64,000 bases of DNA from Cyclobacteriaceae bacterium. Its GTDB lineage: Bacteria > Bacteroidota > Bacteroidia > Cytophagales > Cyclobacteriaceae. The DNA lies in contig JANQKF010000024.1 in assembly GCA_028281285.1 (NCBI GenBank), positions 1 through 64,000 of the forward strand, written 5' to 3'. Within the stretch, counting starts at the first letter, position 1. The number at the start of each line of letters is the position of its first letter. Shown piece by piece: positions 1 through 64,000 of this stretch. A program made the position numbers and the translations under genes. A model generated the notes under the pieces. That model saw nothing but the letters and a program-made list of their open reading frames with translations, ran no database searches and was not told the origin of the DNA.

Positions 1-2036
1 TTTGGAAAAAGATTAAAAGAGGTCTTTCAGCGGGACGTGTACAATCGGTAGCCGTAAGACTGGTAGTAGAAAGAGAGCGTGAAATTGATAAGTTCGAACC
101 AATTTCTTCCTTCAAAATAACAGCGATATTCAAGCTTGACGGAGGGAAAGAGCTTAAGGCTGAACTGCCTAAGAAATTCGATTCGGAGGAATCCGCCAAG
201 AGCTTTCTTGATTCATGTATTGGGGCCGAGTTTTTTATCGAGAACCTGGAGAAAAAACCGGCAAAAAGAAGCCCTGCTCCCCCGTTTACCACTTCCACTC
301 TTCAACAGGAGGCAAGCAGGAAATTGAGTTTTTCAGTAGCTCAGACCATGTCAATTGCACAGAAGCTCTATGAGGCCGGTAAGATTTCCTACATGAGAAC
401 TGATTCTGTGAATCTTTCCGAAGAAGCTGTTCAAGGAGCCGTTGCTGAAATCAATAGTGCTTATGGAAGTGAATTCGTTCAAACCAGGAAATTCAAAACC
501 AAATCACAATCTGCACAAGAGGCACACGAGGCAATCAGACCTACAAATTTTGCTGCTCACTCTGCTGGCTCCAACTACAATGAGCATCGCCTTTATGAAT
601 TGATTTGGAAGAGGGCCATTGCCTCTCAAATGGCAGATGCACGACTAGAAAAGACCACGGCCACAATCGGCATCTCCTCCTCACCGGAAAAGCTTAGAGC
701 GCAAGGTGAAGTGATAAAATTTGAGGGCTTTTTGAAGGTTTATATTGAATCTACCGATGATGAAGACGATTCTAATGGGGAGGCCAAGGGAATGCTTCCT
801 CCTTTGGGAATTGGAGAAGTTCTAAATCTTGGTAAAATGACCGCTAGAGAGAGTTTTACTCGCCCTGCCGCAAGGTACACAGAAGCCAGCCTGGTCAAAA
901 AACTGGAGGAAATGGGTATTGGAAGACCCTCCACATATGCCCCTACCATCTCTACAATTCAAAAGCGAGAGTACGTTATCAAGGAGAACAGAGATGGGGT
1001 GGATCGGAATTACAAGGAGTTGACCCTCAGCAATGATCAGGTTAATGTTCAGACGAACACCGAGATCACAGGAGCTGAGAAGTCCAAGCTCTTCCCTACC
1101 AACATCGCCATGGTGGTCAACGATTTTCTTGTTAATCATTTCCCTAACGTCATCGATTACTCCTTTACAGCAAAGGTCGAGGAAGAGTTTGATCAGATCG
1201 CTCATGGCTATCAGCAATGGGATAGCATGATTGACAGTTTCTATGGAGGATTTCACAAAACGGTTCAGGATACTGAGCAGGTAGATCGCGCATCCGTTGG
1301 ATCTGCAAGAGAGCTTGGTACTCATCCTGAAAGTGGTAAAAAGGTGATTGCACGCTTAGGTCGCTTTGGGCCTATGGTACAAATCGGTGAAGCTGATCCG
1401 GATGACGAAAATGCGGAAAAGCCTGAATTTGCCAGCCTGAGAAAAGGCCAGTTCATTGAAAATATTACTCTGGAAGAGGCATTGGAATTATTTAAACTGC
1501 CAAGAACAGTTGGTACTTTTGATGGTCAGGAGGTAGTCGCAGCGATTGGTCGTTTCGGGCCTTATATTAAGTTTGACGACAAGTTTATCTCTCTACCAAA
1601 AGACGCTGATCCACTGACGGTGGATATTGAAGAAGCCATTGTCTTCATTAAGGCCAAGTTGGAAGCTGATGCTCCAATTTATGTCTACCAGGATCTTCCA
1701 GTACAGAAAGGCAAGGGGCGTTTTGGTCCATTTATCAAATGGAACAACATGTTCATTAATGTCAATAAGAAGTATGACTGGGACAATCTCTCCGATTCGG
1801 ATATTATTGAATTGATTGAGGACAAAATTCAAAAAGAGAAGGAGAAGGTAATCCACAACTGGGAAGATGAAGGTATCAGAGTGGAAAAGGCTCGTTGGGG
1901 TCGTCACAACCTGATAAAAGGTAAACTAAAGGTCGAATTACCAAAAACAGTGGATGTGACTGATATGACATTGGAACAAGCTAAGGAGACCTTAGAGAAA
2001 AATGCTCCTGCCAAAAAAGGCAGAGCAAAGAAATAG
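1..2036 (+). CDS. topA: DNA topoisomerase I, C-terminal part (cut by window edge)
   Basis: Type IA topoisomerase that relaxes negative supercoils by cutting and passing one DNA strand. The reading frame is open from base 3, so the 5' end lies outside the window. The first visible residues include SAGRVQSVAVRLV, typical of the region just after the Toprim domain, so roughly 150 N-terminal residues including Toprim are missing. The catalytic tyrosine lies in ISYMRTDS (codon at 390-392). The GRPSTYA motif follows near 920. The C-terminal third holds repeated FGP(M/Y/F)(V/I) units (about 1360-1760), the cysteine-free C-terminal repeats common in Bacteroidota, and a lysine-rich tail (KKGRAKK). It ends 109 bp before the next gene with no clear terminator. 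Confidence 0.97.
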   Translation, partial: WKKIKRGLSAGRVQSVAVRLVVEREREIDKFEPISSFKITAIFKLDGGKELKAELPKKFDSEESAKSFLDSCIGAEFFIENLEKKPAKRSPAPPFTTSTLQQEASRKLSFSVAQTMSIAQKLYEAGKISYMRTDSVNLSEEAVQGAVAEINSAYGSEFVQTRKFKTKSQSAQEAHEAIRPTNFAAHSAGSNYNEHRLYELIWKRAIASQMADARLEKTTATIGISSSPEKLRAQGEVIKFEGFLKVYIESTDDEDDSNGEAKGMLPPLGIGEVLNLGKMTARESFTRPAARYTEASLVKKLEEMGIGRPSTYAPTISTIQKREYVIKENRDGVDRNYKELTLSNDQVNVQTNTEITGAEKSKLFPTNIAMVVNDFLVNHFPNVIDYSFTAKVEEEFDQIAHGYQQWDSMIDSFYGGFHKTVQDTEQVDRASVGSARELGTHPESGKKVIARLGRFGPMVQIGEADPDDENAEKPEFASLRKGQFIENITLEEALELFKLPRTVGTFDGQEVVAAIGRFGPYIKFDDKFISLPKDADPLTVDIEEAIVFIKAKLEADAPIYVYQDLPVQKGKGRFGPFIKWNNMFINVNKKYDWDNLSDSDIIELIEDKIQKEKEKVIHNWEDEGIRVEKARWGRHNLIKGKLKVELPKTVDVTDMTLEQAKETLEKNAPAKKGRAKK

Positions 2037-2145
2037 GCCTCAATATCACTTTTGCATTAACTCCGATTTAATTTATCATTCATCTGACATCGATTACCAA
2101 TCTATTTCCGTAATTCATAGTTAGAACTGCGACTAGTTTCCAACT

Positions 2146-4164
2146 ATGAGATTCCATCTTTCTATTTCCCTCCTTCTGTGCCTGTGCTTCAATTGGTCAA
2201 TTGCTCAGTCGAAGATTTCAGGGTCCATAAAAGATAGAGAATCGGGTGAACCGATATTTGGTGCAATAGTCTTCATCGAAAACACCAAAGTGGGCACTAC
2301 CACCGACCCAGATGGAAACTTTGAGCTAGGAAACATTCCTACAGGTTTCAACAAATTGGTGGTTAGCCATGTGGGTTATAAAAACTACTCGGGGCAACTC
2401 TCCGGAAAGACCGTACTCAATATCCAATTGCGGCCGGATGTCAGACAATTGGCCCAGGTAGACGTTACGCAAAAGCAAGACCGCCAATGGAAACGACTCT
2501 ATGCCCAATTCGAAAAGGTATTTCTTGGCAATACGATCAATGGAAAACAGTCAAAAATTTTAAATCCATGGGTGGTAGAGTTGAGCAAAGATAAGGACGG
2601 CAAGGTGTGGGGATATTCTACGGATCTCATCCAAATTGAAAATAGGGGCACGGGTTACCAAATCGACTTTTTGTTAGAAAAACTTGAGATGCTGAATAAT
2701 CAAGTTACCTATTCAGGCAAACCCCTATTCAAAGACCTTGAACCAAAGGATGCCGCAGAAAGAAAACGATGGAAAAACAACCGCAAGCGGACCTATTCCG
2801 GCTCCAAACAGCAGTTTATCTATGCCTTAATGAATGATCAATTGGAAGAACTGGGGTTCGAGGTGTATAAGGCACAAATTGATCATGAAACGAAAGGCTT
2901 CAAAACCCTCCAGCGATTGACTGCCGACAAACTCTATTCAAATGGAGAAATAAAGTTCTCTGAATTCATTCGCATTGTTTACAAAAATGAGGATGCGGAA
3001 GCAGGCTATCAAAGTGATGCCAATCAAAGATTTGCAATGCCCTACGATGGTCCTGACCACAAAATGGTACGTGGAGGTATTGCCATCCAAAATGGTCCTG
3101 AAGGCACATTACAGGTTTCTTACCTATTCAACCGCGCTTCAAAAGTTTTCCTAAACGAAAATGGGCTTATCAAAAACCCGGAGTACCTTTTGGAATATGG
3201 ATACTGGGGATGGGAAAGAATTGGAGAACTTCTACCTAATGAATACCATCTGGAGCTGATAGGTTCCTCTGCGGAAGAAGCTGAGGATGGAGCAGCAAGT
3301 GCAGCACCAACAAAAAATGGATTTGTACTTTCAAACCTCTTGGTCGACAAGGACGATTTAGTAAGTGGCAATGTTGAAAAAAATGGCATTCCCGCCATTA
3401 GCAGTCCAAAATTCGAAGATGCAACTTCCAATTCATGGCTGGGCAAAAAAGATATGGTTTTGGGTGTTGAGTTTAATGGCGAAGCACGTGCATATCCTAT
3501 CAGCATTCTGGACCGTCACGAAGCGGTGAACGATGAGTTTAATGGAGTACCTGTTCTCATCACCTATTGCCCTCTTTGTGGAAGTGGGATGGCCTTTAAC
3601 CCTTCAGTTGAAGGAAAGAAAATGACCTTTGGCGTCTCCGGTCTACTTTATAACAGTGATGTCTTGCTTTATGATAATGAAACGCAATCATTATGGTCGC
3701 AAATCGAATCCAAAGCGATATCAGGGGAAATGTCTGGTAGGAAATTGGAGCATCTACCCACTTACCATATGTCATGGCCCGAATGGAAATCCAAATTCCC
3801 TAATGGCAAGGTGATGACGAAAGAAACCGGTTTTGACTTTGACTATGGTACACCAGCTTATAAAGGGTATGACAAAAGTCCTCAGATACTATTCCCGGTA
3901 AAAGACCAGAACCCTTATCTGTCTACCAAAGAGCTAGTCATTGGAGTAACGATAAATGGTAAACATAAATCCTATACTCTTAAGAAACTCAGAAAGCTTA
4001 AGAAGGCCATGGAGGACGAATTAGGCGGCAAGAAGATTTTCATTACCTATCTTTCTTCTAGTAATTCTGCCGTGATTCACGATGAAAACGGAAATGTTGT
4101 GCCATCGACTCGATTGTTTTGGTTTGCCTGGTACGCATTCCACCCAGACACCGAGGTATATTAA
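2146..4164 (+). CDS. Secreted fusion: carboxypeptidase-regulatory-like domain plus DUF3179
   Basis: This 672-residue protein has an N-terminal signal peptide ending near SIAQ. A CarboxypepD_reg-like beta-sandwich (about residues 22-105) is recognisable from SGSIKDRESGEPIFGA and TDPDGNFEL. A middle region (about 110-375) resembles uncharacterised Bacteroidota proteins that carry this domain. After an alanine/glutamate-rich linker (SSAEEAEDGAAS) comes a full DUF3179 domain (about 415-672) with LGVEFNGEARAYPI and a CPLC pair at C475/C478. DUF3179 proteins are usually separate secreted proteins of unknown function, so the fusion is unusual. The frame is continuous and I see no frameshift at the join. 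The HD gene follows after 7 bp, suggesting one transcript. Export is likely; the biochemical role is unknown. Confidence 0.85.
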   Translation: MRFHLSISLLLCLCFNWSIAQSKISGSIKDRESGEPIFGAIVFIENTKVGTTTDPDGNFELGNIPTGFNKLVVSHVGYKNYSGQLSGKTVLNIQLRPDVRQLAQVDVTQKQDRQWKRLYAQFEKVFLGNTINGKQSKILNPWVVELSKDKDGKVWGYSTDLIQIENRGTGYQIDFLLEKLEMLNNQVTYSGKPLFKDLEPKDAAERKRWKNNRKRTYSGSKQQFIYALMNDQLEELGFEVYKAQIDHETKGFKTLQRLTADKLYSNGEIKFSEFIRIVYKNEDAEAGYQSDANQRFAMPYDGPDHKMVRGGIAIQNGPEGTLQVSYLFNRASKVFLNENGLIKNPEYLLEYGYWGWERIGELLPNEYHLELIGSSAEEAEDGAASAAPTKNGFVLSNLLVDKDDLVSGNVEKNGIPAISSPKFEDATSNSWLGKKDMVLGVEFNGEARAYPISILDRHEAVNDEFNGVPVLITYCPLCGSGMAFNPSVEGKKMTFGVSGLLYNSDVLLYDNETQSLWSQIESKAISGEMSGRKLEHLPTYHMSWPEWKSKFPNGKVMTKETGFDFDYGTPAYKGYDKSPQILFPVKDQNPYLSTKELVIGVTINGKHKSYTLKKLRKLKKAMEDELGGKKIFITYLSSSNSAVIHDENGNVVPSTRLFWFAWYAFHPDTEVY

Positions 4165-4171
4165 AACCATT

Positions 4172-4711
4172 ATGAGAAGACAAGAAGCACGAGAAATACT
4201 CGAGTCCATGACCAAGGGTGATAGCCTTTTAAGGCATGCCAGAAGTGTAGAATTGGTGATGGAGGCTTATGGAAAGCATTTTGGAGAAGATGCGGAGGAA
4301 TGGGCCATTACAGGAATGCTCCATGATGCCGACTATGAAGCCTACCCGGAAGAGCATCCAAATCGGATCGTAGGAATGCTTAGGGAAAAAGGAGAAGAAA
4401 AAATTGCACATGCCATCTCAGCTCATTACACCAAATGGGGAGTTTCCTACGATACACTTCTTGACAAGGCATTACTTGCTTCGGATGAACTCACAGGCTT
4501 TATCATTGCCTGCTGCCAAGTGCGACCAGGAGGCATTGAAGGGCTCACGCCCAAGTCCGTGAAGAAAAAACTCAAGCAAAAGAGCTTTGCAGCAAAAGTT
4601 GAACGGGAAGAAATACAAGCGGGTGTAGACCTCCTTGAAGTCGATATGACTGAGCATATTCAGTTCATTATTGATGTTTTGGAAGCGAATCGTGAAGAGC
4701 TACGTATCTGA
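4172..4711 (+). CDS. HD-domain protein (predicted metal-dependent phosphohydrolase)
   Basis: A 179-residue cytoplasmic protein of the small HDIG/HD family. H22 (LLRHARSVE) and the H51-D52 pair (GMLHDADYEAY) are the expected metal ligands, with further histidines in HAISAHYTKWG. Proteins of this type are predicted phosphohydrolases; the substrate is not known. The ATG at 4172 is chosen because a longer frame would overlap the preceding gene by 80 bp, while this start leaves a 7-bp gap. The TGA at 4709-4711 overlaps an ATG at 4711 (TGATG), which is the start of the duplicated sirtuin 5' end. The original arrangement was therefore probably HD gene directly coupled to the sirtuin. Confidence 0.88.
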   Translation: MRRQEAREILESMTKGDSLLRHARSVELVMEAYGKHFGEDAEEWAITGMLHDADYEAYPEEHPNRIVGMLREKGEEKIAHAISAHYTKWGVSYDTLLDKALLASDELTGFIIACCQVRPGGIEGLTPKSVKKKLKQKSFAAKVEREEIQAGVDLLEVDMTEHIQFIIDVLEANREELRI

Positions 4712-4827
4712 TGAAGAAACTCGTTGTGCTTACCGGTGCTGGTATCAGTGCAGAAAGCGGACTCAAAACGTTCCGAGACTTAGTTTTTTCATCTCGACCG
4801 AAGTGGAGAGATCTGACCAATCTATGA
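4711..4827 (+). pseudogene. Truncated duplicate of the sirtuin 5' end
   Basis: The first 68 bp (4711-4778) repeat the beginning of the intact sirtuin gene (5241-5308) with only two differences, both silent (Val6 GTG/GTA, Ile12 ATC/ATT). After that the sequences diverge abruptly. The frame continues through unrelated, palindromic sequence and stops after 38 codons at TGA 4825-4827. That stop overlaps the ATG of the GIY-YIG gene (ATGA at 4824). The remnant keeps the sirtuin NAD-binding start (LTGAGISAESGL) but cannot be an enzyme. It starts exactly where the HD gene stops, so it can still be translated by coupling and may carry ribosomes onward to the nuclease gene. It marks the left edge of an insertion. 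Confidence 0.85.
4789..4814. repeat. Left palindrome of the GIY-YIG element (REP-like)
   Basis: A short imperfect hairpin between the truncated sirtuin copy and the nuclease start. ATCTC (4791-4795) pairs with GAGAT at 4808-4812 around GACCGAAGTG. The core CGACCGAAG also occurs in the longer palindrome at 17092-17165 in this window. I recall the same kind of sequence as a common intergenic repeat in Bacteroidota genomes. It is read through by the 38-codon remnant. Confidence 0.6.
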
Positions 4828-5165
4828 ACAAGAGCTTCTCGGTTTATATCACCACTAATCCAAAAAAAACTGTTCTGTACGTTGGTAGAACCGAAGATTT
4901 AGGACAGAGATTAATCGAGCATTGGCTCAATCGAGGGGACAAAGACACTTTTGCTGGCAAATATTATTGTTATAACCTCATATACTGGGAATCAACCAAA
5001 TATGTCCTTAACTCAATTGAACGTGAGAAACAACTAAAAAATTGGAGTAGGAAGAAAAAGCTAAAGCTTATTGAAGGATTCAATCCAAATTGGAAATTTC
5101 TAAATCAAGATATCCTTGACTGGCCTCCTCAAGAACCATTTCATCGAAAAGATATTATTTCTTAG
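4824..5165 (+). CDS. GIY-YIG nuclease family protein (single domain, COG2827/YhbQ type)
   Basis: A 113-residue protein with a complete GIY-YIG fold. It has V7-Y8-I9 and Y19-V20-G21 as the two signature strands, R29 (LGQRLIEH) as the expected catalytic arginine, and the EREKQLKNWSR and NPNW motifs typical of the Bacteroidota branch. The predicted activity is endonuclease; the cellular target is unknown. The ATG at 4824 is preferred over the open frame reaching back to 4671, because that extension overlaps the HD gene and the sirtuin remnant in another frame. The gene is flanked by hairpins (4789-4814, 5191-5211) and by 68-bp direct copies of the sirtuin 5' end, so it looks like the cargo of a small mobile unit. 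Its codons look more AT-rich than its neighbours. Confidence 0.9.
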   Translation: MNKSFSVYITTNPKKTVLYVGRTEDLGQRLIEHWLNRGDKDTFAGKYYCYNLIYWESTKYVLNSIEREKQLKNWSRKKKLKLIEGFNPNWKFLNQDILDWPPQEPFHRKDIIS

Positions 5166-5190
5166 CTTCCTTCTTAAGTGGTTAGAATAG

Positions 5191-5211
5191 ATGTCTCGAC
5201 AAGCTCGACAT
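5191..5211. repeat. Right palindrome of the GIY-YIG element
   Basis: A hairpin ATGTC(T)CGA-caagc-TCGACAT with one bulged base, 25 bp after the nuclease stop. It sits 29 bp before the intact sirtuin ATG, so it marks the right end of the inserted unit. It is not the reverse complement of the left palindrome, so the element does not have classical terminal inverted repeats. The TCGACAAGCTCGA core is a form I recall from Bacteroidota intergenic repeats. Confidence 0.55.
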
Positions 5212-5240
5212 AGAAAAGCTCTAATAATAGAATTAGTTGT

Positions 5241-5933
5241 ATGAAGAAACTCGTTGTACTTACCGGTGCTGGTATTAGTGCAGAAAGCGGACTCAAAACG
5301 TTCCGAGAATCCGATGGGCTCTGGGAAGGCCATGATGTTATGAAAGTGGCTTCTCCGATTGGATGGGCTAAGAACCCCGAGTTGGTACTTGATTTCTATA
5401 ATCAAAGAAGGAAGCAGGGGCTCAATGCTAAACCTAACGATGGTCATCTGATCTTAAAGGAACTAGAATCCTATTTTGACGTGGTGATCGTTACCCAAAA
5501 CGTGGACAATCTCCACGAAAAAGCTGGATCGTCAAATGTGATTCACCTGCATGGTCAATTATTTCAATCAAGAAGTACCAAGGATCCCTCATTGATTTAT
5601 GAAATGGAGGATTGGCAACTGAATCTTGGCGATACATGCGAACTTGGCTCCCAACTACGGCCAAATATCGTATGGTTCGGAGAAGCAGTACCAATGATGG
5701 AAGTAGCAATGATGCATGCTCAACAAGCTGATATTTTCCTTGTGGTAGGCACTTCTCTTCAAGTTTATCCTGCAGCTGGATTAATTGATTTTGTATCCTT
5801 AAACGCCCCCAAATACATTGTTGATCCCAATAAACCTGAGACCGGAATTTATCCCAATCTGCGCTTTGTGGTAGACAAAGCTTCAACCGGAATGAGAAAA
5901 ATTCAGGAAGAACTACTAAGGGAATTCAATTAG
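5241..5933 (+). CDS. cobB: NAD-dependent protein deacylase, sirtuin class III (CobB/SIRT5-like)
   Basis: A 230-residue sirtuin that removes acyl groups from lysine using NAD+. Visible motifs are GAGISAESGL (NAD binding), FYNQRRKQG (the Tyr/Arg pair associated with succinyl/malonyl-lysine specificity in class III), TQNVDNLHEKAG, the catalytic histidine in HLHG, LRPNIVWFGE and GTSLQVYPAAG. The usual two CxxC zinc pairs are absent: the region RSTKDPSLIYEMEDW to GDTCELGS contains a single cysteine. The start is secure because the same 68 bp are duplicated at 4711. The current upstream sequence (5212-5240) comes from the inserted element, so the gene has lost its original overlap with the HD gene and may now be expressed differently. 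Confidence 0.93.
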   Translation: MKKLVVLTGAGISAESGLKTFRESDGLWEGHDVMKVASPIGWAKNPELVLDFYNQRRKQGLNAKPNDGHLILKELESYFDVVIVTQNVDNLHEKAGSSNVIHLHGQLFQSRSTKDPSLIYEMEDWQLNLGDTCELGSQLRPNIVWFGEAVPMMEVAMMHAQQADIFLVVGTSLQVYPAAGLIDFVSLNAPKYIVDPNKPETGIYPNLRFVVDKASTGMRKIQEELLREFN

Positions 5934-5936
5934 TTC

Positions 5937-5967
5937 TTTGTTAGTAAAGAAATTTAGCACACATTTG
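5937..5967 (+). promoter_or_regulatory. Possible Bacteroidota-type promoter before leader ORF/MATE gene
   Basis: TTTG at 5937-5940 is followed after 19 bp by CACATTTG at 5960-5967. This fits the -33 TTTG and -7 TAnnTTTG pattern of Bacteroidota with one mismatch in the -7 element. Transcription would begin near 5974, just ahead of a 23-codon ORF and a hairpin. Read by eye only. Confidence 0.4.
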
Positions 5968-5982
5968 TGCCATCATGAAGTT

Positions 5983-6054
5983 ATGAGAATTATCGACTAC
6001 ATATCCACCAAGCTGCGAAAGGATCTGGTCATAGAGCCGGGAAGCTTAAATTAA
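5983..6054 (+). CDS. Possible 23-residue leader peptide upstream of MATE gene
   Basis: A short frame, MRIIDYISTKLRKDL followed by VIEPGSLN, begins 9 bp after the predicted transcription start and ends at TAA 6052-6054. The stop lies inside a hairpin (GGGAAGCT 6039-6046 with AGCCTCCC 6054-6061, one mismatch), followed by a T-rich run (6071-6083) and then the MATE start at 6104. A translated leader overlapping a hairpin would suit attenuation or translation-dependent control, but the peptide matches no leader I know. It may be chance. Confidence 0.3.
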   Translation: MRIIDYISTKLRKDLVIEPGSLN

Positions 6055-6103
6055 GCCTCCCCTCCCCGCTTTATTATTTTTTTAATTACATAATTCTCAA
6101 TTA

Positions 6104-7510
6104 ATGAAAAGTTCTAAACTCTCTATAAAGAGGTTTTTTCAATACCTCAAAATCGCTATCACTGGTAAAGAGCAAGATTTTACCACAGGTAGCATACGCA
6201 GGGCAATTTTTATGCTCAGCATTCCTATGATCCTGGAAATGTTGATGGAATCGACCTTTGCCTTGGTGGACATGATCTTCGTTTCACGAGTCAGTACCAA
6301 TGCCATCGCGACCGTTGTCCTGACCGAATCTGTGATTACATTAATCTATGCAGTAGCCATCGGACTAAGCATGGCCGCAACAGCTGTAGTTGCTAGAAGA
6401 ACCGGTGAAAAGGACATGGACGGTGCATCCAAAACAGCAGTTCAAACCATAATTCTTGGATCGGCTGTAGCCGCTATAATCGGCTCCTTGGGTATTATTT
6501 TTCCAAAGGAAATATTAGGTCTAATGGGTGGCGAGCCGGACCTGATCGCTGAAGGTTATGGCTATACACGCGTACTTATGGGTGGAAGCATTACTGTGGT
6601 ACTCTTATTCCTTATCAATGCGATCTTTCGAGGAGCGGGCGATGCTTCCATTGCGATGTGGATGTTAGTCATTTCCAATGGTTTGAATATCATTCTTGAC
6701 CCGATGTTCATCTTTGGTTTCGGCCCTATTCCAGCCTATGGTGTGGAAGGAGCCGCGATTGCCACCACCATTGGGCGTGGTACAGCGGTTATAGGTCAGC
6801 TATTGGTATTGTTCTATGGGTGGAGCCGTATCAAAGTAGGTTTCAAGGACATCGTCCTTCGACTAGACATTATGTGGAACTTGATCAAAGTGTCTCTTGG
6901 TGGCATTGGTCAATTTCTAATTGCCACATCCAGTTGGGTATTCCTGACAAGGATTATGTCTGAGTTCGGAAGTGCGGTACTGGCTGGCTATGGCATTTCT
7001 ATTAGAGTAATGATGTTCACTTTGATGCCATCCTGGGGTATGAGCAATGCAGCAGCAACACTCGTTGGACAAAATTTGGGTGCCGAACAACCTGAAAGAG
7101 CCGAAAAGTCAGTGTGGAAAACCGGGAAATATAACGCCACCTTCATGGTTGCTGTTTCCTTGATCTACCTCTTTTTTGCCAAAACCATTGTTGGCTTGTT
7201 CAAAGACCAGCCTGACGTAATTGATGCAGGCGCTTTAAGTCTTCAAGTAATTGCGGCCGGATATGTCTTCTATGCCTATGGTATGGTGTTGATTCAGTCG
7301 TTCAACGGTGCAGGAGATACTAAAACACCAACCGTGATTAACTTCTTCTGTTTCTGGCTGTTTCAGCTACCTCTTGCCTACTTATTGGCGATCCAAATGG
7401 ATTGGGGGCCTTTGGGTGTATACCTTGCAATTACAGTTGCTGAAACTTTGATTGCTGTTGTATCCATGCATTGGTTCAAAAAGGGTAAATGGAAACTGGT
7501 GAAAGTCTGA
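6104..7510 (+). CDS. MATE family efflux transporter
   Basis: A 468-residue inner-membrane protein with the usual 12 hydrophobic segments in two halves. MATE proteins export cationic drugs or metabolites using H+ or Na+. Family-typical stretches include AIFRGAGDAS (near residue 170) and the matching SFNGAGDTKTPT in the second half, with PMFIFGFGPIPAYGVEGAA between them. The N-terminus carries an extra 30 or so residues (MKSSKLSIKRFFQYL onward) compared with the second MATE in this window. Its TGA (7508-7510) overlaps the ATG of the glycosyltransferase (TGATG), so the two are translationally coupled. The substrate cannot be inferred. Confidence 0.93.
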   Translation: MKSSKLSIKRFFQYLKIAITGKEQDFTTGSIRRAIFMLSIPMILEMLMESTFALVDMIFVSRVSTNAIATVVLTESVITLIYAVAIGLSMAATAVVARRTGEKDMDGASKTAVQTIILGSAVAAIIGSLGIIFPKEILGLMGGEPDLIAEGYGYTRVLMGGSITVVLLFLINAIFRGAGDASIAMWMLVISNGLNIILDPMFIFGFGPIPAYGVEGAAIATTIGRGTAVIGQLLVLFYGWSRIKVGFKDIVLRLDIMWNLIKVSLGGIGQFLIATSSWVFLTRIMSEFGSAVLAGYGISIRVMMFTLMPSWGMSNAAATLVGQNLGAEQPERAEKSVWKTGKYNATFMVAVSLIYLFFAKTIVGLFKDQPDVIDAGALSLQVIAAGYVFYAYGMVLIQSFNGAGDTKTPTVINFFCFWLFQLPLAYLLAIQMDWGPLGVYLAITVAETLIAVVSMHWFKKGKWKLVKV

Positions 7511-8484
7511 TGACGAATATCCAGCCAATAGTCAGCATTATAATGCCGGTAAAAAATGCCGAAAAATATATACATGAATGTCTGTCCTCAATTAGAGGGC
7601 AGACATTTTCATTTTGGGAACTGTTGATTGTTAATGATCATTCCACTGATAATTCTCAATCAATAGTTGAAGAGTTCGTGCAAGTAGATCACAGAATCAG
7701 AAGCCTTCCCAACAAGGGGAATGGGATCATACCAGCTTTGCAATTAGCCTTTCAACACTGTCAGGGAACGTACATCACCCGCATGGATGCGGATGATATA
7801 ATGCCTAAAAACCGGCTCGAATTGATGGTAAATACATTGGAGAATTCAGAACCTGATTCTATTGTCACTGGCAAAGTCGAGTACTTTGGCTCAACCCCCA
7901 TTTCTCCCGGATACCTCAACTATCAAAACTGGCTCAATGAAAGAGCAGAAAAAGGCGACCATTGGCAATGGATCTATCGGGAATGCGTAGTAGCCTCACC
8001 TAATTGGATGATTCGTACAGAAGATCTTAACCTATCTAACCTCTCCTATCCGGAAGATTATCATTTGGTCCTGAAGTGGTATGAAATGGGTTATAACATT
8101 CAATCCATAAATGAGACCACATTGAATTGGAGAGAGCATCCCGAACGGACTTCCAGAAACTCTCTTCATTATCATCAAGAAGCGTTCTTTAATCTAAAGG
8201 TTAATCATTTTATCCGTCATAAACTTGGGTCCGATCAACTTGTCCTTTGGGGAACTGGCCAGAAAGGGCGACTCACGGCAGACATTCTTCGCGACCAGGG
8301 TATTGAGTTTGTTTGGATGGACATTGACCCAAAAAATCAAATAGTGGATTATCGTGAGATTGAAAAGACGACCAACTTCAAACTGTTAATAGCAGTATTT
8401 CCTGAAGGGAAGGCAATGGAACACTTACTGTCCTATCTGGAAAGAATTCAGTTGAAAATGGGTGAAAATTACTGGTTCTTATAA
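7510..8484 (+). CDS. Glycosyltransferase family 2 with C-terminal Rossmann-like domain
   Basis: A 324-residue protein. The N-terminal GT-A domain shows VSIIMPVKNAEKYI, ELLIVNDHSTDNS and the metal-binding DAD at 93-95, all standard for family 2 inverting transferases. After about residue 240 a second short domain begins with QLVLWGTGQKGRLTADIL, a nucleotide-binding-like glycine motif, followed by FVWMDIDPKN. This resembles the Rossmann-type modules attached to some Bacteroidota GT2 proteins. The start at 7510 is chosen for its TGATG overlap with the MATE gene. No transmembrane segment is seen, so it probably acts at the cytoplasmic face. The acceptor is unknown. Confidence 0.87.
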   Translation: MTNIQPIVSIIMPVKNAEKYIHECLSSIRGQTFSFWELLIVNDHSTDNSQSIVEEFVQVDHRIRSLPNKGNGIIPALQLAFQHCQGTYITRMDADDIMPKNRLELMVNTLENSEPDSIVTGKVEYFGSTPISPGYLNYQNWLNERAEKGDHWQWIYRECVVASPNWMIRTEDLNLSNLSYPEDYHLVLKWYEMGYNIQSINETTLNWREHPERTSRNSLHYHQEAFFNLKVNHFIRHKLGSDQLVLWGTGQKGRLTADILRDQGIEFVWMDIDPKNQIVDYREIEKTTNFKLLIAVFPEGKAMEHLLSYLERIQLKMGENYWFL

Positions 8485-8489
8485 AGTTA

Positions 8490-8569
8490 GATGTCATTGC
8501 GATCCCGAGAACTTGGGAGAAGCAATCTTCTGATCAAAAAAAGGTCACTTCGTGCCTCGTGATGACATC
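8490..8569. repeat. REP-like palindrome between convergent genes
   Basis: An 80-bp element bounded by GATGTCAT (8490-8497) and ATGACATC (8562-8569). It contains an internal hairpin (TCCC...GGGA around GAGAACTT) and a second one near GGTCAC/GTGCC. It fills the whole gap between the stop codons of the glycosyltransferase and the M14 peptidase, and could also end transcription from both sides. Its ends match the GTCAT/ATGAC borders of the elements at 10076, 15302 and 17092. Confidence 0.65.
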
Positions 8570-8572
8570 GAA

Positions 8573-10039
8573 TTACCTGATCATTCCATTGACCAAATCG
8601 GTTTCCCCTGTTTTCAAATTGACCACAAAGCCATTGACCACGGCCATCTCAGGTTTCCCGTTCTTGGTTAAGAGAAAAGTAGCATGTTGCCCAAGGGACA
8701 GGCGATCGTTCAAACTTGAACTTCCTCTTAGCACACCGATCGGATAATTTGTAAATCGCATACTTCTTGGAGCATCATTCACTCTGACATGGGTTATTCC
8801 TTGACGTAATAATCCGACAAAGTCCAGTTTCTCCAGATCAGCGTAGGCCACTGCGCCTTCTTTGACTTTGCCTCGTTCATATTTCATTCCTGTCGCATCC
8901 AACTCTTCGAATCCATAATAAATGGACAGATCACCCAACTCTTGAATACTACTATAAAAGAAGAAATTTCGGTGGTTGTTATATTCCAGTTCAAATCTAT
9001 TAATTGCGACATCAACTGTGTATTCATTTCCCCCTAACTCGTAAGTCAAATTACTGATTTTCAAATCGAACAACTGACGCTCATTGAATGGGATAGCGTC
9101 ATATTTTGAATAATTTTCGGTCTCATACGTCTCGTCAGCAATCACTTCCAATGCCGATAGGATGCTCATAAAATTAAGTTTACGAATTTCCTGCTTCTCG
9201 CGATCATTCTGATAACCACCTGATTCGATGAGAATAGTACTGGTCCCCCATTTCTGGATATTATCTCCAAAGGCACGAGGCTCGAAGTCATCATTGTACT
9301 TGCCTACTTGATTAGGAGCGTATTTTTGGATCACATCGTTCATTTTCCCAATCACCTTCATCGCATTCCCTCTAACCTCATTGATGTCCTTGGCATAATT
9401 GTATGCCGGGGCCAAAAAGGAAATGGTAGCCGGATTTCGGCTATAGCCCACCGTATAATACCTGCTCTGATCATGAAGATTAAAGCCAAAGTCAGCGTCA
9501 GTACGATCACGGATGCCTTTGAGAATCTTAGATTCCTCAGATTGCAGCCGTTCAGCATCACGATTCAAATCCACACCCAATGCATTCCTCCGCATATATT
9601 GTTCAGCCCCATCAGGGTTAAGCATAGGGACAAAATGGATGGTAAGTTTGTCGAAGAGATTGGACTTGAACGACCCAAAATCCTCTGACCTGAACAGATT
9701 GATAATATCGAATATGGCCATGGTCGCGGTTGGCTCATCGCCATGCATTTGCGACCATAACAATACGCTTGTAGGTCCATTGCCTATTGAAATCAGGGAG
9801 ATACTTCTGCCTTCTATCGATTCTCCTAGCTTTTCAACTTTGAACTGATTGTCACTTTTCAACTTCTCGATCAAAGGCTGGATTTCGGCATGCTTAAACC
9901 TTCGATCCTTAATGGTAGACTCTTTGTATTTGTCATAAGCATCATACAATTGTTTATCGATGGTTTGGGCAGAAGCAGTCATTACAATTGCAAGTATGGA
10001 TAAAATAGAAAGGCATCTCATGAATCTATAGATTTTCAA
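8573..10039 (-). CDS. Secreted M14 family zinc carboxypeptidase
   Basis: A 488-residue protein with a signal peptide (ILSILAIVMTASAQ). The peptidase domain shows the zinc ligands in MHGDEPT (HxxE), the substrate-binding arginine/asparagine region VDLNRD, the third zinc ligand in NLHDQ, and the catalytic glutamate in LIESGGY. The last 150 or so residues form a separate C-terminal region with a repeated beta-rich character and no motif I recognise. It should remove C-terminal residues from peptides in the periplasm or outside the cell. It is convergent with the glycosyltransferase across a REP-like element, and the following gene on the same strand is an amidase. Confidence 0.92.
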   Translation of the reverse strand: MKIYRFMRCLSILSILAIVMTASAQTIDKQLYDAYDKYKESTIKDRRFKHAEIQPLIEKLKSDNQFKVEKLGESIEGRSISLISIGNGPTSVLLWSQMHGDEPTATMAIFDIINLFRSEDFGSFKSNLFDKLTIHFVPMLNPDGAEQYMRRNALGVDLNRDAERLQSEESKILKGIRDRTDADFGFNLHDQSRYYTVGYSRNPATISFLAPAYNYAKDINEVRGNAMKVIGKMNDVIQKYAPNQVGKYNDDFEPRAFGDNIQKWGTSTILIESGGYQNDREKQEIRKLNFMSILSALEVIADETYETENYSKYDAIPFNERQLFDLKISNLTYELGGNEYTVDVAINRFELEYNNHRNFFFYSSIQELGDLSIYYGFEELDATGMKYERGKVKEGAVAYADLEKLDFVGLLRQGITHVRVNDAPRSMRFTNYPIGVLRGSSSLNDRLSLGQHATFLLTKNGKPEMAVVNGFVVNLKTGETDLVNGMIR

Positions 10040-10075
10040 TTTTTACTGGTAGGAAATCGACATTAAAAGCTGAAG

Positions 10076-10203
10076 GTCATGCCGGAAAAATAAGACTTAT
10101 ATTTTCAAAGTCTTATTTTATCCGGTATCTATCAAGTTGGAATTGAGATTCCGGACATTTTTCTTCGTGTAAGGTATAAAACAAAGAAAAATTCCGGAAT
10201 GAC
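10076..10203. repeat. REP-like double-hairpin element
   Basis: A 128-bp element with three nested inverted repeats. Outer borders are GTCAT (10076-10080) and ATGAC (10199-10203). Hairpin A pairs CCGGAAAAATAAGACTT (10082-10098) with its complement at 10108-10125 (one bulged base). Hairpin B pairs ATTCCGGA.ATTTTTCTT (10148-10165) with 10184-10200. Together they could form a cruciform. It lies between the amidase stop and the M14 peptidase start, both on the minus strand. Confidence 0.7.
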
Positions 10204-10206
10204 GAT

Positions 10207-10860
10207 CTATCTTCCCGGAGATCCTTTAAGCCCCGTCCCTTTTAATCCGGCACGGATATCATTCATAAACTTCACGCCTGGGTCAGTTTTATTGGTGAGA
10301 TAATCAGGATCCTTTTCCAACCATAAATCATGACCTATAAATGCCTTATATTCAAAATGACCAATCACATATTCCAGATCATACTTTTCATTGAGCATTT
10401 TAATGAGAGCGATATTGGCCTTGAGTTGGGCCTCATTCATGGGAGTTTCTTTGGTGCCACCTACATTCTCTATCCCAATGGCACAGTGGTTTAAACCAAT
10501 CACATGTCTCGCCATTACCGTATCCGGCATAAACTGATAAATGGTGCCGTCCCTGTCGATTGAGTATTGAGAAGACACGTTCAATGCTCCGGCACTTTGA
10601 ATTCCGGTTCTGGCACTTGGTAGGGTAGCCCGATTGAATGTCCCAAAGGTTCCTGCAAAAGTCGGGATCACGGTAAAATGAACCACCACCATTTTGGGAG
10701 TGATATGAGGGGTTTCTTGCTCTAAACCGTAACGGTCTTTTAGGTAGGCCAAGGTCAGATCAATTCTCTCCTGATCCCAGAGAATGGGTTTTTGGATAAT
10801 CTTTTGGCCAAAAAGCGGACTACTGACAATGAAGAATAACACTGTAATCAAAATTCTCAT
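10207..10860 (-). CDS. Secreted N-acetylmuramoyl-L-alanine amidase (Amidase_2/PGRP fold)
   Basis: A 217-residue protein with a signal peptide (LITVLFFIVSSPLFGQ). The zinc amidase fold is visible from VVVHFTVIPT (first histidine ligand), a GIENVGG strand, VIGHFEYKAFIGH (second ligand region) and a final KTDPGVKFM. Members cleave the bond between N-acetylmuramic acid and L-alanine in peptidoglycan, here in the periplasm. The start codon abuts one arm of an inverted repeat shared with the divergent sulfatase gene. A role in wall turnover or recycling is the likely job. Confidence 0.88.
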   Translation of the reverse strand: MRILITVLFFIVSSPLFGQKIIQKPILWDQERIDLTLAYLKDRYGLEQETPHITPKMVVVHFTVIPTFAGTFGTFNRATLPSARTGIQSAGALNVSSQYSIDRDGTIYQFMPDTVMARHVIGLNHCAIGIENVGGTKETPMNEAQLKANIALIKMLNEKYDLEYVIGHFEYKAFIGHDLWLEKDPDYLTNKTDPGVKFMNDIRAGLKGTGLKGSPGR

Positions 10861-10928
10861 ATTTCAATTTAAGGAATCATGGGCACTCATTGCTCCAAAA
10901 CAGTTTTTAGATTCCTTTATATTGAAAT
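10861..10928. repeat. Inverted repeat in divergent amidase/sulfatase region
   Basis: ATTTCAATTTAAGGAATC (10861-10878) and GATTCCTTTATATTGAAAT (10910-10928) are reverse complements except for one substitution and one inserted base. The left arm directly touches the amidase start codon. The right arm ends 21 bp before the sulfatase ATG. It may be a shared operator or mirrored leader sequence. Confidence 0.55.
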
Positions 10929-10949
10929 GTTAAAATCCAATCGAGTCGA

Positions 10950-12299
10950 ATGAACACAAAGTGTTATGGCCTTTTACTCATTGCCTGCCTAATATTATTT
11001 AGCCTTCTCATGGGTTGTAATCTTCAAGAACAAGTCGCTGAAAACCCACCCAACATTATAATCTTTTTCACGGATGATCAGGGCTATGGTGATCTTGGGT
11101 CGTTCGGAGCCGAAGGGTTTGAAACGCCTAATTTGGATGCATTGGCTCAAGATGGCCTTCGGTTAACCAACTTCTATGTTCCCGCAACGGTCTGCACTCC
11201 TTCGAGAGCCGGATTGCTCACAGGACGTTACCCCAAGCGAAGCAACTTACACGAAGCAGTAGTCTACCCTTTTTCTGATCACGGACTCGCTCCCTCTGAA
11301 TACACCATGGCAGAAATGCTCAAGGGCGCAGGCTATTCTACTTCCATCATAGGCAAATGGCATTTAGGACATCAACCTGAATACATGCCACTGAATCATG
11401 GTTTTGATTCCTTTTTTGGAGTTCCTTATTCCAACGACATGGATAATCACTATTATCGCCATAATGATTTTCAATCCCCTCCTCTACCTCTATACCGAGA
11501 CACCTCAATTATTGAAAACGGACCCGATCAAAAATATTTAACCAGGCGGTATACCGAAGAAGCAGTCAGGCAGATCAAAGAAAGAAGCGACTCGCCCTTT
11601 TTTCTGTATGTTGCTCACAACATGCCCCACTTACCGCTTCATGCTTCGGAAGAGTTCAGTGGTAAAAGCGAGTTAGGACTTTATGGTGACGTAATTATGG
11701 AACTGGATTGGAGTACCGGTGAAATTATCAGGACATTAAAAGAAGAGGGAATTTATGACAATACCTTGTTCATCTTTACTTCCGATAATGGGCCAAGGGT
11801 TGGTTCGGCAGGTCCATTGAGAGGTAAAAAAGCACAAACCTGGGAAGGCGGCCAACGAGTACCTGGCATTATCACCTGGCCAAGGAAAATACCTGCTAAT
11901 CAAACGGTAGAATATGTCCTTAGTACACTCGATCTATTCCCGACAGTAGCTTCTCTTACCGGAGCAACAATCCCGGAAAACCTCACCTTAGATGGCATTG
12001 ACCTTTCTCAATTTCTGGCTGATCCTGCCACCACAGTAATTGAAGACAGGCCCTTTTTGTACTATGCTCGTAACGGTAAACCTGAAGCCATCAGAATGGG
12101 CAAATGGAAATTGCATATCAGCAAGAGCATCGGTTGGAATGTAAAGGAACAAGGTGCATTTGAAATAGCACTCTACAACCTTAAAACAGATATCAGTGAA
12201 GAGAAAAACCTGGCCATGGAGTTTCCCCAGGTTGTCAAAAAACTAAGCGATCTTTTGCGGCAGTTTGATGAAAATCTGACGCCAGAGGACGGGATTTAA
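10950..12299 (+). CDS. Sulfatase lipoprotein (formylglycine-dependent)
   Basis: A 449-residue sulfatase. The lipobox LMGC places the lipidated cysteine at C23, so it should be attached to the outer membrane or periplasmic face. NIIIFFTDDQGYGDLG carries the metal-binding aspartates. C82 in CTPSRAGLLTGR is the cysteine that is converted to formylglycine by a maturation enzyme. GKWHLGH and FTSDNGPR complete the active site. It hydrolyses sulfate esters, presumably on polysaccharide or glycoconjugate substrates common in marine habitats. It is convergent with the beta-helix gene 37 bp away, hinting at a shared polysaccharide theme, although no SusC/SusD pair is present. Confidence 0.93.
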   Translation: MNTKCYGLLLIACLILFSLLMGCNLQEQVAENPPNIIIFFTDDQGYGDLGSFGAEGFETPNLDALAQDGLRLTNFYVPATVCTPSRAGLLTGRYPKRSNLHEAVVYPFSDHGLAPSEYTMAEMLKGAGYSTSIIGKWHLGHQPEYMPLNHGFDSFFGVPYSNDMDNHYYRHNDFQSPPLPLYRDTSIIENGPDQKYLTRRYTEEAVRQIKERSDSPFFLYVAHNMPHLPLHASEEFSGKSELGLYGDVIMELDWSTGEIIRTLKEEGIYDNTLFIFTSDNGPRVGSAGPLRGKKAQTWEGGQRVPGIITWPRKIPANQTVEYVLSTLDLFPTVASLTGATIPENLTLDGIDLSQFLADPATTVIEDRPFLYYARNGKPEAIRMGKWKLHISKSIGWNVKEQGAFEIALYNLKTDISEEKNLAMEFPQVVKKLSDLLRQFDENLTPEDGI

Positions 12300-12336
12300 A
12301 TAGTCTTCTCTCACATCGAAATGGATAAAAGCATTT

Positions 12337-14637
12337 TCACCAATCGTTTTGATCCTTGTTCTTCGGGTCGTCCGTTCGGTGGCCTATGTTGATCGGAATC
12401 CCACCCCATTCATAAATTTCCATCCCGGCATTTTTGTAAATCTTCAATTCATTTGATCCTCCAAACTTGTGGTATTCCACTTTCGGATGGGTCGCCTTAA
12501 TATTATTCAGAAAATGCTGAAAGTACTCATGTATATATAACCAACCCGTTACTGAATTGAAGTTATTATTGGGTGTACTCGGGAGTTTGAACTCATGAGT
12601 TAGAAGCGCGTTTATCTCTGCCTTTGGATCTTTTGTCAGACGGTTCTCTGCTTGTTTTAAGAGCGTTTCTTTGACTGGTTTTCCGTTTTCATCAATCCAT
12701 TCTACTTCTACTGCACCTAAGGAAGCTGTTTCTATATAGGCCGACTCGATGTTTGTGAATACATTTCTACTGCTTTTATCATCCACCTCAAGAAAGACGG
12801 GTTTTGGGGAGGGAATAATGTATTTTTCATCCGGATCTGTCGTTTTAGAATTGTGAGCTTCGGCCAGCAACATGGTCATGTAATAGCTGGAAGTGTACCT
12901 TGGAGGCAACCCTTCCCTGCCGTTTAATCGACAACCCACGCATTCCTTAAGTTTGATACTGGAACTCAAAGTCCGAGCGCTTTTCTTGGCATAATCAGGC
13001 CAATACGATGCTCCCAAAGTCAAGCGCTGTCCACCAGTACCAAAACTCTCAAGACGAAGCCCAAGACATCTTTCTAGCAAAAACACGTGCCGATCATAGC
13101 CACCCTCATGATAGATATTGTAGACAAAAGTGTTAGTGGAGTTGATGAAGTGGTATGACGGTCCGAATAGGCTACCATCACTGAATGCGAATCTCCAGTT
13201 CACGCCATTGGCCCTACCTTTAAAAACTCCCAACTGTTTGCCATAAGCCCATACATTTTCAACCTGACTATACTGTAACCCCACCGTATCCATTCCATAA
13301 TGACTATTTACTCCCTGATCAAATTCAAAGAGTATACAATCGTGACTTGGCATATCAAGGTCAGTTTCTCCCAACCAGTCCTTATAGCCCATCTCTCTAT
13401 AATGACCGGAACGGGCATGAGGAACGTTCTTACTATTTGCATATTCATCACTCACTTTGGCATTTATGTTCTTGAATGAACTCGTGATCATACTGCCTTC
13501 AAACCGACATATAGCGGGATTATAAATCCCATTGCAGCCATAGAAATTGACTTCATCCATATGAAGTTGCATTCTGCTTCCTTCCATGCTTCCTTGCCAC
13601 AAAAGCCGAAATACTTCCGTTGCTTCCCTCCATGTATTCTGCAGTTCTGTGATCGAGGGTACGAACATTCGTTGGCCCATCTCTTCAGTGGTATTATCGG
13701 GAAACCATTTCATGCTCGCCTGTTTCTTACCCTTCACTATGACCGCCTCGATGAGATCGAAAAGAATTGGTCGATGCATCATCCATGGCCATCTACGATA
13801 GATGGCATATGTTCTTACCGGCATACCATGCATTTTTGGCCTTTCAGGGGTTTTTAAAGTAATATTCTTAATGCTTTGATGAAGAGCTCTGTTTAACGGA
13901 AAGGTATTGGCTTTAACATAGAGTTTACCATTGCTGTCGTAGTCTATAATTGCCTGTTTCTTCATATCGTCCACCGCACGTTGATAGAGTTCGGTGACCT
14001 CTCTGAGTCGGGGCCCGCCAACATCGAGTTCTTCTTCAAAAATGGCATTGAATAGCTCTTCCGCACGTTCGTCCAGATCGATCAGCTCTCTTATCTGCCG
14101 GATCGTTTGCCAGGTAGACCAATCTGCTTTAACCGTGTTCTTAAGGTCTTTGAGATTGCCGAACGGCTCTAGTGCATCATAATTATAGTTTGGATCCCAT
14201 TCAATCAAGCCTCGTACTTCCCTGGTATCATAGTTCGGAAGTTTTTGAGCAAAATCAGTAGTCGCGGCTATCATTGTACTCACAGAATTCTCTCCTTCTA
14301 TGTGAATGCAAAAGCCGTTGGTAGCGATCGCATAATCTCCTCCACTAGCCGGAAGCACTATGGGACGGCTGATGCGGTAGGTCCCAGACGGAAAATAGAG
14401 TTTAGCCCCACCCTGGGTGGCAAAATTGGTTCGTGAAGCGGGATAACTAATGCTATTCAGATCAATTTCATCCGAGTTGTTGTTAATACTGGTCAACGAC
14501 CCTTTGTGCATTGCATATTTAATGGCGGCCTCAATAGCATCGGAATCGTCCTTGACGGCATTGCCCACAGCACCAAAATCTTTGACATTCACAACCAACT
14601 GTTGGTCTAATGCCTCCTTGCTTAAAAGTTTGGACAT
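12337..14637 (-). CDS. Large parallel beta-helix protein (pectate-lyase-3/GH28-like fold)
   Basis: A 766-residue protein. The N-terminus VVNVKDFGAVGNAVKDDSDA and GGAKLYFPSGTYRIS are hallmarks of the Pectate_lyase_3 type right-handed beta-helix, found in polysaccharide lyases, glycosidases and phage tailspikes. The region between about residues 150 and 250 is charged and probably helical, an insertion relative to a simple helix. No signal peptide is visible: the start MSKLLSKEALDQQLV is hydrophilic, so the route out of the cell, if any, is unclear. The catalytic residues are not identifiable by eye, so whether it is an enzyme is uncertain. A small inverted repeat (14638-14663) directly precedes the start. 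Confidence 0.75.
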   Translation of the reverse strand: MSKLLSKEALDQQLVVNVKDFGAVGNAVKDDSDAIEAAIKYAMHKGSLTSINNNSDEIDLNSISYPASRTNFATQGGAKLYFPSGTYRISRPIVLPASGGDYAIATNGFCIHIEGENSVSTMIAATTDFAQKLPNYDTREVRGLIEWDPNYNYDALEPFGNLKDLKNTVKADWSTWQTIRQIRELIDLDERAEELFNAIFEEELDVGGPRLREVTELYQRAVDDMKKQAIIDYDSNGKLYVKANTFPLNRALHQSIKNITLKTPERPKMHGMPVRTYAIYRRWPWMMHRPILFDLIEAVIVKGKKQASMKWFPDNTTEEMGQRMFVPSITELQNTWREATEVFRLLWQGSMEGSRMQLHMDEVNFYGCNGIYNPAICRFEGSMITSSFKNINAKVSDEYANSKNVPHARSGHYREMGYKDWLGETDLDMPSHDCILFEFDQGVNSHYGMDTVGLQYSQVENVWAYGKQLGVFKGRANGVNWRFAFSDGSLFGPSYHFINSTNTFVYNIYHEGGYDRHVFLLERCLGLRLESFGTGGQRLTLGASYWPDYAKKSARTLSSSIKLKECVGCRLNGREGLPPRYTSSYYMTMLLAEAHNSKTTDPDEKYIIPSPKPVFLEVDDKSSRNVFTNIESAYIETASLGAVEVEWIDENGKPVKETLLKQAENRLTKDPKAEINALLTHEFKLPSTPNNNFNSVTGWLYIHEYFQHFLNNIKATHPKVEYHKFGGSNELKIYKNAGMEIYEWGGIPINIGHRTDDPKNKDQNDW

Positions 14638-14663
14638 AATTAGATAGGTTAAAAAATCTAATT
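14638..14663 (-). promoter_or_regulatory. Inverted repeat at the beta-helix gene start
   Basis: AATTAGAT (14638-14645) and ATCTAATT (14656-14663) are perfect reverse complements separated by 10 bp. They sit immediately upstream of the start codon on the minus strand, in an A/T-rich leader. It could be an operator or a leader hairpin that hides the ribosome-binding region. Confidence 0.35.
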
Positions 14664-14716
14664 AATTTCCAAATTTTTAATGCAATAATCAAATATTTAA
14701 TAATCCAGATCGAGAA

Positions 14717-15250
14717 CTACCATGTATACTCAGGAGGCTGAATATTGTTCATTCTGATGTACAGATTGGATTTGGCTCGGTGATTGGTCATATGATCCTG
14801 CACATAAAACATGGCAAAGGCTCTACTCACAGTATTGCCGCTATGATACATCACGGTGGTTTCGTCCAACTGTGCCTGTGCGATAGTATAAATTACCTCG
14901 GTAGTATAATCAAAGCCCTCTTCTAATAATTTGATGATCTGAGCTTTGGTCATTTTGGTATGATCAGGACGTACCGGTACAACATCCATACCCTGAACAT
15001 AGCGCTTGGTCAGCAGAGGAATAGTGTATGCGATATGCACCATTTGTTCTGCGAAGGTCTTGCTCACCTCTGTGGGTTTATAGGTGTAGAGTTCTTCGGG
15101 CATAGCCTTTGCCACTGCCAGACAATGCTCCCTCGCTTCTTCCCAGACAGGGAGATACATTTTCATAAACTCAGTTTTGGGAACTCGGTCCTGAGCGAGA
15201 ACGGAAATCGTTAAACAAAGAATCAAGGAAGTAAGGAGCACTCTTTTCAT
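14717..15250 (-). CDS. Exported DinB-like four-helix protein
   Basis: A 177-residue protein. The start at 15250 gives a clean signal peptide (MKRVLLTSLILCLTISVLAQ); a longer form beginning at 15268 would bury it. The mature part resembles the DinB/YfiT four-helix bundle, with histidines at EQMVHIAY and VQDHMTNHR that could form the family's three-histidine metal site. Exported DinB-like proteins are frequent in Bacteroidota and have no assigned reaction. It is in the same orientation as menC, but a REP-like element separates them. Confidence 0.75.
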   Translation of the reverse strand: MKRVLLTSLILCLTISVLAQDRVPKTEFMKMYLPVWEEAREHCLAVAKAMPEELYTYKPTEVSKTFAEQMVHIAYTIPLLTKRYVQGMDVVPVRPDHTKMTKAQIIKLLEEGFDYTTEVIYTIAQAQLDETTVMYHSGNTVSRAFAMFYVQDHMTNHRAKSNLYIRMNNIQPPEYTW

Positions 15251-15301
15251 AATATGGAATTTGGACATAGAAACTACTCATTTTAAAGAACATTCTATAA
15301 G

Positions 15302-15376
15302 GTCATTTCGAGTGGATGCAAGAAGTCTTCTTAATTAAAAAGGAGATTTCTCATTCGCACGCTTATTCGAAATGAC
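15302..15376. repeat. REP-like palindrome between menC and DinB-like gene
   Basis: A 75-bp element bounded by GTCATTTCGA (15302-15311) and TCGAAATGAC (15367-15376), a perfect 10-bp terminal match. The interior contains AAGAAGTCTTCTT, a small perfect palindrome. Same border type as the elements at 8490, 10076 and 17092. Confidence 0.7.
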
Positions 15377-15389
15377 GACAAGAGTCAAA

Positions 15390-16463
15390 CTAATTAACGC
15401 TACTCCACCCCTTCGGTACATTATACACCAACTCCCCTTTACGAATCTCCAAAGGTGAATCAATGTTATTCTGGTAAAGCTGGCCTGTACCCAGGCCTTG
15501 AGGTAGTGAAGGATTGTAAGAAGCGGTTAATTGAGCGATGGCGTTTAGCCCTATGTTAGCTTCCAGCATGGAGGTCATCCACCAACCGGTATTTAGTGAC
15601 TCAGCAATTTCGATCCATTCCTGGGTAGCCAGAACCCCTCCAATAAGTGAGGGTTTGAGAATAATAAATTGAGGTTTGATATTCTCCAGAAGAGCTCTTT
15701 TATCTTCCAATTGGTCGATTCCAATCAGCTCTTCATCTAGGGCAATCGGCAGGATTTCTTCCTTGCAAAGCTCGGCCATCAGTTGCGGCTGACCAAGTTT
15801 GATCGGTTGTTCAATCGAATGAATATCCAAGCTTGCGAGCTCAGTCAATCGATCCCGAACATTAGATTCATCGAATGCCCCATTCGCATCTACACGTAGT
15901 GTAAAATCACCAGGACGATAACGATCACGTATTTCGGACAGAATGGCCAATTCGGTTTCCCAATCTATGGCTCCAATCTTCATTTTGATGGTGTCGAATC
16001 CCTGCTCAATTTTCTCCTCAATCTGCTGTCGCATAAAAGACTCCTCTCCCATCCACACAAGCCCATTGATTGGGATACGCTGATTTCCTTTCACAAATGG
16101 ACTCTGAAAAATCACTTTCTTCCCACCGCTGATCAGATCTAATAATGCTGTCTCGACCCCAAAACGCAGTGAAGGCATATCAAATGGGGTGTTCTCTGAG
16201 ATGAAATTGAGAATGTCTTCTTTTGGGACATCCAGCCCTTCGATATGATCCAGGACCGCCCGAAGTTTGATCGCATAATTCTCCGAGTAGTCAATACTTA
16301 GTCCTTTTAAAGGACTGGCCTCTCCCCAGCCTACAACATCTTCTGCTCCTAATTCCCAAGCCTTGATAAACCAGGTTTCCTTTTCTGTAAAGGATCCTCT
16401 GGAAGTTCCAGCTTCAAACCTGAACTTTAGCAGATGAGGGATGACTTCAAATTTGACTTTCAT
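15390..16463 (-). CDS. menC: o-Succinylbenzoate synthase (menaquinone biosynthesis)
   Basis: A 357-residue member of the enolase superfamily. It dehydrates SHCHC to o-succinylbenzoate in menaquinone synthesis. The C-terminal barrel shows the catalytic lysine pair region IKMKIGA, metal ligands in RVDANGAF, IEQP and ALDEELIG, and the second lysine in ILKPSLIGG. The N-terminal capping domain carries GWGEASPL. The related dipeptide epimerases differ at the substrate end; the PINGLVWMG strand and KPSLIGG are typical of Bacteroidota MenC. Its ATG overlaps the ribE stop by one base, so the two are probably co-transcribed. Confidence 0.85.
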   Translation of the reverse strand: MKVKFEVIPHLLKFRFEAGTSRGSFTEKETWFIKAWELGAEDVVGWGEASPLKGLSIDYSENYAIKLRAVLDHIEGLDVPKEDILNFISENTPFDMPSLRFGVETALLDLISGGKKVIFQSPFVKGNQRIPINGLVWMGEESFMRQQIEEKIEQGFDTIKMKIGAIDWETELAILSEIRDRYRPGDFTLRVDANGAFDESNVRDRLTELASLDIHSIEQPIKLGQPQLMAELCKEEILPIALDEELIGIDQLEDKRALLENIKPQFIILKPSLIGGVLATQEWIEIAESLNTGWWMTSMLEANIGLNAIAQLTASYNPSLPQGLGTGQLYQNNIDSPLEIRKGELVYNVPKGWSSVN

Positions 16464-17044
16464 TATCCGAGTAGCCGCTTGACGTATTTGCCTACAATAT
16501 CAAACTCAAGGTTTACGGAATCCCCGATTTTAAGCTGATGGAAATTGGTGTGTTCATAGGTATATGGAATAATGGCTACACGGAATTCCCCTTCCCGGGA
16601 ATTAAAACAGGTCAAGCTGATTCCGTTGATGCAAATAGAGCCCTTTTCTACAGTCACATTCCCTTGTGAAGTGTCATATTCAAAGTCAAAGAGCCAGCTT
16701 CCGTCTTGCTCCTGAATGTTGGCGACTGTCCCAATTTGATCCACATGACCTTGAACAATGTGACCATCAAATCGTCCGTCAGCGACCATACAGCGCTCTA
16801 AATTGACTTTTGAGCCCACAGTCCAATCACCGAGGTTTGTCTTTTTCAAGGTTTCATCGATCGCTGTTACCGTATGAATATCGTTCTGGACTTGAACCAC
16901 TGTGAGACAGGTTCCATTGTGAGCGATACTCTGATCAATCTTTAGTTCATTACTGATATTACTCTGAATATCGAAGTGAACATTTGACCCATCTCTTTCA
17001 ATTTTGGTGACTTTGCCAAAGGCCTCTATGATTCCCGTAAACAT
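16463..17044 (-). CDS. ribE: Riboflavin synthase, alpha subunit
   Basis: A 193-residue protein that dismutates two 6,7-dimethyl-8-ribityllumazine molecules to riboflavin. The start MFTGIIEAFGKV is the family signature. The two tandem lumazine-binding halves are visible, with NGTCLTVV in the first and NGISLTCF in the second, plus GHIVQGHVDQIG between them. It is shortly followed by menC on the same strand with a one-base overlap. Upstream is a REP-like element, and no FMN riboswitch was seen. Confidence 0.96.
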   Translation of the reverse strand: MFTGIIEAFGKVTKIERDGSNVHFDIQSNISNELKIDQSIAHNGTCLTVVQVQNDIHTVTAIDETLKKTNLGDWTVGSKVNLERCMVADGRFDGHIVQGHVDQIGTVANIQEQDGSWLFDFEYDTSQGNVTVEKGSICINGISLTCFNSREGEFRVAIIPYTYEHTNFHQLKIGDSVNLEFDIVGKYVKRLLG

Positions 17045-17091
17045 GCCTCAATGTTAGTGATTCAACCTAGTAAAACCAATCATTGACTCAT

Positions 17092-17165
17092 GTCATTCAG
17101 AGGGAGCAGTGCGACCGAAGAATCTCAAGTTAGTCAGTGAGATTCTTCACTTCGTTCAGAATGAC
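17092..17165. repeat. REP-like palindrome between ribE and pcm
   Basis: A 74-bp element with outer arms GTCATTCAGA (17092-17101) and TTCAGAATGAC (17155-17165), and perfect inner arms GAAGAATCTCA (17117-17127) and TGAGATTCTTC (17138-17148). It contains GCGACCGAAG, nearly the core of the palindrome left of the GIY-YIG gene (4789-4814). Confidence 0.72.
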
Positions 17166-17215
17166 GAAAAAAGGAAGAAAACTCATAAAGGAAATCTTAT
17201 CTTCGCTCAATCGAA

Positions 17216-17866
17216 ATGGAAGACACCTACAGACACAAAGGGCTGAGGCGGCAACTGGTAAAAGTTGTTAAAAGCAAAGGCATCAAAGACCAGAAAATCC
17301 TGGATGCAATCAACAAAATCCCCCGTCATTTTTTTCTGATGGATAGTGCTTTGGTAGAACATGCCTATCAAGACAAGGCTTTCCCGATTGGAGAAGGTCA
17401 GACCATTTCACAACCCTATACGGTCGCGTTTCAAACCGAGAAGTTAGAAGTCAAACCGGGGGATAAAGTGCTTGAAATTGGCACGGGATCAGGGTATCAG
17501 GCAATTGTCCTTTTGGAAATGGGCGCTAAGGTCTATACGATTGAATATCAAAAAAAGCTCTACGAACGAACCAGGAAGTTCCTCCCTTCTTTGGGCTATA
17601 ACGCCAATTTCTTCTATGGTGATGGTTCTCAGGGGCTTCCGCGTCATGCTCCTTATGATAAAATCATCGTTACTGCGGGAGCGCCAACGGTGCCATCGGC
17701 CCTAATAGAACAACTCAAAGTTGGAGGTATGCTGGTCATCCCTGTGGGCGATTCAAGGGCACAAAAAATGCTGAGAATCACCAAAGTGGACGAGGACAAG
17801 ATTCGTAAAGAAGAATTCACCGATTTTGCCTTTGTCCCTCTTTTAGGAAAAGATGGATGGAGTTAG
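17216..17866 (+). CDS. pcm: Protein-L-isoaspartate O-methyltransferase
   Basis: A 216-residue SAM-dependent methyltransferase that starts repair of isoaspartyl residues in damaged proteins. Visible motifs are IPRHFFL, the substrate-side loop GQTISQPYTVAFQ, the SAM-binding VLEIGTGSGYQAIVL and a later PYDKIIVTAGAP. Length and order match the family. It stands alone, with a REP-like element upstream and another palindrome family member directly downstream. Confidence 0.96.
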   Translation: MEDTYRHKGLRRQLVKVVKSKGIKDQKILDAINKIPRHFFLMDSALVEHAYQDKAFPIGEGQTISQPYTVAFQTEKLEVKPGDKVLEIGTGSGYQAIVLLEMGAKVYTIEYQKKLYERTRKFLPSLGYNANFFYGDGSQGLPRHAPYDKIIVTAGAPTVPSALIEQLKVGGMLVIPVGDSRAQKMLRITKVDEDKIRKEEFTDFAFVPLLGKDGWS

Positions 17867-17872
17867 AAGTCG

Positions 17873-17986
17873 TAAGCTCCAAGTTACAAGGTCCAAGCCT
17901 CACGGCATTATTGACCTTACGAAAGTCACTTCTTCATACAACTCTTGCTTGAAACTAAAGACCTGAAGCTTGCAACTTGAAGCTTA
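17873..17986. repeat. Palindromic repeat, CAAGTTGCAAG family
   Basis: TAAGCTCCAAGTTACAAG (17873-17890) pairs with CTTGCAACTTGAAGCTTA (17969-17986), 16 of 18 positions. Shorter fragments of the same motif (GGTCCAAG, CTTGCTTGAAAC, GACCTGAAGC) lie between. The same core occurs at 52966-53032. It begins 6 bp after the pcm stop and may act as a 3' stabiliser or terminator. Confidence 0.6.
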
Positions 17987-18053
17987 AAGCTTTTTGTCCG
18001 AATTATTTTTATCAAAAAAGCGTTTTAGCCGGAGATAAATCTGGGTAAAGAAG

Positions 18054-18061
18054 TAATTTTG
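18054..18061 (+). promoter_or_regulatory. -7 promoter element for thioesterase gene
   Basis: TAATTTTG is a perfect match to the Bacteroidota TAnnTTTG element, 18 bp upstream of the thioesterase ATG. No good -33 TTTG is visible at the usual distance. Confidence 0.4.
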
Positions 18062-18079
18062 CGACAAACGAAATAAAAG

Positions 18080-18598
18080 ATGGCAAAGAAGAGAAAGACA
18101 TGCAGTGATTCAAGGGTGACTATGACCGAATTGGTCCTTCCTAATGATACGAATACTCTTAATAATTTAATGGGTGGGCGACTAATGCATTGGATGGACG
18201 TGGTGTCTGCAATAGCGGCTCAAAAACATTCAAATAGAATCGTAGTGACCGCTTCGGCAGATAACATTTCGTTTAGAAATCCTATTCAACTTGGTGATGT
18301 GGTGACTCTTGAAGCGAAAGTGACAAGGGCATTCAGCTCTTCTATGGAAGTCTATGTTGAAGTCTACGCGGAGAATATCCCTTCAGGTACTCGATTTAAA
18401 AGCCACAGTGCCTTTTTCACCTTTGTTGCCGTGGATCAGGGAGGAAGGCCTATTGATGTGCCGGAATTGGTTCCTGAAACTGATGAGGAAAAAGAGATGT
18501 TCGCTGGCGCCTTACGAAGACGACAGCTCAGGCTTGTTTTGGCCAAAAGAATGAAGCCTGAAGAGGCTACCGAACTCAAGAGTATTTTTGATGAATAA
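18080..18598 (+). CDS. Acyl-CoA thioesterase (hotdog fold, YciA/BACH type)
   Basis: A 172-residue single hotdog-domain protein. The start DSRVTMTELVLPNDTN followed by GGRLMHWMDVVSAIAA is the typical acyl-CoA thioester hydrolase signature, with the catalytic aspartate in MDVV. VVTASADNISFRNPIQLGD is the second conserved block. It should release free fatty acids from acyl-CoA in the cytoplasm. The last 30 residues are charged. A perfect -7 promoter element lies 18 bp ahead. It is followed by an unrelated gene 63 bp downstream. Confidence 0.9.
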   Translation: MAKKRKTCSDSRVTMTELVLPNDTNTLNNLMGGRLMHWMDVVSAIAAQKHSNRIVVTASADNISFRNPIQLGDVVTLEAKVTRAFSSSMEVYVEVYAENIPSGTRFKSHSAFFTFVAVDQGGRPIDVPELVPETDEEKEMFAGALRRRQLRLVLAKRMKPEEATELKSIFDE

Positions 18599-18661
18599 CT
18601 TTCCGGTTTAGGACGGAAATCCCTACTCATTTTCTAAATTGAAGTCATAAACCTGAGGCTT

Positions 18662-19204
18662 GTGACTGACGACTATTCATTCCTTACCCAACTTATTACA
18701 GAAGATATTTATGTAGTCAAGGAAAGGGAGCTTGGACCTACCACAGGTTCACAGACCAATGAGCCCACTACTGAAAAAGGAGATGAAGAAGGGGTAGTTT
18801 CCGAATCCAAAGAGACCTATATCAAACCTCTCCAAACTGAAGGAAATAACTTAAAACACTGTTTGGTATTTGTGGAGTCATCGTCTGAGATCATTGATGC
18901 AAACTCCAAAGAGTTCTTATCCAACGTTTTGAAAGCGGTTAAAAGAAGCCTGGATGATATTCTTTTGATAAACCTAAAGGGAGCATCAATCAAACAAATT
19001 GAGGCATTGATGGCCGAACAAAATCATCGTCATCTACTTGTTTTCGGAACGGGTAAACTCGATGATCTCTTTACTTCAGAACAGTATACCGTTCATGAGT
19101 CAAATCACAAATACTTTCTCAAAGCCGATGATTTGAAAATCATCAGCGAAGAAAAAGACAAGAAAAAAGCGCTGTGGACAGCGCTTCAGAAAATGTTTTT
19201 GTGA
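18662..19204 (+). CDS. Uncharacterised protein, possibly HolD-like (DNA polymerase III psi)
   Basis: A 180-residue protein that I do not firmly recognise. The first 60 residues are acidic and low in complexity (EPTTEKGDEEGVVSES). The rest looks like an alpha/beta domain: HCLVFVESSSE, DDILLINLKG, HLLVFGTGKLDDLF and a final KKKALWTALQKMFL. The spacing and ending resemble small Bacteroidota proteins that I recall as similar to the psi subunit of DNA polymerase III, a uracil-glycosylase-like fold; this is only an inference. The start is GTG at 18662, inside a short inverted repeat (18643-18667). No better start is seen downstream. Confidence 0.5.
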   Translation: MTDDYSFLTQLITEDIYVVKERELGPTTGSQTNEPTTEKGDEEGVVSESKETYIKPLQTEGNNLKHCLVFVESSSEIIDANSKEFLSNVLKAVKRSLDDILLINLKGASIKQIEALMAEQNHRHLLVFGTGKLDDLFTSEQYTVHESNHKYFLKADDLKIISEEKDKKKALWTALQKMFL

Positions 19205-19214
19205 TTCCTGGCAA

Positions 19215-20333
19215 TTACTCCCCGAAAATATTAGCTAGCTTAGCTCTTAGCGCCCTACCTCTTAAGTTCTTTCCAATTACTCTTCCCTCAGGATCCAGCA
19301 ACAGCGCAAACGGTATTGCATTAACCTTATAGGTCATTGCTGCCGCAGATTGAAAATATTTCAAGTCGGAAACATGGCTTGGCCATCTTAATCCATCGGC
19401 TTCGATTGCCTTCAACCAGGCATCTCTTGTTCGGTCCAACGACACACTAAATACTTCAAAACCTTTGCTGTTGTACTTTTCATACATGTTCACCACATTG
19501 GGGTTCTCAGCACGACATGGTCTGCACCAAGCAGCCCAGAAATCGACCAGCACATACTTCCCTCTAAGGTCAGACAGGCTCAACGTTGCTCCATCGGGAG
19601 TAGGAAGTGTCAAATCCGGGGCAATATCGCCCATTGAAACTGCGGGTCTGAAATATTCTAGATTATTTACGAACATGGCTACATGGCTGGAATTGGGAAT
19701 CTCCTTTTGGAGCTTATTTGCCAGGCTGTCCATAAAGCCAAAGTGCTCCGTTTTGTCCTGAATGAAATCCGTAATTAATAGAGAAACCAATGATTTTTCG
19801 AACTTCCAGGCCATTGCCTTAAGTCCATCGTCTCTTTCCTTCTGTAAGGCCATTCCTTCATAGGAAAGATCTTCCATGATCTCCATATTCCGATTCTTCT
19901 GGGCAGTCATGAAGCGTTGGTTGAAATCTTGTATCCGAACACCCATACCCGTCATAAACCGGTCAAGTTCCTTCATGTAATCCGTATCTTTGGAACCCGT
20001 CACTTCAATTTCCGAACCTCCCTGGCCGTCAGCGACTACTTTCAGATCGTCCTTATCAAGAACAATTGTCTCCATTTGTTGACCATAAACATTGATACGA
20101 TAGAAACCGGCTTCGGCCAGATCTGTGGTCATTTCGAATTTTCCATCTTCGTCAGCTTGGACCGTGGTGACAGGAACTACCTCTCCTACCTCAAATTTCT
20201 CCAGTATGATATCGCCTTGTGGAATTGGGTTTTTGATCTGTCCGGTAATCTTGACAGAACCATCTTCTTTGGTGGCCGCACATGACCAGGTGATCATCAC
20301 TACAACCAATAAGGACAAAATTCGCTTTGTCAT
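19215..20333 (-). CDS. TlpA-like thiol-disulfide oxidoreductase lipoprotein with DUF4369 domain
   Basis: A 372-residue protein. The ATG at 20333 gives a lipoprotein signal (MTKRILSLLVVVMITWSC, lipid on C18); a longer frame to 20366 would bury it. Residues about 25-115 match the DUF4369-type beta domain (KITGQIKNPIPQGDIILEK), the middle is helical, and the C-terminal thioredoxin fold carries WAAWCRPCRAENP with a CRPC active site, then the cis-proline strand KVNAIPFALLLD. Such proteins reduce or shuffle disulfides in the periplasm, often for cytochrome maturation. A perfect -7 promoter element precedes it. Confidence 0.88.
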   Translation of the reverse strand: MTKRILSLLVVVMITWSCAATKEDGSVKITGQIKNPIPQGDIILEKFEVGEVVPVTTVQADEDGKFEMTTDLAEAGFYRINVYGQQMETIVLDKDDLKVVADGQGGSEIEVTGSKDTDYMKELDRFMTGMGVRIQDFNQRFMTAQKNRNMEIMEDLSYEGMALQKERDDGLKAMAWKFEKSLVSLLITDFIQDKTEHFGFMDSLANKLQKEIPNSSHVAMFVNNLEYFRPAVSMGDIAPDLTLPTPDGATLSLSDLRGKYVLVDFWAAWCRPCRAENPNVVNMYEKYNSKGFEVFSVSLDRTRDAWLKAIEADGLRWPSHVSDLKYFQSAAAMTYKVNAIPFALLLDPEGRVIGKNLRGRALRAKLANIFGE

Positions 20334-20363
20334 TTTAAGTCTTTTTAGTTCAGGCTTAGAACA

Positions 20364-20371
20364 CAAAGATA
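20364..20371 (-). promoter_or_regulatory. -7 promoter element for TlpA-like gene
   Basis: On the minus strand TATCTTTG is a perfect TAnnTTTG match, 30 bp upstream of the chosen ATG at 20333. The predicted leader of about 24 nt supports that start over the longer frame. The -33 element is not clear. Confidence 0.45.
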
Positions 20372-20484
20372 AACTCTCTGTATTTCAATTCATTCGCCAC
20401 TAATATAATTGCGTTCTCAAGGTCTTATAACGCCAGTTTGCCTTAATCAGTTTCCTTGTTATCCCACCTGGTAAGGAAGGCCCA

Positions 20485-23109
20485 TCAAAGTCCCTGGATA
20501 AAATCTCTTGCCTTCCGAACGACTTCATCTAGTCCATTAATGTTTTTTCCCCCTGCAGTCGCAAAGAACGGCTGGCCACCACCACCTCCTTGAATTGCTT
20601 TGGCCAAATCTCTCACAATATTTCCGGCATTCAATTGTTTTGAATCCACCAACGAATCGGAAATAACCACAGAAATTTGTGGCTTACCTGAGATATCGGC
20701 TGCCAGGACTGCCAATACATTTTCCAATTCATTCCGTAATTCAAAGGAAACCTTCTTTAAAGCGTCCGCACTTGGTAGGCTTACCTTCTCCACAATGGCA
20801 TTTATCTCCCCTTGTGGAGTGACCTTACCTTTCAACAAATTTTTAAGATCTCCCGATTGCTGACCATGGACCTTTTCAAGTTCTTTGCTAAGTTTTTGTC
20901 GCTCCTCAATCAAGGTATTCACAGCTTTCTTCACATCCTTTGGCCCTTTCAACAGCTCTTTTAAATCACGAATAATTCGATCTTGCTCTGAAATGAATTC
21001 AAAGGCTGCAGGACCGGTGATGGCCTCAATTCTTCTCACTCCGGCCGCAACAGCACTTTCGGAAGTGATTTTCAGGAAGCCTATGTCTCCCGTGGCATTC
21101 ACATGTGTTCCCCCACAAAGTTCCACAGAGTGACTCGGGTCGAATGTGATTACACGAACAAATTCTCCATATTTTTCACCAAAAAGCGCAGTAGCACCCA
21201 TTTTCTTTGCATCCTCGATAGGAACATTCCGCTTTTCATCCAACTGGATATTTTGCCGGATATGGTCATTAACAATTCGTTCAATTTGTTCAATCTGGTT
21301 TGGCTCAACCTTGGCAAAATGTGAAAAGTCAAATCTTAACAGGCTATCTGAGACTAAAGAGCCCTTTTGTTGTACATGATCGCCCAATACTTCCCTTAGA
21401 GCAGCATGCAATAAATGAGTCGCTGAATGATTATTCTTGATCAAGTGTCGCCTGTCAGAATCAATTGATGCTTTAAATGAAGATTCTGGGTTTTGAGGAA
21501 TCTTGTCCACAAAGTGAACAATCAAATCATTCTCTTTTTGGGTATCCAATACCCTAATAGATTCAGAATCACTTGTGAGCGAACCGGTATCGCCTATTTG
21601 ACCTCCACTTTCTCCGTAGAATGGGGTCTTGTTCAGCACGATCTGATAGACCGAACCCTTCTTCTCCTTTATTTCTCGATATTTAAGAATCTGTGAATCT
21701 GCTTCCTCAAAGTCGTAGCCAAGGAACTCTACGTCTTCCTCATCTCTCACTTGGATCCAATCTCCTTTTTCCTGGGCTGCATCGGCCTTTGAGCGCTTTT
21801 TCTGCTCCTCCATTGCTGTATTAAACCCTGCCTCATCAAGGATTAGGCCATTTTCTCGGGCTATTAAGGCCGTCAAATCCAGTGGAAAACCATAAGTATC
21901 ATAAAGCTCAAAAACGACTCTCCCATCGATCACTTTGGAATCACCAAGACCGGATTTGACCTGATCGATTCTCTTGAGCCCGTTTTCCAAGGTTCTCAAA
22001 AATGAAGCTTCTTCTTCCTTAATTACTTTGGCCACAAAGTCTTTTTGTTCAGCAAGTCCTTCGAATACACCATCGAATTGCTCCGCAAGCACATCGACAA
22101 GGTTATGCAAGAAAGGTTCTTTGAATTTTAGGAATGTATAACCATATCGGACGGCACGCCTCAAGATTCTTCGGATAACATATCCAGCCTTATTATTTGA
22201 TGGAAGTTGACCATCGGCAATTGAAAAGGAAATCGCCCGAATGTGATCAACAATAACCCTAATCGCAATATCAGTTTCTTCAGCATCTCCATAATTCACT
22301 CCTGCAGCGTTGGATACAGCCTCAATCAACGGAGTGAAAATATCAGTATCATAGTTGGACTTCACTCCTTGCATGGCCATCGAAAGCCGCTCGAATCCCA
22401 TGCCCGTATCTACATGCTGATCAGGCAGTTCTTCCAAATGTCCATCGGCCTTTCTGTCATATTGAATGAATACCAGGTTCCATATCTCGACCACTTCCGG
22501 ATGATCTTGATTCACCAAGTCCTTTCCCGGAACTTTGGCAATATCTTCATCTGACCTCAGGTCGATATGTATTTCTGAACAAGGGCCACAGGGTCCAGTA
22601 TCCCCCATTTCCCAGAAATTGTCCTTCTTATCACCATTAAGAATCCTGGATTTATCGATGTGCTCGGTCCAATAATCATAGGCTTCCTGGTCGAATTCGA
22701 GGTCTTCCGACTTATCTCCTTCAAAAACGGTAACATACAATCGATCTTTTGGCAGACCATATACTTCCGTCAATAGTTCCCATGCCCATTCAATGGCTTC
22801 TTTTTTAAAATAATCTCCAAAAGACCAATTCCCTAACATTTCGAACATGGTGTGATGGTAGGTATCCATCCCTACATCTTCGAGATCGTTGTGTTTGCCA
22901 GATGCTCTCAGGCACTTCTGACTATTGGCTACACGCTTATATTCAGCCTGCGCATTACCAAGAAAATAGTCTTTAAATTGATTCATCCCGGCATTGTTGA
23001 ACATTAATGTGGGATCGTTCTTGACCACTATCGGAGCAGATGGAACGAAATGATGTCCTTTTGAGTTAAAAAACTCGATGTATTTTGCTCTGATTTCCTT
23101 CGACTTCAT
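20485..23109 (-). CDS. alaS: Alanyl-tRNA synthetase
   Basis: An 874-residue class II synthetase that charges tRNA-Ala. Recognised in order: the N-terminal KEIRAKYIEFFNSKGH, the catalytic core with LMFNNAGMNQFKDYFLG and GDTGPCGPCSEIH, the editing domain with zinc ligands in NNHSATHLLHAAL and VELCGGTHVNATGD, a coiled-coil (ELLKGPKDVKKAVNT region), and the C-terminal DHHA1 domain with GGGGGQPFFATAGGKN. Full length for the family. It is divergent from the M23 peptidase with 121 bp between the start codons. Confidence 0.98.
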   Translation of the reverse strand: MKSKEIRAKYIEFFNSKGHHFVPSAPIVVKNDPTLMFNNAGMNQFKDYFLGNAQAEYKRVANSQKCLRASGKHNDLEDVGMDTYHHTMFEMLGNWSFGDYFKKEAIEWAWELLTEVYGLPKDRLYVTVFEGDKSEDLEFDQEAYDYWTEHIDKSRILNGDKKDNFWEMGDTGPCGPCSEIHIDLRSDEDIAKVPGKDLVNQDHPEVVEIWNLVFIQYDRKADGHLEELPDQHVDTGMGFERLSMAMQGVKSNYDTDIFTPLIEAVSNAAGVNYGDAEETDIAIRVIVDHIRAISFSIADGQLPSNNKAGYVIRRILRRAVRYGYTFLKFKEPFLHNLVDVLAEQFDGVFEGLAEQKDFVAKVIKEEEASFLRTLENGLKRIDQVKSGLGDSKVIDGRVVFELYDTYGFPLDLTALIARENGLILDEAGFNTAMEEQKKRSKADAAQEKGDWIQVRDEEDVEFLGYDFEEADSQILKYREIKEKKGSVYQIVLNKTPFYGESGGQIGDTGSLTSDSESIRVLDTQKENDLIVHFVDKIPQNPESSFKASIDSDRRHLIKNNHSATHLLHAALREVLGDHVQQKGSLVSDSLLRFDFSHFAKVEPNQIEQIERIVNDHIRQNIQLDEKRNVPIEDAKKMGATALFGEKYGEFVRVITFDPSHSVELCGGTHVNATGDIGFLKITSESAVAAGVRRIEAITGPAAFEFISEQDRIIRDLKELLKGPKDVKKAVNTLIEERQKLSKELEKVHGQQSGDLKNLLKGKVTPQGEINAIVEKVSLPSADALKKVSFELRNELENVLAVLAADISGKPQISVVISDSLVDSKQLNAGNIVRDLAKAIQGGGGGQPFFATAGGKNINGLDEVVRKARDFIQGL

Positions 23110-23156
23110 GGAATGCTTATGCGTTAAATGCGCAGGATTAAATCCAAATAATTCAG

Positions 23157-23164
23157 TATTTTTG
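23157..23164 (+). promoter_or_regulatory. -7 promoter element for M23 peptidase gene
   Basis: TATTTTTG matches TAnnTTTG perfectly. The predicted start (about 23171) falls in a perfect palindrome (23165-23192). A matching minus-strand element TAATTTTG lies at 23198-23205 for alaS, so the two divergent promoters flank the palindrome. Confidence 0.45.
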
Positions 23165-23192
23165 TCGATTAGAAATCTCTATCCCTAATCGA
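23165..23192. promoter_or_regulatory. Palindrome between divergent alaS and M23 promoters
   Basis: TCGATTAG (23165-23172) and CTAATCGA (23185-23192) are perfect 8-bp inverted repeats with a 12-bp spacer. The palindrome sits between the two predicted -7 elements and covers both predicted start sites, so a bound protein could control both genes. It could instead form a leader hairpin. Confidence 0.45.
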
Positions 23193-23230
23193 AGGGACAA
23201 AATTAGGAGAATTTCAAAAAAGGACGCTGT

Positions 23231-24223
23231 ATGGCTAGAATAAAATATTACTACGATACCGAGACCTGCAAATACGAGCGCATAAAGGTTAAAAAACGTG
23301 ATATTGTTATTAATGCCCTTGGTTTCCTATCTCTCGCCCTTGTTCTTTCAGTAGGCATTATTGTAATCTTGGCGCAATACTTTGACTCTCCCAAGGAGGC
23401 TGCTCTAAAAAAAGAAAACGAGGAGTTGAAACTCTACTATCAACTAATGCAGGAACAAGTTGATAATATGGATCAAATGCTTGGTGTTTTACAGCAGAAA
23501 GATGACAATGTCTATCGAACTGTGTTTGAGGCTGAGCCTATCCCCGAAACAGTCCGTACTGCCGGTTCTGGTGGTGTATTACGCTATAGAAATCTTTTGG
23601 AAAGTGACTTGAACAACAAAGATTTGGTAGTAGGCACACTCGAAAAGATCGATAGGGTCAAAAAGAAGATGTATATCCAAACCAAGTCTTATGATGAGAT
23701 TATGGAACTTGCCCTGAAGAAGGAAGAGCTGTACGCTTCAATGCCTGCCATCCAACCAGTAAGCAATAAAAACCTTAGAAGGCTCTCTTCTGGTTTCGGG
23801 ATGCGTACCGATCCGATTTTGAAAGTAAAGAAAATGCACTACGGTACTGACTTTTCAGCGCCACAAGGCACCCCAATTTACGCCACCGGTGATGGCAAGG
23901 TCTCTGTTGCCAGGACTACTTTCAATGGCCTTGGAAAATATGTGACGATCGATCATGGCTTTGGGTACAAAACCGTTTATGGCCATATGAGTCGCTATAT
24001 TGTTAGACCTGGTCAAAAGGTGAAGAGAGGACAAATCATCGGTTATGTCGGAAATACAGGTAAGTCTACTGCTCCACATTGCCATTACGAGGTTCACATT
24101 AATGGGAAAAAGGTAGATCCGGTTAATTATTTTTATATGGATCTGAATCCAGAAGAATATGAGGAAATCCTTCGTTTGTCTAGTATAGAGAACCAATCAC
24201 TTGGCTCTTATCAAAATCGTTAA
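23231..24223 (+). CDS. M23 family murein endopeptidase, membrane anchored
   Basis: A 330-residue protein. A short basic cytoplasmic tail is followed by one membrane segment (about residues 28-50) and a coiled coil (about 58-90, KKENEELKLYYQLMQEQVDNM). The C-terminal LytM domain has the zinc ligands H203 and D207 in MHYGTDF and H283/H285 in PHCHYEVH. It should cut peptidoglycan cross-bridges in the periplasm, or act as a regulator of such enzymes; here the zinc ligands are all present, so activity is likely. The tail after residue 300 is short and acidic. The CapA gene follows after 19 bp on the same strand. Confidence 0.93.
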   Translation: MARIKYYYDTETCKYERIKVKKRDIVINALGFLSLALVLSVGIIVILAQYFDSPKEAALKKENEELKLYYQLMQEQVDNMDQMLGVLQQKDDNVYRTVFEAEPIPETVRTAGSGGVLRYRNLLESDLNNKDLVVGTLEKIDRVKKKMYIQTKSYDEIMELALKKEELYASMPAIQPVSNKNLRRLSSGFGMRTDPILKVKKMHYGTDFSAPQGTPIYATGDGKVSVARTTFNGLGKYVTIDHGFGYKTVYGHMSRYIVRPGQKVKRGQIIGYVGNTGKSTAPHCHYEVHINGKKVDPVNYFYMDLNPEEYEEILRLSSIENQSLGSYQNR

Positions 24224-24242
24224 AATTTAGAAACTTAGGAAT

Positions 24243-25277
24243 ATGAGGAGACTGATTTTATCAGCCAGTTTGCTGGTGTTGATCATATCCGTTCACGCGC
24301 AAACCTTGAGAATTAAGGCGGTCGGTGATATTATGTTAGGTTCTCAAACACCTACAAAGATCCTTCCACCTGGAAATGGAGAGGAATTCTCACAATCGAT
24401 TGGAAAGTATCTGGAAGGAGCCGACATCACCTTCGGCAACCTCGAGGGCGTTTTCGTTGATGGCAATATACTTCCAAGAAAATGCAGTGACGCGAGCCGA
24501 AAGGCAAGAAGGTGTTATGAGTTTGGCATGCCAGAAAACCTTGCTCCTGTGCTGAAAGAAATGAATTTCTCAGTGCTCGGCATGGATAACAACCACAATT
24601 CGGACTATGGCACTGCCGGGGTCCTACACACCAAAAAACTTCTCGATGAGCTCGGAATTAAATATGCAGCAAAAAAAGCACCCATTGTAATGGAAATCGA
24701 AGGCAAAAAAGTAGGAATTGTTGCTTTTGGGCATTCTTCAATTTCCCACCGTGTCTCTGACCTTGAAAATGCTAAGCGGGTAATTGAAAACCTGGATGAA
24801 AAATGTGATCTCATAATCGTCTCGTTTCACGGAGGTGCTGAAGGTATAAAAGCACAGCATGTAAAAGACGAAACTGAAGAATACTATGGAGAAAACCGGG
24901 GAAATTTAGTTCAATTTTCAAGGACAGTAATTGATGCAGGCGCAGACCTGATTATTGGTCATGGACCACATGTATTGAGAGGAATCGATACCTACAAGAA
25001 CAAGCTCATCATTTATTCCCTTGGAAATTTTCTTACCTATGGTAATGTCAATATCAGAGGAGTACTGGGCAATAGCGTAATTATGGATGTTGAGATTGAT
25101 AGTGAAACAGGTGATTTTGTAAATGGGTCTATGATACCGACAAAGCAAGAAGGAAGAGGCATTGCCGTTTATGATGAGTCAGGTAAAGGAATTGAACTAA
25201 TTAAGAGTCTATCAGAAGCGGATTTTTCAAGTTCAAAACTCTCCATAACTACTGATGGAAGAATAAGCCACAATTAG
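24243..25277 (+). CDS. CapA family protein (secreted metallophosphatase-like)
   Basis: A 344-residue protein with a signal peptide (ILSASLLVLIISVHAQ). The PGA_cap fold is recognised from KAVGDIMLGSQ, FGNLEGVF, LGMDNNHNSDYG, VSFHGGAE, GADLIIGHGPHVLRG and IIYSLGNFLTYG. These histidine and aspartate blocks correspond to metal-binding sites of the calcineurin-like superfamily. CapA was named for poly-gamma-glutamate capsule synthesis, but no capBC genes are nearby, so the role here is more likely in the cell envelope in a general sense. It lies in a probable operon with the M23 peptidase (19 bp upstream) and MerR (37 bp downstream). Confidence 0.9.
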   Translation: MRRLILSASLLVLIISVHAQTLRIKAVGDIMLGSQTPTKILPPGNGEEFSQSIGKYLEGADITFGNLEGVFVDGNILPRKCSDASRKARRCYEFGMPENLAPVLKEMNFSVLGMDNNHNSDYGTAGVLHTKKLLDELGIKYAAKKAPIVMEIEGKKVGIVAFGHSSISHRVSDLENAKRVIENLDEKCDLIIVSFHGGAEGIKAQHVKDETEEYYGENRGNLVQFSRTVIDAGADLIIGHGPHVLRGIDTYKNKLIIYSLGNFLTYGNVNIRGVLGNSVIMDVEIDSETGDFVNGSMIPTKQEGRGIAVYDESGKGIELIKSLSEADFSSSKLSITTDGRISHN

Positions 25278-25313
25278 TAGATATCAGAGTGTTTTTTTCG
25301 TTAACTTTCTGAT

Positions 25314-25652
25314 ATGCCGTATAAAGACAAGCCTATTGAAAAGAAATACTTCACCATTGGTGAAGTGGCTAAAGATCTCGGTGTTGCTACTTCTCTTATC
25401 CGTTTTTGGGAAACTCAGTTCGACTTCATCAAACCTAAAAAGAACAATAAGGGCAATAGAAAATATACACAGGATGATTTGAAAAAGATCAAGCTTGTCT
25501 ATCATCTGGTAAAAGAAAAAGGCTATACCCTTCAAGGAGCCAACGACCATATCAAAAAGAGTTCGGGTGGTATTCAGGATAGGTCTGAAATGATCAATTC
25601 ATTGAAAAAAATCAAAGGCTTTCTCGAAGACATGAAAAGCCAGTTGCCATGA
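25314..25652 (+). CDS. MerR family transcriptional regulator
   Basis: A 112-residue helix-turn-helix protein. KKYFTIGEVAKDLGVATSLIRFWETQF is the MerR winged-helix start (shown here in part), with RKYTQDDLKKIKLVYHLVKEKGYTL as the second wing and helix. It lacks a long C-terminal effector domain, ending in a short helical tail. This short type is widespread in Bacteroidota beside dprA and envelope genes. The ligand and targets are unknown. Its TGA overlaps the dprA ATG by four bases (ATGA), so the two are coupled. Confidence 0.9.
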   Translation: MPYKDKPIEKKYFTIGEVAKDLGVATSLIRFWETQFDFIKPKKNNKGNRKYTQDDLKKIKLVYHLVKEKGYTLQGANDHIKKSSGGIQDRSEMINSLKKIKGFLEDMKSQLP

Positions 25653-26752
25653 CCGAAGAGAAGCTCTATCAAGTAGCTTTATCTCTTATCCCAAATATCG
25701 GCCCTGTTCTTTCAAGACAACTGATCAACCATTTCGGTACTCCTCAGGAAGTATTCAAAGCCAGAAAAGGATCTGTTTCAAAAGTCAAAGGCTTTGGTGA
25801 AAAGCTTTCCAGGATTATTCCGGATGCCAACAAAATGCTTTTGGAAGCCGAATCCGTGATTGAAAAATCGGATAAGGCACGAATTCATATTCACTATTAC
25901 AAAGAACAAGCCTTTCCAAAGCGCCTGATTAACATTAATGATGCTCCGATTGTCTTGTATTCCAAAGGGAAAACCGATCTGAATGCACCACGGAATATTG
26001 GCATTGTGGGTACGCGGAAAGCTACTCAATATGGATTGGAAACCACTCAAAGGATTGTAGCCGACTCGAGCTCGACTAATCCCGTGATCATTTCGGGACT
26101 GGCCTATGGAATTGATGTGAAATCCCATCGAGAAGCTCTCAATAATGGTTTACCTACAATTGGTGTGATGGCCTGCGGACTTGATAAGGTGTATCCCGTT
26201 CGTCATCGATCGGTTGCAGAAAAAATGCTTGAAAACGGAGGGTTGGTGAGTGAATATCCAATAGGAACACCTGCTGATCCCCGTTTCTTTCCTGCTCGCA
26301 ACAGGATCATAGCCGGATTGTCAGATGCCCTCATTGTTGTGGAAGCGGTCAAAAAAGGTGGCGCCTTGATTACCGGAAATATAGCCTTCAGCTATGACAA
26401 GCCGGTTTTTGCTGTGCCTGGTGATCTCCAAAGCACATATTCCGAAGGATGTAACAATCTTATCAAACAACTCAAAGCCAATATCTACACCAATTTTCAA
26501 GACGTTGCAGAGTTCCTGAATTGGGATTTGGAATTGCTGGAAGAAACAAAAAGCGAACAGTTGTACTCTAATTTGCAGGGTACGGAGTTAAAGGTAGTTG
26601 AGACTCTATTGGCCAATAATCGACAAATGCATTTGGATAAGTTAAGTTGGCAGTCCCAAATCCCTCTTAGCCAGTTGGCTGGGATCTTACTTCAGCTTGA
26701 ATTTACCGGCTTGATCAAGCCGCTGCCCGGAAAAGAATATCGACTGACTTAG
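25649..26752 (+). CDS. dprA: DNA-processing protein A (natural transformation)
   Basis: A 367-residue protein that binds incoming single-stranded DNA and loads RecA. It contains an N-terminal helix-hairpin-helix region (SLIPNIGPVLSRQLI), the Rossmann core with GIVGTRKATQYG, ISGLAYGIDVKSHREAL, FPARNRIIAGLSDALIVVEA and GALITGNIAF, and a C-terminal winged helix (LPLSQLAGILLQLEF type). Full length. It starts within the MerR stop (ATGA) and overlaps the convergent serine hydrolase by four bases at its own stop. Confidence 0.96.
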   Translation: MTEEKLYQVALSLIPNIGPVLSRQLINHFGTPQEVFKARKGSVSKVKGFGEKLSRIIPDANKMLLEAESVIEKSDKARIHIHYYKEQAFPKRLININDAPIVLYSKGKTDLNAPRNIGIVGTRKATQYGLETTQRIVADSSSTNPVIISGLAYGIDVKSHREALNNGLPTIGVMACGLDKVYPVRHRSVAEKMLENGGLVSEYPIGTPADPRFFPARNRIIAGLSDALIVVEAVKKGGALITGNIAFSYDKPVFAVPGDLQSTYSEGCNNLIKQLKANIYTNFQDVAEFLNWDLELLEETKSEQLYSNLQGTELKVVETLLANNRQMHLDKLSWQSQIPLSQLAGILLQLEFTGLIKPLPGKEYRLT

Positions 26753-28134
26753 TCGTTTCCCCTAAGGCTTAGATCAGTCGTACCCTTCTCTAACAAAGCA
26801 TAAACAAGGTTGTGAATCCGAGGCCGAATGTTGAGCGAATATATCTTGCTGTTCGCGCGTGTTGGGTGCACTCGATTTGAAAGAAAGACAAAGAGCAAAT
26901 CATTCTCGGGATCAGCCCATACTAATGTGCCCGTGTAGCCGGAATGACCATAACTTCCAGGGCTTGCTCCTTTTGCTACACTGCTTCTGGTCTCATCGTA
27001 CTCGATCAATGGCTTATCAAAACCCAACCCTCTCCTGTTTTCCTCATCACAATATTGGCAGCGCGTAAATTCTTCCACCGTACTTTTTTTCAGGTAGCGC
27101 TTTCCATTATAAACGCCATCATTCAACCACATTTGCCATACTTTGGCCAAATCATAAGCATTGGCAAAAAGACCCGCATTTCCGGATACACCAAGCATCA
27201 TTGCCGCTCCTTCGTCATGTACAACTCCATGTAAAGTCTGCATCCTGAAAAAGGAATCTACTTCAGTCGGTATGATTCTGTCCAATGGAAACTTTTGACC
27301 AGCGTTAAAACCTACAGTTTTGGCTCCCAGCGGGCCATAGAACTCGTCTTCCAGGAATTGATCAAAGGTTTTACCCGAAATTCGTTCAACCAACTCAGGA
27401 TAGAGGTAAAACGAAAGACCAGAATACACATATTCTTTTTCCCTTAACATCTTCGACCTTCGAATCATCTTGTAGATCTTTTTGGTTTTGAAGTCCTTGT
27501 GAAGAAATAATCCGGATTCGGATATTCGATGAGGAAATTCTGCCGATGAATCTGACGAAACGGTGTTCTTCCTGTACTTCCCATTCCTTTTTCGGGACTC
27601 CGAATAATAAGGTATCCATGGTTTTAAGCGCGCTTGATGGGCCAACACCTCTCTCATAACCAATTTCTTCTTCCTTCCTTTTGCGATGTCAGGAAAGTAG
27701 TGACCAAAAGTCTGATCAGGATCAAACTTACCTTGGTCATAAAGCTTCATTAAAGCTAATGTAGCCGCTGTGGTTTTGGTCACCGAGGCAAGGTCATAAA
27801 TGTCGGACGGAATCACGGGAGAAAGGCTGTCATAGGTTTGATAACCATAAGCTCTTTCGAAGAAAATCCTGCCATTTTTGGAGAGTAAAACAACACAACC
27901 AGGAAAGGCGGCAGAGTCAAGCGCTTCATTAATGATGGCATTAATTCCTGACTCCAACACAAGGGGATCTATATTTACATCACCTGGAGACACACTGCGA
28001 AGAATATCCTTCCGGCTTTCAAGCGGAATCCCGATCGGGTCCTCGGCCACTACTCCTCCTGGATTACTTTGAGCCATTAAACCAGAAGAAGTCGACAAGA
28101 AAATAACGAGGCAAACAGGCTTTAAAAATCTCAT
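26749..28134 (-). CDS. Secreted serine hydrolase (beta-lactamase/class C PBP family)
   Basis: A 461-residue protein with a signal peptide (LVIFLSTSSGLMAQ). The nucleophile lies in the SxxK motif SVTK (LASVTKTTAAT), the second motif is YSG (EYVYSGLSFY), and HSG (YGHSGYTGT) replaces the KTG triad. This pattern is common in esterase or peptidase members rather than true beta-lactamases. It resembles the C-terminal half of the Bacteroidota proteins that fuse a GH3 glycosidase to a serine hydrolase, but here it stands alone. It probably acts on cell-wall peptides or esters in the periplasm. The stop overlaps the dprA stop by four bases. Confidence 0.9.
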   Translation of the reverse strand: MRFLKPVCLVIFLSTSSGLMAQSNPGGVVAEDPIGIPLESRKDILRSVSPGDVNIDPLVLESGINAIINEALDSAAFPGCVVLLSKNGRIFFERAYGYQTYDSLSPVIPSDIYDLASVTKTTAATLALMKLYDQGKFDPDQTFGHYFPDIAKGRKKKLVMREVLAHQARLKPWIPYYSESRKRNGKYRKNTVSSDSSAEFPHRISESGLFLHKDFKTKKIYKMIRRSKMLREKEYVYSGLSFYLYPELVERISGKTFDQFLEDEFYGPLGAKTVGFNAGQKFPLDRIIPTEVDSFFRMQTLHGVVHDEGAAMMLGVSGNAGLFANAYDLAKVWQMWLNDGVYNGKRYLKKSTVEEFTRCQYCDEENRRGLGFDKPLIEYDETRSSVAKGASPGSYGHSGYTGTLVWADPENDLLFVFLSNRVHPTRANSKIYSLNIRPRIHNLVYALLEKGTTDLSLRGND

Positions 28135-28174
28135 GGTTTAAAATACCAATTTATCCTTGACCCAGGAACGAAAT

Positions 28175-29020
28175 TTATAAGAAGACTGATGCGCTTGCTT
28201 GAATAGAAGTTTGAAGTTGCGCGCTGTCAAGGTTCAATGCTGAGTCTTTAGATCCCAAATATTCGATCAATACTTCAGTAGCTATATTCCCTGTCAAATC
28301 GTCTTTGGCCATTGGACATCCACCATAGCCTTTGATCGCCCCATCAAACCTAATGCACCCGGCATTGTATGCGGCCTCAATTTTCTCTATGGCCGTCTGA
28401 GGAGTAGAATGAAAATGCGCACCTATTTCTGTCGATGGGAAGTCGTTGATTGTGGTTGTAAATATTGAATCAATTAGTTTCGGATTGGCAACTCCAATCG
28501 TATCTGCTAATGATACCACAGACACCTCCATGTCAACCAGAGTTTGAACGAACTCACCTACGATTTGCTCATTAAACGGCTCTCCATAAGGGTTACCGAA
28601 TCCCATCGAAATATAAGTAACCAGTACCTTACCATTTTTTTGACATACGTTCTGAATTTCGGCAAGTTGAGCAAGAGCTTCAGCGATTGATTTATTGGTA
28701 TTTCTCTGCTGGAAGGTCTCAGATATTGAAAGGGGGAAGCCCAAATAGTCAATCTCTTCAAATTGACAGGCGTCTTCAGCCCCACGTAGATTAGCCACGA
28801 TAGCCAGTAGTTTTGAAGAAGTAGTTGATAGATCAAGTCCCTTTAAAACTTCTACTGTATCACGCATTTGAGGAATAGCCTTCGGTGACACGAAACTTCC
28901 AAAATCGATGGTATCAAATCCAACTGTCAATAGATGGTTGATATATTCAATCTTTTTGTCTGTTGGAATAAACTGGCGCCAACCCTGCATGGCATCTCTC
29001 GGACACTCAATAATCTTCAT
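28175..29020 (-). CDS. mvaB: Hydroxymethylglutaryl-CoA lyase
   Basis: A 281-residue DRE-TIM barrel enzyme that splits HMG-CoA to acetoacetate and acetyl-CoA, the last step of leucine catabolism. The N-terminus IIECPRDAMQGW holds the metal-binding D and the Q. SLADTIGVANP, GAHFHSTP and the signature GGCPMAKDDLTGN, with the catalytic cysteine, complete it. The glycine-rich loop differs slightly from the canonical GGCPYAxGASGN. Other leucine-pathway genes are not in the window. Confidence 0.92.
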   Translation of the reverse strand: MKIIECPRDAMQGWRQFIPTDKKIEYINHLLTVGFDTIDFGSFVSPKAIPQMRDTVEVLKGLDLSTTSSKLLAIVANLRGAEDACQFEEIDYLGFPLSISETFQQRNTNKSIAEALAQLAEIQNVCQKNGKVLVTYISMGFGNPYGEPFNEQIVGEFVQTLVDMEVSVVSLADTIGVANPKLIDSIFTTTINDFPSTEIGAHFHSTPQTAIEKIEAAYNAGCIRFDGAIKGYGGCPMAKDDLTGNIATEVLIEYLGSKDSALNLDSAQLQTSIQASASVFL

Positions 29021-29066
29021 ATCACAAGTTTAGACTTCAACATTCATATAGGAAAATCAATTCCAT

Positions 29067-29097
29067 AAAAAAACCCCGATCCCAATGGAGACCGAGG
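29067..29097 (-). terminator. Rho-independent terminator after fasciclin gene
   Basis: Read on the minus strand, a stem CCTCGGTCTCC / GGGATCGGGG (29097-29074, one mismatch and small bulge) is followed directly by seven T residues. It lies 23 bp after the fasciclin stop and ends the sigma/anti-sigma/fasciclin unit before HMG-CoA lyase. Confidence 0.75.
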
Positions 29098-29119
29098 CTT
29101 ATCAAACCAACAACTTATC

Positions 29120-29617
29120 CTACATGTTTGGAGGTAGAATCACCTTATCAATTACATGAACCACACCATTCTTCGCCTTCACATCAGCTGCCACAACTTT
29201 TGCATCGTTGATCTTCACTGATCCATTGCCAATCCATACTTTGATTTTTTCTCCTTGAACAGTACCTGCTTTCATTCCATTGCTAAGGTCTGTCGACATC
29301 ACTTTACCTGAAACCACATGGTATTTCAGAATTGCAACCAATTTGTCCTTGTTCTCAGGTTTCAACAGGCTTTCCAAAGTTCCTTTTGGAAGTGCAGCGA
29401 ATGCCTCATCGGTTGGAGCAAACACAGTGAAAGGGCCATCGCCTTTCAATACGTCAACCAAACCACCTGCCTTTACTGCGGCTACCAATGTTTTAAGATT
29501 GTCATTACCAACTGCCAAATCAACAATGTCCTTTGATTGTGCCTTAGCGGTAGAAGTCAATGTAAATAGAGCAATTACAGCTCCTAATAAAATCTTAGTA
29601 ATTTTTTGAGTTCTCAT
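29120..29617 (-). CDS. Secreted fasciclin-domain protein
   Basis: A 165-residue protein with a signal peptide ([17 protein letters not shown]) and one FAS1 domain. The H1 and H2 boxes are visible as [17 protein letters not shown] and [13 protein letters not shown], with [12 protein letters not shown] between. FAS1 domains mediate adhesion. It follows the anti-sigma gene at 68 bp and is followed by a strong terminator. In mycobacteria, SigK and RskA control fasciclin proteins (MPT70/MPT83), so the neighbourhood suggests this protein is the target of the adjacent sigma factor. Confidence 0.95.
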
Positions 29618-29685
29618 TTCTAATGTGCTTAAATTTTAAATACACACTAGTTACGAGCTGGGGTAGCGGTTTGGATTTCGAAGGG

Positions 29686-30495
29686 TTAAGTTTTTTTCAA
29701 ATTTCCCTTCACGTAGGTCTTTTCTACTGTTGCAATCGGTGACCCACCCTCCTTTTCGAGGGTTACGGCAAAGGAAACAACGTTGCCTCTGATCACCTTC
29801 AGTTCCTGAATTAGCTGATTATGGTCAAATATTCCTGCATCAATAGGTGCCTGTCCTTGCTTAATTGCCCAAAGCTGATATTGATGGCCATGTGGGGGTT
29901 CCGGAAGATTATCTACGCTAATGAAAACAGCATTGGTCTTTTTGTTCCAGAACACATTGGCAAATGATTCGGGCGAAATATCCAGACCATCCATTCTGAT
30001 ATGAATGTTGTCCTCATTTAGAAAATGAGCTATTCTCAAATTAGCGTAATCCAATTGCTGGTTGGTCTGATCCACCTGATCGGCCAGTAGAGAACTGGAT
30101 TGTGTGAGCCCTTCGATTTCCTGTTGACTTTTTTCAAGCTTGGAGAAAAAGAACACATTGAATCCGAGGCTTATGAAGAATAGTATAGAGGCCGCAACAG
30201 CCCATAAAGGCGTCCGGACTCTTCTAACAGCTTCCTCTTCATCCACAATTCTCAGGAATTCTTCCTTTTCCTCCTCTCTAATTTCTTTCATCGCCCCATC
30301 CAGAATTTCCTTTCCAGGTAGTTGACCAGTAGATGCTCCGTATTGTTGAACGCTCTCAAAAATCTCGTCCAACTCAATTTTAATTGCTGGATGAGCCTCA
30401 GCCATTTTATCTACCTCCTTCATTTCGCGCTCATTGAGCTCGCCTGCTACATAAGCCTCCAGAATTCCTGACGATATGTACTCTTGAATATCCAC
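29686..30495 (-). CDS. Anti-sigma factor, RskA type
   Basis: A 269-residue membrane protein. The cytoplasmic N-terminus (ISSGILEAYVAGELNERE) is the sigma-binding domain without the zinc motif of ZAS proteins. One membrane segment lies at about residues 98-116 (LWAVAASILFFISLGFNVF). After a coiled coil, the periplasmic part shows the RskA C-terminal domain (YQLWAIKQGQAPIDAG, LAVTLEKEGGSP style). It should hold the ECF sigma factor inactive and release it on regulated proteolysis. Located 3 bp after the sigma gene. Confidence 0.9.
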   Translation of the reverse strand: MDIQEYISSGILEAYVAGELNEREMKEVDKMAEAHPAIKIELDEIFESVQQYGASTGQLPGKEILDGAMKEIREEEKEEFLRIVDEEEAVRRVRTPLWAVAASILFFISLGFNVFFFSKLEKSQQEIEGLTQSSSLLADQVDQTNQQLDYANLRIAHFLNEDNIHIRMDGLDISPESFANVFWNKKTNAVFISVDNLPEPPHGHQYQLWAIKQGQAPIDAGIFDHNQLIQELKVIRGNVVSFAVTLEKEGGSPIATVEKTYVKGNLKKT

Positions 30496-30498
30496 CCT

Positions 30499-31017
30499 CT
30501 AAATTATCGCTCTCAGTTGTTTAATTGCAAGTCGAATTCTGGTTTTTACGGTACCCAAGGGCAGCTCCAAATTCTGGGCTATTTCCTTGTGGGTATATCC
30601 TTGAAAGAATGAAAGATCAATTAATGTCCGCTGATTTTCCGGGAGTCGATCGATCATCTGTCTTAAATACAATTCATCCACTCGCTGATCTAAATCCGGT
30701 TGATTATTAATAGATACGAGGTCAACAGAATCTTTAGATTTCTCTGTAAGCTGAAAATCTTTGGATCTCGTCTTATCTATAGCTGCATTTCGACAAATTT
30801 GCGCTAACCAGGTATACAGGCTACCTTTCGAACGATTGAAACTCCTTCCGTTCTTCCAGATTTTTACAAGAGCATCTTGCAAAACGTCCTGTGCAATTTC
30901 GTCATGTTTCACTATTCTCTTTATAATATTGAACATGGCCGCAGAATAACTCTTGTAAATCAAGGTCAAAGCATGACGATCCTGATTATTGAGACAAATG
31001 ATTATTTGTTCTTCCAC
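30499..31017 (-). CDS. ECF RNA polymerase sigma factor (SigK/RpoE-like)
   Basis: Region 2 is visible as HDEIAQDVLQDALVKIWKN and region 4 as LIDLSFFQGYTHKEIAQNLE with GTVKTRIRLAIKQLR. Total length is 172 residues if the GTG at 31017 is used; this gives a start MEEQIIICLNNQDRHAL typical of the family. A longer frame from a TTG at 31056 (13 more residues) is also open, and no ATG is available. The gene is 3 bp ahead of the anti-sigma gene and divergent from the malonyl-CoA synthetase. Confidence 0.9.
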   Translation of the reverse strand: MEEQIIICLNNQDRHALTLIYKSYSAAMFNIIKRIVKHDEIAQDVLQDALVKIWKNGRSFNRSKGSLYTWLAQICRNAAIDKTRSKDFQLTEKSKDSVDLVSINNQPDLDQRVDELYLRQMIDRLPENQRTLIDLSFFQGYTHKEIAQNLELPLGTVKTRIRLAIKQLRAII

Positions 31018-31153
31018 ATCAAGGAATGTTCTGATATCGGGGGACTGTGATGACAAACCAAAAAGTTATATGGAAGAAACCTGTCTCCATCCGAATTGTT
31101 TACCATTACCTGAATTGACATATTGATTATATTTAGTTTTCCTCTATCAGTAT

Positions 31154-32638
31154 ATGCTTCAGCTCCTTGAAAACGCACAAAAATTCGGAAATGGCACCGC
31201 CATAATTTCCAACTCAAAATCCTATCGCTACTCAGAACTTTTGGACGTTTCGCATCGAGTAGCTGCAACTTTGATGAATAACAAAGGAGACCTGAATGAA
31301 ACTCGCGTGGCATTTATGGTAAATCCTGGATTTGACTATGTGGCAACACAGTGGGGAATTTGGCAGGCAGGAGGAATTGCTGTACCCATTTGTATTTCAT
31401 ATCCAGCTGAATCAATTGAACATGTGCTCGATGATGCTAACTGCTCAGTTGTGGTTACTGCGGGTGAATATTTTGATATTCTCAAACCATTGGTCAATCA
31501 GCGAGAGTTGAGAATTATTAAGACGAACGAGTTTTATGCTGATAAAGATGGGCTACCAGAAATTGAGATTGACAGACGAGCAATGATTCTTTATACCAGT
31601 GGCACAACCGGTAAACCGAAAGGCGTGGTCACTACTCATCAAAACATCGAATCACAAATAAAAACCTTGGTGAGAGCCTGGAATTGGTCTTCTGATGACC
31701 ACATCTTAAACGTCTTACCCTTACATCACGTGCATGGTATCATTAATGTCGTTTCTTGCGCTCTTTGGTCAGGTGCAACATGTCAATTCATAAATGGATT
31801 CAAAGCTGAAAAAGTATTTGAAATTTTCCTGAAGGGAAATATAAATGTGTTTATGGCCGTTCCCACAATCTATTACAAGCTCATTGCTTATTGGGAGCAA
31901 CTTGGTCTGGATGAGCAGAAGGAACTCACAAATAGATTAACCCAATTTCGACTTATGATCTCAGGATCTGCCGCTCTCCCCGTTTCAGTGATGGACAAGT
32001 GGAAAACTATCAGCAACCAAACACTACTGGAACGCTATGGAATGACTGAAATAGGCATGGCTATCAGTAATCCATATGATGGTGAAAGGCGACCAGGGCA
32101 TATTGGTCAGCCTTTACCGGGGGTTCAGGTCAGACTGGTAGATGATAGCGGAAATCGGGTCCCTAATGGTGAATCAGGTGAGATACAGGTAAAAGGATCT
32201 AATGTGTTTCTGGAATACTGGAAACGTCCTGAAGCCACGAAAGAGTCCTTTACAACGGATGGGTGGTTTAAAACCGGAGATGTGGCAAGGATGGATAATG
32301 GCAGCTACAAGATTTTGGGTCGAACATCAGTGGATATTATCAAATCTGGTGGCTATAAACTGTCCGCGCTGGAAATCGAGGAAGTACTAAGAACACATCC
32401 TTCTATCAAAGATTGTGGTGTTGTGGGGATTCCTCATGAGGAATGGGGTGAATTAGTCTGTGCTGGTTTGGTGGCCTCAGGAAAAATAGACATGGATGAG
32501 CTATCTGAATGGATAAAGCTGAAGCTGCCATCCTACAAGACACCACGGGAGTACAAGGTTCTCGATGATCTTCCGAGAAATGTCATGGGTAAGGTCACCA
32601 AGAAGGAACTTCAGCAATTGTTTATTGAGGCATCATGA
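31154..32638 (+). CDS. matB: Malonyl-CoA synthetase (MatB/ACSF3-like)
   Basis: A 494-residue acyl-CoA ligase of the AMP-forming family, making malonyl-CoA from malonate, CoA and ATP. P-loop motif YTSGTTGKPKGV, LPLHHVHGIINVV, ERYGMTEIGMA, GWFKTGD and the final RNVMGKVTKKEL are present. Several stretches (LPLHHVHG, INVFMAVPTIYYKL, GRTSVDIIKSGGYKLSA) closely resemble human ACSF3, a malonyl-CoA synthetase. The two genes that follow encode the MadL/MadM malonate carrier, which supports the assignment. Its stop overlaps madL by four bases. Confidence 0.88.
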   Translation: MLQLLENAQKFGNGTAIISNSKSYRYSELLDVSHRVAATLMNNKGDLNETRVAFMVNPGFDYVATQWGIWQAGGIAVPICISYPAESIEHVLDDANCSVVVTAGEYFDILKPLVNQRELRIIKTNEFYADKDGLPEIEIDRRAMILYTSGTTGKPKGVVTTHQNIESQIKTLVRAWNWSSDDHILNVLPLHHVHGIINVVSCALWSGATCQFINGFKAEKVFEIFLKGNINVFMAVPTIYYKLIAYWEQLGLDEQKELTNRLTQFRLMISGSAALPVSVMDKWKTISNQTLLERYGMTEIGMAISNPYDGERRPGHIGQPLPGVQVRLVDDSGNRVPNGESGEIQVKGSNVFLEYWKRPEATKESFTTDGWFKTGDVARMDNGSYKILGRTSVDIIKSGGYKLSALEIEEVLRTHPSIKDCGVVGIPHEEWGELVCAGLVASGKIDMDELSEWIKLKLPSYKTPREYKVLDDLPRNVMGKVTKKELQQLFIEAS

Positions 32639-33006
32639 AAATCTATGGAGTCGCCATACTAGCCGGTTGCTATCTCTTAGGCCAATTGATCGGTTCGTTA
32701 CTTGGAGTTTGGCTGGGAATTGGAGGTAATGTTGGGGGCGTGGGCTTTGCCATGGTTTTTCTGATTCTGGCTAATGATCAACTAAGGAAAAGGGAATTAC
32801 TTGAGACGAAGTCAGAACAAGGTATCCTCTTCTGGAGCGCGATGTACATCCCAATCGTGGTAGCGATGTCGGCAACTCAAAATGTCAAAGCCGCTGTATC
32901 AGGAGGTTGGGTAGCAATTTTCGCAGCGGTAGCTGTCACTCTCATTTGTTTCATCCTTGTGCCCGTACTATCCCGAATCGGTCAGAAACGTTCAATTGAT
33001 CCCTGA
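32635..33006 (+). CDS. madL: Malonate transporter subunit MadL
   Basis: A 123-residue membrane protein with four hydrophobic segments. The start MKIYGVAILAGCYLLGQLIG and GIGGNVGGVGFAM are typical of MadL, the small subunit of the sodium-dependent malonate symporter MadLM. The ATG overlaps the matB stop and its own stop overlaps madM, so all three proteins are coupled. No mad decarboxylase genes are nearby. Confidence 0.9.
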   Translation: MKIYGVAILAGCYLLGQLIGSLLGVWLGIGGNVGGVGFAMVFLILANDQLRKRELLETKSEQGILFWSAMYIPIVVAMSATQNVKAAVSGGWVAIFAAVAVTLICFILVPVLSRIGQKRSIDP

Positions 33007-33749
33007 TGGAGACCCTGGAACAGTTAATCGATAAGAATGGATTGGTGTTTGCCTTTCTTTTGGTAGGTGGGTTGATGGCAGTCTCTTATTGGTTTTCCAA
33101 GTATATACTTAGAGGAAAGCTACCAGGTGCAGCGATTGCAATCACAGCAGCCCTTGTACTCGCATATTTTGGTGGAAAAAAAGGAGTTGCTGATTTTCCC
33201 ATTCTTGCAGGAATGGCGCTGTTAGGGGGCTCTATGCTTAGAGACTTTGCCATCGTAGCCACAGCGATGGGTGCCAGTTTTTCCGAAATCAAAAAGGCAG
33301 GCTTAGCTGGTGTTCTCTCTCTTTTGATTGGCGTAGTTTTATCTTTTATTCTGGGAGGTTTGATTGCCTTCATTATGGGTTATAACGATGCCAGAAGCAT
33401 TACCACGATAGGTGCTGGTGCCTGCACCTATATTGTTGGCCCGGTAACGGGATCGGCCATTGGTGCCAGCTCTGAGGTAATTGCCATAAGCATTGCAACA
33501 GGGGTGGTAAAAACTGTGCTCGTTACGATCGCTACTCCTTTGGTTGCCAAGAAAATTTACTTGAATAACCCTAATTCTGCGATGGTCTTTGGAGGGCTAA
33601 TGGGTACAACCAGTGGAGTAGCCGCTGGCCTCGCGGCTACAGACCCCAAACTTGTACCCTACGGAGCTTTGACTGCCACCTTCTACACCGGCCTTGGGGC
33701 TCTTTTATGTCCATCAATCCTCTACTTTTTGGTGCAGGCATTAGTATAG
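33006..33749 (+). CDS. madM: Malonate transporter subunit MadM
   Basis: A 247-residue inner-membrane protein with seven or eight hydrophobic segments and glycine-rich loops (GAGACTYIVGPVTGSAIGAS, GLMGTTSGVAAGL). It is the large subunit of the MadLM malonate:Na+ symporter. Its start codon overlaps the madL stop by one base. Together with the upstream ligase it forms an uptake-and-activation unit for malonate. The stop at 33749 is followed by 96 bp holding the PadR operators. Confidence 0.9.
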   Translation: METLEQLIDKNGLVFAFLLVGGLMAVSYWFSKYILRGKLPGAAIAITAALVLAYFGGKKGVADFPILAGMALLGGSMLRDFAIVATAMGASFSEIKKAGLAGVLSLLIGVVLSFILGGLIAFIMGYNDARSITTIGAGACTYIVGPVTGSAIGASSEVIAISIATGVVKTVLVTIATPLVAKKIYLNNPNSAMVFGGLMGTTSGVAAGLAATDPKLVPYGALTATFYTGLGALLCPSILYFLVQALV

Positions 33750-33781
33750 TCTCTCCTACTCTAGAATGAGATTCTTTAATA

Positions 33782-33804
33782 TTAGTTCTACTTTATAGAA
33801 CTAA
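33782..33804. promoter_or_regulatory. Palindrome 1 upstream of padR (operator candidate)
   Basis: TTAGTTCTA-CTTTA-TAGAACTAA is a perfect 9-bp inverted repeat with a 5-bp centre. It lies 16 bp upstream of a perfect -7 element. It shares GTTCTACTT with palindrome 2 read on the other strand. Confidence 0.6.
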
Positions 33805-33819
33805 TTCATTCATGCTGCG

Positions 33820-33827
33820 TATATTTG
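33820..33827 (+). promoter_or_regulatory. -7 promoter element for padR operon
   Basis: TATATTTG matches TAnnTTTG perfectly, 19 bp before the padR ATG. The predicted leader is only about 12 nt. Its last three bases are the first bases of palindrome 2. Confidence 0.5.
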
Positions 33828-33845
33828 TTATACTAAGTAGAACAA
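33825..33845. promoter_or_regulatory. Palindrome 2 upstream of padR (operator candidate)
   Basis: A 21-bp imperfect palindrome, TTGTT-A-TACTAAGTA-G-AACAA, that ends directly before the padR ATG at 33846. It overlaps the -7 element and start site, as expected for PadR autorepression. The reverse strand reads GTTCTACTT, the same half-site as palindrome 1. Confidence 0.6.
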
Positions 33846-34178
33846 ATGCATTCGAATAAACTACACATCGGTGAACTTGAAGAGCTTATTCTTCTGCTCA
33901 TAATGATGCTACAAGAAGATGCCTACGGACTGGCAATCAGAAAGAACTTACATGAAAAGGCCAACAGGAAAGTAACCATTGGTGCTGTTCATGGTACTTT
34001 AAATCGATTGGAGAAGAAAGGATTCACTACATCTGAGTACAGCGGTGCAACGGAAATAAGAGGTGGAAGAAGAAAACGCGTTTTCTCTATCACAGCTGCT
34101 GGAAAGAAGGTATTAATGGCGAGTCAGGACGTGAAAGTCAATCTTTGGAAACAAATCCCTGAAATGGCATTGAAGTGA
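33846..34178 (+). CDS. PadR family transcriptional regulator
   Basis: A 110-residue winged-helix protein. GELEELILLLIMMLQEDAYG and GAVHGTLNRLEKKGFTTSE are the PadR winged helix, followed by the hallmark RGGRRKRVFSITAAGKKVL. PadR proteins are repressors that respond to small toxic compounds. Its stop overlaps the start of the following permease by four bases, a pairing known in Bacteroidota. Two palindromes upstream are likely its operators. Confidence 0.93.
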   Translation: MHSNKLHIGELEELILLLIMMLQEDAYGLAIRKNLHEKANRKVTIGAVHGTLNRLEKKGFTTSEYSGATEIRGGRRKRVFSITAAGKKVLMASQDVKVNLWKQIPEMALK

Positions 34179-36787
34179 AAGAGCAATATACTATACCAAA
34201 GCTAGCGCAGCGCATTCTGCAATGGATTTGTAAGGAGCAGTATATCGAAGAAATCCTTGGAGATCTGCACGAATATTACTTCGAATTAAGGGTCAAACCC
34301 AATTGGAAGAAAGCATTTATGTTCTGGTTCCACGTCATGAATTTCATTAAACCTTGGTCAATAAAACGCTTCGAAGGAAGCCAAAGTCTAAATCAATACG
34401 GCATGTTCAAAAACTTCATTATTTCCGCTTTACGGTCGATAAAACGGCAAAAAGCATTTTCAACAATTAACATCTTGGGTCTGGCGATCGGTATCTCTAT
34501 TTCCTTAATGCTGTTCCTGTTTATCAGACATGAATTAAGCTATGATAAATTTCATGAGAACAAGGATCGTCTTTTCAAAGTAATCTCTCATTATACTACA
34601 AATGACGGTCGTTCAGGACGAACCGGAATTGCGTTTGGTTCGGTGGCTCCGGAGATCAAAAGTAATATTCCCGGGGTGGAAAATGCGGTACGCATATTAA
34701 ATATGGGAACGGTGGATGTAATTCACCAGAAAAACAGCTTCAACGGTCAAAGAATCTATTACTCGGATAAAAGTTTTTTTGATGCATTCTCATTTAAGTC
34801 CACAGCAAATGGTCTGGTGAATAAGACTACATTCGATGATTACGGTATTGTATTGAGCCAGCAACTGGCCAGTGCAATTTTTGGGGACAAATCGCCTCTG
34901 GACCAAGAAGTAAGAATTGATGGCAAAACCTATCGGGTACTTGACGTAATTGATGTTCCTAAACAATCTCACCTAACGTTCGACCTCATCATTTCACTGG
35001 AGACCTTTGGAGATATCCACGAGTGGTCCTACCAGGGAGGCTTGGAATTTCATACGTACGGCTTGTATTCCCCTAACGCTGATCATCAATTGGTAAATCA
35101 ACAGGTGTCCGCACTCTATAATCAACAAATGAATGATCGTTTTAATGAGTTTGTTTCGGAGGTTGACAATTATGTTATGCCTTTTGAGGATATCTATCTT
35201 AAATCAGAACACGTATCCAACAACCTTGCTACAGGAAGCATCGCCACAATCTATACGCTGAGTGCAATTAATGTCCTCATCTTATTCATCGCTATTGTCA
35301 ACTACATTAATCTGACTACAGCTCAATACGAAAAACGCATTAAGGAAATTGGGGTGCGTAAGGTAATCGGAGCAAATCGAAAGATTCTGGTATTTCAATT
35401 TTTAGGAGAATCCGTAGTACTTACATTCATTTCTTTTGTAATCGCCATTATACTTACTCAATTCTTTATTCAACCTTTTGGAGAGCTGATGCAAATTCCT
35501 GCTTCATTATCATATTGGACTGATCCGAGTCAACTTACGATATTGTCAATATCGATGCTTGCTTTGGGTATTATATCGGGTCTATATCCCGCCTTGTTCA
35601 TCTCAAAATTTAGTCCTGTAAGGATTCTTAAAAGGGACTTTTTAAGTTTTAAAAAAGGAACCGGAGGTAGTCGAATCTTAGTTACTGTTCAATTTATAAT
35701 TGCGATTGCGCTATTGATCAACCTGGCTTTCCTTAATAAGCAGATCAGTTTTGTTAAGAATAAAGACCTGGGGTTCAATGATGATCAAGTGCTGGTTATT
35801 GACAACCTTGGCGATGTTCATAAGAAAGCCTATGACGCCCTTACTTCAGAAATTCTCACACACTCAAGTGTACTGGAAATCACGGGAGCCCAAGCCGCCC
35901 TGGGCAGAGGAACCAGCGGTCAAACGGTATACCTCGAGGGGCAATCTCCCAATACATCTCAGCCGATTGGAGAAATTCGTACTAAGCATAACTTCTTAAA
36001 AACACATGACATCTCACTGTTATCTGGAAGAGATTTTTCTCCATCATTAATTACGGATAACCAGGCCTTCATTATTAATGAATCCGGTGTGGCTCTCCTA
36101 TTCCCCAATGGGGATGATCCTGTTGGAAAGGTAGTTAATATTGGCAGCAGAAAAGGCCCAATAATCGGTGTCGTTGGAGATTTTCATTATACGAGTCTGA
36201 AAAGGAAAATCAACCCTCTTTTAATCAGTCTGGATGAACCTTATCGAATAACCCTATCTATGAAGATAGACCCGAGCAATATCAAAGCCACGTTGGAGCA
36301 TGTTGAAAGCTCTTTGCAGAACGTTGATTCCGAATATCAACTTTCTTATTTCTTCCTGGATGACTATTTCAACATGATGTTCCAATCGGAAGAAAGAAAT
36401 GCCGCTTTAATCAGCTATTCAAGCATTGTTGCAGGGATCATTTCTTTGGTCGGACTTATTGCGCTTATCAGTCATTCACTGGCAAAACGCACAAAGGAGG
36501 TCGCCATAAGAAAAGTACTCGGAGCACATTCTAAGCACCTGATGTGGGTACTGACCAGGGAATTTTGTTTGGTAATTCTAATCGCCAACCTAATCTCCAT
36601 TCCTCTATCGATTCTAGTCATTGACAAATGGATGGAACCTTTCGCCTACCGAATTGAACTAGGGCAAAATTGGTCATTGTTTCTGGCAGTTATATGCGCA
36701 GCATTTGTAGTCACTTTTGCTCTTATATCCGCTCAGGTAGCCCGTAAGACCAAGGCTAACCCGGCTGAAATACTTGCAAATGAATAA
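34175..36787 (+). CDS. FtsX/MacB-type ABC transporter permease with N-terminal prefix domain
   Basis: An 870-residue membrane protein. The first 70 residues (ILQWICKEQYIEEILGDLHEY) are the short permease-prefix domain common in Bacteroidota PadR-linked transporters. Two MacB-type periplasmic core domains and two FtsX domains follow, with the start of each half marked by a long membrane segment; TKEVAIRKVLGAHSKHLMWV and a matching IKEIGVRKVIGANRKIL are typical FtsX loops. No ATPase gene is adjacent, so a partner must be encoded elsewhere. The start GTG at 34175 overlaps the padR stop. Confidence 0.9.
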   Translation: MKEQYTIPKLAQRILQWICKEQYIEEILGDLHEYYFELRVKPNWKKAFMFWFHVMNFIKPWSIKRFEGSQSLNQYGMFKNFIISALRSIKRQKAFSTINILGLAIGISISLMLFLFIRHELSYDKFHENKDRLFKVISHYTTNDGRSGRTGIAFGSVAPEIKSNIPGVENAVRILNMGTVDVIHQKNSFNGQRIYYSDKSFFDAFSFKSTANGLVNKTTFDDYGIVLSQQLASAIFGDKSPLDQEVRIDGKTYRVLDVIDVPKQSHLTFDLIISLETFGDIHEWSYQGGLEFHTYGLYSPNADHQLVNQQVSALYNQQMNDRFNEFVSEVDNYVMPFEDIYLKSEHVSNNLATGSIATIYTLSAINVLILFIAIVNYINLTTAQYEKRIKEIGVRKVIGANRKILVFQFLGESVVLTFISFVIAIILTQFFIQPFGELMQIPASLSYWTDPSQLTILSISMLALGIISGLYPALFISKFSPVRILKRDFLSFKKGTGGSRILVTVQFIIAIALLINLAFLNKQISFVKNKDLGFNDDQVLVIDNLGDVHKKAYDALTSEILTHSSVLEITGAQAALGRGTSGQTVYLEGQSPNTSQPIGEIRTKHNFLKTHDISLLSGRDFSPSLITDNQAFIINESGVALLFPNGDDPVGKVVNIGSRKGPIIGVVGDFHYTSLKRKINPLLISLDEPYRITLSMKIDPSNIKATLEHVESSLQNVDSEYQLSYFFLDDYFNMMFQSEERNAALISYSSIVAGIISLVGLIALISHSLAKRTKEVAIRKVLGAHSKHLMWVLTREFCLVILIANLISIPLSILVIDKWMEPFAYRIELGQNWSLFLAVICAAFVVTFALISAQVARKTKANPAEILANE

Positions 36788-36861
36788 CTACAAGTCCCAC
36801 TGACATATTCAAGCTGTTCTGATTGATCGAAAAAAGGTAAATTAATATCAAATTCGATCTT

Positions 36862-38121
36862 ATGAACAAGCGTGACTTTTTGAAGCAGGTTTCCTTATTG
36901 GGTCTAACTGCATCCCCATTTATAGCAAACTTAGAGCGGTTAGTCTCCTCTGTGGAACACCTCTCTCCTACTCAGCTTGCAGGAGATGAAGATTTTTGGG
37001 AAAAGATCAGAGCTACTTATAAGCTCAAGCCCGATTATATCAACCTTGAAAATGGTTACTATTGCTTTCTACCCCAAGACACTCTTGAGCATTTCATTGA
37101 ACATGTTCGAGAAGTAAATTATCAGGGATCGTATTACATGCGCACCGTTCAATGGGACAACAAGAAAAAAATAGCCGCAAAGCTAGCTGAAATGGCTGAT
37201 TGTGGATCAGATGAACTCATCATTACCAGGAATACCACTGAATCATTAGATACAGTCATTGGTGGAGTTCATTGGGAAAAAGGTGACCATGCCGTTATGG
37301 CGAACACAGACTATGGAGCCATGCGAAACATGTTCAAGTTAGTTCAAAGCAGATATGGAATTGACATTACTTCTATTGATGTCCCACTACACCCAAAGAA
37401 TGACGAGGAAATTGTAGCGGCATATGAATCAGCAATAACTGATAAGACCCGATTGCTTATGGTCTGTCATATCATTAACGTCACCGGCCACATTCTCCCG
37501 ATAAGGAAGATTTGTGATATGGCACATGCCAAGGGAGTGGATGTAATGGTAGATGGAGCACATGCATTCGGCCAGTTCAACTTCTCCATTAATGAATTGG
37601 ATTGTGACTATTACGGCACAAGTCTCCATAAGTGGCTAAGCGTTCCTCTTGGTGCGGGATTCCTTTACGTCAAAAAGAAAAACATTCCGAAAGTTTGGCC
37701 TATGTTCGCTGAAGGTCCAAGAGACCCTTATGATATTTCTGTATTGAATCATACAGGAACACACCCTTGTCATACTGATCTCGGCATCGCCAATGCCATT
37801 GACTATCATAATATGATTGGCAGCGACCGAAAAGAAGCGCGGCTTCGGTTCATACAAAATTATTGGACTGACAAGGTGCGTGACTGGGATCATATCGTAC
37901 TAAATACCCCAAAAGAGAGACACCGGTCTTGCGGAATTGCTAATGTGGGCATCAAAGGAATGAAACCGGCAGAAATGGCAAAAACGCTTATGGATAAATA
38001 CAAAATATTCACTGTAGCCATAGATGGTCATGGAGTTCATGGGTGTAGAATCTCACCAAACGTTTATACCACCACTAAGGAATTGGATGTGTTTATTGAT
38101 GCCCTTAAAGATATGGCCTGA
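36862..38121 (+). CDS. Class V aminotransferase (isopenicillin-N epimerase-like), exported
   Basis: A 419-residue PLP enzyme. The N-terminus MNKRDFLKQVSLLGLTA resembles a twin-arginine-less or Tat-like signal, so export is likely but not certain. In the core, ITRNTTESLDTVIGGVHW, DVMVDGAHAFGQF and the PLP lysine in YGTSLHKWLSVPLGAGFLY are clear. The family includes isopenicillin-N epimerases and cysteine desulfurases; the reaction here is unknown. No secondary metabolism genes are nearby. A 21-bp palindrome lies 10 bp after the stop. Confidence 0.85.
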   Translation: MNKRDFLKQVSLLGLTASPFIANLERLVSSVEHLSPTQLAGDEDFWEKIRATYKLKPDYINLENGYYCFLPQDTLEHFIEHVREVNYQGSYYMRTVQWDNKKKIAAKLAEMADCGSDELIITRNTTESLDTVIGGVHWEKGDHAVMANTDYGAMRNMFKLVQSRYGIDITSIDVPLHPKNDEEIVAAYESAITDKTRLLMVCHIINVTGHILPIRKICDMAHAKGVDVMVDGAHAFGQFNFSINELDCDYYGTSLHKWLSVPLGAGFLYVKKKNIPKVWPMFAEGPRDPYDISVLNHTGTHPCHTDLGIANAIDYHNMIGSDRKEARLRFIQNYWTDKVRDWDHIVLNTPKERHRSCGIANVGIKGMKPAEMAKTLMDKYKIFTVAIDGHGVHGCRISPNVYTTTKELDVFIDALKDMA

Positions 38122-38131
38122 GTTTTTTCGC

Positions 38132-38152
38132 TCTCAATTCTAAGAATTGAGA
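38132..38152. promoter_or_regulatory. 21-bp perfect palindrome upstream of AraC gene
   Basis: TCTCAATTCT-A-AGAATTGAGA, with 10-bp perfect arms and a single central base, lies between the aminotransferase stop and the AraC start. With almost no loop it is more likely a protein-binding site than a terminator. Confidence 0.45.
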
Positions 38153-38207
38153 AGTACTGAGCATTTTGAACCGGGGACTTTCTCTGGATTGGCAGTTCAT
38201 TTAATTG

Positions 38208-39296
38208 ATGAGTATAAATGACACCATTCAACTCGTTTTGCTTATTGCTTTGGGCCAGGGAGTTTTTCTCACCATAGTATTGATCGCACAGAAAAAAGGA
38301 AACCTTAGGGCCAACAGACTTCTCGCTATTGCCGTTTTTCTCATGACTTACTTCACTTTCGTTTTTCTTTTGAATGAAAGTGGATATAGAAGATACATAC
38401 CTATTCTGATTCTCAACGGGTTTAGCATTACTCCACTGATTCCGGTGACATTCTATTTTTACTTTAAGCAATCATTGAATGATCAACTGGCAAAGAGATG
38501 GGGGTTGCACCTTATCCCCTTTCTGCTTCAATTTGTCTACTGGTTCCCAAACAATACAAATGGCTTATTATTTCACCTGTCAGGTTCTGATCTCGCACAA
38601 TACTATTCCCTGACCATAGTTAGAGTGGTAGGCGGTATACATATTCTGCTGTTTATGGTTTATTTCCATGTTCTTTTCTATAGAATGACCATTCCACCCG
38701 AGGCAAGATGGCTGACCAAAATCAGAGTGCTGTATGGAATACTTACCTTTTTCTTTACCATGGGCCTCCTATCCATTTGGCTTAGCGATACTGAAGTGAT
38801 TCGTTATGCCTTTTTCTTCTTTCTTTCATTTTTCATCTATCTAATTGGCTATCAGGGTTATATCCAAGATGAAAAAATATTCCCGCAGCCCAAAGTCACA
38901 AGATCAAAGTACCTCAATTCAAGCATCTCACTTGAAGAATCGAAGAGAATCTACCGGACTCTTATTCGTCATATGGAAAACCAGAAACCTTTCCTTGACC
39001 CCAATATCAAACTCTCGGAAATTGCTCATCAAATCGGCACCAAGCCTCATCATTTATCAAGAGCGGTCAATGAAAATTATGAAGGTAATTTCATGGATTT
39101 TGTAAACAAGTATCGGATTGATGAAGCCAAGTCCATTCTGATTCATAAAGACACCCAGACCCTAAAAATGCTTGCTGTAGCAATGGAGTCTGGTTTTGGA
39201 AACAAGGTTTCTTTTTACAAGAGTTTTAGAAAATTCACTGGAGTACTCCCCTCTGAATTCAAGTCGCAACATCAGCAAATCGTGCCAAGCGCTTAA
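38208..39296 (+). CDS. AraC family regulator with N-terminal 7TM region
   Basis: A 362-residue protein. The first 225 or so residues hold six to seven hydrophobic segments (QLVLLIALGQGVFLTIVLIA onward). The C-terminal half has an AraC helix-turn-helix pair: LSEIAHQIGTKPHHLSRAVNE and LAVAMESGFGNKVSFYKSFRKFTG are the two helices. This membrane-bound AraC type is common in Bacteroidota and probably senses a signal in the membrane or periplasm. The ATG at 38208 is preferred over a TTG three bases earlier. Downstream is the NHL lipoprotein. Confidence 0.9.
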   Translation: MSINDTIQLVLLIALGQGVFLTIVLIAQKKGNLRANRLLAIAVFLMTYFTFVFLLNESGYRRYIPILILNGFSITPLIPVTFYFYFKQSLNDQLAKRWGLHLIPFLLQFVYWFPNNTNGLLFHLSGSDLAQYYSLTIVRVVGGIHILLFMVYFHVLFYRMTIPPEARWLTKIRVLYGILTFFFTMGLLSIWLSDTEVIRYAFFFFLSFFIYLIGYQGYIQDEKIFPQPKVTRSKYLNSSISLEESKRIYRTLIRHMENQKPFLDPNIKLSEIAHQIGTKPHHLSRAVNENYEGNFMDFVNKYRIDEAKSILIHKDTQTLKMLAVAMESGFGNKVSFYKSFRKFTGVLPSEFKSQHQQIVPSA

Positions 39297-39356
39297 AAAA
39301 GGGTTAACCATTATCGGAGTTAACTCGAATCACATCTCATTACATCAACAAATCAA

Positions 39357-39376
39357 TCAATAATCGTGATTATTGA
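39357..39376. promoter_or_regulatory. Palindrome upstream of NHL lipoprotein gene
   Basis: TCAATAATC-GT-GATTATTGA, a perfect 9-bp inverted repeat with a 2-bp centre, ends 22 bp before the lipoprotein ATG. It is a candidate operator, possibly for the AraC regulator encoded just upstream. Confidence 0.45.
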
Positions 39377-39398
39377 GCATACCTATAAATCAAGAAAC

Positions 39399-40307
39399 AT
39401 GCTTAGACTATTGTTCAAAACAACGCGATTCTCAATCTCAATTCTATTCCCGGTATCCATTCTCATTCTATCCGGCTGTGGTGATAGTGGGTCAGATGAC
39501 CAACCACCTGCAGGTGAAGGGCCTTTGGTGGAATCGGTAACCATTACTGGCGACTTTTCGGGAGACGATGGACTTTCGGTAGACAATCAAGGAAATGTAT
39601 ATGTTTCAAACCTAGCCTCGGGTAGTGGCACCACTATTTACAAGGTCACGCCTCAAGGTGCCAGTACCGTTTTAAGTTCAGAACTAAGGGCTCCAATGGG
39701 ACACACCTTTGATGCTTCAGGTAATTTGTTGGTTTCCAATGATAATTCAACTGCAATCTCTCAAATAAGTCCTTCAGGCCAATTAATAGAATTCATCAAT
39801 GACCCTAGATTTCAGGGTGGTAGCCTGGCCTTTGGCCCGGACGGCAACTTGTATCACTCGGTTTATGCCACCGACAAAATTTATAAAATATCACCTGAAA
39901 AGGAGATCACGGAAATCGCCAGTGGTGGTACAATGGATGTGCCTTTTGGAATTACGGTTGATGATTCCAATAATGTATATGTAGCCAATTTCTCAGACGG
40001 AAGGATAACCAAAATTACCCCGGAGGGAAATACCAGCCTACTCGTGGATGTACCATCAAGAATAGGCTATGTTGTGTTTGCCAACGACAAACTTTATGCA
40101 ACAGGCTTCAGCTCAAATGTAATCTATGAAATCACCTTAAACGGCACTTTAAGCACATTTGCAGGTGATGGTCGAGCCGGAACCGTTGATGCTGCAGCCT
40201 CTGCTGCCTCATTTATTGCACCTAACGGAATCGGAGTGGATGCCAATGGAACGACACTGTATATTTCTCAGAAGAATTTTGCCTTAAGGAAAATTGCTCT
40301 TCAATAG
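39399..40307 (+). CDS. NHL/SMP-30-like beta-propeller lipoprotein
   Basis: A 302-residue protein. The ATG at 39399 yields a lipoprotein signal (LFPVSILILSGCGDSGSD). A longer GTG frame from 39366 would overlap the palindrome at 39357-39376. Repeats of the form GLSVDNQGNVYVSN, GPDGNLYHS, VDDSNNVYVANF and GVDANGTTLYIS mark five or so beta-propeller blades. Such proteins bind or hydrolyse small molecules at the cell surface; function unknown. The stop is 3 bp from the convergent metF stop. Confidence 0.85.
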   Translation: MLRLLFKTTRFSISILFPVSILILSGCGDSGSDDQPPAGEGPLVESVTITGDFSGDDGLSVDNQGNVYVSNLASGSGTTIYKVTPQGASTVLSSELRAPMGHTFDASGNLLVSNDNSTAISQISPSGQLIEFINDPRFQGGSLAFGPDGNLYHSVYATDKIYKISPEKEITEIASGGTMDVPFGITVDDSNNVYVANFSDGRITKITPEGNTSLLVDVPSRIGYVVFANDKLYATGFSSNVIYEITLNGTLSTFAGDGRAGTVDAAASAASFIAPNGIGVDANGTTLYISQKNFALRKIALQ

Positions 40308-40310
40308 ACA

Positions 40311-41264
40311 TTAAAACAATGCCTCAGCTATCTTTCTGGTGACCTGAGATTTACTCATAGTATAGTAGTGTAGACATGGTACCCCGGCTTTCTTCAATTC
40401 CTTAGATTGTTGAATTGCCCATTCAATACCTACTTCCTTGGCCGAGGCATTATCATTGCATTTTTCGAGTTCATCCACCAAATCATCAGGTAAGTCAACA
40501 TGAAATATGCTTGGTAATACGTTCATTTGCTTTAAACCAGTAATAGGCTTCAAGCCAGGAATTATGGGCACATCGATTCCGATTTCACGGCATTTGTCCA
40601 CAAAGTCAAAGTACTTCTGGTTATCAAAGAACATTTGTGTAACAACATAGTCGGCCCCCATATCGACTTTCATCTTCAGGTACTTGAGATCGGATTTCAA
40701 ACTGGGTGCTTCAAAGTGCTTCTCAGGATAGCCCGCAACACCAATGCAAAAGTCGGTTGGATTCCTCTTTACTTCCTCATGTAAATAATCTCCATTATTC
40801 AAATCCGTCACTTGCTCTAACAACTCGCTCGCATAGGAGTGACCGTTAGGATCTGGTTCGAATCGGGCTTCAGATTTTATCGCATCTCCTCTTAACACCA
40901 AAACATTGTCAATGCCCAGGAAGTCAAGGTCAATCAGAGCATTTTCAGTTTCATCCTTGGAGAATCCACCACAGATGATGTGAGGAACTGCATCAACACC
41001 ATACTTATTGATAATTGCAGCACAGATTCCAACAGTTCCCGGACGCTTCCGTGTCGAAACTTTCTCAAGCAAACCATTCTCACGTTTTTTGTAGATATAC
41101 TCTTCCCTATGATAGGTCACATCAATGAATGGAGGTTTGAACTCCATTAAGGGATCAATGGCGTCAAAAATGTTCTCAACGTTTTCCCCTTTTACCGGAG
41201 GTAGTATTTCAAAGCTAAAGAGGGTTTCTCCTTTTGACTCTTTTATATGATCAATGATCTTCAT
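40311..41264 (-). CDS. metF: Methylenetetrahydrofolate reductase
   Basis: A 317-residue flavoprotein barrel that makes 5-methyltetrahydrofolate for methionine synthase. Recognised by FSFEILPPVKGE, LVLRGDA, GVAGYPEKHFEAPS, DYVVTQMFFDNQKYFDFV and the PGLKPIT strand. It follows the second metH gene by 15 bp and is the last gene of the methionine operon, under the SAM riboswitch upstream of metH. Confidence 0.96.
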   Translation of the reverse strand: MKIIDHIKESKGETLFSFEILPPVKGENVENIFDAIDPLMEFKPPFIDVTYHREEYIYKKRENGLLEKVSTRKRPGTVGICAAIINKYGVDAVPHIICGGFSKDETENALIDLDFLGIDNVLVLRGDAIKSEARFEPDPNGHSYASELLEQVTDLNNGDYLHEEVKRNPTDFCIGVAGYPEKHFEAPSLKSDLKYLKMKVDMGADYVVTQMFFDNQKYFDFVDKCREIGIDVPIIPGLKPITGLKQMNVLPSIFHVDLPDDLVDELEKCNDNASAKEVGIEWAIQQSKELKKAGVPCLHYYTMSKSQVTRKIAEALF

Positions 41265-41279
41265 TATTGAATTCTTTCG

Positions 41280-43964
41280 TTATATGTCATAGGCCAGATT
41301 AGGGGCCAACCATTTTTCTGCTTCGTCTGTGGTTATTTCCTTTCTTGTTGCATAGTTTTCAACCTGGTCTTTCTCAATTTTTCCCAATCCAAAGTACTTT
41401 GCTTCTTCGTGCATGAAATAGAATCCACTTACGGAGGCAGCAGGATACATAGCAAAGGATTCCGTAAGACTCATTCCAGTATTCTTCTCCACTTCCAAAA
41501 GTTCAAATAGCGTCCCTTTCTCCGTATGATCCGGGCATGCCGGGTAGCCAGGAGCTGGCCGAATACCCTGATATTTCTCCTTAATAAGAGCTTCATTATC
41601 AAAATTTTCAGAAGAAGCATATCCCCAAAACTCCTTTCGCACCTTTTGATGCATCAGCTCGGCAAATGCCTCAGCCAATCGATCAGCTACTGCCTTGATC
41701 ATGATGGAATTATAGTCGTCATGATCAGTTTCGTATTTCTTAACCAAAGGTTCAATTCCTACTCCTGCCGTGACTGCAAATGCTCCCAGGTAATCACTCT
41801 TACCAGAGGATTTTGGTGCTACAAAATCTGCCAAGGATAAATTAGGGAGGTCATTTCCCTTTTTCCCTTGCTGGCGCAAAAAATGGAATCTGGTGAGCAC
41901 TTCGGAACGAGACTCGTCAGTGTATACTTCAATATCGTCATCTATGGTATTAGCCGGATACAGGCCTATGACAGCATTTGCATAAAGCAAATCATCAGCT
42001 ATGATATCATTAAGTACATTTTGTGCATCGTCAAAAAGTTTCTTCGCTTCTTCACCGATGACTTTATCACCAAAAATCTTCGGGTATTTACCCTTTAGCA
42101 TCCAGGTTGAAAAGAATGGTGTCCAATCGATGTATTGTCGTATTTCCTCAATTGAATAATCCTTGAATACCTTGTTGCCAATGAAAGATGGCTTTACCAT
42201 GGTTTTATCGGACCATTCAATAGCTGTTTTATTCAATTTCGCATTTTCATAAGGGATATAGCTTTTGATCTGCTTTCGATTCGCATGATCTTCCCTCAGC
42301 CTGGCGTATTCCTCTTTGGTCCTTGAGAAAATTCCCTGATAAGTCTCCTTACCTATTAACTCACCTGCTACAGGCACACTCTTGGAGGCATCAAGCACAT
42401 GAACGATAGAGCCGGAATAAACAGGATCAATTTTAACTGCGGTATGAATTCGAGAAGTGGTTGCTCCACCAATAAGGAGTGGAATGTCCATTTTTCTGCG
42501 TTCCATCTCCTTTGCCACAGTGACCATTTCATCCAGAGAAGGAGTAATCAAACCACTAAGACCAATAGCATCCACATTTTCCTCCATGGCCTTGTCAAGA
42601 ATTTTATCAGCTGGAACCATCACGCCCATATCGACTATGTCGTAATTGTTACAGGCTAGAACAACCCCTACTATGTTCTTACCAATGTCATGAACATCGC
42701 CTTTCACGGTGGCCAACAGTATTTTCGCTGCGGTCGAAGTATCAGCATTAGCTGCCTTTTCCGCTTCCAGGAACGGTAATAAATAAGCAACTGCCTTTTT
42801 CATTACACGTGCACTCTTTACCACCTGCGGTAGAAACATCTTTCCACTTCCAAAGAGGTCACCCACCACATTCATTCCATCCATCAGAGGACCTTCAATT
42901 ACATGCAGTGGCCTTTCATGCAACTGTCTGGCCTCTTCAGTATCTTCATCGATGTAGTCAACAATTCCTTTAACTAAGGCATGCTCAAGACGCTTTTCTA
43001 CTGATTCTTTCCTCCAGGAGTCGTCCTTGACCAGCTTCTTACCTTCTCCTCTCACTGTCTCGGCAAATTCAAGAAGTCTTTCAGTAGCATCCTGCCTTCG
43101 GTTCAACAGAACATCCTCTACCTTTTCCAGCAAATCTTTGGGAATATCATCATAAACCTCAAGCATGGTTGGATTGACGATTCCCATATCCATTCCATTA
43201 TTTATGGCATGATAAAGAAAAGCGGAATGCATGGCTTCGCGCACCGGATTATTACCTCTAAAGGAGAAAGAGACATTTGAAACTCCACCACTCACATGTG
43301 CCCCGGGTAAGTTTTCCCGAATCCATTTGGTGGCTCTGAAAAAGTCCAATGCGTTATTATTATGCTCTTCAATCCCTGTGGCCACCGGAAAAATATTCGG
43401 ATCGAAAATTATGTCCTCTTTGGGGAAGCGAACTTTTTCGGTCAATATTCTGTAGGAACGTTCACAAATCTCAATTCTGCGTTCGTAGCTATCTGCCTGA
43501 CCGATTTCGTCAAAAGCCATAACAATTATGGCCGCACCATATCGCTTTACTTTTTTGGCCTGTTCAATGAATTTTTCGTTACCTTCTTTCAGTGATATGG
43601 AGTTTACTACACCCTTACCTTGGATACACTGTAGTCCGGCTTCAATGATTTCCCATTTTGATGAATCGATCATTATTGGAATCCTGGCAATATCGGGTTC
43701 GGCTGCGATAAGGTTCAAAAACTTAACCATCGCTTCTTTGCCATCAAGCATTCCCTCGTCCATGTTGACGTCCAGGATTTGTGCTCCCCCTTCTACCTGA
43801 TCTCTGGCTACGGATAAGGCCTCATCATATTTCTCCTCCTTGATCAACCTGGCAAAACGCTTAGAACCAGTTACATTGGTTCTTTCCCCTATGTTGATGA
43901 AGTTCGAGTCAGGGGTTACTATGAGCGGCTCAAGGCCTGAAAGTCTTAAAGTTACCTCTGACAT
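41280..43964 (-). CDS. metH: Methionine synthase, C-terminal component (folate, cobalamin, activation domains)
   Basis: An 894-residue protein holding three of the four MetH modules. The pterin-binding barrel shows [17 protein letters not shown] and [14 protein letters not shown]. The cap and B12 domain have the base-off histidine in [11 protein letters not shown] and [13 protein letters not shown]. The activation domain contains [15 protein letters not shown]. The homocysteine-binding module is supplied by the separate gene immediately upstream (TAA directly followed by ATG). Together they equal a standard MetH of about 1,230 residues, so the split looks functional and not a frameshift. Confidence 0.95.
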
Positions 43965-44975
43965 TTACACCTCTATTAACTCCTCAATCATTCTAGGACT
44001 ATGTTTGGCCGCAGCTTCTGCGATCAACCTTATGTGCTCCGGAGTGGTGCCACAACATCCTCCAACAATATTTAGAAAATTGTCTTGCATAAAGCCATCA
44101 ATGAGGCTGGCCATTTCCTCCGGAGTCTGGTCATACTCGCCAAATTCGTTGGGAAGTCCGGCATTCGGGTGGGCACTGACATGAAATGGAGCTTTTTTAG
44201 CCAACGTCTGAATGTATGGCCTGAGCTGTTCTGCACCAAGAGCACAGTTCAACCCAATACTTAGTAAAGAAATATGGGACAATGAAACCAGGAATGCTTC
44301 GGTAGTTTGTCCTGATAGTGTCCTTCCACTCGCATCTGTAATAGTGCCCGAAACCATTACTGGCCATTTTTTACCGCGATCTTCAAAGATTTCTTCAATT
44401 GCAAAAACAGCTGCCTTGGCATTTAAAGTATCGAATACTGTTTCGACCAACAAAATATCCGCACCACCATCGAGCAGTGCTTCGGCTTGCTCCTTGTAAG
44501 CAATTCTTAATTCATCAAAACTGACCCCTCTGAAACCAGGGTCATTCACATCTGGAGATAAAGAAGCCGTTCTGTTTGTTGGTCCCATTGAACCCGCCAC
44601 GAACCTGGGTTTATCTGGGCTGTGTTTAGTAAATTCATCGGCAACTTCTCTGGCTATTTTGGCTGACTCAAAATTGATGTCATAGACAGCCTCCTCCAGA
44701 TGGTAATCGGCTTGGGCAATGGTGGTTCCACTGAATGTATTAGTACCTGCTACATCGGCTCCTGCCTCAAAATACAGTTCATGAATTTCCCTAATGATAT
44801 CAGGCCGTGTAATGGAAAGCAGATCGTTATTTCCCTTTAAGGGATACTGATGCTCTTTAAACCGTTCACCTCTAAAATCTTCTTCATCTAGCCGATGTCT
44901 TTGAATCATAGTGCCCATAGCACCATCGAGCACAAGAATCCGCTCTTTTAGTATTTCCTGAATATCGTATGCCAT
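43965..44975 (-). CDS. metH: Methionine synthase, homocysteine-binding component
   Basis: A 336-residue barrel that binds zinc and homocysteine. The start [15 protein letters not shown] is the standard MetH N-terminus. Zinc ligands are the cysteine in [13 protein letters not shown] and the CC pair in [13 protein letters not shown]. The ATG at 44975 is preferred over a TTG nine bases earlier. It ends with TAA directly touching the ATG of the next gene. It is the first gene of the SAM-riboswitch operon metH(N)-metH(C)-metF. Confidence 0.93.
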
Positions 44976-44992
44976 AATCTTCAAACTTTTGG

Positions 44993-45015
44993 CTTATCAG
45001 AAATACTGAGGGAGT
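44993..45015 (-). promoter_or_regulatory. Mirror of the riboswitch 5' strand (expression-platform candidate)
   Basis: The plus strand here (CTTATCAG, AAATACTGAGGGAGT) nearly repeats the minus-strand start of the riboswitch (45126-45104). In the RNA it can therefore pair with that aptamer strand, including the conserved GAGGGA. It lies 18 bp upstream of the metH ATG. Such pairing would exclude the folded aptamer. Confidence 0.5.
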
Positions 45016-45020
45016 CTTTT

Positions 45021-45126
45021 TCATCTCATCTTTTCCTCGCTTGGATCGAGGCTAGGAATTAGCACCTGGTATTATCCAGGTTGCTAAGACATCACAGGGC
45101 CTAGTCCCTCAGTCTTTCTTGATAAG
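45021..45126 (-). promoter_or_regulatory. SAM-I (S-box) riboswitch upstream of metH
   Basis: On the minus strand the leader reads CTTATCAAGAAAGACTGAG then GGACTAGGCCCTGTGATG, TTAGCAACC, GGTGCTAATTCC and GATGAGATG, matching the order of conserved blocks in the SAM-I class (CTTATCAAGA, GAGGGACTGGCCC, GATGA, GCAACC, GGTGCTAATTCC). It lies 45 bp upstream of the first metH gene. When SAM is plentiful it should reduce expression of metH and metF. Confidence 0.9.
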
Positions 45127-45198
45127 TGCTGCAATTAAAGACATAAAATGGAAATCTGAACAAAAAAGTTCGGATAATTTGTAAGATGCACTTTTTCC

Positions 45199-45957
45199 CT
45201 AATCCGCGGTGATCTCTCCTAACACAGTCAATGTGCCGTTTTCAGACAATTCGATATTGAATATCCCACTGTCTGTTGTCACAATCATTACGTCTCCTGT
45301 ATTGATGATGTCAAATGGCACAGCTCCTGACTCAAAGGTAAAGCGCTCCAACCACTGTAAATTAGCGGGATCAGAATTGTTTATCACACTAATTCCTCCA
45401 TTCTCACAAACCAGTAAATAGTCTTGGGTGACTGTCAGACCATAAGGTGTGTTTACACCATAAGAAGCGATCGTTCTGGGGTTGTTCAGGTCTGAAATAT
45501 CAATTACATCCAGCAATTCCTGACCTGCCCAGCGACAACCGGTGGTTCGAAGCGTTGAATACGCGATATTTCCACGAGCAACCACCGGATCACAACTTGT
45601 AAAATGTTGATATTCGGAAATTAAACGGGGTGAATCAGGATCATTAATATCCACAAAGTAAACGGCATCATTGCTTCCAATAAGCAATCTGCTTTCGTAA
45701 AGGAATAAAGTCTCCAAAAAACTATCCAATGTAAGCGTACCACGATGCTCAATGCCGTCTCCATCCGTAAGATTAAATGACTTAAGGTCACTCCCTGTAA
45801 CTACATACAAATTGTCTCCTGTAACCAAGAAGGATGCTAATGAACCTCCGGTTCCTGTCCCACCAGTAATTGATGCCTCTGCATTTGCATCTCCATTTTC
45901 ACAACCAAATGCTATCATGGCTATGATCAAAAAGCTGTATAATGTTCCTCTTTTCAT
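45199..45957 (-). CDS. LVIVD-repeat lipoprotein
   Basis: A 252-residue protein with a lipoprotein signal (LIIAMIAFGC) and LVIVD-type beta-propeller repeats: VYFVDINDPDSPRLIS, LDVIDISDLNNPRTIASYG, ISVINNSDPANLQWLE. The family is secreted and its function is unknown. The start at 45957 overlaps the stop of the preceding related gene (TGATG), so the two are co-expressed. The two together probably came from duplication. Confidence 0.85.
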   Translation of the reverse strand: MKRGTLYSFLIIAMIAFGCENGDANAEASITGGTGTGGSLASFLVTGDNLYVVTGSDLKSFNLTDGDGIEHRGTLTLDSFLETLFLYESRLLIGSNDAVYFVDINDPDSPRLISEYQHFTSCDPVVARGNIAYSTLRTTGCRWAGQELLDVIDISDLNNPRTIASYGVNTPYGLTVTQDYLLVCENGGISVINNSDPANLQWLERFTFESGAVPFDIINTGDVMIVTTDSGIFNIELSENGTLTVLGEITAD

Positions 45958-46505
45958 CACTTGTAGCATTTAGGGTTTTCAATAGTTGTTTTCTCCCAAC
46001 CTATCACATACCCTTTGGAAGAGTCTATACATTCGAAGTAAAATCCGAATTCCGGAGGTGTGAGGTTCAAACTTGGAGATTCCAATATTCCGTCCTCTCT
46101 GGAAACCAATGTAGGGTTATTGACATCACTTATGCTGATTGCCAGAAGATCATTGAATTGATTGACATACATGACGCCATTACGAATGGCCATATCGGTA
46201 CTACCGTGCACTCTAAGAAAAGCTATGTTCTGTGGAGCAGTCGGATCAGAATTGTCAATGATATGTATCCCTTCAAGTTGTTCATTGAGGAATAGATAGT
46301 CATTCTTTACATATATCTTCCCAGGACTAATAAAGGTTCTTGGAGGCTCGAGAACAACATTTCTATCAATGGAAGAAGAGTAGATCGGTTTGTAGCCCAG
46401 AACTTCTCCTTCGGGGAATTCTCTGCTGTAATCATCCGACCAACAAGACGATAGGACTGAACAGAAAAGCAGGAGTACCAACCCCTTAATCAGGTTACTT
46501 TTCAT
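45957..46505 (-). CDS. Short LVIVD-repeat lipoprotein
   Basis: A 182-residue lipoprotein (signal LVLLLFCSVLSSC) with two or so LVIVD-type repeats (IHIIDNSDPTAPQNIAFL, LAISISDVNNPTLVSRE). The C-terminal part contains two cysteines (FECIDSS, NPKCYK) that could form a disulfide. It is upstream of and overlapping the longer LVIVD gene. The ATG at 46505 is preferred over a TTG 30 bases earlier. A small palindrome GCAACAATGTTGC (46552-46564) lies in the divergent region shared with the ppx-like gene. Confidence 0.8.
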   Translation of the reverse strand: MKSNLIKGLVLLLFCSVLSSCWSDDYSREFPEGEVLGYKPIYSSSIDRNVVLEPPRTFISPGKIYVKNDYLFLNEQLEGIHIIDNSDPTAPQNIAFLRVHGSTDMAIRNGVMYVNQFNDLLAISISDVNNPTLVSREDGILESPSLNLTPPEFGFYFECIDSSKGYVIGWEKTTIENPKCYK

Positions 46506-46629
46506 GAGATGGTAGTTTTCAGATTGAATATGCAAATTCTTAAAAAAGTGCGCAACAATGTTGCATTAACAAAATATTAACACTTAGATGACCTACCTAC
46601 CCTACTTTGATCTCCTATCTTTTTAACAG

Positions 46630-47571
46630 GTGATAAGAATTACTAATTTCGAACCTGAAACTTCTAAGCAGAGATTGAAACTAGCAGCGATTGATATCGG
46701 CTCCAACGCCATTCGTTTTCAGATCACCAACGTCATCACCTATAAAGACACACATACCTTTAAAAGGTTGGAATATGTTCGTTTTCCTCTGCGACTAGGT
46801 CAGGATGTTTTCAAGTACAAAGAGATCGGGCCAAAAAACGAGGAGAGTTTTTTCAAACTCATGCATGCTTTCAAGCTATTGATCGACCTGTATGAGGTGG
46901 ATGATTATTATGCATGTGCTACTTCAGCCATGAGGGAATCAAAGAATGGCCATAGCATTGCCGATAGGGTGAATCAATTGCTTGGCTTGAAAATCCACAT
47001 TATTGACGGGAACAAAGAAGCCGAATTGATCAATAAAGTGGTCATGAAATCCCTGGACAAAGATAACTACCTCCATATCGATGTTGGTGGAGGTAGCACC
47101 GAACTAAACATTATATCGAAAGGCAAAAAGAAGAACTCCAAATCCTTTAAAATCGGCTCTGTAAGAACACTTGAAGCCTCCAGGCTTGAATCAACCCTAA
47201 CTGAGATCACCAGGTGGACTCAAAAGCATACCAAGGAATTTGAGAATATCATTGGAGTCGGGACCGGGGGAAACATCAATAAGGTTTTTGATCTCACCGG
47301 CAGAGAAAAAACAGACCGCCTTCTTTCGATCACTGATATTTTGGATGTGGAAGACTATGTATCTTCCTTTTCAATGGAGGACCGTATCCATCAATTGCAA
47401 CTAAATCCTGATAGGGCGGATGTCATCCTTCCCGCCATCAATATCTATCTCCATGTAATGAAATCTGCCGGGTGTAAAAAGATTCTGGTTCCTGATGTGG
47501 GGCTCAAGGACGGCCTGATGCATATGCTTTACGAGCGAAATTTCAAGAAGCTGGATCTTCAGTTCCAATAA
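46630..47571 (+). CDS. Ppx/GppA phosphatase family protein (exopolyphosphatase-like)
   Basis: A 313-residue protein of the actin-like ATPase superfamily. LAAIDIGSNAIRFQI (phosphate 1), HIDVGGGSTELNII (phosphate 2) and VGTGGNINKVFDL are the key loops. The family degrades polyphosphate or converts pppGpp to ppGpp. It lacks the C-terminal HD domain of larger forms. The GTG at 46630 is the only start that gives the complete N-terminal strand. It is convergent with gyrB across a hairpin. Confidence 0.88.
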   Translation: MIRITNFEPETSKQRLKLAAIDIGSNAIRFQITNVITYKDTHTFKRLEYVRFPLRLGQDVFKYKEIGPKNEESFFKLMHAFKLLIDLYEVDDYYACATSAMRESKNGHSIADRVNQLLGLKIHIIDGNKEAELINKVVMKSLDKDNYLHIDVGGGSTELNIISKGKKKNSKSFKIGSVRTLEASRLESTLTEITRWTQKHTKEFENIIGVGTGGNINKVFDLTGREKTDRLLSITDILDVEDYVSSFSMEDRIHQLQLNPDRADVILPAINIYLHVMKSAGCKKILVPDVGLKDGLMHMLYERNFKKLDLQFQ

Positions 47572-47597
47572 AAAGCCCTGATAGGTATCAAGGCTTT
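47572..47597. terminator. Hairpin between convergent ppx-like gene and gyrB
   Basis: AAAGCC-c-TGATA-gg-TATCA-a-GGCTTT is an 11-bp stem with one opposed C/A pair, directly after the ppx-like stop. The weak T-run on both sides makes it a possible bidirectional terminator. Confidence 0.55.
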
Positions 47598-47619
47598 GAC
47601 AAGTCCATTGGGTTAAACT

Positions 47620-49623
<2,004 letters not shown>

Positions 49624-49687
49624 TTATCGTTCAAAATGGGTGGGTTCGGCTGTCCTCAAATCACGGACGAATATAGTGAATTTTTGC

Positions 49688-50053
49688 TTAGAAATTGCCT
49701 ATTGAGAGCATAACTAATGTACAGGCTTCAAGACATTCTATTCCTTCATTTTCGGCCATCAATTTGAACTCCTGATTTTCCGTTCCAGGATTGAAAATAA
49801 TTCGCTTGGGCTTAAGACTAAGCAGGTAGTTATACCATTGTTTCTGCTTGTTCGGATTAATATACAGCGTAATGGTATCGACTTCGGGAATCGCGGGTTC
49901 ATCATAAATATTGAGGATCTTCTCACCGAAAACCTCACCTTCTCTGATTCCTACAGGAATAAAAGGATGAGACGCTGCATTTAGCATGCTTGCCGCTTGT
50001 TGTGCATACTTCCAAGGGTGGGTCGTGCTACCGATAATTACGGTCTTTTTCAT
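49688..50053 (-). CDS. CoA-binding domain protein
   Basis: A 121-residue Rossmann-type protein. KKTVIIGSTTHPWKYAQQAA is the nucleotide-binding start, SHPFIPVGIREGEVFGEKI and IIFNPGTENQEF are further blocks of the CoA_binding_2 family. The ligand and role are unknown. The ATG at 50053 is preferred over a TTG six bases earlier. It is divergent from the thioredoxin-like gene, 100 bp away. Confidence 0.85.
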   Translation of the reverse strand: MKKTVIIGSTTHPWKYAQQAASMLNAASHPFIPVGIREGEVFGEKILNIYDEPAIPEVDTITLYINPNKQKQWYNYLLSLKPKRIIFNPGTENQEFKLMAENEGIECLEACTLVMLSIGNF

Positions 50054-50089
50054 TAACAAGAATTAACAGTGATTTGAAACTCTATCCCT

Positions 50090-50097
50090 TACCTTTG
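50090..50097 (+). promoter_or_regulatory. -7 promoter element for thioredoxin-like gene
   Basis: TACCTTTG matches TAnnTTTG perfectly, 56 bp before the ATG at 50154. The -33 element is not obvious. Confidence 0.45.
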
Positions 50098-50153
50098 CAT
50101 TTACAATGAAAACAAGAATAGCCCGTTAAGAACGTGAAACATACAGAAGGGTC

Positions 50154-51368
50154 ATGAGAGTTCCGAGAAGAAATGTTATAGGTTTGATTTTGGTTTTGAT
50201 TTCGCTGATTGGATACGGCAATGAAATCAAATTTGCCGAAATCACCAATAAAGAAGAATGGCAGGCGGCTTTCGATCGGGCAAAGGCGGAAGACAAGCTG
50301 GTTTTCGTAGACATTTACACGGATTGGTGTACGTATTGTCATAAACTGGATAAGGAGGTTTATACCAATCCGGATGTGGTCAGCTATTTTAACGACAACT
50401 TCATCAATATCAAATTTGATGCGGAGACCGAGTTCGGTTATCCTTTAACTGACAAATATGATGTCACCGGCTTCCCCAGACTTCTTTTTCTGACCTCAGA
50501 ACAAAACATTTTTGAATCAATTGAAGGATTTGTCCCCGCCAACGTATTGTTACAATATGGCTCTGGAGCCACAGATAATTGGAAATCCCTTCCGGATTTA
50601 TTGGATGCTTATAAGAACAAAAGCCTGGACCGTGAAGGGCAGTTGCGACTAATTGGAATTCTGGAGCGTACAAACCCAGAACAGGCGGAATTTGTAGCCG
50701 AAGGATATATCTCAGACCTAAAAGAAGAGGATTACCAGGACATTGAAAACCTGTGGTTGGTTTCCCGATTCCAAAATCAGTTGACGGGAAAGTCTTATCA
50801 ATACATCTCTGCAAATCGAGAAAAGATCATCGAGATGCACGGTTTGACTGAGTTTGGAGATTATATGAAGTCGGTTTATAACGACAATCTGAATTTGGCC
50901 ATCCGATATGGTAAAAAAGATCTACTCGAAAGATTAGTATTAGAAGTTCTTCCCGAATTTCTGGAGTCAAATGAAATTGCTGAAGCAGCATACATTACAA
51001 AAAAACTCTACTATCGAGAGCGTCAGGAATTTGAAAGCTACAGATTTGAAGTTGAAGCCTATAAGAATAATCATCTGAAACGGGAAGATCAACCTGCTTA
51101 TCTATTCGAAAATGCCATGGAGATCATTGAGACTACTGAAGATAAAACCATGTATGAATTCGCGGCTACTCTCTTGAAAGAGTCGCTCGAAATACGAGCA
51201 GAAAGTTTTGAAGCAACAGCGCTGCTGGGGTATGTGAATGGCCTTCTTGGCAACTTCAAGTCTGCAGAAGATTTATTATCAAAGGCGAAAGGATTGAGTT
51301 CCAATTCTGACGAAAAAGGAATGGTGGATAATCTTATTGAAGCGATTGATATAATGAAGGGAAATTAA
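50154..51368 (+). CDS. Periplasmic thioredoxin-fold protein with helical C-terminus
   Basis: A 404-residue protein with a signal peptide (VIGLILVLISLIGYGN). The thioredoxin fold shows FVDIYTDWCTYCHKLDKEV with the CTYC active site, and the proline strand VTGFPRLLFL. After about residue 160 the protein is helical, with a TPR-like end (AESFEATALLGYVNGLLGN). It could reduce or isomerise disulfides in the periplasm. It ends 4 bp inside the convergent FAD oxidoreductase. Confidence 0.85.
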   Translation: MRVPRRNVIGLILVLISLIGYGNEIKFAEITNKEEWQAAFDRAKAEDKLVFVDIYTDWCTYCHKLDKEVYTNPDVVSYFNDNFINIKFDAETEFGYPLTDKYDVTGFPRLLFLTSEQNIFESIEGFVPANVLLQYGSGATDNWKSLPDLLDAYKNKSLDREGQLRLIGILERTNPEQAEFVAEGYISDLKEEDYQDIENLWLVSRFQNQLTGKSYQYISANREKIIEMHGLTEFGDYMKSVYNDNLNLAIRYGKKDLLERLVLEVLPEFLESNEIAEAAYITKKLYYRERQEFESYRFEVEAYKNNHLKREDQPAYLFENAMEIIETTEDKTMYEFAATLLKESLEIRAESFEATALLGYVNGLLGNFKSAEDLLSKAKGLSSNSDEKGMVDNLIEAIDIMKGN

Positions 51369-52942
51369 CTACTGATTTTAAGATAGTTAAACACTAGTTT
51401 TTCAGCACATTTTTGACCATCCATAGCGGCTGATAATATCCCACCTGCATAGCCAGCTCCTTCCCCACAGGGGTACAATCTTTTAATCGTTAAGTGTTCG
51501 CATGAATCCTTGTCTCTTGGAATTCTGACAGGTGATGAAGTTCTGCTTTCCACCCCGACTATTTGAGCCTCATTAGTCAAGTATCCTCTCATCCTTTTAC
51601 CAAAACCTCTGAAACCATCTTTTAACCTAGAGGTCATGTTCTCGCCCAATAACTCGGACATGTCGATAGAACTAAGGCCGGGCTGATACGAAGTATCATT
51701 CAGCGTGCTTGATACTTTGTCATTCAGAAAATCTATTAATGGCTGAGCTGGTGCTGCCTGGGTACCGCCTGCCATCAAACAGGCACGCTGTTCGAGTTCC
51801 TTCTGGAACTCGAGCCCGGCCAACGGACCGAATCGCTCATATCCTCTCAAATCCTCCAATTCAATGGCTGTAACTATCCCCGAATTTGCATACCTGGAAT
51901 CCCGTCTCGAAGGACTCATTCCATTCACAACTACTTCTCCCGGATTAGTTGCCGCAGGAACAATAAAGCCTCCAGGGCACATACAAAACGAAAATACCCC
52001 TCTTTGAATTCGCTGATAAAAGGTTTGCTGAACAAGCGAATAGGACGATGCAGGCAGATAAGGCCCTCGGTCATCACAGCTGTACTGGATTTTATCAATG
52101 AGCTGCTGTGGATGTTCTACCCGCACTCCCATTGCAAATGGCTTGGCCTCGACAAGAATATCCTTTTCATGGAGTAGATGAAAAATATCGCGTGCCGAAT
52201 GGCCAGTAGCCAGAATAACACCTTCTGCCAACAATTTCTCTCCTTCACCAAGTACAACACCCCTCATCACATCTCCCTCAAGGATGAAATCGATCACTTT
52301 TGTATCAAACAAAATCTCTCCTCCAGCTCCTAAAACACTCTCTCTGATCTCCTGAACTACCTTAGGAAGCTTATTAGTTCCTATATGTGGATGTGCATCA
52401 ATGAGGATTTCTTCAGTGGCACCATGCGCCACTAAAATCTCAAGACTCTTCTGGATATCGCCCCTCTTCTTCGATCGGGTATAGAGCTTTCCATCCGAAT
52501 AGGTGCCCGCACCACCCTCTCCGAAACAATAATTGGACTCTGGGTTTACCTTATGTTCTTTGTTGATTGCCGCGAGATCTCGTCTTCGCTTCTGAACATC
52601 ACTTCCCCGTTCAATTACAATAGGTTTATAACCCAATTCAATAAGTCTCAAGGCTGCAAACATCCCAGCAGGACCAAATCCTACGATAATCACAGGATCA
52701 GCACCAGAGACATTTGGATAATCTCGCTGATAGGAAATTAATGGTGGTAACCCCTCATTAAGATAAACTTCAGCTTCAATATTGATCTTCACTCGCTTCG
52801 AGCGAGCATCAATTGACCTCCGAATTGCCCTTACCTTAGAATCAGGGTCAGATATGCCTGCCCTTTTGCAGATAACTTCTTCAAAAAGCTCAGGGTCATA
52901 GGCTTCCTCGGGCCTTAGCACCGTACGAATTGTTTTTTTCAT
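51365..52942 (-). CDS. FAD-dependent oxidoreductase (COG2509 family)
   Basis: A 525-residue flavoprotein. VIIVGFGPAGMFAALRLIELG is the FAD-binding motif (here in part), YCFGEGGAGTYSDGKLYTR and GATEEILIDAHPHIGTNKLP are signatures of the family, and CPGGFIVPAATN and YPCGEGAGYAGGI complete it. The N-terminal 70 residues form a separate small domain. The substrate is not known. Overlaps the thioredoxin-like gene stop by four bases. Confidence 0.88.
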   Translation of the reverse strand: MKKTIRTVLRPEEAYDPELFEEVICKRAGISDPDSKVRAIRRSIDARSKRVKINIEAEVYLNEGLPPLISYQRDYPNVSGADPVIIVGFGPAGMFAALRLIELGYKPIVIERGSDVQKRRRDLAAINKEHKVNPESNYCFGEGGAGTYSDGKLYTRSKKRGDIQKSLEILVAHGATEEILIDAHPHIGTNKLPKVVQEIRESVLGAGGEILFDTKVIDFILEGDVMRGVVLGEGEKLLAEGVILATGHSARDIFHLLHEKDILVEAKPFAMGVRVEHPQQLIDKIQYSCDDRGPYLPASSYSLVQQTFYQRIQRGVFSFCMCPGGFIVPAATNPGEVVVNGMSPSRRDSRYANSGIVTAIELEDLRGYERFGPLAGLEFQKELEQRACLMAGGTQAAPAQPLIDFLNDKVSSTLNDTSYQPGLSSIDMSELLGENMTSRLKDGFRGFGKRMRGYLTNEAQIVGVESRTSSPVRIPRDKDSCEHLTIKRLYPCGEGAGYAGGILSAAMDGQKCAEKLVFNYLKISS

Positions 52943-52965
52943 GTCGTAGCCTTTCTATGGCTAAA

Positions 52966-53032
52966 TCAAGTTGCAAGGATCAAGTTACAGGCTATAGTCA
53001 ATGACTTGCAACTTGGGTCTTGAAGCTTGCAG
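52966..53032. repeat. Palindromic repeat, CAAGTTGCAAG family (second copy)
   Basis: CAAGTTGCAAG (52967-52977) and CTTGCAACTTG (53005-53015) are perfect 11-bp inverted repeats. Further fragments (ATCAAGTTACAG, TCTTGAAGCTTGCAGCT) surround them. The core is the same as at 17873-17986. It reaches the kynA stop codon. Confidence 0.6.
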
Positions 53033-53998
53033 CTAAAGTCCGAATACATTCGTCTTCACCCAGCTTTTGCCCCAATCTTGCTTCTCCTGCTCTGTCCACA
53101 AATCGGGAAAGAAGATGATCTTTTGAAATCTTGGTGGCAAGTATTTTTGCCAATTGGTTCCTCCAGTCGCCTTGATGTCCTCAGGGTCTTTCTGCAGGTA
53201 CCTCACAGCCGATTTATAATGCGAAAGTGGCCATTCTACATTGGTGAGAATATCCATTTGTCGAAGCACCGCCCTTAGGTCTTCTGCTTTTGGATCATCC
53301 TGATAGAACTTGTTATAGAGCTGTGCAAAATTGGTTTCTCTGGTTTTCTCACCTAAACGGATGAAATCATCTGAGTACTTTTCCTCAAAATGCCTCAATG
53401 TGAGTGTCTTGTTACCCGTAGCCAATTCAGTTGCCCCTACCATCCAGTAGATATTCTCATACATTGCCTCAACAGACCCACCTTGATCAAATTCTGCCCG
53501 TTTGTCCAACTTCACCAGGTTGATCATATCCGTAGCTCCAATTTCAATCAATCGGTATTGTGCCGATTGGAAGCCCGAGGACGGTAACAACGACATCCTA
53601 AACTTTAAAAACTGCTCTTTCTCCATGCCATCGATCATGATATTGAAGGAATGGCAGAGATTCTCAAAATAGTTATTGATTCGCTTTACACGTGCAATAA
53701 AGAAATCCGCATCCGGATGCTCGTGGTCATGAATTTGCTCCATTTCCCATCGTGCCATTTTAAAGTATAGCTCAGTGATCTGATGATACATTATGAAGAT
53801 CATCTCATCCGGGAAATTTGTCTTTGGCTGTTGAAGTCCTAATAGAGAGTCAAGGTTGATGTAATCCCAATACTTCAGATAGTCAGCATAAAGAAGTCCA
53901 TCCAGATAGGAGGTCATATCTTGTCCCATTGCTTGATACTTCTCCTGAAGCTGCTGAATTCTATCTAATATATTTTGGTCGATTTCGGACTTGTTCAT
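53033..53998 (-). CDS. kynA: Tryptophan 2,3-dioxygenase
   Basis: A 321-residue heme enzyme that opens the indole ring of tryptophan to N-formylkynurenine. LDGLLYADYLKYWDYINLD, MIFIMYHQITELYFKM, SSGFQSAQYRLIEIG and GATELATGNKTLTLRHFEEKY are typical of the family. The ATG at 53998 is chosen because the longer frame reaches into the divergent gcdH start. It shares a 64-bp promoter region with gcdH, which acts later in tryptophan/lysine breakdown. Confidence 0.94.
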   Translation of the reverse strand: MNKSEIDQNILDRIQQLQEKYQAMGQDMTSYLDGLLYADYLKYWDYINLDSLLGLQQPKTNFPDEMIFIMYHQITELYFKMARWEMEQIHDHEHPDADFFIARVKRINNYFENLCHSFNIMIDGMEKEQFLKFRMSLLPSSGFQSAQYRLIEIGATDMINLVKLDKRAEFDQGGSVEAMYENIYWMVGATELATGNKTLTLRHFEEKYSDDFIRLGEKTRETNFAQLYNKFYQDDPKAEDLRAVLRQMDILTNVEWPLSHYKSAVRYLQKDPEDIKATGGTNWQKYLPPRFQKIIFFPDLWTEQEKQDWGKSWVKTNVFGL

Positions 53999-54014
53999 AC
54001 GTTTGCGTAGGCTA

Positions 54015-54042
54015 AAAAGTGGTCGTAAAATTGACCACTTTT
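54015..54042. promoter_or_regulatory. Palindrome between divergent kynA and gcdH
   Basis: AAAAGTGGTC (54015-54024) and GACCACTTTT (54033-54042) form a perfect 10-bp inverted repeat with an 8-bp spacer, in the centre of the 64-bp gap between the two start codons. A shared repressor site is likely. Confidence 0.6.
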
Positions 54043-54062
54043 GATTCAGAAACCAAATACTT

Positions 54063-55277
54063 ATGAGCACCAATACTTCTCCAGACATTCAGAAATCTTC
54101 GAAACAAGACGAATTTGAGCATCCCGATTTCTACGGAATGGATGATCTTTTGACAGAAGAGCATAAACTGGTCCGAGGATCGATTCGTGATTTTGTAAAA
54201 AGAGAAATCTCACCTTATATCGAAGGTTGGTGTCAGAAAGCCCATTTCCCTTATGAGATTGTGAAGAAATTCGGTGAGATCGGAGCGTTCGGTCCGCAAC
54301 TACCGGTCGAATATGGCTGCGGTGGAATGGACTACATTGCCTATGGTTTGATCATGCAGGAAATCGAGCGTGGGGATTCAGGAATGCGCTCTACGGCATC
54401 TGTTCAAGGCTCTTTGGTGATGTATCCTATCTACAAGTTTGGTAATGAAGAACAACGAAATAAATACCTGCCAAAATTGGCTTCCGGAGAATGGTTGGGC
54501 TGCTTTGGACTGACAGAGCCTGATTACGGTTCCAATCCTAGTGGCATGGTGACCAACTTCAAAGACATGGGTGACTATTATCTTCTTAATGGATCGAAGA
54601 TGTGGATCTCCAATTCCCCACATGCCGATGTCGCAGTGGTTTGGGCTAAAAACGAAGAGGGCCGAATCCATGGATTGATAGTCGAGCGAGGTATGGAAGG
54701 CTTCTCAGCTCCTGAGACGCATGGAAAATGGTCGTTAAGAGCAAGTGCAACCGGTGAATTGGTGTTCGACAATGTGAAAGTACCAAAACAGAACCTACTA
54801 CCTGGAAAAAGCGGTTTGGGAGCACCAATGACGTGCCTTGATTCGGCACGATACGGAATTGCCTGGGGTGCAATCGGAGCAGCAATGGATTGTTATGAGT
54901 CTGCCAGAAGATACTGTGCTGAACGTGTACAGTTCGATAAACCAATCGGATCTTTCCAGCTTCAGCAGAAGAAACTGGCTGAGATGCTTACCGAAATCAC
55001 CAAGGCGCAGTTGCTAAACCTCAGGCTCGGCCAACTCTTCAATGAAGGCAAACAAACCACCGCTCAAATTTCGATGGCAAAGCGAAACGCGGTTGAAGTA
55101 GCCCTCAATATTGCCAGGGAGGCCCGCCAGATGCATGGTGGCATGGGAATCACAGGAGAATACCCAATGATGCGTCATATGGCCAATTTGGAATCAGTGG
55201 TGACCTATGAAGGAACCCATGATATCCATTTGTTGATCTTGGGTGCTGAGATTACAGGGATTCCGGCTTTTAAATAA
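54063..55277 (+). CDS. gcdH: Glutaryl-CoA dehydrogenase
   Basis: A 404-residue acyl-CoA dehydrogenase. It oxidises and decarboxylates glutaryl-CoA to crotonyl-CoA in lysine and tryptophan degradation. MRSTASVQGSLVM, GCFGLTEPDYGSNPSGM, KMWISNSPHADVAVVWAK and the catalytic glutamate in VVTYEGTHDIHLL fit the glutaryl-CoA subgroup, with arginine in RSTASVQ as the glutaryl-binding site. It is divergent from kynA over a shared palindrome. Confidence 0.9.
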   Translation: MSTNTSPDIQKSSKQDEFEHPDFYGMDDLLTEEHKLVRGSIRDFVKREISPYIEGWCQKAHFPYEIVKKFGEIGAFGPQLPVEYGCGGMDYIAYGLIMQEIERGDSGMRSTASVQGSLVMYPIYKFGNEEQRNKYLPKLASGEWLGCFGLTEPDYGSNPSGMVTNFKDMGDYYLLNGSKMWISNSPHADVAVVWAKNEEGRIHGLIVERGMEGFSAPETHGKWSLRASATGELVFDNVKVPKQNLLPGKSGLGAPMTCLDSARYGIAWGAIGAAMDCYESARRYCAERVQFDKPIGSFQLQQKKLAEMLTEITKAQLLNLRLGQLFNEGKQTTAQISMAKRNAVEVALNIAREARQMHGGMGITGEYPMMRHMANLESVVTYEGTHDIHLLILGAEITGIPAFK

Positions 55278-55284
55278 GACCGTC

Positions 55285-56406
55285 CTATTTCTTATTCAAC
55301 TCGGCTGTCAAACTTTTTCCTTGAAACTCGAAGACCACCTTATAGGCTTGGTCCTTATCCATACCTGCTAGCAGTTCTTTCAGTTCTTTTACTGTGGAAA
55401 CCGCTTTTCCATCAACAGAGATCAGCTTTGCTGGAGGTCGAATCCCTATCTTGTTGATTGCTTCGGGCACTAATGGGTCCACCTTCCCGGCCATAATCAG
55501 CGCTCCGTTAGCTTCTTTCATAATCAAGCCCCATTCATCGATCCGTGACATTCCTTCAGGCATCGGTCCACCGAGCCCTCTCCTCACCTGCACATTTCCC
55601 GGGCTTCGTTGTTGACCAAAGTTGACCAATCGCTCTTGTGGTGGATTGTCCATCATTGATTGCAACCAATCGATGTATTGGCTAACACGTACATAATTCT
55701 CCTTGGCACCATAAGTACCAGGTCCATTACTACCTGGCTGACCCAGAGAACTAATTCCTGCCACATAATTCTGTCCGTCCTTGACAATGAAAGCCGGACC
55801 GCCACTATCCCCAGGTCCTGCAGTGCCTTCTAAATCAGTCGTTTGCTCCGAATCAGGTGCATCAAAAGTAAATTGGATATGATGATTATTCACCTCATCG
55901 ATCTTGTTGGTGGCACCCCTCTTCATGCGGTCTATTTCCCAATTGCCTCCGGTGCCTCGTTTGGTATCACCATGGCCGACCAATACAATTTCCTTACTCA
56001 ACTCATCGCTCCAATCATATAGCCCTACAGGTTCGATTGAACTAATAGGTTGTTCCAACTTTAATAAGGCGATATCATGAGGTCCCATGGGCCTAAAGCC
56101 AGGATTAAGAATCACCTGAGTTACCCTAGCCTCTATCTCATCATTCTGAAACCAAACCGAAAAATTTCCCTGGGTTCTTCGTGTCATTCCTTCCGCGACA
56201 TGGGCCGCGGTGACCACCCATTGTGGGGCGATCAATGTGCCATCGCCTCCGTTCTTACCTACTTTACCCACTTCAGGAAATTTTTGTCCCAGTTCCAGGT
56301 ACTTCTCCGGGTCGACATCATGCCGGATTGCTATATCCTCATCATCAATATTCGATAAGGGGTTTAAAATCAGAAACGAGGCCAGAATAAAACTTTTAAG
56401 ATTCAT
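55285..56406 (-). CDS. Secreted trypsin-like serine protease with PDZ domain
   Basis: A 373-residue protein. The ATG at 56406 gives a signal sequence (KSFILASFLILNPLSN); a longer frame to 56508 overlaps the divergent regulator. The chymotrypsin triad is visible: H in VVTAAHVAEG, D in PHDIALLKLEQ, S in GPGDSGGPAF. A C-terminal PDZ-like domain (about 285-373, IGIRPPAKLISVDGKAV) follows. It resembles S1 family proteases more than HtrA because of the GDSGGP environment. It is probably periplasmic or secreted. Confidence 0.9.
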   Translation of the reverse strand: MNLKSFILASFLILNPLSNIDDEDIAIRHDVDPEKYLELGQKFPEVGKVGKNGGDGTLIAPQWVVTAAHVAEGMTRRTQGNFSVWFQNDEIEARVTQVILNPGFRPMGPHDIALLKLEQPISSIEPVGLYDWSDELSKEIVLVGHGDTKRGTGGNWEIDRMKRGATNKIDEVNNHHIQFTFDAPDSEQTTDLEGTAGPGDSGGPAFIVKDGQNYVAGISSLGQPGSNGPGTYGAKENYVRVSQYIDWLQSMMDNPPQERLVNFGQQRSPGNVQVRRGLGGPMPEGMSRIDEWGLIMKEANGALIMAGKVDPLVPEAINKIGIRPPAKLISVDGKAVSTVKELKELLAGMDKDQAYKVVFEFQGKSLTAELNKK

Positions 56407-56479
56407 TGATTTATCTATTATATTGGAAATCGAGCGAATTAAGGCTGGAAAACGCTGAAAAAGAGGGGCTTGTTGTCCT

Positions 56480-56501
56480 GAAAATATCCAGAAAATATCC
56501 G
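56480..56501 (+). promoter_or_regulatory. Tandem 11-bp direct repeat before winged-helix regulator
   Basis: GAAAATATCCA (56480-56490) and GAAAATATCCG (56491-56501) are adjacent direct repeats ending 5 bp before the start codon. OmpR/PhoB-type winged helices bind direct repeats with about one helical turn spacing, so this suits an autoregulatory site. Confidence 0.5.
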
Positions 56502-56506
56502 GATTC

Positions 56507-57076
56507 ATGAATACTCCATTTCAGATCGATAAAATCACTGTCTACCCTCAGTTCAATAGAATCAAAATTGAGAACAGACAGATAGGTATCGAACCCAGAG
56601 TGATGAAACTCCTGGTTTACCTTGTGAAAAAGAATGGAGAACTGTGCTCCAGAGACGAGCTTGTAGATTCTATTTGGGGTGGCGATTACGTCAACAAAAA
56701 CGCCATCACAAGGGCCATGAGTGATTTGCGTAAAGCCTTTGATGATTCGTCCACATCACCAAAGTATTTTGAGACCATTCCCAAGCAAGGCTATCGTTTT
56801 ATTGGTCTCGTAGAATGGCTGGATCAGGGAGAGAACAAATCTGAGAAAAATAAGTCTAATCGAATCTATTGGCGAGTGGCTGGTATTGTGCTTGTTATTT
56901 TAACAGCAGGACTTGCCTATTCTGCCCTGTCCACTCCCAAAATCACTTATGGGAATAAAGTCGTCCGAAAATCTGTGCCGGTGATTGTCGAAGACACCAC
57001 CAACCTACCCGATTCAGTATTTCATAAGAAGGTAGAAGCCATTGTAGATGCTACCGTTGAAAAGGAAATGAGGTAA
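56507..57076 (+). CDS. Membrane-anchored winged-helix regulator (ToxR/CadC-like)
   Basis: A 189-residue protein. Residues about 5-100 form an OmpR/PhoB winged helix (RVMKLLVYLVKKNGELCSRDELVDSIWGGDYV and KYFETIPKQGYRFIG in the full sequence; motif pieces shown). One membrane segment follows at about 124-143 (VAGIVLVILTAGLAYSALS), then a short periplasmic tail. This is the architecture of ToxR and CadC, which regulate transcription from the membrane. A direct repeat just upstream may be its own operator. The MATE gene follows after 99 bp. Confidence 0.88.
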   Translation: MNTPFQIDKITVYPQFNRIKIENRQIGIEPRVMKLLVYLVKKNGELCSRDELVDSIWGGDYVNKNAITRAMSDLRKAFDDSSTSPKYFETIPKQGYRFIGLVEWLDQGENKSEKNKSNRIYWRVAGIVLVILTAGLAYSALSTPKITYGNKVVRKSVPVIVEDTTNLPDSVFHKKVEAIVDATVEKEMR

Positions 57077-57175
57077 CCTTATTGATAGGACAACTCAAAA
57101 TCGTCAGTACCAAAGCCGGATGGTTGATATTTAAAAGGGACTTTCCTCAGATACTTAGTACATTCGCTGCTGCCG

Positions 57176-58534
57176 ATGAAGAGAGATTTAAATGCACTTA
57201 CAGAGGGACCTATCCTCAAAACTCTGATCAATCTTTCCATCCCTATCATAGCTGCCAATCTTTTACAAACCAGCTATCAATTGGTAGATGCGTACTGGGT
57301 TGGGCGATTGGGTGCAAATGCTGTTGCTGCAGTATCGGTCAGCTACCCGGTCAACTTTCTTTTGATCTCATTGAGTTCCGGATTTGCCTTTGCCGGGACG
57401 ATCCTGGTTGCACAATATGCTGGTGCCAAAAACCTGAAAATGGTAAACCATGTGGCCATTCAGTCACTGGTCATGGTATTGTTGATGTCCTTGGTGTTAT
57501 CAGCAATAGCCTACTCAATAAGTCCTGACATTTTGAGATGGCTGGGTGTAGAACAGGAAATCTTTGCAGAAGCTGATCTCTTTCAACGAGTGATTTTCAT
57601 CGGGCTGGTCTTCAACTTTGGTTTTATCATGTTCCAATCCTTGTTACGAGGAATTGGAGAAGTCAGGATACCACTATGGATCAATGCGATGAGCCTTGGG
57701 TTGAACTTCATACTAGATCCCTTATTCATCTATGGGTATGGACCGATTCCGGGCTATGGAGTTACTGGAGCTGCCTATTCAACATTGGCAACCTTGGGTC
57801 TGTCGGCTATTATAGGACATTACATCTTGTTTTATGGGAAGACGGGCTTCAAATTGACATTAAAGAAATTCAAATTCGATTTCCCACTTCTAAAAAAGGC
57901 GTTTAAGTTGGGAATGCCTTCATCAATTGAGATTTCAGCACGAGCTTTGGGTCTAACAATTATGACCGGTATTGCGGCTAAGTTTGGTACAGAAGTGCTG
58001 GCCGCCTATGGCGTTGGGGCTCGACTCATAAGTCTGGTGGTGATCGTGGGCTTGGGCCTTCTTCGTGCCACTACCACTTTGGTAGGTCAGAATATGGGTG
58101 CCAGCAAAATTGACCGTGCTGAAACGACTACCAATTATGCTGGCATTATAGCATTTGGCTCGATGACGTTCATCGGTATTTGCTTTTATTTCTTTGCGGA
58201 ACCAATAATCAGAACATTTCTCGATGCAGAGGATCATGTGGTGTCCATGGGGGTCTCTTTTATGAAGATTGTAGCTCCATCATTTGGGTTTATGGGAGTC
58301 CAATTAGCCTTAATTGGAGCGTTCAGAGGTTCCGGCAACACATTCCAATCCATGCTGTTGACTATAATTGGCATATGGGCCATCCAATTTCCTTTTGCCT
58401 GGATTGTTTCCAGTATGGAATCAATGAGTTACTTGGGCGTATGGTGGTCCTTCCCCGTTTCATACGTCATCCCAGCTATTATAACCTATGCCTGGTTTAA
58501 AACAGGGAAATGGAAAAAGAAAAAAGTGATATAA
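57176..58534 (+). CDS. MATE family efflux transporter (second copy)
   Basis: A 452-residue membrane protein with 12 hydrophobic segments. LSIPIIAANLLQTSYQLVDAYW (in part), VTGAAYSTLATLGLSAII and GAFRGSGNTFQSMLLTI match the NorM/DinF MATE family. It is a different subtype from the first MATE in this window, with little obvious sequence similarity beyond the fold. It lies directly after the winged-helix membrane regulator, a plausible controller. The substrate is unknown. Confidence 0.93.
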   Translation: MKRDLNALTEGPILKTLINLSIPIIAANLLQTSYQLVDAYWVGRLGANAVAAVSVSYPVNFLLISLSSGFAFAGTILVAQYAGAKNLKMVNHVAIQSLVMVLLMSLVLSAIAYSISPDILRWLGVEQEIFAEADLFQRVIFIGLVFNFGFIMFQSLLRGIGEVRIPLWINAMSLGLNFILDPLFIYGYGPIPGYGVTGAAYSTLATLGLSAIIGHYILFYGKTGFKLTLKKFKFDFPLLKKAFKLGMPSSIEISARALGLTIMTGIAAKFGTEVLAAYGVGARLISLVVIVGLGLLRATTTLVGQNMGASKIDRAETTTNYAGIIAFGSMTFIGICFYFFAEPIIRTFLDAEDHVVSMGVSFMKIVAPSFGFMGVQLALIGAFRGSGNTFQSMLLTIIGIWAIQFPFAWIVSSMESMSYLGVWWSFPVSYVIPAIITYAWFKTGKWKKKKVI

Positions 58535-58605
58535 GAACTCCTCTCCAATAAGTGGCTTGGCAATTCTTGGCTTTTGTTATCTTAGCTTTCTACAAACTGT
58601 AAACC

Positions 58606-59334
58606 ATGAAAACCAAAGTTACCTTCCCGTTATTTTTTATTTGCATGCTTATACTGAGTTGCTCAGGCTCAAAAGAAAGCAATACCTCTGAGGAGTTGGC
58701 GGATGATGGGTGGATAAGTCTCTTCGATGGAGAAACGCTGGAAGGCTGGCAAATGTACGGTCCTGAACCCTTCACTGATCGTTGGGGTGTGGTTGATGGT
58801 GCCATTGTCTGTAATCAGGGAGCTGGAGAATCCAATACAGGCTTCAATAGGTCTATCATAACCAATCAGCAGTTTGGTAACTTTGAGTTTGAAATGGAGT
58901 ACAAAATCGCCAAAGGTGGTAATAGCGGCCTGATGTATCATGTTGTGCAAACGGATAAATACTTTCACGACTATTCAACAGGGCCGGAATATCAAATATT
59001 AGATGATGAGTTTACCCGCAGCGAAACGAAACCAAATAAAATGGTTGCCGCCAATTATGATATGTACGAGCCACTCACGACCAAAAAACCAAATCCACAC
59101 ATGCAATGGAATAAAGTGCGACTCATCTATAACAACGGGCATGTGGAACATTGGCTCAATGGAGAAAAGGTGCTTGAATTTGAAGAGGGCAGCGATGATT
59201 GGAAGGAACGCAAATCAAATAGTAAATGGCGAAATGCTGAAGACTGGGGAGCTAGTAAAGTAGGGCATATAAGTCTTCAAGACCATGGTGATGAAATCTA
59301 CTTCAGAAATCTCCGTATTAGAGAATTAAAATAG
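58606..59334 (+). CDS. DUF1080 lipoprotein (3-keto-disaccharide hydrolase-like)
   Basis: A 242-residue protein with a lipoprotein signal (FFICMLILSCSG). The concanavalin-like fold is marked by GWISLFDGETLEGWQMYG, GNFEFEMEYKIAKGGNSGLMYH and QDHGDEIYFRNLRIREL. The DUF1080 family includes enzymes acting on 3-keto-glycosides, and it is abundant in Bacteroidota. A small gap of 9 bp separates it from the LytTR gene. Confidence 0.92.
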   Translation: MKTKVTFPLFFICMLILSCSGSKESNTSEELADDGWISLFDGETLEGWQMYGPEPFTDRWGVVDGAIVCNQGAGESNTGFNRSIITNQQFGNFEFEMEYKIAKGGNSGLMYHVVQTDKYFHDYSTGPEYQILDDEFTRSETKPNKMVAANYDMYEPLTTKKPNPHMQWNKVRLIYNNGHVEHWLNGEKVLEFEEGSDDWKERKSNSKWRNAEDWGASKVGHISLQDHGDEIYFRNLRIRELK

Positions 59335-59343
59335 AAACAGGCA

Positions 59344-60159
59344 ATGGCGGTCTCAGCAAAATTTCCAATAAGCAAAGACCCAAGTTTCAAACTGAGCTTG
59401 ACCGCTTTGACACTCATGTTCGTTGCAGGATTGGCTTTCCTGGTTGAACGCTATCTCAGGCTTTCCAGCCAAAACTTCTCATTCGATTATGGTTTCGAGA
59501 TTGGTAGAATGCTCCTCAATTTTGGAGGAATGGCGTTGCTATCCCCACTGATTTGTAAAATAGCAGGAATAACGATAAAACGGCCCCGAATTCGTCTGAT
59601 AACTTGGTTGGTTGGATTTGTTCTGTTCATTCTGCTCTACATCTTGGTCAATAAGCTTGGACTCTTACTACTAACCGGGGAGCTATCTTCTATGGGCAAT
59701 CTTGTCGGAGTCAAAAAGTTAATGATCAACTTCTTTCATTTGTTGGTCCTTTTCTATCTGGCTATGGGATATGTTGGCCATCGCATTCAAAAAAGAAATC
59801 TAAAGAAATCGGAAACTAAAACCATACAGGAAAAAATAACCTCCTTTCAGATATCAGTAAATGGAATTCCTCGTCAACTTGGCGTTGAGAAAATAGCACA
59901 CCTTCAAGCTTTTGATCATTACATCAAATTGCATGTGGACGGTGAGTTCCACCTGATACGTAAACCAATGAAAGAGGTGCTTCAAAGACTTCCTGAGAGA
60001 TTCATCCAAATTCACCGTTCGCATATAGTGAATACAAAGTTTATTAAGGGAATTATCAAAAAACAGGGTAAGTCCTGGGTAGTCTTGCAGGATCAAACTC
60101 AACTTCCCATTAGTAATTCATACAGGGAATCACTCAAAAAGAAGCTTTCTGAAGGATAA
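59344..60159 (+). CDS. Membrane-bound LytTR family transcriptional regulator
   Basis: A 271-residue protein. The N-terminal half contains four hydrophobic segments (LTLMFVAGLAFLVERYL onward). The C-terminal LytTR DNA-binding domain shows VEKIAHLQAFDHYIKLH, RFIQIHRSHIVNTKFI and PISNSYRESLKKKL. There is no receiver domain, so the membrane part probably receives the signal. It follows the DUF1080 gene by 9 bp, suggesting co-transcription. Confidence 0.88.
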   Translation: MAVSAKFPISKDPSFKLSLTALTLMFVAGLAFLVERYLRLSSQNFSFDYGFEIGRMLLNFGGMALLSPLICKIAGITIKRPRIRLITWLVGFVLFILLYILVNKLGLLLLTGELSSMGNLVGVKKLMINFFHLLVLFYLAMGYVGHRIQKRNLKKSETKTIQEKITSFQISVNGIPRQLGVEKIAHLQAFDHYIKLHVDGEFHLIRKPMKEVLQRLPERFIQIHRSHIVNTKFIKGIIKKQGKSWVVLQDQTQLPISNSYRESLKKKLSEG

Positions 60160-60228
60160 TTCGCGAAAAAAAACTTCAACCCACGACTTAGTGAATAATT
60201 TCTCCTTCCCGAGTATTAATCTAGGAGA

Positions 60229-61365
60229 ATGAAGTGGATAATCACGGTTCTTTTTCTGGCCTCCTCTTTTGTGGTGCATGGCCAAAAGAGTCCTTTTCTT
60301 GGTGACCTGAAAATCGGTGAATATGACGTTGGCTTCAAGACCATTCAACTCTACGACTCCACCAGGAAATATGGGAAGCACTACCGACCTCTGCTTATTT
60401 CAGTCTGGTACCCGGCAAAAGTAAAAACTGAATCGGTTCTTTATTTCGAAGACTATCTCCTCCACGATGCCATAAAACTTAATCCTAACCTGAAAGAAAC
60501 GACCAATCAGGAACAAGCATCCAAAACCTTTGTAAGTCGTGCAAAATTGAGAGGTGCGCAAGAGACTGAGTTGTTAGAACTTATTGAAACGAAAACCTCG
60601 GCTTACCTCAATGCTGAACCACTTGCTGGTGACTTCCCGGTTATCACTACCGTTCAGGGAGGCGGGCGCCCAGCCTATACCAACTTTATTCTGAACGAAT
60701 ATCTGGCCTCACATGGTTATATAGTAGCCTCCATAGGTGACATTCGTGAAGGACCTAACAGAAGACAAACAACGGCATTAGGCAATGCCAGGGCTTTGTC
60801 TAAAGATATATCACTGATTGAGCCAGCACTTCTGAATGAAGGATTTCGGCTTGGGGCCTCGGGCGTTATTGCTTTTAGTCGAGCCGGGGAGGCTGTGATT
60901 CTAAACCAAAAGGAGAACACTTCTTTCACTGCCGCAGTATTCTTGGATGCACAACCCGATTCAACGCTCATTAGCGAATTGGGAAGGACTGAATTGTCAA
61001 AAGTACAATTACCATTATTGGCATTTTTCAGCAATCATCAGAAGAAAATGACTTACTCTGAAGCCATTCAGGACACTTCTGCCTTTGAGTTTTTACGGAA
61101 AAGTGAAGCCACCAAAATTCGCATGATGGAATCGAATCATGGCAATCTTACCTCAGCTGCTATGATTGGAGAATATATGGTTAAAAAGTACGATCGCTGG
61201 CCCTTGATCGGCAACGCAAAGCTTGGCTATGAGACCATTTGCCTTCTAATTCTGGAATTCTTCGGTGAAAAAATTAAAGAGCATGAATCGACTATGCTTA
61301 AGAACCCAATAGATCAACTAAAACTAAAGTCTGAATTCTTAGTAATCCATAGAGCCGGAAAATAG
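60229..61365 (+). CDS. Secreted alpha/beta hydrolase (PAF-acetylhydrolase/dienelactone-hydrolase-like)
   Basis: A 378-residue protein with a signal peptide (ITVLFLASSFVVHGQ). RPLLISVWYPAK is the conserved N-terminal strand of the PAF-acetylhydrolase-like group. The nucleophile is probably the serine in VIAFSRAGEAV, with the acid in LDAQPDS and the histidine in SNHGNLT. The elbow is AFSRAG where GxSxG is expected, so activity is probable but not certain. The SD-like TAGGAG precedes the ATG. Confidence 0.75.
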   Translation: MKWIITVLFLASSFVVHGQKSPFLGDLKIGEYDVGFKTIQLYDSTRKYGKHYRPLLISVWYPAKVKTESVLYFEDYLLHDAIKLNPNLKETTNQEQASKTFVSRAKLRGAQETELLELIETKTSAYLNAEPLAGDFPVITTVQGGGRPAYTNFILNEYLASHGYIVASIGDIREGPNRRQTTALGNARALSKDISLIEPALLNEGFRLGASGVIAFSRAGEAVILNQKENTSFTAAVFLDAQPDSTLISELGRTELSKVQLPLLAFFSNHQKKMTYSEAIQDTSAFEFLRKSEATKIRMMESNHGNLTSAAMIGEYMVKKYDRWPLIGNAKLGYETICLLILEFFGEKIKEHESTMLKNPIDQLKLKSEFLVIHRAGK

Positions 61366-61393
61366 TAGTTCTTTTCATAGCTTAGCCCCACTA

Positions 61394-62173
61394 ATGGGCA
61401 AAAAGAGCTACTATCTGGTTCATATTCAATACCTCGGTTACCGATACCATGGTTGGGCCAAACAGCCAGGAATTAAGACGGTGCACCATATGATCGATCG
61501 AACTTTGAACTTCGTTCTTGGTGATCAAAAGTTTAAAACGCTTGGATCAAGCAGAACAGATAAAATGGTATCGGCCAATCATTCAGCCTTCGAGCTTTTT
61601 CTGGAAGAGGCAATCGATCCGGAGTCGTTTTTGGATGAATTCAATCTCAATTTGCCATTCGATCTTAGGGCGACTCATATTGAAGAGGTAAACGAGGAGT
61701 TCAACATCATCCAGGCTCCAAAAAGTAAAGAGTACGTCTATCTCTTTTGTTGTGGAGACAAGCCTCATCCCTTCACAGCTCCCCTCCTTACCTGGTTTCC
61801 CGGAGAGTTAGACATCGAGTTAATGAAAGTAGGTGCAAAACTCTTTGAAGGAGGGCATGACTTCAGAGCCTACTGTAAAAAACCATCCAATAACACGGAA
61901 ACTGAAAGAGAGATCATTTTATCGGAAATTCGTACTAATGATCGAATAACTGCAAGTTTCTTCCCCGAAACCACCTATACCTACCATGTTCATGGCAAAG
62001 GTTTTATGCGAAATCAGATCCGAATGATGATTGCACAGTTAGTTCGTTTAGGCAGAGGTGAAATCGACTTGGACTTTATTAAAGCCTCAGTAACCGCGGA
62101 TTTCTCCGAACACTTGTCAGAAATTGCACCAGCGTCCGGCTTACAATTGGATTCCGTTTCTTTCACCGGATAG
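61394..62173 (+). CDS. TruA-family tRNA pseudouridine synthase, divergent paralogue
   Basis: A 259-residue protein. The TruA fold is clear from YYLVHIQYLGYRYHGWAKQPG and the catalytic aspartate in SSRTDKMVSAN, which in standard TruA is GRTDAGVHA. GGHDFRAYCK and FMRNQIRMMIAQLVRLGRG are the C-terminal blocks. The altered residues around the aspartate suggest a different substrate position from canonical TruA. It overlaps the convergent membrane gene by 11 bp. Confidence 0.85.
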   Translation: MGKKSYYLVHIQYLGYRYHGWAKQPGIKTVHHMIDRTLNFVLGDQKFKTLGSSRTDKMVSANHSAFELFLEEAIDPESFLDEFNLNLPFDLRATHIEEVNEEFNIIQAPKSKEYVYLFCCGDKPHPFTAPLLTWFPGELDIELMKVGAKLFEGGHDFRAYCKKPSNNTETEREIILSEIRTNDRITASFFPETTYTYHVHGKGFMRNQIRMMIAQLVRLGRGEIDLDFIKASVTADFSEHLSEIAPASGLQLDSVSFTG

Positions 62174-62840
62174 TCTTTGTGTTCATTTTTTCGAAAGAGC
62201 GTTTTACTCTGCTCACAACAGTCGATTCAAATCTCAGCAAGAAGTCTGGGATCTTGTTCATTCCTGATCGAATAGCCATGTAAAAATGAAAGCAAGTAGG
62301 CAGGATAGCTGAAATTCCCATAACAATTCCGAAATAGATATTTCTCTTATTATCCATCGGATTTTCAATCGCGTTTTCCAGGCGTTCTCTGTATACCTCT
62401 TGCCTGCCGGATAAGTCCGATGCAAGACCCGGATCGACTTCGGTGAGCCTGATCAACCAACTGGAAAAAGAGAAGACGAAAAGCACCCAAAAGGTAGCAA
62501 TAACAGCGATTAAGATATCAATCGACAAATGCCCCACGAATCTCCGCAGAGAATTAGATTTCAAGGCCCTTCTGACAATATAGAGCGTTACAAAGAACGA
62601 GAGACTGTCAAACACTGCACCCAGTATTCCGACAGGTATTTGCACTTTGAAATAATAGAAAAAGGCACCGCGAATACTCTCAGGAAATGCCGTAAGTGAG
62701 GCCCACCAATAGCAGAACACATTCACACCAACAAAGAATAAAAATAATCTGGGATATAGTCTTTTAAACGGAGGCCGGTTCGAGTCATAGTATTGCAACA
62801 CATCACCCAAAGAACTTTTCCAGCGTTGTGAAAAACTCAT
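62163..62840 (-). CDS. Unrecognised membrane protein
   Basis: A 225-residue protein with four hydrophobic segments (about LFLFFVGVNVFCYWW, VGILGAVFDSLSFFVTLY, LIAVIATFWVLFVFSFSS and IYFGIVMGISAILPTCFHFY) and a soluble basic C-terminus. No family recognised. The ATG at 62840 is preferred over a longer frame to 62876, as it starts the protein before the first membrane segment. It is in the same orientation as, and 48 bp after, the YfcC-type carrier, so an operon is possible. Confidence 0.75.
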   Translation of the reverse strand: MSFSQRWKSSLGDVLQYYDSNRPPFKRLYPRLFLFFVGVNVFCYWWASLTAFPESIRGAFFYYFKVQIPVGILGAVFDSLSFFVTLYIVRRALKSNSLRRFVGHLSIDILIAVIATFWVLFVFSFSSWLIRLTEVDPGLASDLSGRQEVYRERLENAIENPMDNKRNIYFGIVMGISAILPTCFHFYMAIRSGMNKIPDFLLRFESTVVSRVKRSFEKMNTKTIR

Positions 62841-62887
62841 GATCCAAAAATGAAATTCATAGTTACTCAGAATCAAAAATCAACCTC

Positions 62888-64000
62888 TTAAATTAAGAAT
62901 CCGAGGCATAAGATAACGATCCCTACGACCGCTAATCTTAACATTAATGGTGAAACGAATTTCAACCAAGTATTATAATTCACATTCACCATACTCAGGG
63001 AGGGTAAAATAATCCCGGACGGAGCTACGAACATCATCAACCCGAATCCAAAAATGTACGCATTTACAATTTCCTCAGTTGGTACTCCAACAATATTGGC
63101 CAATGCACTCATAATTGGCATGCTAACCAATGCAAGTCCTGATGAGGAAGATATAAAGAAGGCAAGAACAAAGAATACCAGCATCAGGAGTGGTAAGAAT
63201 ACTAAACCTGAAGTATTGCTCACTGCATCTGCTGCATAATTAAGAATTGTGCCACTTATCTTCCCGTCATTCATCACGATAGTAATCCCCCTCGCAACTC
63301 CAATGATCAAGGCTACTCCTAAAAGGTCTTTGGCGCCATCAATAAAAGCCTTAACAAAGGCGCTTTCTCCGGATCGTTGGATCAATCCTAACAAAAATGC
63401 CGCTAACAAGAATAACGCTGTCATTTCTTCGAACCACCAACCCAATGATGACACTCCATAAATCATAAGTACAAACGTGGCACCAAAAAGAATTAACAAG
63501 ACTCTTGTCTTCAGGTCAAGCGAGACACTTGTTCCTTTCGGCTTTATTCCTGCAAAAGGACTCTTGATATCTAATCCATGAAGTAAAGACTTTGATGGGT
63601 CCTTCTTCACTTTTTCGGCATAACGGATTATATAATGAATCGTAATGATCAAGCCAATCACCAACATCGCTAGTCGACTATAAATACCCACTGTCCAACT
63701 GATACCTGCAGCATCAGAAGCAATAATGGTCTCAAAAGGATTAGTAATAGCACCCATTAGTCCAACAGATGACCCCCCGTAGATACAAGCCACCGGCACC
63801 ACCAGGTCATAACCTGCAGCCAGGAATACGGGCACGAGAATTGGATAAAGGGCGACTGTTTCCTCCTGCATACCAAATGTAGTACCACCGATGGCAATCA
63901 AGGTAGTTACCAATATGATCAACCATTTTTCCCTTCCTCGTAATTTGACAGATAAATAGCTGATCCCTTTATCAAAAGCACCTGAAAGCGCAAAGACTCC
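62888..64000 (-). CDS. YfcC family carrier (C4-dicarboxylate/basic amino acid type), 5' end outside window
   Basis: A membrane carrier with the frame open to the window edge. At least nine hydrophobic segments are visible. GTTFGMQEETVALYPILVPV, GSSVGLMGAITNPFETIIAS, SSSSGLALVSMPIMSALANI and FGFGLMMFVAPSGIILPSLSMV are typical of the YfcC family. The substrate is uncertain; relatives are annotated as C4-dicarboxylate or arginine/ornithine carriers. The last 371 residues are present. Confidence 0.88.
   Translation of the reverse strand, partial: GVFALSGAFDKGISYLSVKLRGREKWLIILVTTLIAIGGTTFGMQEETVALYPILVPVFLAAGYDLVVPVACIYGGSSVGLMGAITNPFETIIASDAAGISWTVGIYSRLAMLVIGLIITIHYIIRYAEKVKKDPSKSLLHGLDIKSPFAGIKPKGTSVSLDLKTRVLLILFGATFVLMIYGVSSLGWWFEEMTALFLLAAFLLGLIQRSGESAFVKAFIDGAKDLLGVALIIGVARGITIVMNDGKISGTILNYAADAVSNTSGLVFLPLLMLVFFVLAFFISSSSGLALVSMPIMSALANIVGVPTEEIVNAYIFGFGLMMFVAPSGIILPSLSMVNVNYNTWLKFVSPLMLRLAVVGIVILCLGFLI

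Follow-up and report, generated by a model that had tools for sequence, protein, structure and literature searches.

The sirtuin gene of this Cyclobacteriaceae genome is preceded by a second copy of its own first codons, and a small nuclease gene lies between the two copies. How did this arrangement arise, and how did the host gene stay whole? The locus lies ~4.7 kb from one end of contig C3 (181 kb; genome of 5.16 Mb in 40 contigs); the first 64,000 nucleotides of that contig are the window that we analysed, and the coordinates of the locus refer to this window. In outline, the insert resembles a mobile-type insertion accompanied by a long duplication of its target.

A GIY-YIG gene between two copies of the sirtuin start

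The features of the locus are the following:
4172..4711, + strand: HD-domain gene (PF01966, E=1.6e-5); its stop TGA (4709-4711) overlaps the upstream sirtuin ATG (TGATG)
4711..4778, + strand: upstream 68-bp copy of the sirtuin start, 66/68 identical to 5241-5308
4711..4827, + strand: putative 38-aa sirtuin stub ORF (from translation); its TGA (4825-4827) overlaps the nuclease ATG (4824-4826)
4784..4814, + strand: left recurring palindromic end; core pattern three times in the genome, reversed control 0
4824..5165, + strand: GIY-YIG nuclease gene, 113 aa (PF01541, E=9.6e-13)
5190..5218, + strand: right recurring palindromic end; pattern three times in the genome, reversed control 0
5219..5240, + strand: 22 nt of unexplained origin between the right end and the sirtuin ATG, from by-eye comparison with the two other end copies
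5241..5308, + strand: downstream 68-bp copy, the present sirtuin start, 66/68 identical to the upstream copy
5241..5933, + strand: intact sirtuin gene, 230 aa (PF02146, E=4.2e-42)

As the original prediction stated, the first 68 bp of the sirtuin coding sequence lie on both sides of the nuclease gene as a direct repeat (start-to-start spacing 530), with the upstream copy beginning at the A in TGATG, where the HD gene ends, and running for 22 codons in the sirtuin frame, and the downstream copy giving a full sirtuin. The repeat score of 126 is far above chance when left and right flanks taken from different loci serve as the null (99th percentile 39, maximum 55). The two copies have different flanks on both sides, and their two mismatches, both in third codon positions and both synonymous, are too few for placing either copy among relatives. 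Two other statements need amending. The predicted unit of 530 bp does contain a GIY-YIG gene, but this length is the sum of the insert and one repeat copy; the unique insert is 462 bp (4779-5240), and the nuclease is the sole gene called in it. Likewise, insertion exactly at the start codon is an ambiguous placement, since, given the duplication, the insert can equally be placed 68 bp into the gene.

Stop and start codons overlap in a chain from the HD gene through the sirtuin stub to the nuclease (TGATG, then ATGA; 4709-4827). Judging from the reading frames, translation could be coupled along this chain, or the overlaps may be due to chance. Selection of the target for a hairpin of its own was also considered and rejected, the 68-bp segment being no more stable than its shuffles (z -0.01); the tRNA-Met/terminator repeat at another locus (L045) folds much better (z -6.07).

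Sirtuin loci in relatives

A sirtuin homologue was found in 53 of 59 genomes, and a match to the nuclease at E <= 1e-8 in 33 of the 59, with the own genome included in both counts. We examined 30 sirtuin loci (our own and those of 29 relatives) with 1.5 kb on each side. An HD homologue lies directly upstream in the same direction at 13/29 relatives' loci, with a stop-to-start distance of -1 to 235 nt; at L027 it lies 1168 nt upstream of the sirtuin gene, and 15/29 loci have no HD match within the examined stretch. In the nearest relative (G011), whose sirtuin is 82% identical, the two genes are separated by 29 nt. The empty site that had been predicted, in which the HD stop overlaps the sirtuin ATG exactly as in the upstream copy, is present at three of the 29 loci (L021, L030 and L033), and a GIY-YIG match at none of the 29. 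Taken together with the repeats at other GIY-YIG genes described below, this makes insertion with host-gene repair, as originally proposed, the best reading of the locus.

The ends of the insert recur in the genome

The short palindromes noted earlier on both sides of the nuclease gene are present as sequence and recur elsewhere, but their DNA folds have no more stability than those of shuffled sequences (z 0.10 and 0.70). Their weight comes from recurrence and not from folding. Searched through the genome, the left-end pattern (22 bases, at most 2 mismatches) and the right-end pattern (28 bases, at most 3 mismatches) each gave three matches, and each reversed pattern gave none. The other copies form two nuclease-free pairs in the same orientation on contig C28 (171061-171126 and 171907-171972). 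Since both ends recur as nuclease-free pairs, the ends are the recurring unit, and the sirtuin-locus copy holds the nuclease between its halves. By eye, the element core extends from ~4784 to 5218 (~435 bp), so that 5 nt on the left and 22 nt on the right remain before the repeats.

One trait of REPIN/RAYT systems is found here, in that the REP palindrome pairs also occur without the gene, at a low copy number (three of each end). A Y1/HUH transposase is absent between the sirtuin-locus ends, where only the GIY-YIG gene is present. On C28, the end pairs (L003, ~171.0-172.0 kb) flank a RAYT-like transposase gene, identified by eye rather than by a family search, and terminator-like sequences close to both pairs resemble one another.

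The nuclease is probably a compact single-domain protein

The GIY-YIG catalytic domain (PF01541) fills residues 6-80 of 113, which leaves little space for a separate DNA-binding domain. Invariant columns among 29 relatives include Y8, Y19, R29, H33, E68 and N87, of which we take Y8, Y19, R29 and E68 to be the GIY-YIG active-site residues. The closest solved sequences are compact, single-domain GIY-YIG proteins of the UPF0213 type (1zg2, E=4.1e-8; 1ywl, E=2.7e-7); they were solved as hypothetical proteins, and the records examined contain no link to insertion. A defence-gene reading was rejected, as PADLOC gave no match for the nuclease, HD or sirtuin proteins, and so was an RNA element, with nothing at the Rfam gathering threshold within 4000-6400. 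No named NCBIfam family matched any of the three GIY-YIG proteins tested, and PHROGs gave no match for the two tested.

Repeats around other GIY-YIG genes

Eleven GIY-YIG matches in the own genome correspond to 10 genes, two of the matches being pieces of one gene (L044; its second piece, L046, was left out). All 10 have a direct repeat with a score of at least 30 across the gene within 600 bp, 15 to 102 nt long. This spread of lengths, with 68 bp at the sirtuin locus, differs from the short target duplications of fixed length that classical insertion sequences make. At L041, the nuclease gene is flanked by a 100-bp repeat of which no further full-length copy occurs; other matches cover at most 45 of its bases. 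The nearest paralogue is L038 (61%), which is in contact with the 3' end of a gene named by eye as glutamate-synthase-like, with a shared repeat of 18/19 nt; this host gene is short-tailed, and the frame beyond the element resembles the relatives' tail by eye, in a region where tails vary much between species. Across the whole first locus set, a repeat score of at least 30 was reached at 53/85 loci, against 25/478 offset positions within those loci, and 15/478 offset positions also reached a score of 60. This set comprised 90 loci, two of which were dropped in the cross-locus test and further ones with short flanks thereafter, leaving 85 for the offset control.

For the wider comparison, 204 loci yielded 197 unique GIY-YIG genes, of which 157 best match the sirtuin-locus protein (first type) and 40 best match two other proteins of the own genome (second type). 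Flanks were long enough at 154 first-type and 39 second-type loci, four of the 197 being dropped for a flank under 80 nt. In a tree of 192 proteins (five of the 197, shorter than 70 aa, were left out), all 36 second-type proteins form one group with a support of 0.997.

Among first-type loci, 79/154 have a direct repeat with a score of at least 60, mostly with REP-type palindromes, and 75/154 do not; inverted repeats lie near the gene in 60/143, a count that has no null. Plain host DNA is duplicated, as judged by eye, at only four of the 154: the sirtuin locus; L210, where the end of an aldehyde-dehydrogenase-like gene and its terminator are duplicated (95/87 bp, 80%); L060, with a duplicated 75-bp terminator region (96%); and L038, which is below the score-60 threshold and was found separately. 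Within the score-60 set, 28 repeats are unique within their locus. Three of these are plain host DNA by eye and most others carry REP palindromes, with L050, L139, L151, L153, L215 and L220 left unclassed. The repeat overlaps an ORF of at least 130 aa at ten loci, and apart from the sirtuin locus and L210 these involve REP-type palindromes or doubtful ORFs. A wider scan of 291 genomes gave a match in 36 and 25 new loci (L269, L280 and L282 look like earlier ones); none of the 25 shows a plain host-gene duplication by eye, and all six repeat/ORF overlaps among them are REP-type palindromes. Most first-clade repeats may be REP arrays, which need no act of the nuclease.

Two side observations concern this clade. 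L053 and L054 have the nuclease and neighbouring ORFs in common and differ in the number of REP units, so that the arrays seem to be variable in length. A GIY-YIG gene also lies beside the same aldehyde-dehydrogenase-like gene in several congeners (L241, L249, L244): downstream of it in G013 and G003, and upstream in G002 and, by coordinates, in G010.

Origin of the insert

The reading that we prefer, with moderate confidence, is that a minimal GIY-YIG element inserted at the HD-sirtuin junction and that 68 bp of target were duplicated through separated nicks and gap filling. The element would comprise a REP-like palindromic end, the GIY-YIG gene and a second REP-like end, with the core of ~435 bp. 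Its nuclease would nick each strand of the target, the two nicks lying well apart; the element would be joined to the nicked target ends, and host repair would then fill the long gap, leaving the segment between the nicks on both sides. Because the duplicated segment contains the sirtuin start, the downstream copy would keep the gene whole, and the upstream copy would be left as the 38-aa stub. The staggered nicking, the gap filling, the role of this nuclease as the responsible enzyme and the mode in which the element is copied are what we infer from the arrangement of the sequences. Repeat lengths in the own genome are variable (15 to ~100 nt), unlike the fixed-length duplications of insertion sequences. 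A point against this reading is that it does not account for the 22 nt beside the right repeat.

An unlikely alternative is homing with a passenger, in which the element would have brought the sirtuin start of a donor strain, installed during repair of the nuclease cut, with the upstream copy as the displaced native start. All four coding differences, two at the sirtuin locus and two between the L210 copies, are synonymous, as if both copies had once been functional. By a hand estimate, neutral decay of a dead copy would make ~4/10 differences synonymous and four of four would have a probability of ~0.02; going by these few substitutions, the result points mildly to a copy from another strain over decay of a dead copy. 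At L210, moreover, G003 and G017 have terminators that resemble the far-side one, and G001 has a terminator that resembles the attached one; G003 has a similar nuclease at the same aldehyde-dehydrogenase-like gene end, with no second copy in the stretch read. A precedent exists in fungi, where mobile ORFs bring duplicated gene ends, as described in an excerpt of PMC3630166. On this account, however, elements bearing a sirtuin start would be expected at the sirtuin genes of relatives, where 0/29 have one, and the 97% identity of the two copies is near the expectation for a recent target duplication.

We regard as improbable that a RAYT-like transposase acted on the palindromic ends in REP-type transposition, with the GIY-YIG protein carried along as a passenger or domesticated as a helper. 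Elsewhere in the genome, both ends do occur only on the flanks of the RAYT-like gene (by eye), and many first-clade GIY-YIG genes sit amid REP repeats. However, RAYT/REP movement is not known to us to produce long target duplications; further, in two clades the GIY-YIG genes are themselves associated with flanking repeats, and in one of these clades they lie at tRNA genes (see below).

More remote still is a rearrangement or artefact, be it illegitimate recombination with imported DNA bearing its own sirtuin start or a misassembled repeat. The 22 unplaced nt before the ATG could then correspond to the spacers seen in relatives (1-235 nt), and the locus is 4.7 kb from the contig end. But the copies are distinguished by two differences and by their flanks on either side, the contig is 181 kb long, and import would need a junction exactly at the left end of the element. 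An ordinary insertion sequence was rejected, since the Pfam scan of the three genes gave no transposase, the GIY-YIG gene is alone in the insert and the repeat is 68 bp long.

Relation to known systems

Like the element preferred here, free-standing GIY-YIG homing endonucleases of phages (Seg genes, for example SegB) consist of a single intronless GIY-YIG gene. Seg-type endonucleases home into one allelic site between phages, and are not known to us to have palindromic ends or to duplicate target genes. REP/REPIN sequences with their RAYT are similar in having short palindrome pairs at the ends and non-coding pairs elsewhere in the genome; they depend on a Y1/HUH transposase, whereas the element has a GIY-YIG nuclease between its ends and a long target duplication.

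Closest in logic are the mobile ORFs (mORFs) of fungal mitochondria, which, in the excerpt of PMC3630166, consist of an endonuclease ORF and a duplicated gene end (for example at Glomus atp6, atp9, cox2 and nad3 and at Allomyces atp6), with a GIY-YIG endonuclease in atp9 and LAGLIDADG endonucleases in the others. Both systems have an endonuclease ORF, a second copy of a gene end and a complete gene that is kept. In the same excerpt, the 3' end is the duplicated part, and the attached copy, regarded as foreign, has diverged (nucleotide identity with a relative 64-81%); at the sirtuin locus it is the 5' end that is duplicated, and the identity is 97%. The sirtuin-locus element, for its part, is bacterial, has palindromic ends that recur in the genome and is known from sequence alone. 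Penelope-like retroelements use a GIY-YIG endonuclease for insertion and, in the excerpt of PMC3846280, leave target duplications of 8-10 bp. GIY-YIG-based insertion with target duplication is what we propose for the element; Penelope-like elements are eukaryotic and have a reverse transcriptase, unlike the 462-bp insert with its single 113-aa gene. In the excerpt of a study of palindromic repeats (PMC3733652), Bacteroidetes appear only for CGTC repeats and a GIY-YIG nuclease does not appear. Among the open-access matches listed, none dealt with GIY-YIG elements of bacteria that have REP ends or duplicated ends of host genes or tRNAs, and none explained the small GIY-YIG genes that these bacteria often carry.

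A second clade of GIY-YIG genes beside tRNA genes

A tRNA gene lies within 300 bp of the nuclease gene at 32/39 second-type loci and at 0/154 first-type loci. By a stricter count, 31 of the 39 have a tRNA nearby, the other eight being dropped for want of a usable tRNA within 300 bp, and the best-scoring tRNA points in the direction of the nuclease in 31/31. On the other side of the nuclease gene, 25/31 have a partial copy of the tRNA with the 40 nt that follow it, scoring above the maximum (28) of a null of 2280 scores with flanks from the non-tRNA clade; the remaining 6/31 have no copy above that maximum. An earlier null had been spoiled by real tRNAs in the comparison flanks, and against it 10/31 exceeded the 99th percentile and none the maximum. 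The suggestion that other GIY-YIG genes would be flanked by repeats of a neighbouring gene is therefore well supported for the tRNA clade, and holds for few loci of the sirtuin-locus clade. Many different tRNAs are used by the second clade, which counts against homing with a passenger.

Returning to the preferred reading, we tentatively extend it to both clades, as a possibility that falls short of even confidence: a bacterial transposable element would have the GIY-YIG protein as its sole enzyme, and filling of the gap between nicks tens of bases apart would duplicate gene ends and so spare the host gene. In one clade the duplicated sequences would come from tRNA genes; in the other, they would be REP sites, terminators and the ends of protein genes. 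Such a mechanism would amount to a distinct transposition chemistry, common in Bacteroidota, in which repair of the target is built in. Within this wider pattern, the statistics are strongest for the tRNA-associated clade, and the mechanism is the weakest part. The sirtuin-locus element and its tRNA-side relatives hint at a type of mobile DNA in bacteria that is little described and does not destroy the genes that it enters. If nicks are indeed widely staggered, mobile elements of a few hundred bases could do little harm to their targets, the siting of small GIY-YIG genes at tRNA genes would become understandable, and the fungal mitochondrial elements would have a bacterial, testable parallel. 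The model predicts two nicks, some distance apart, when the purified nuclease acts on the empty HD-sirtuin junction (or on tRNA genes).

At six loci (L047, L165, L184, L167, L177 and L182), the partial tRNA copy is broken by a 20-bp palindrome or has a palindrome in place of the anticodon arm, and an intact tRNA adjoins. Nucleases of the tRNA clade also occur as tandem pairs ~350-440 bp apart, at L238 (G021:C249), L239 (G019:C44) and L240 (G036:C155), and likewise at L234 (G024:C37), L230 (G019:C22) and L228 (G035:C7).
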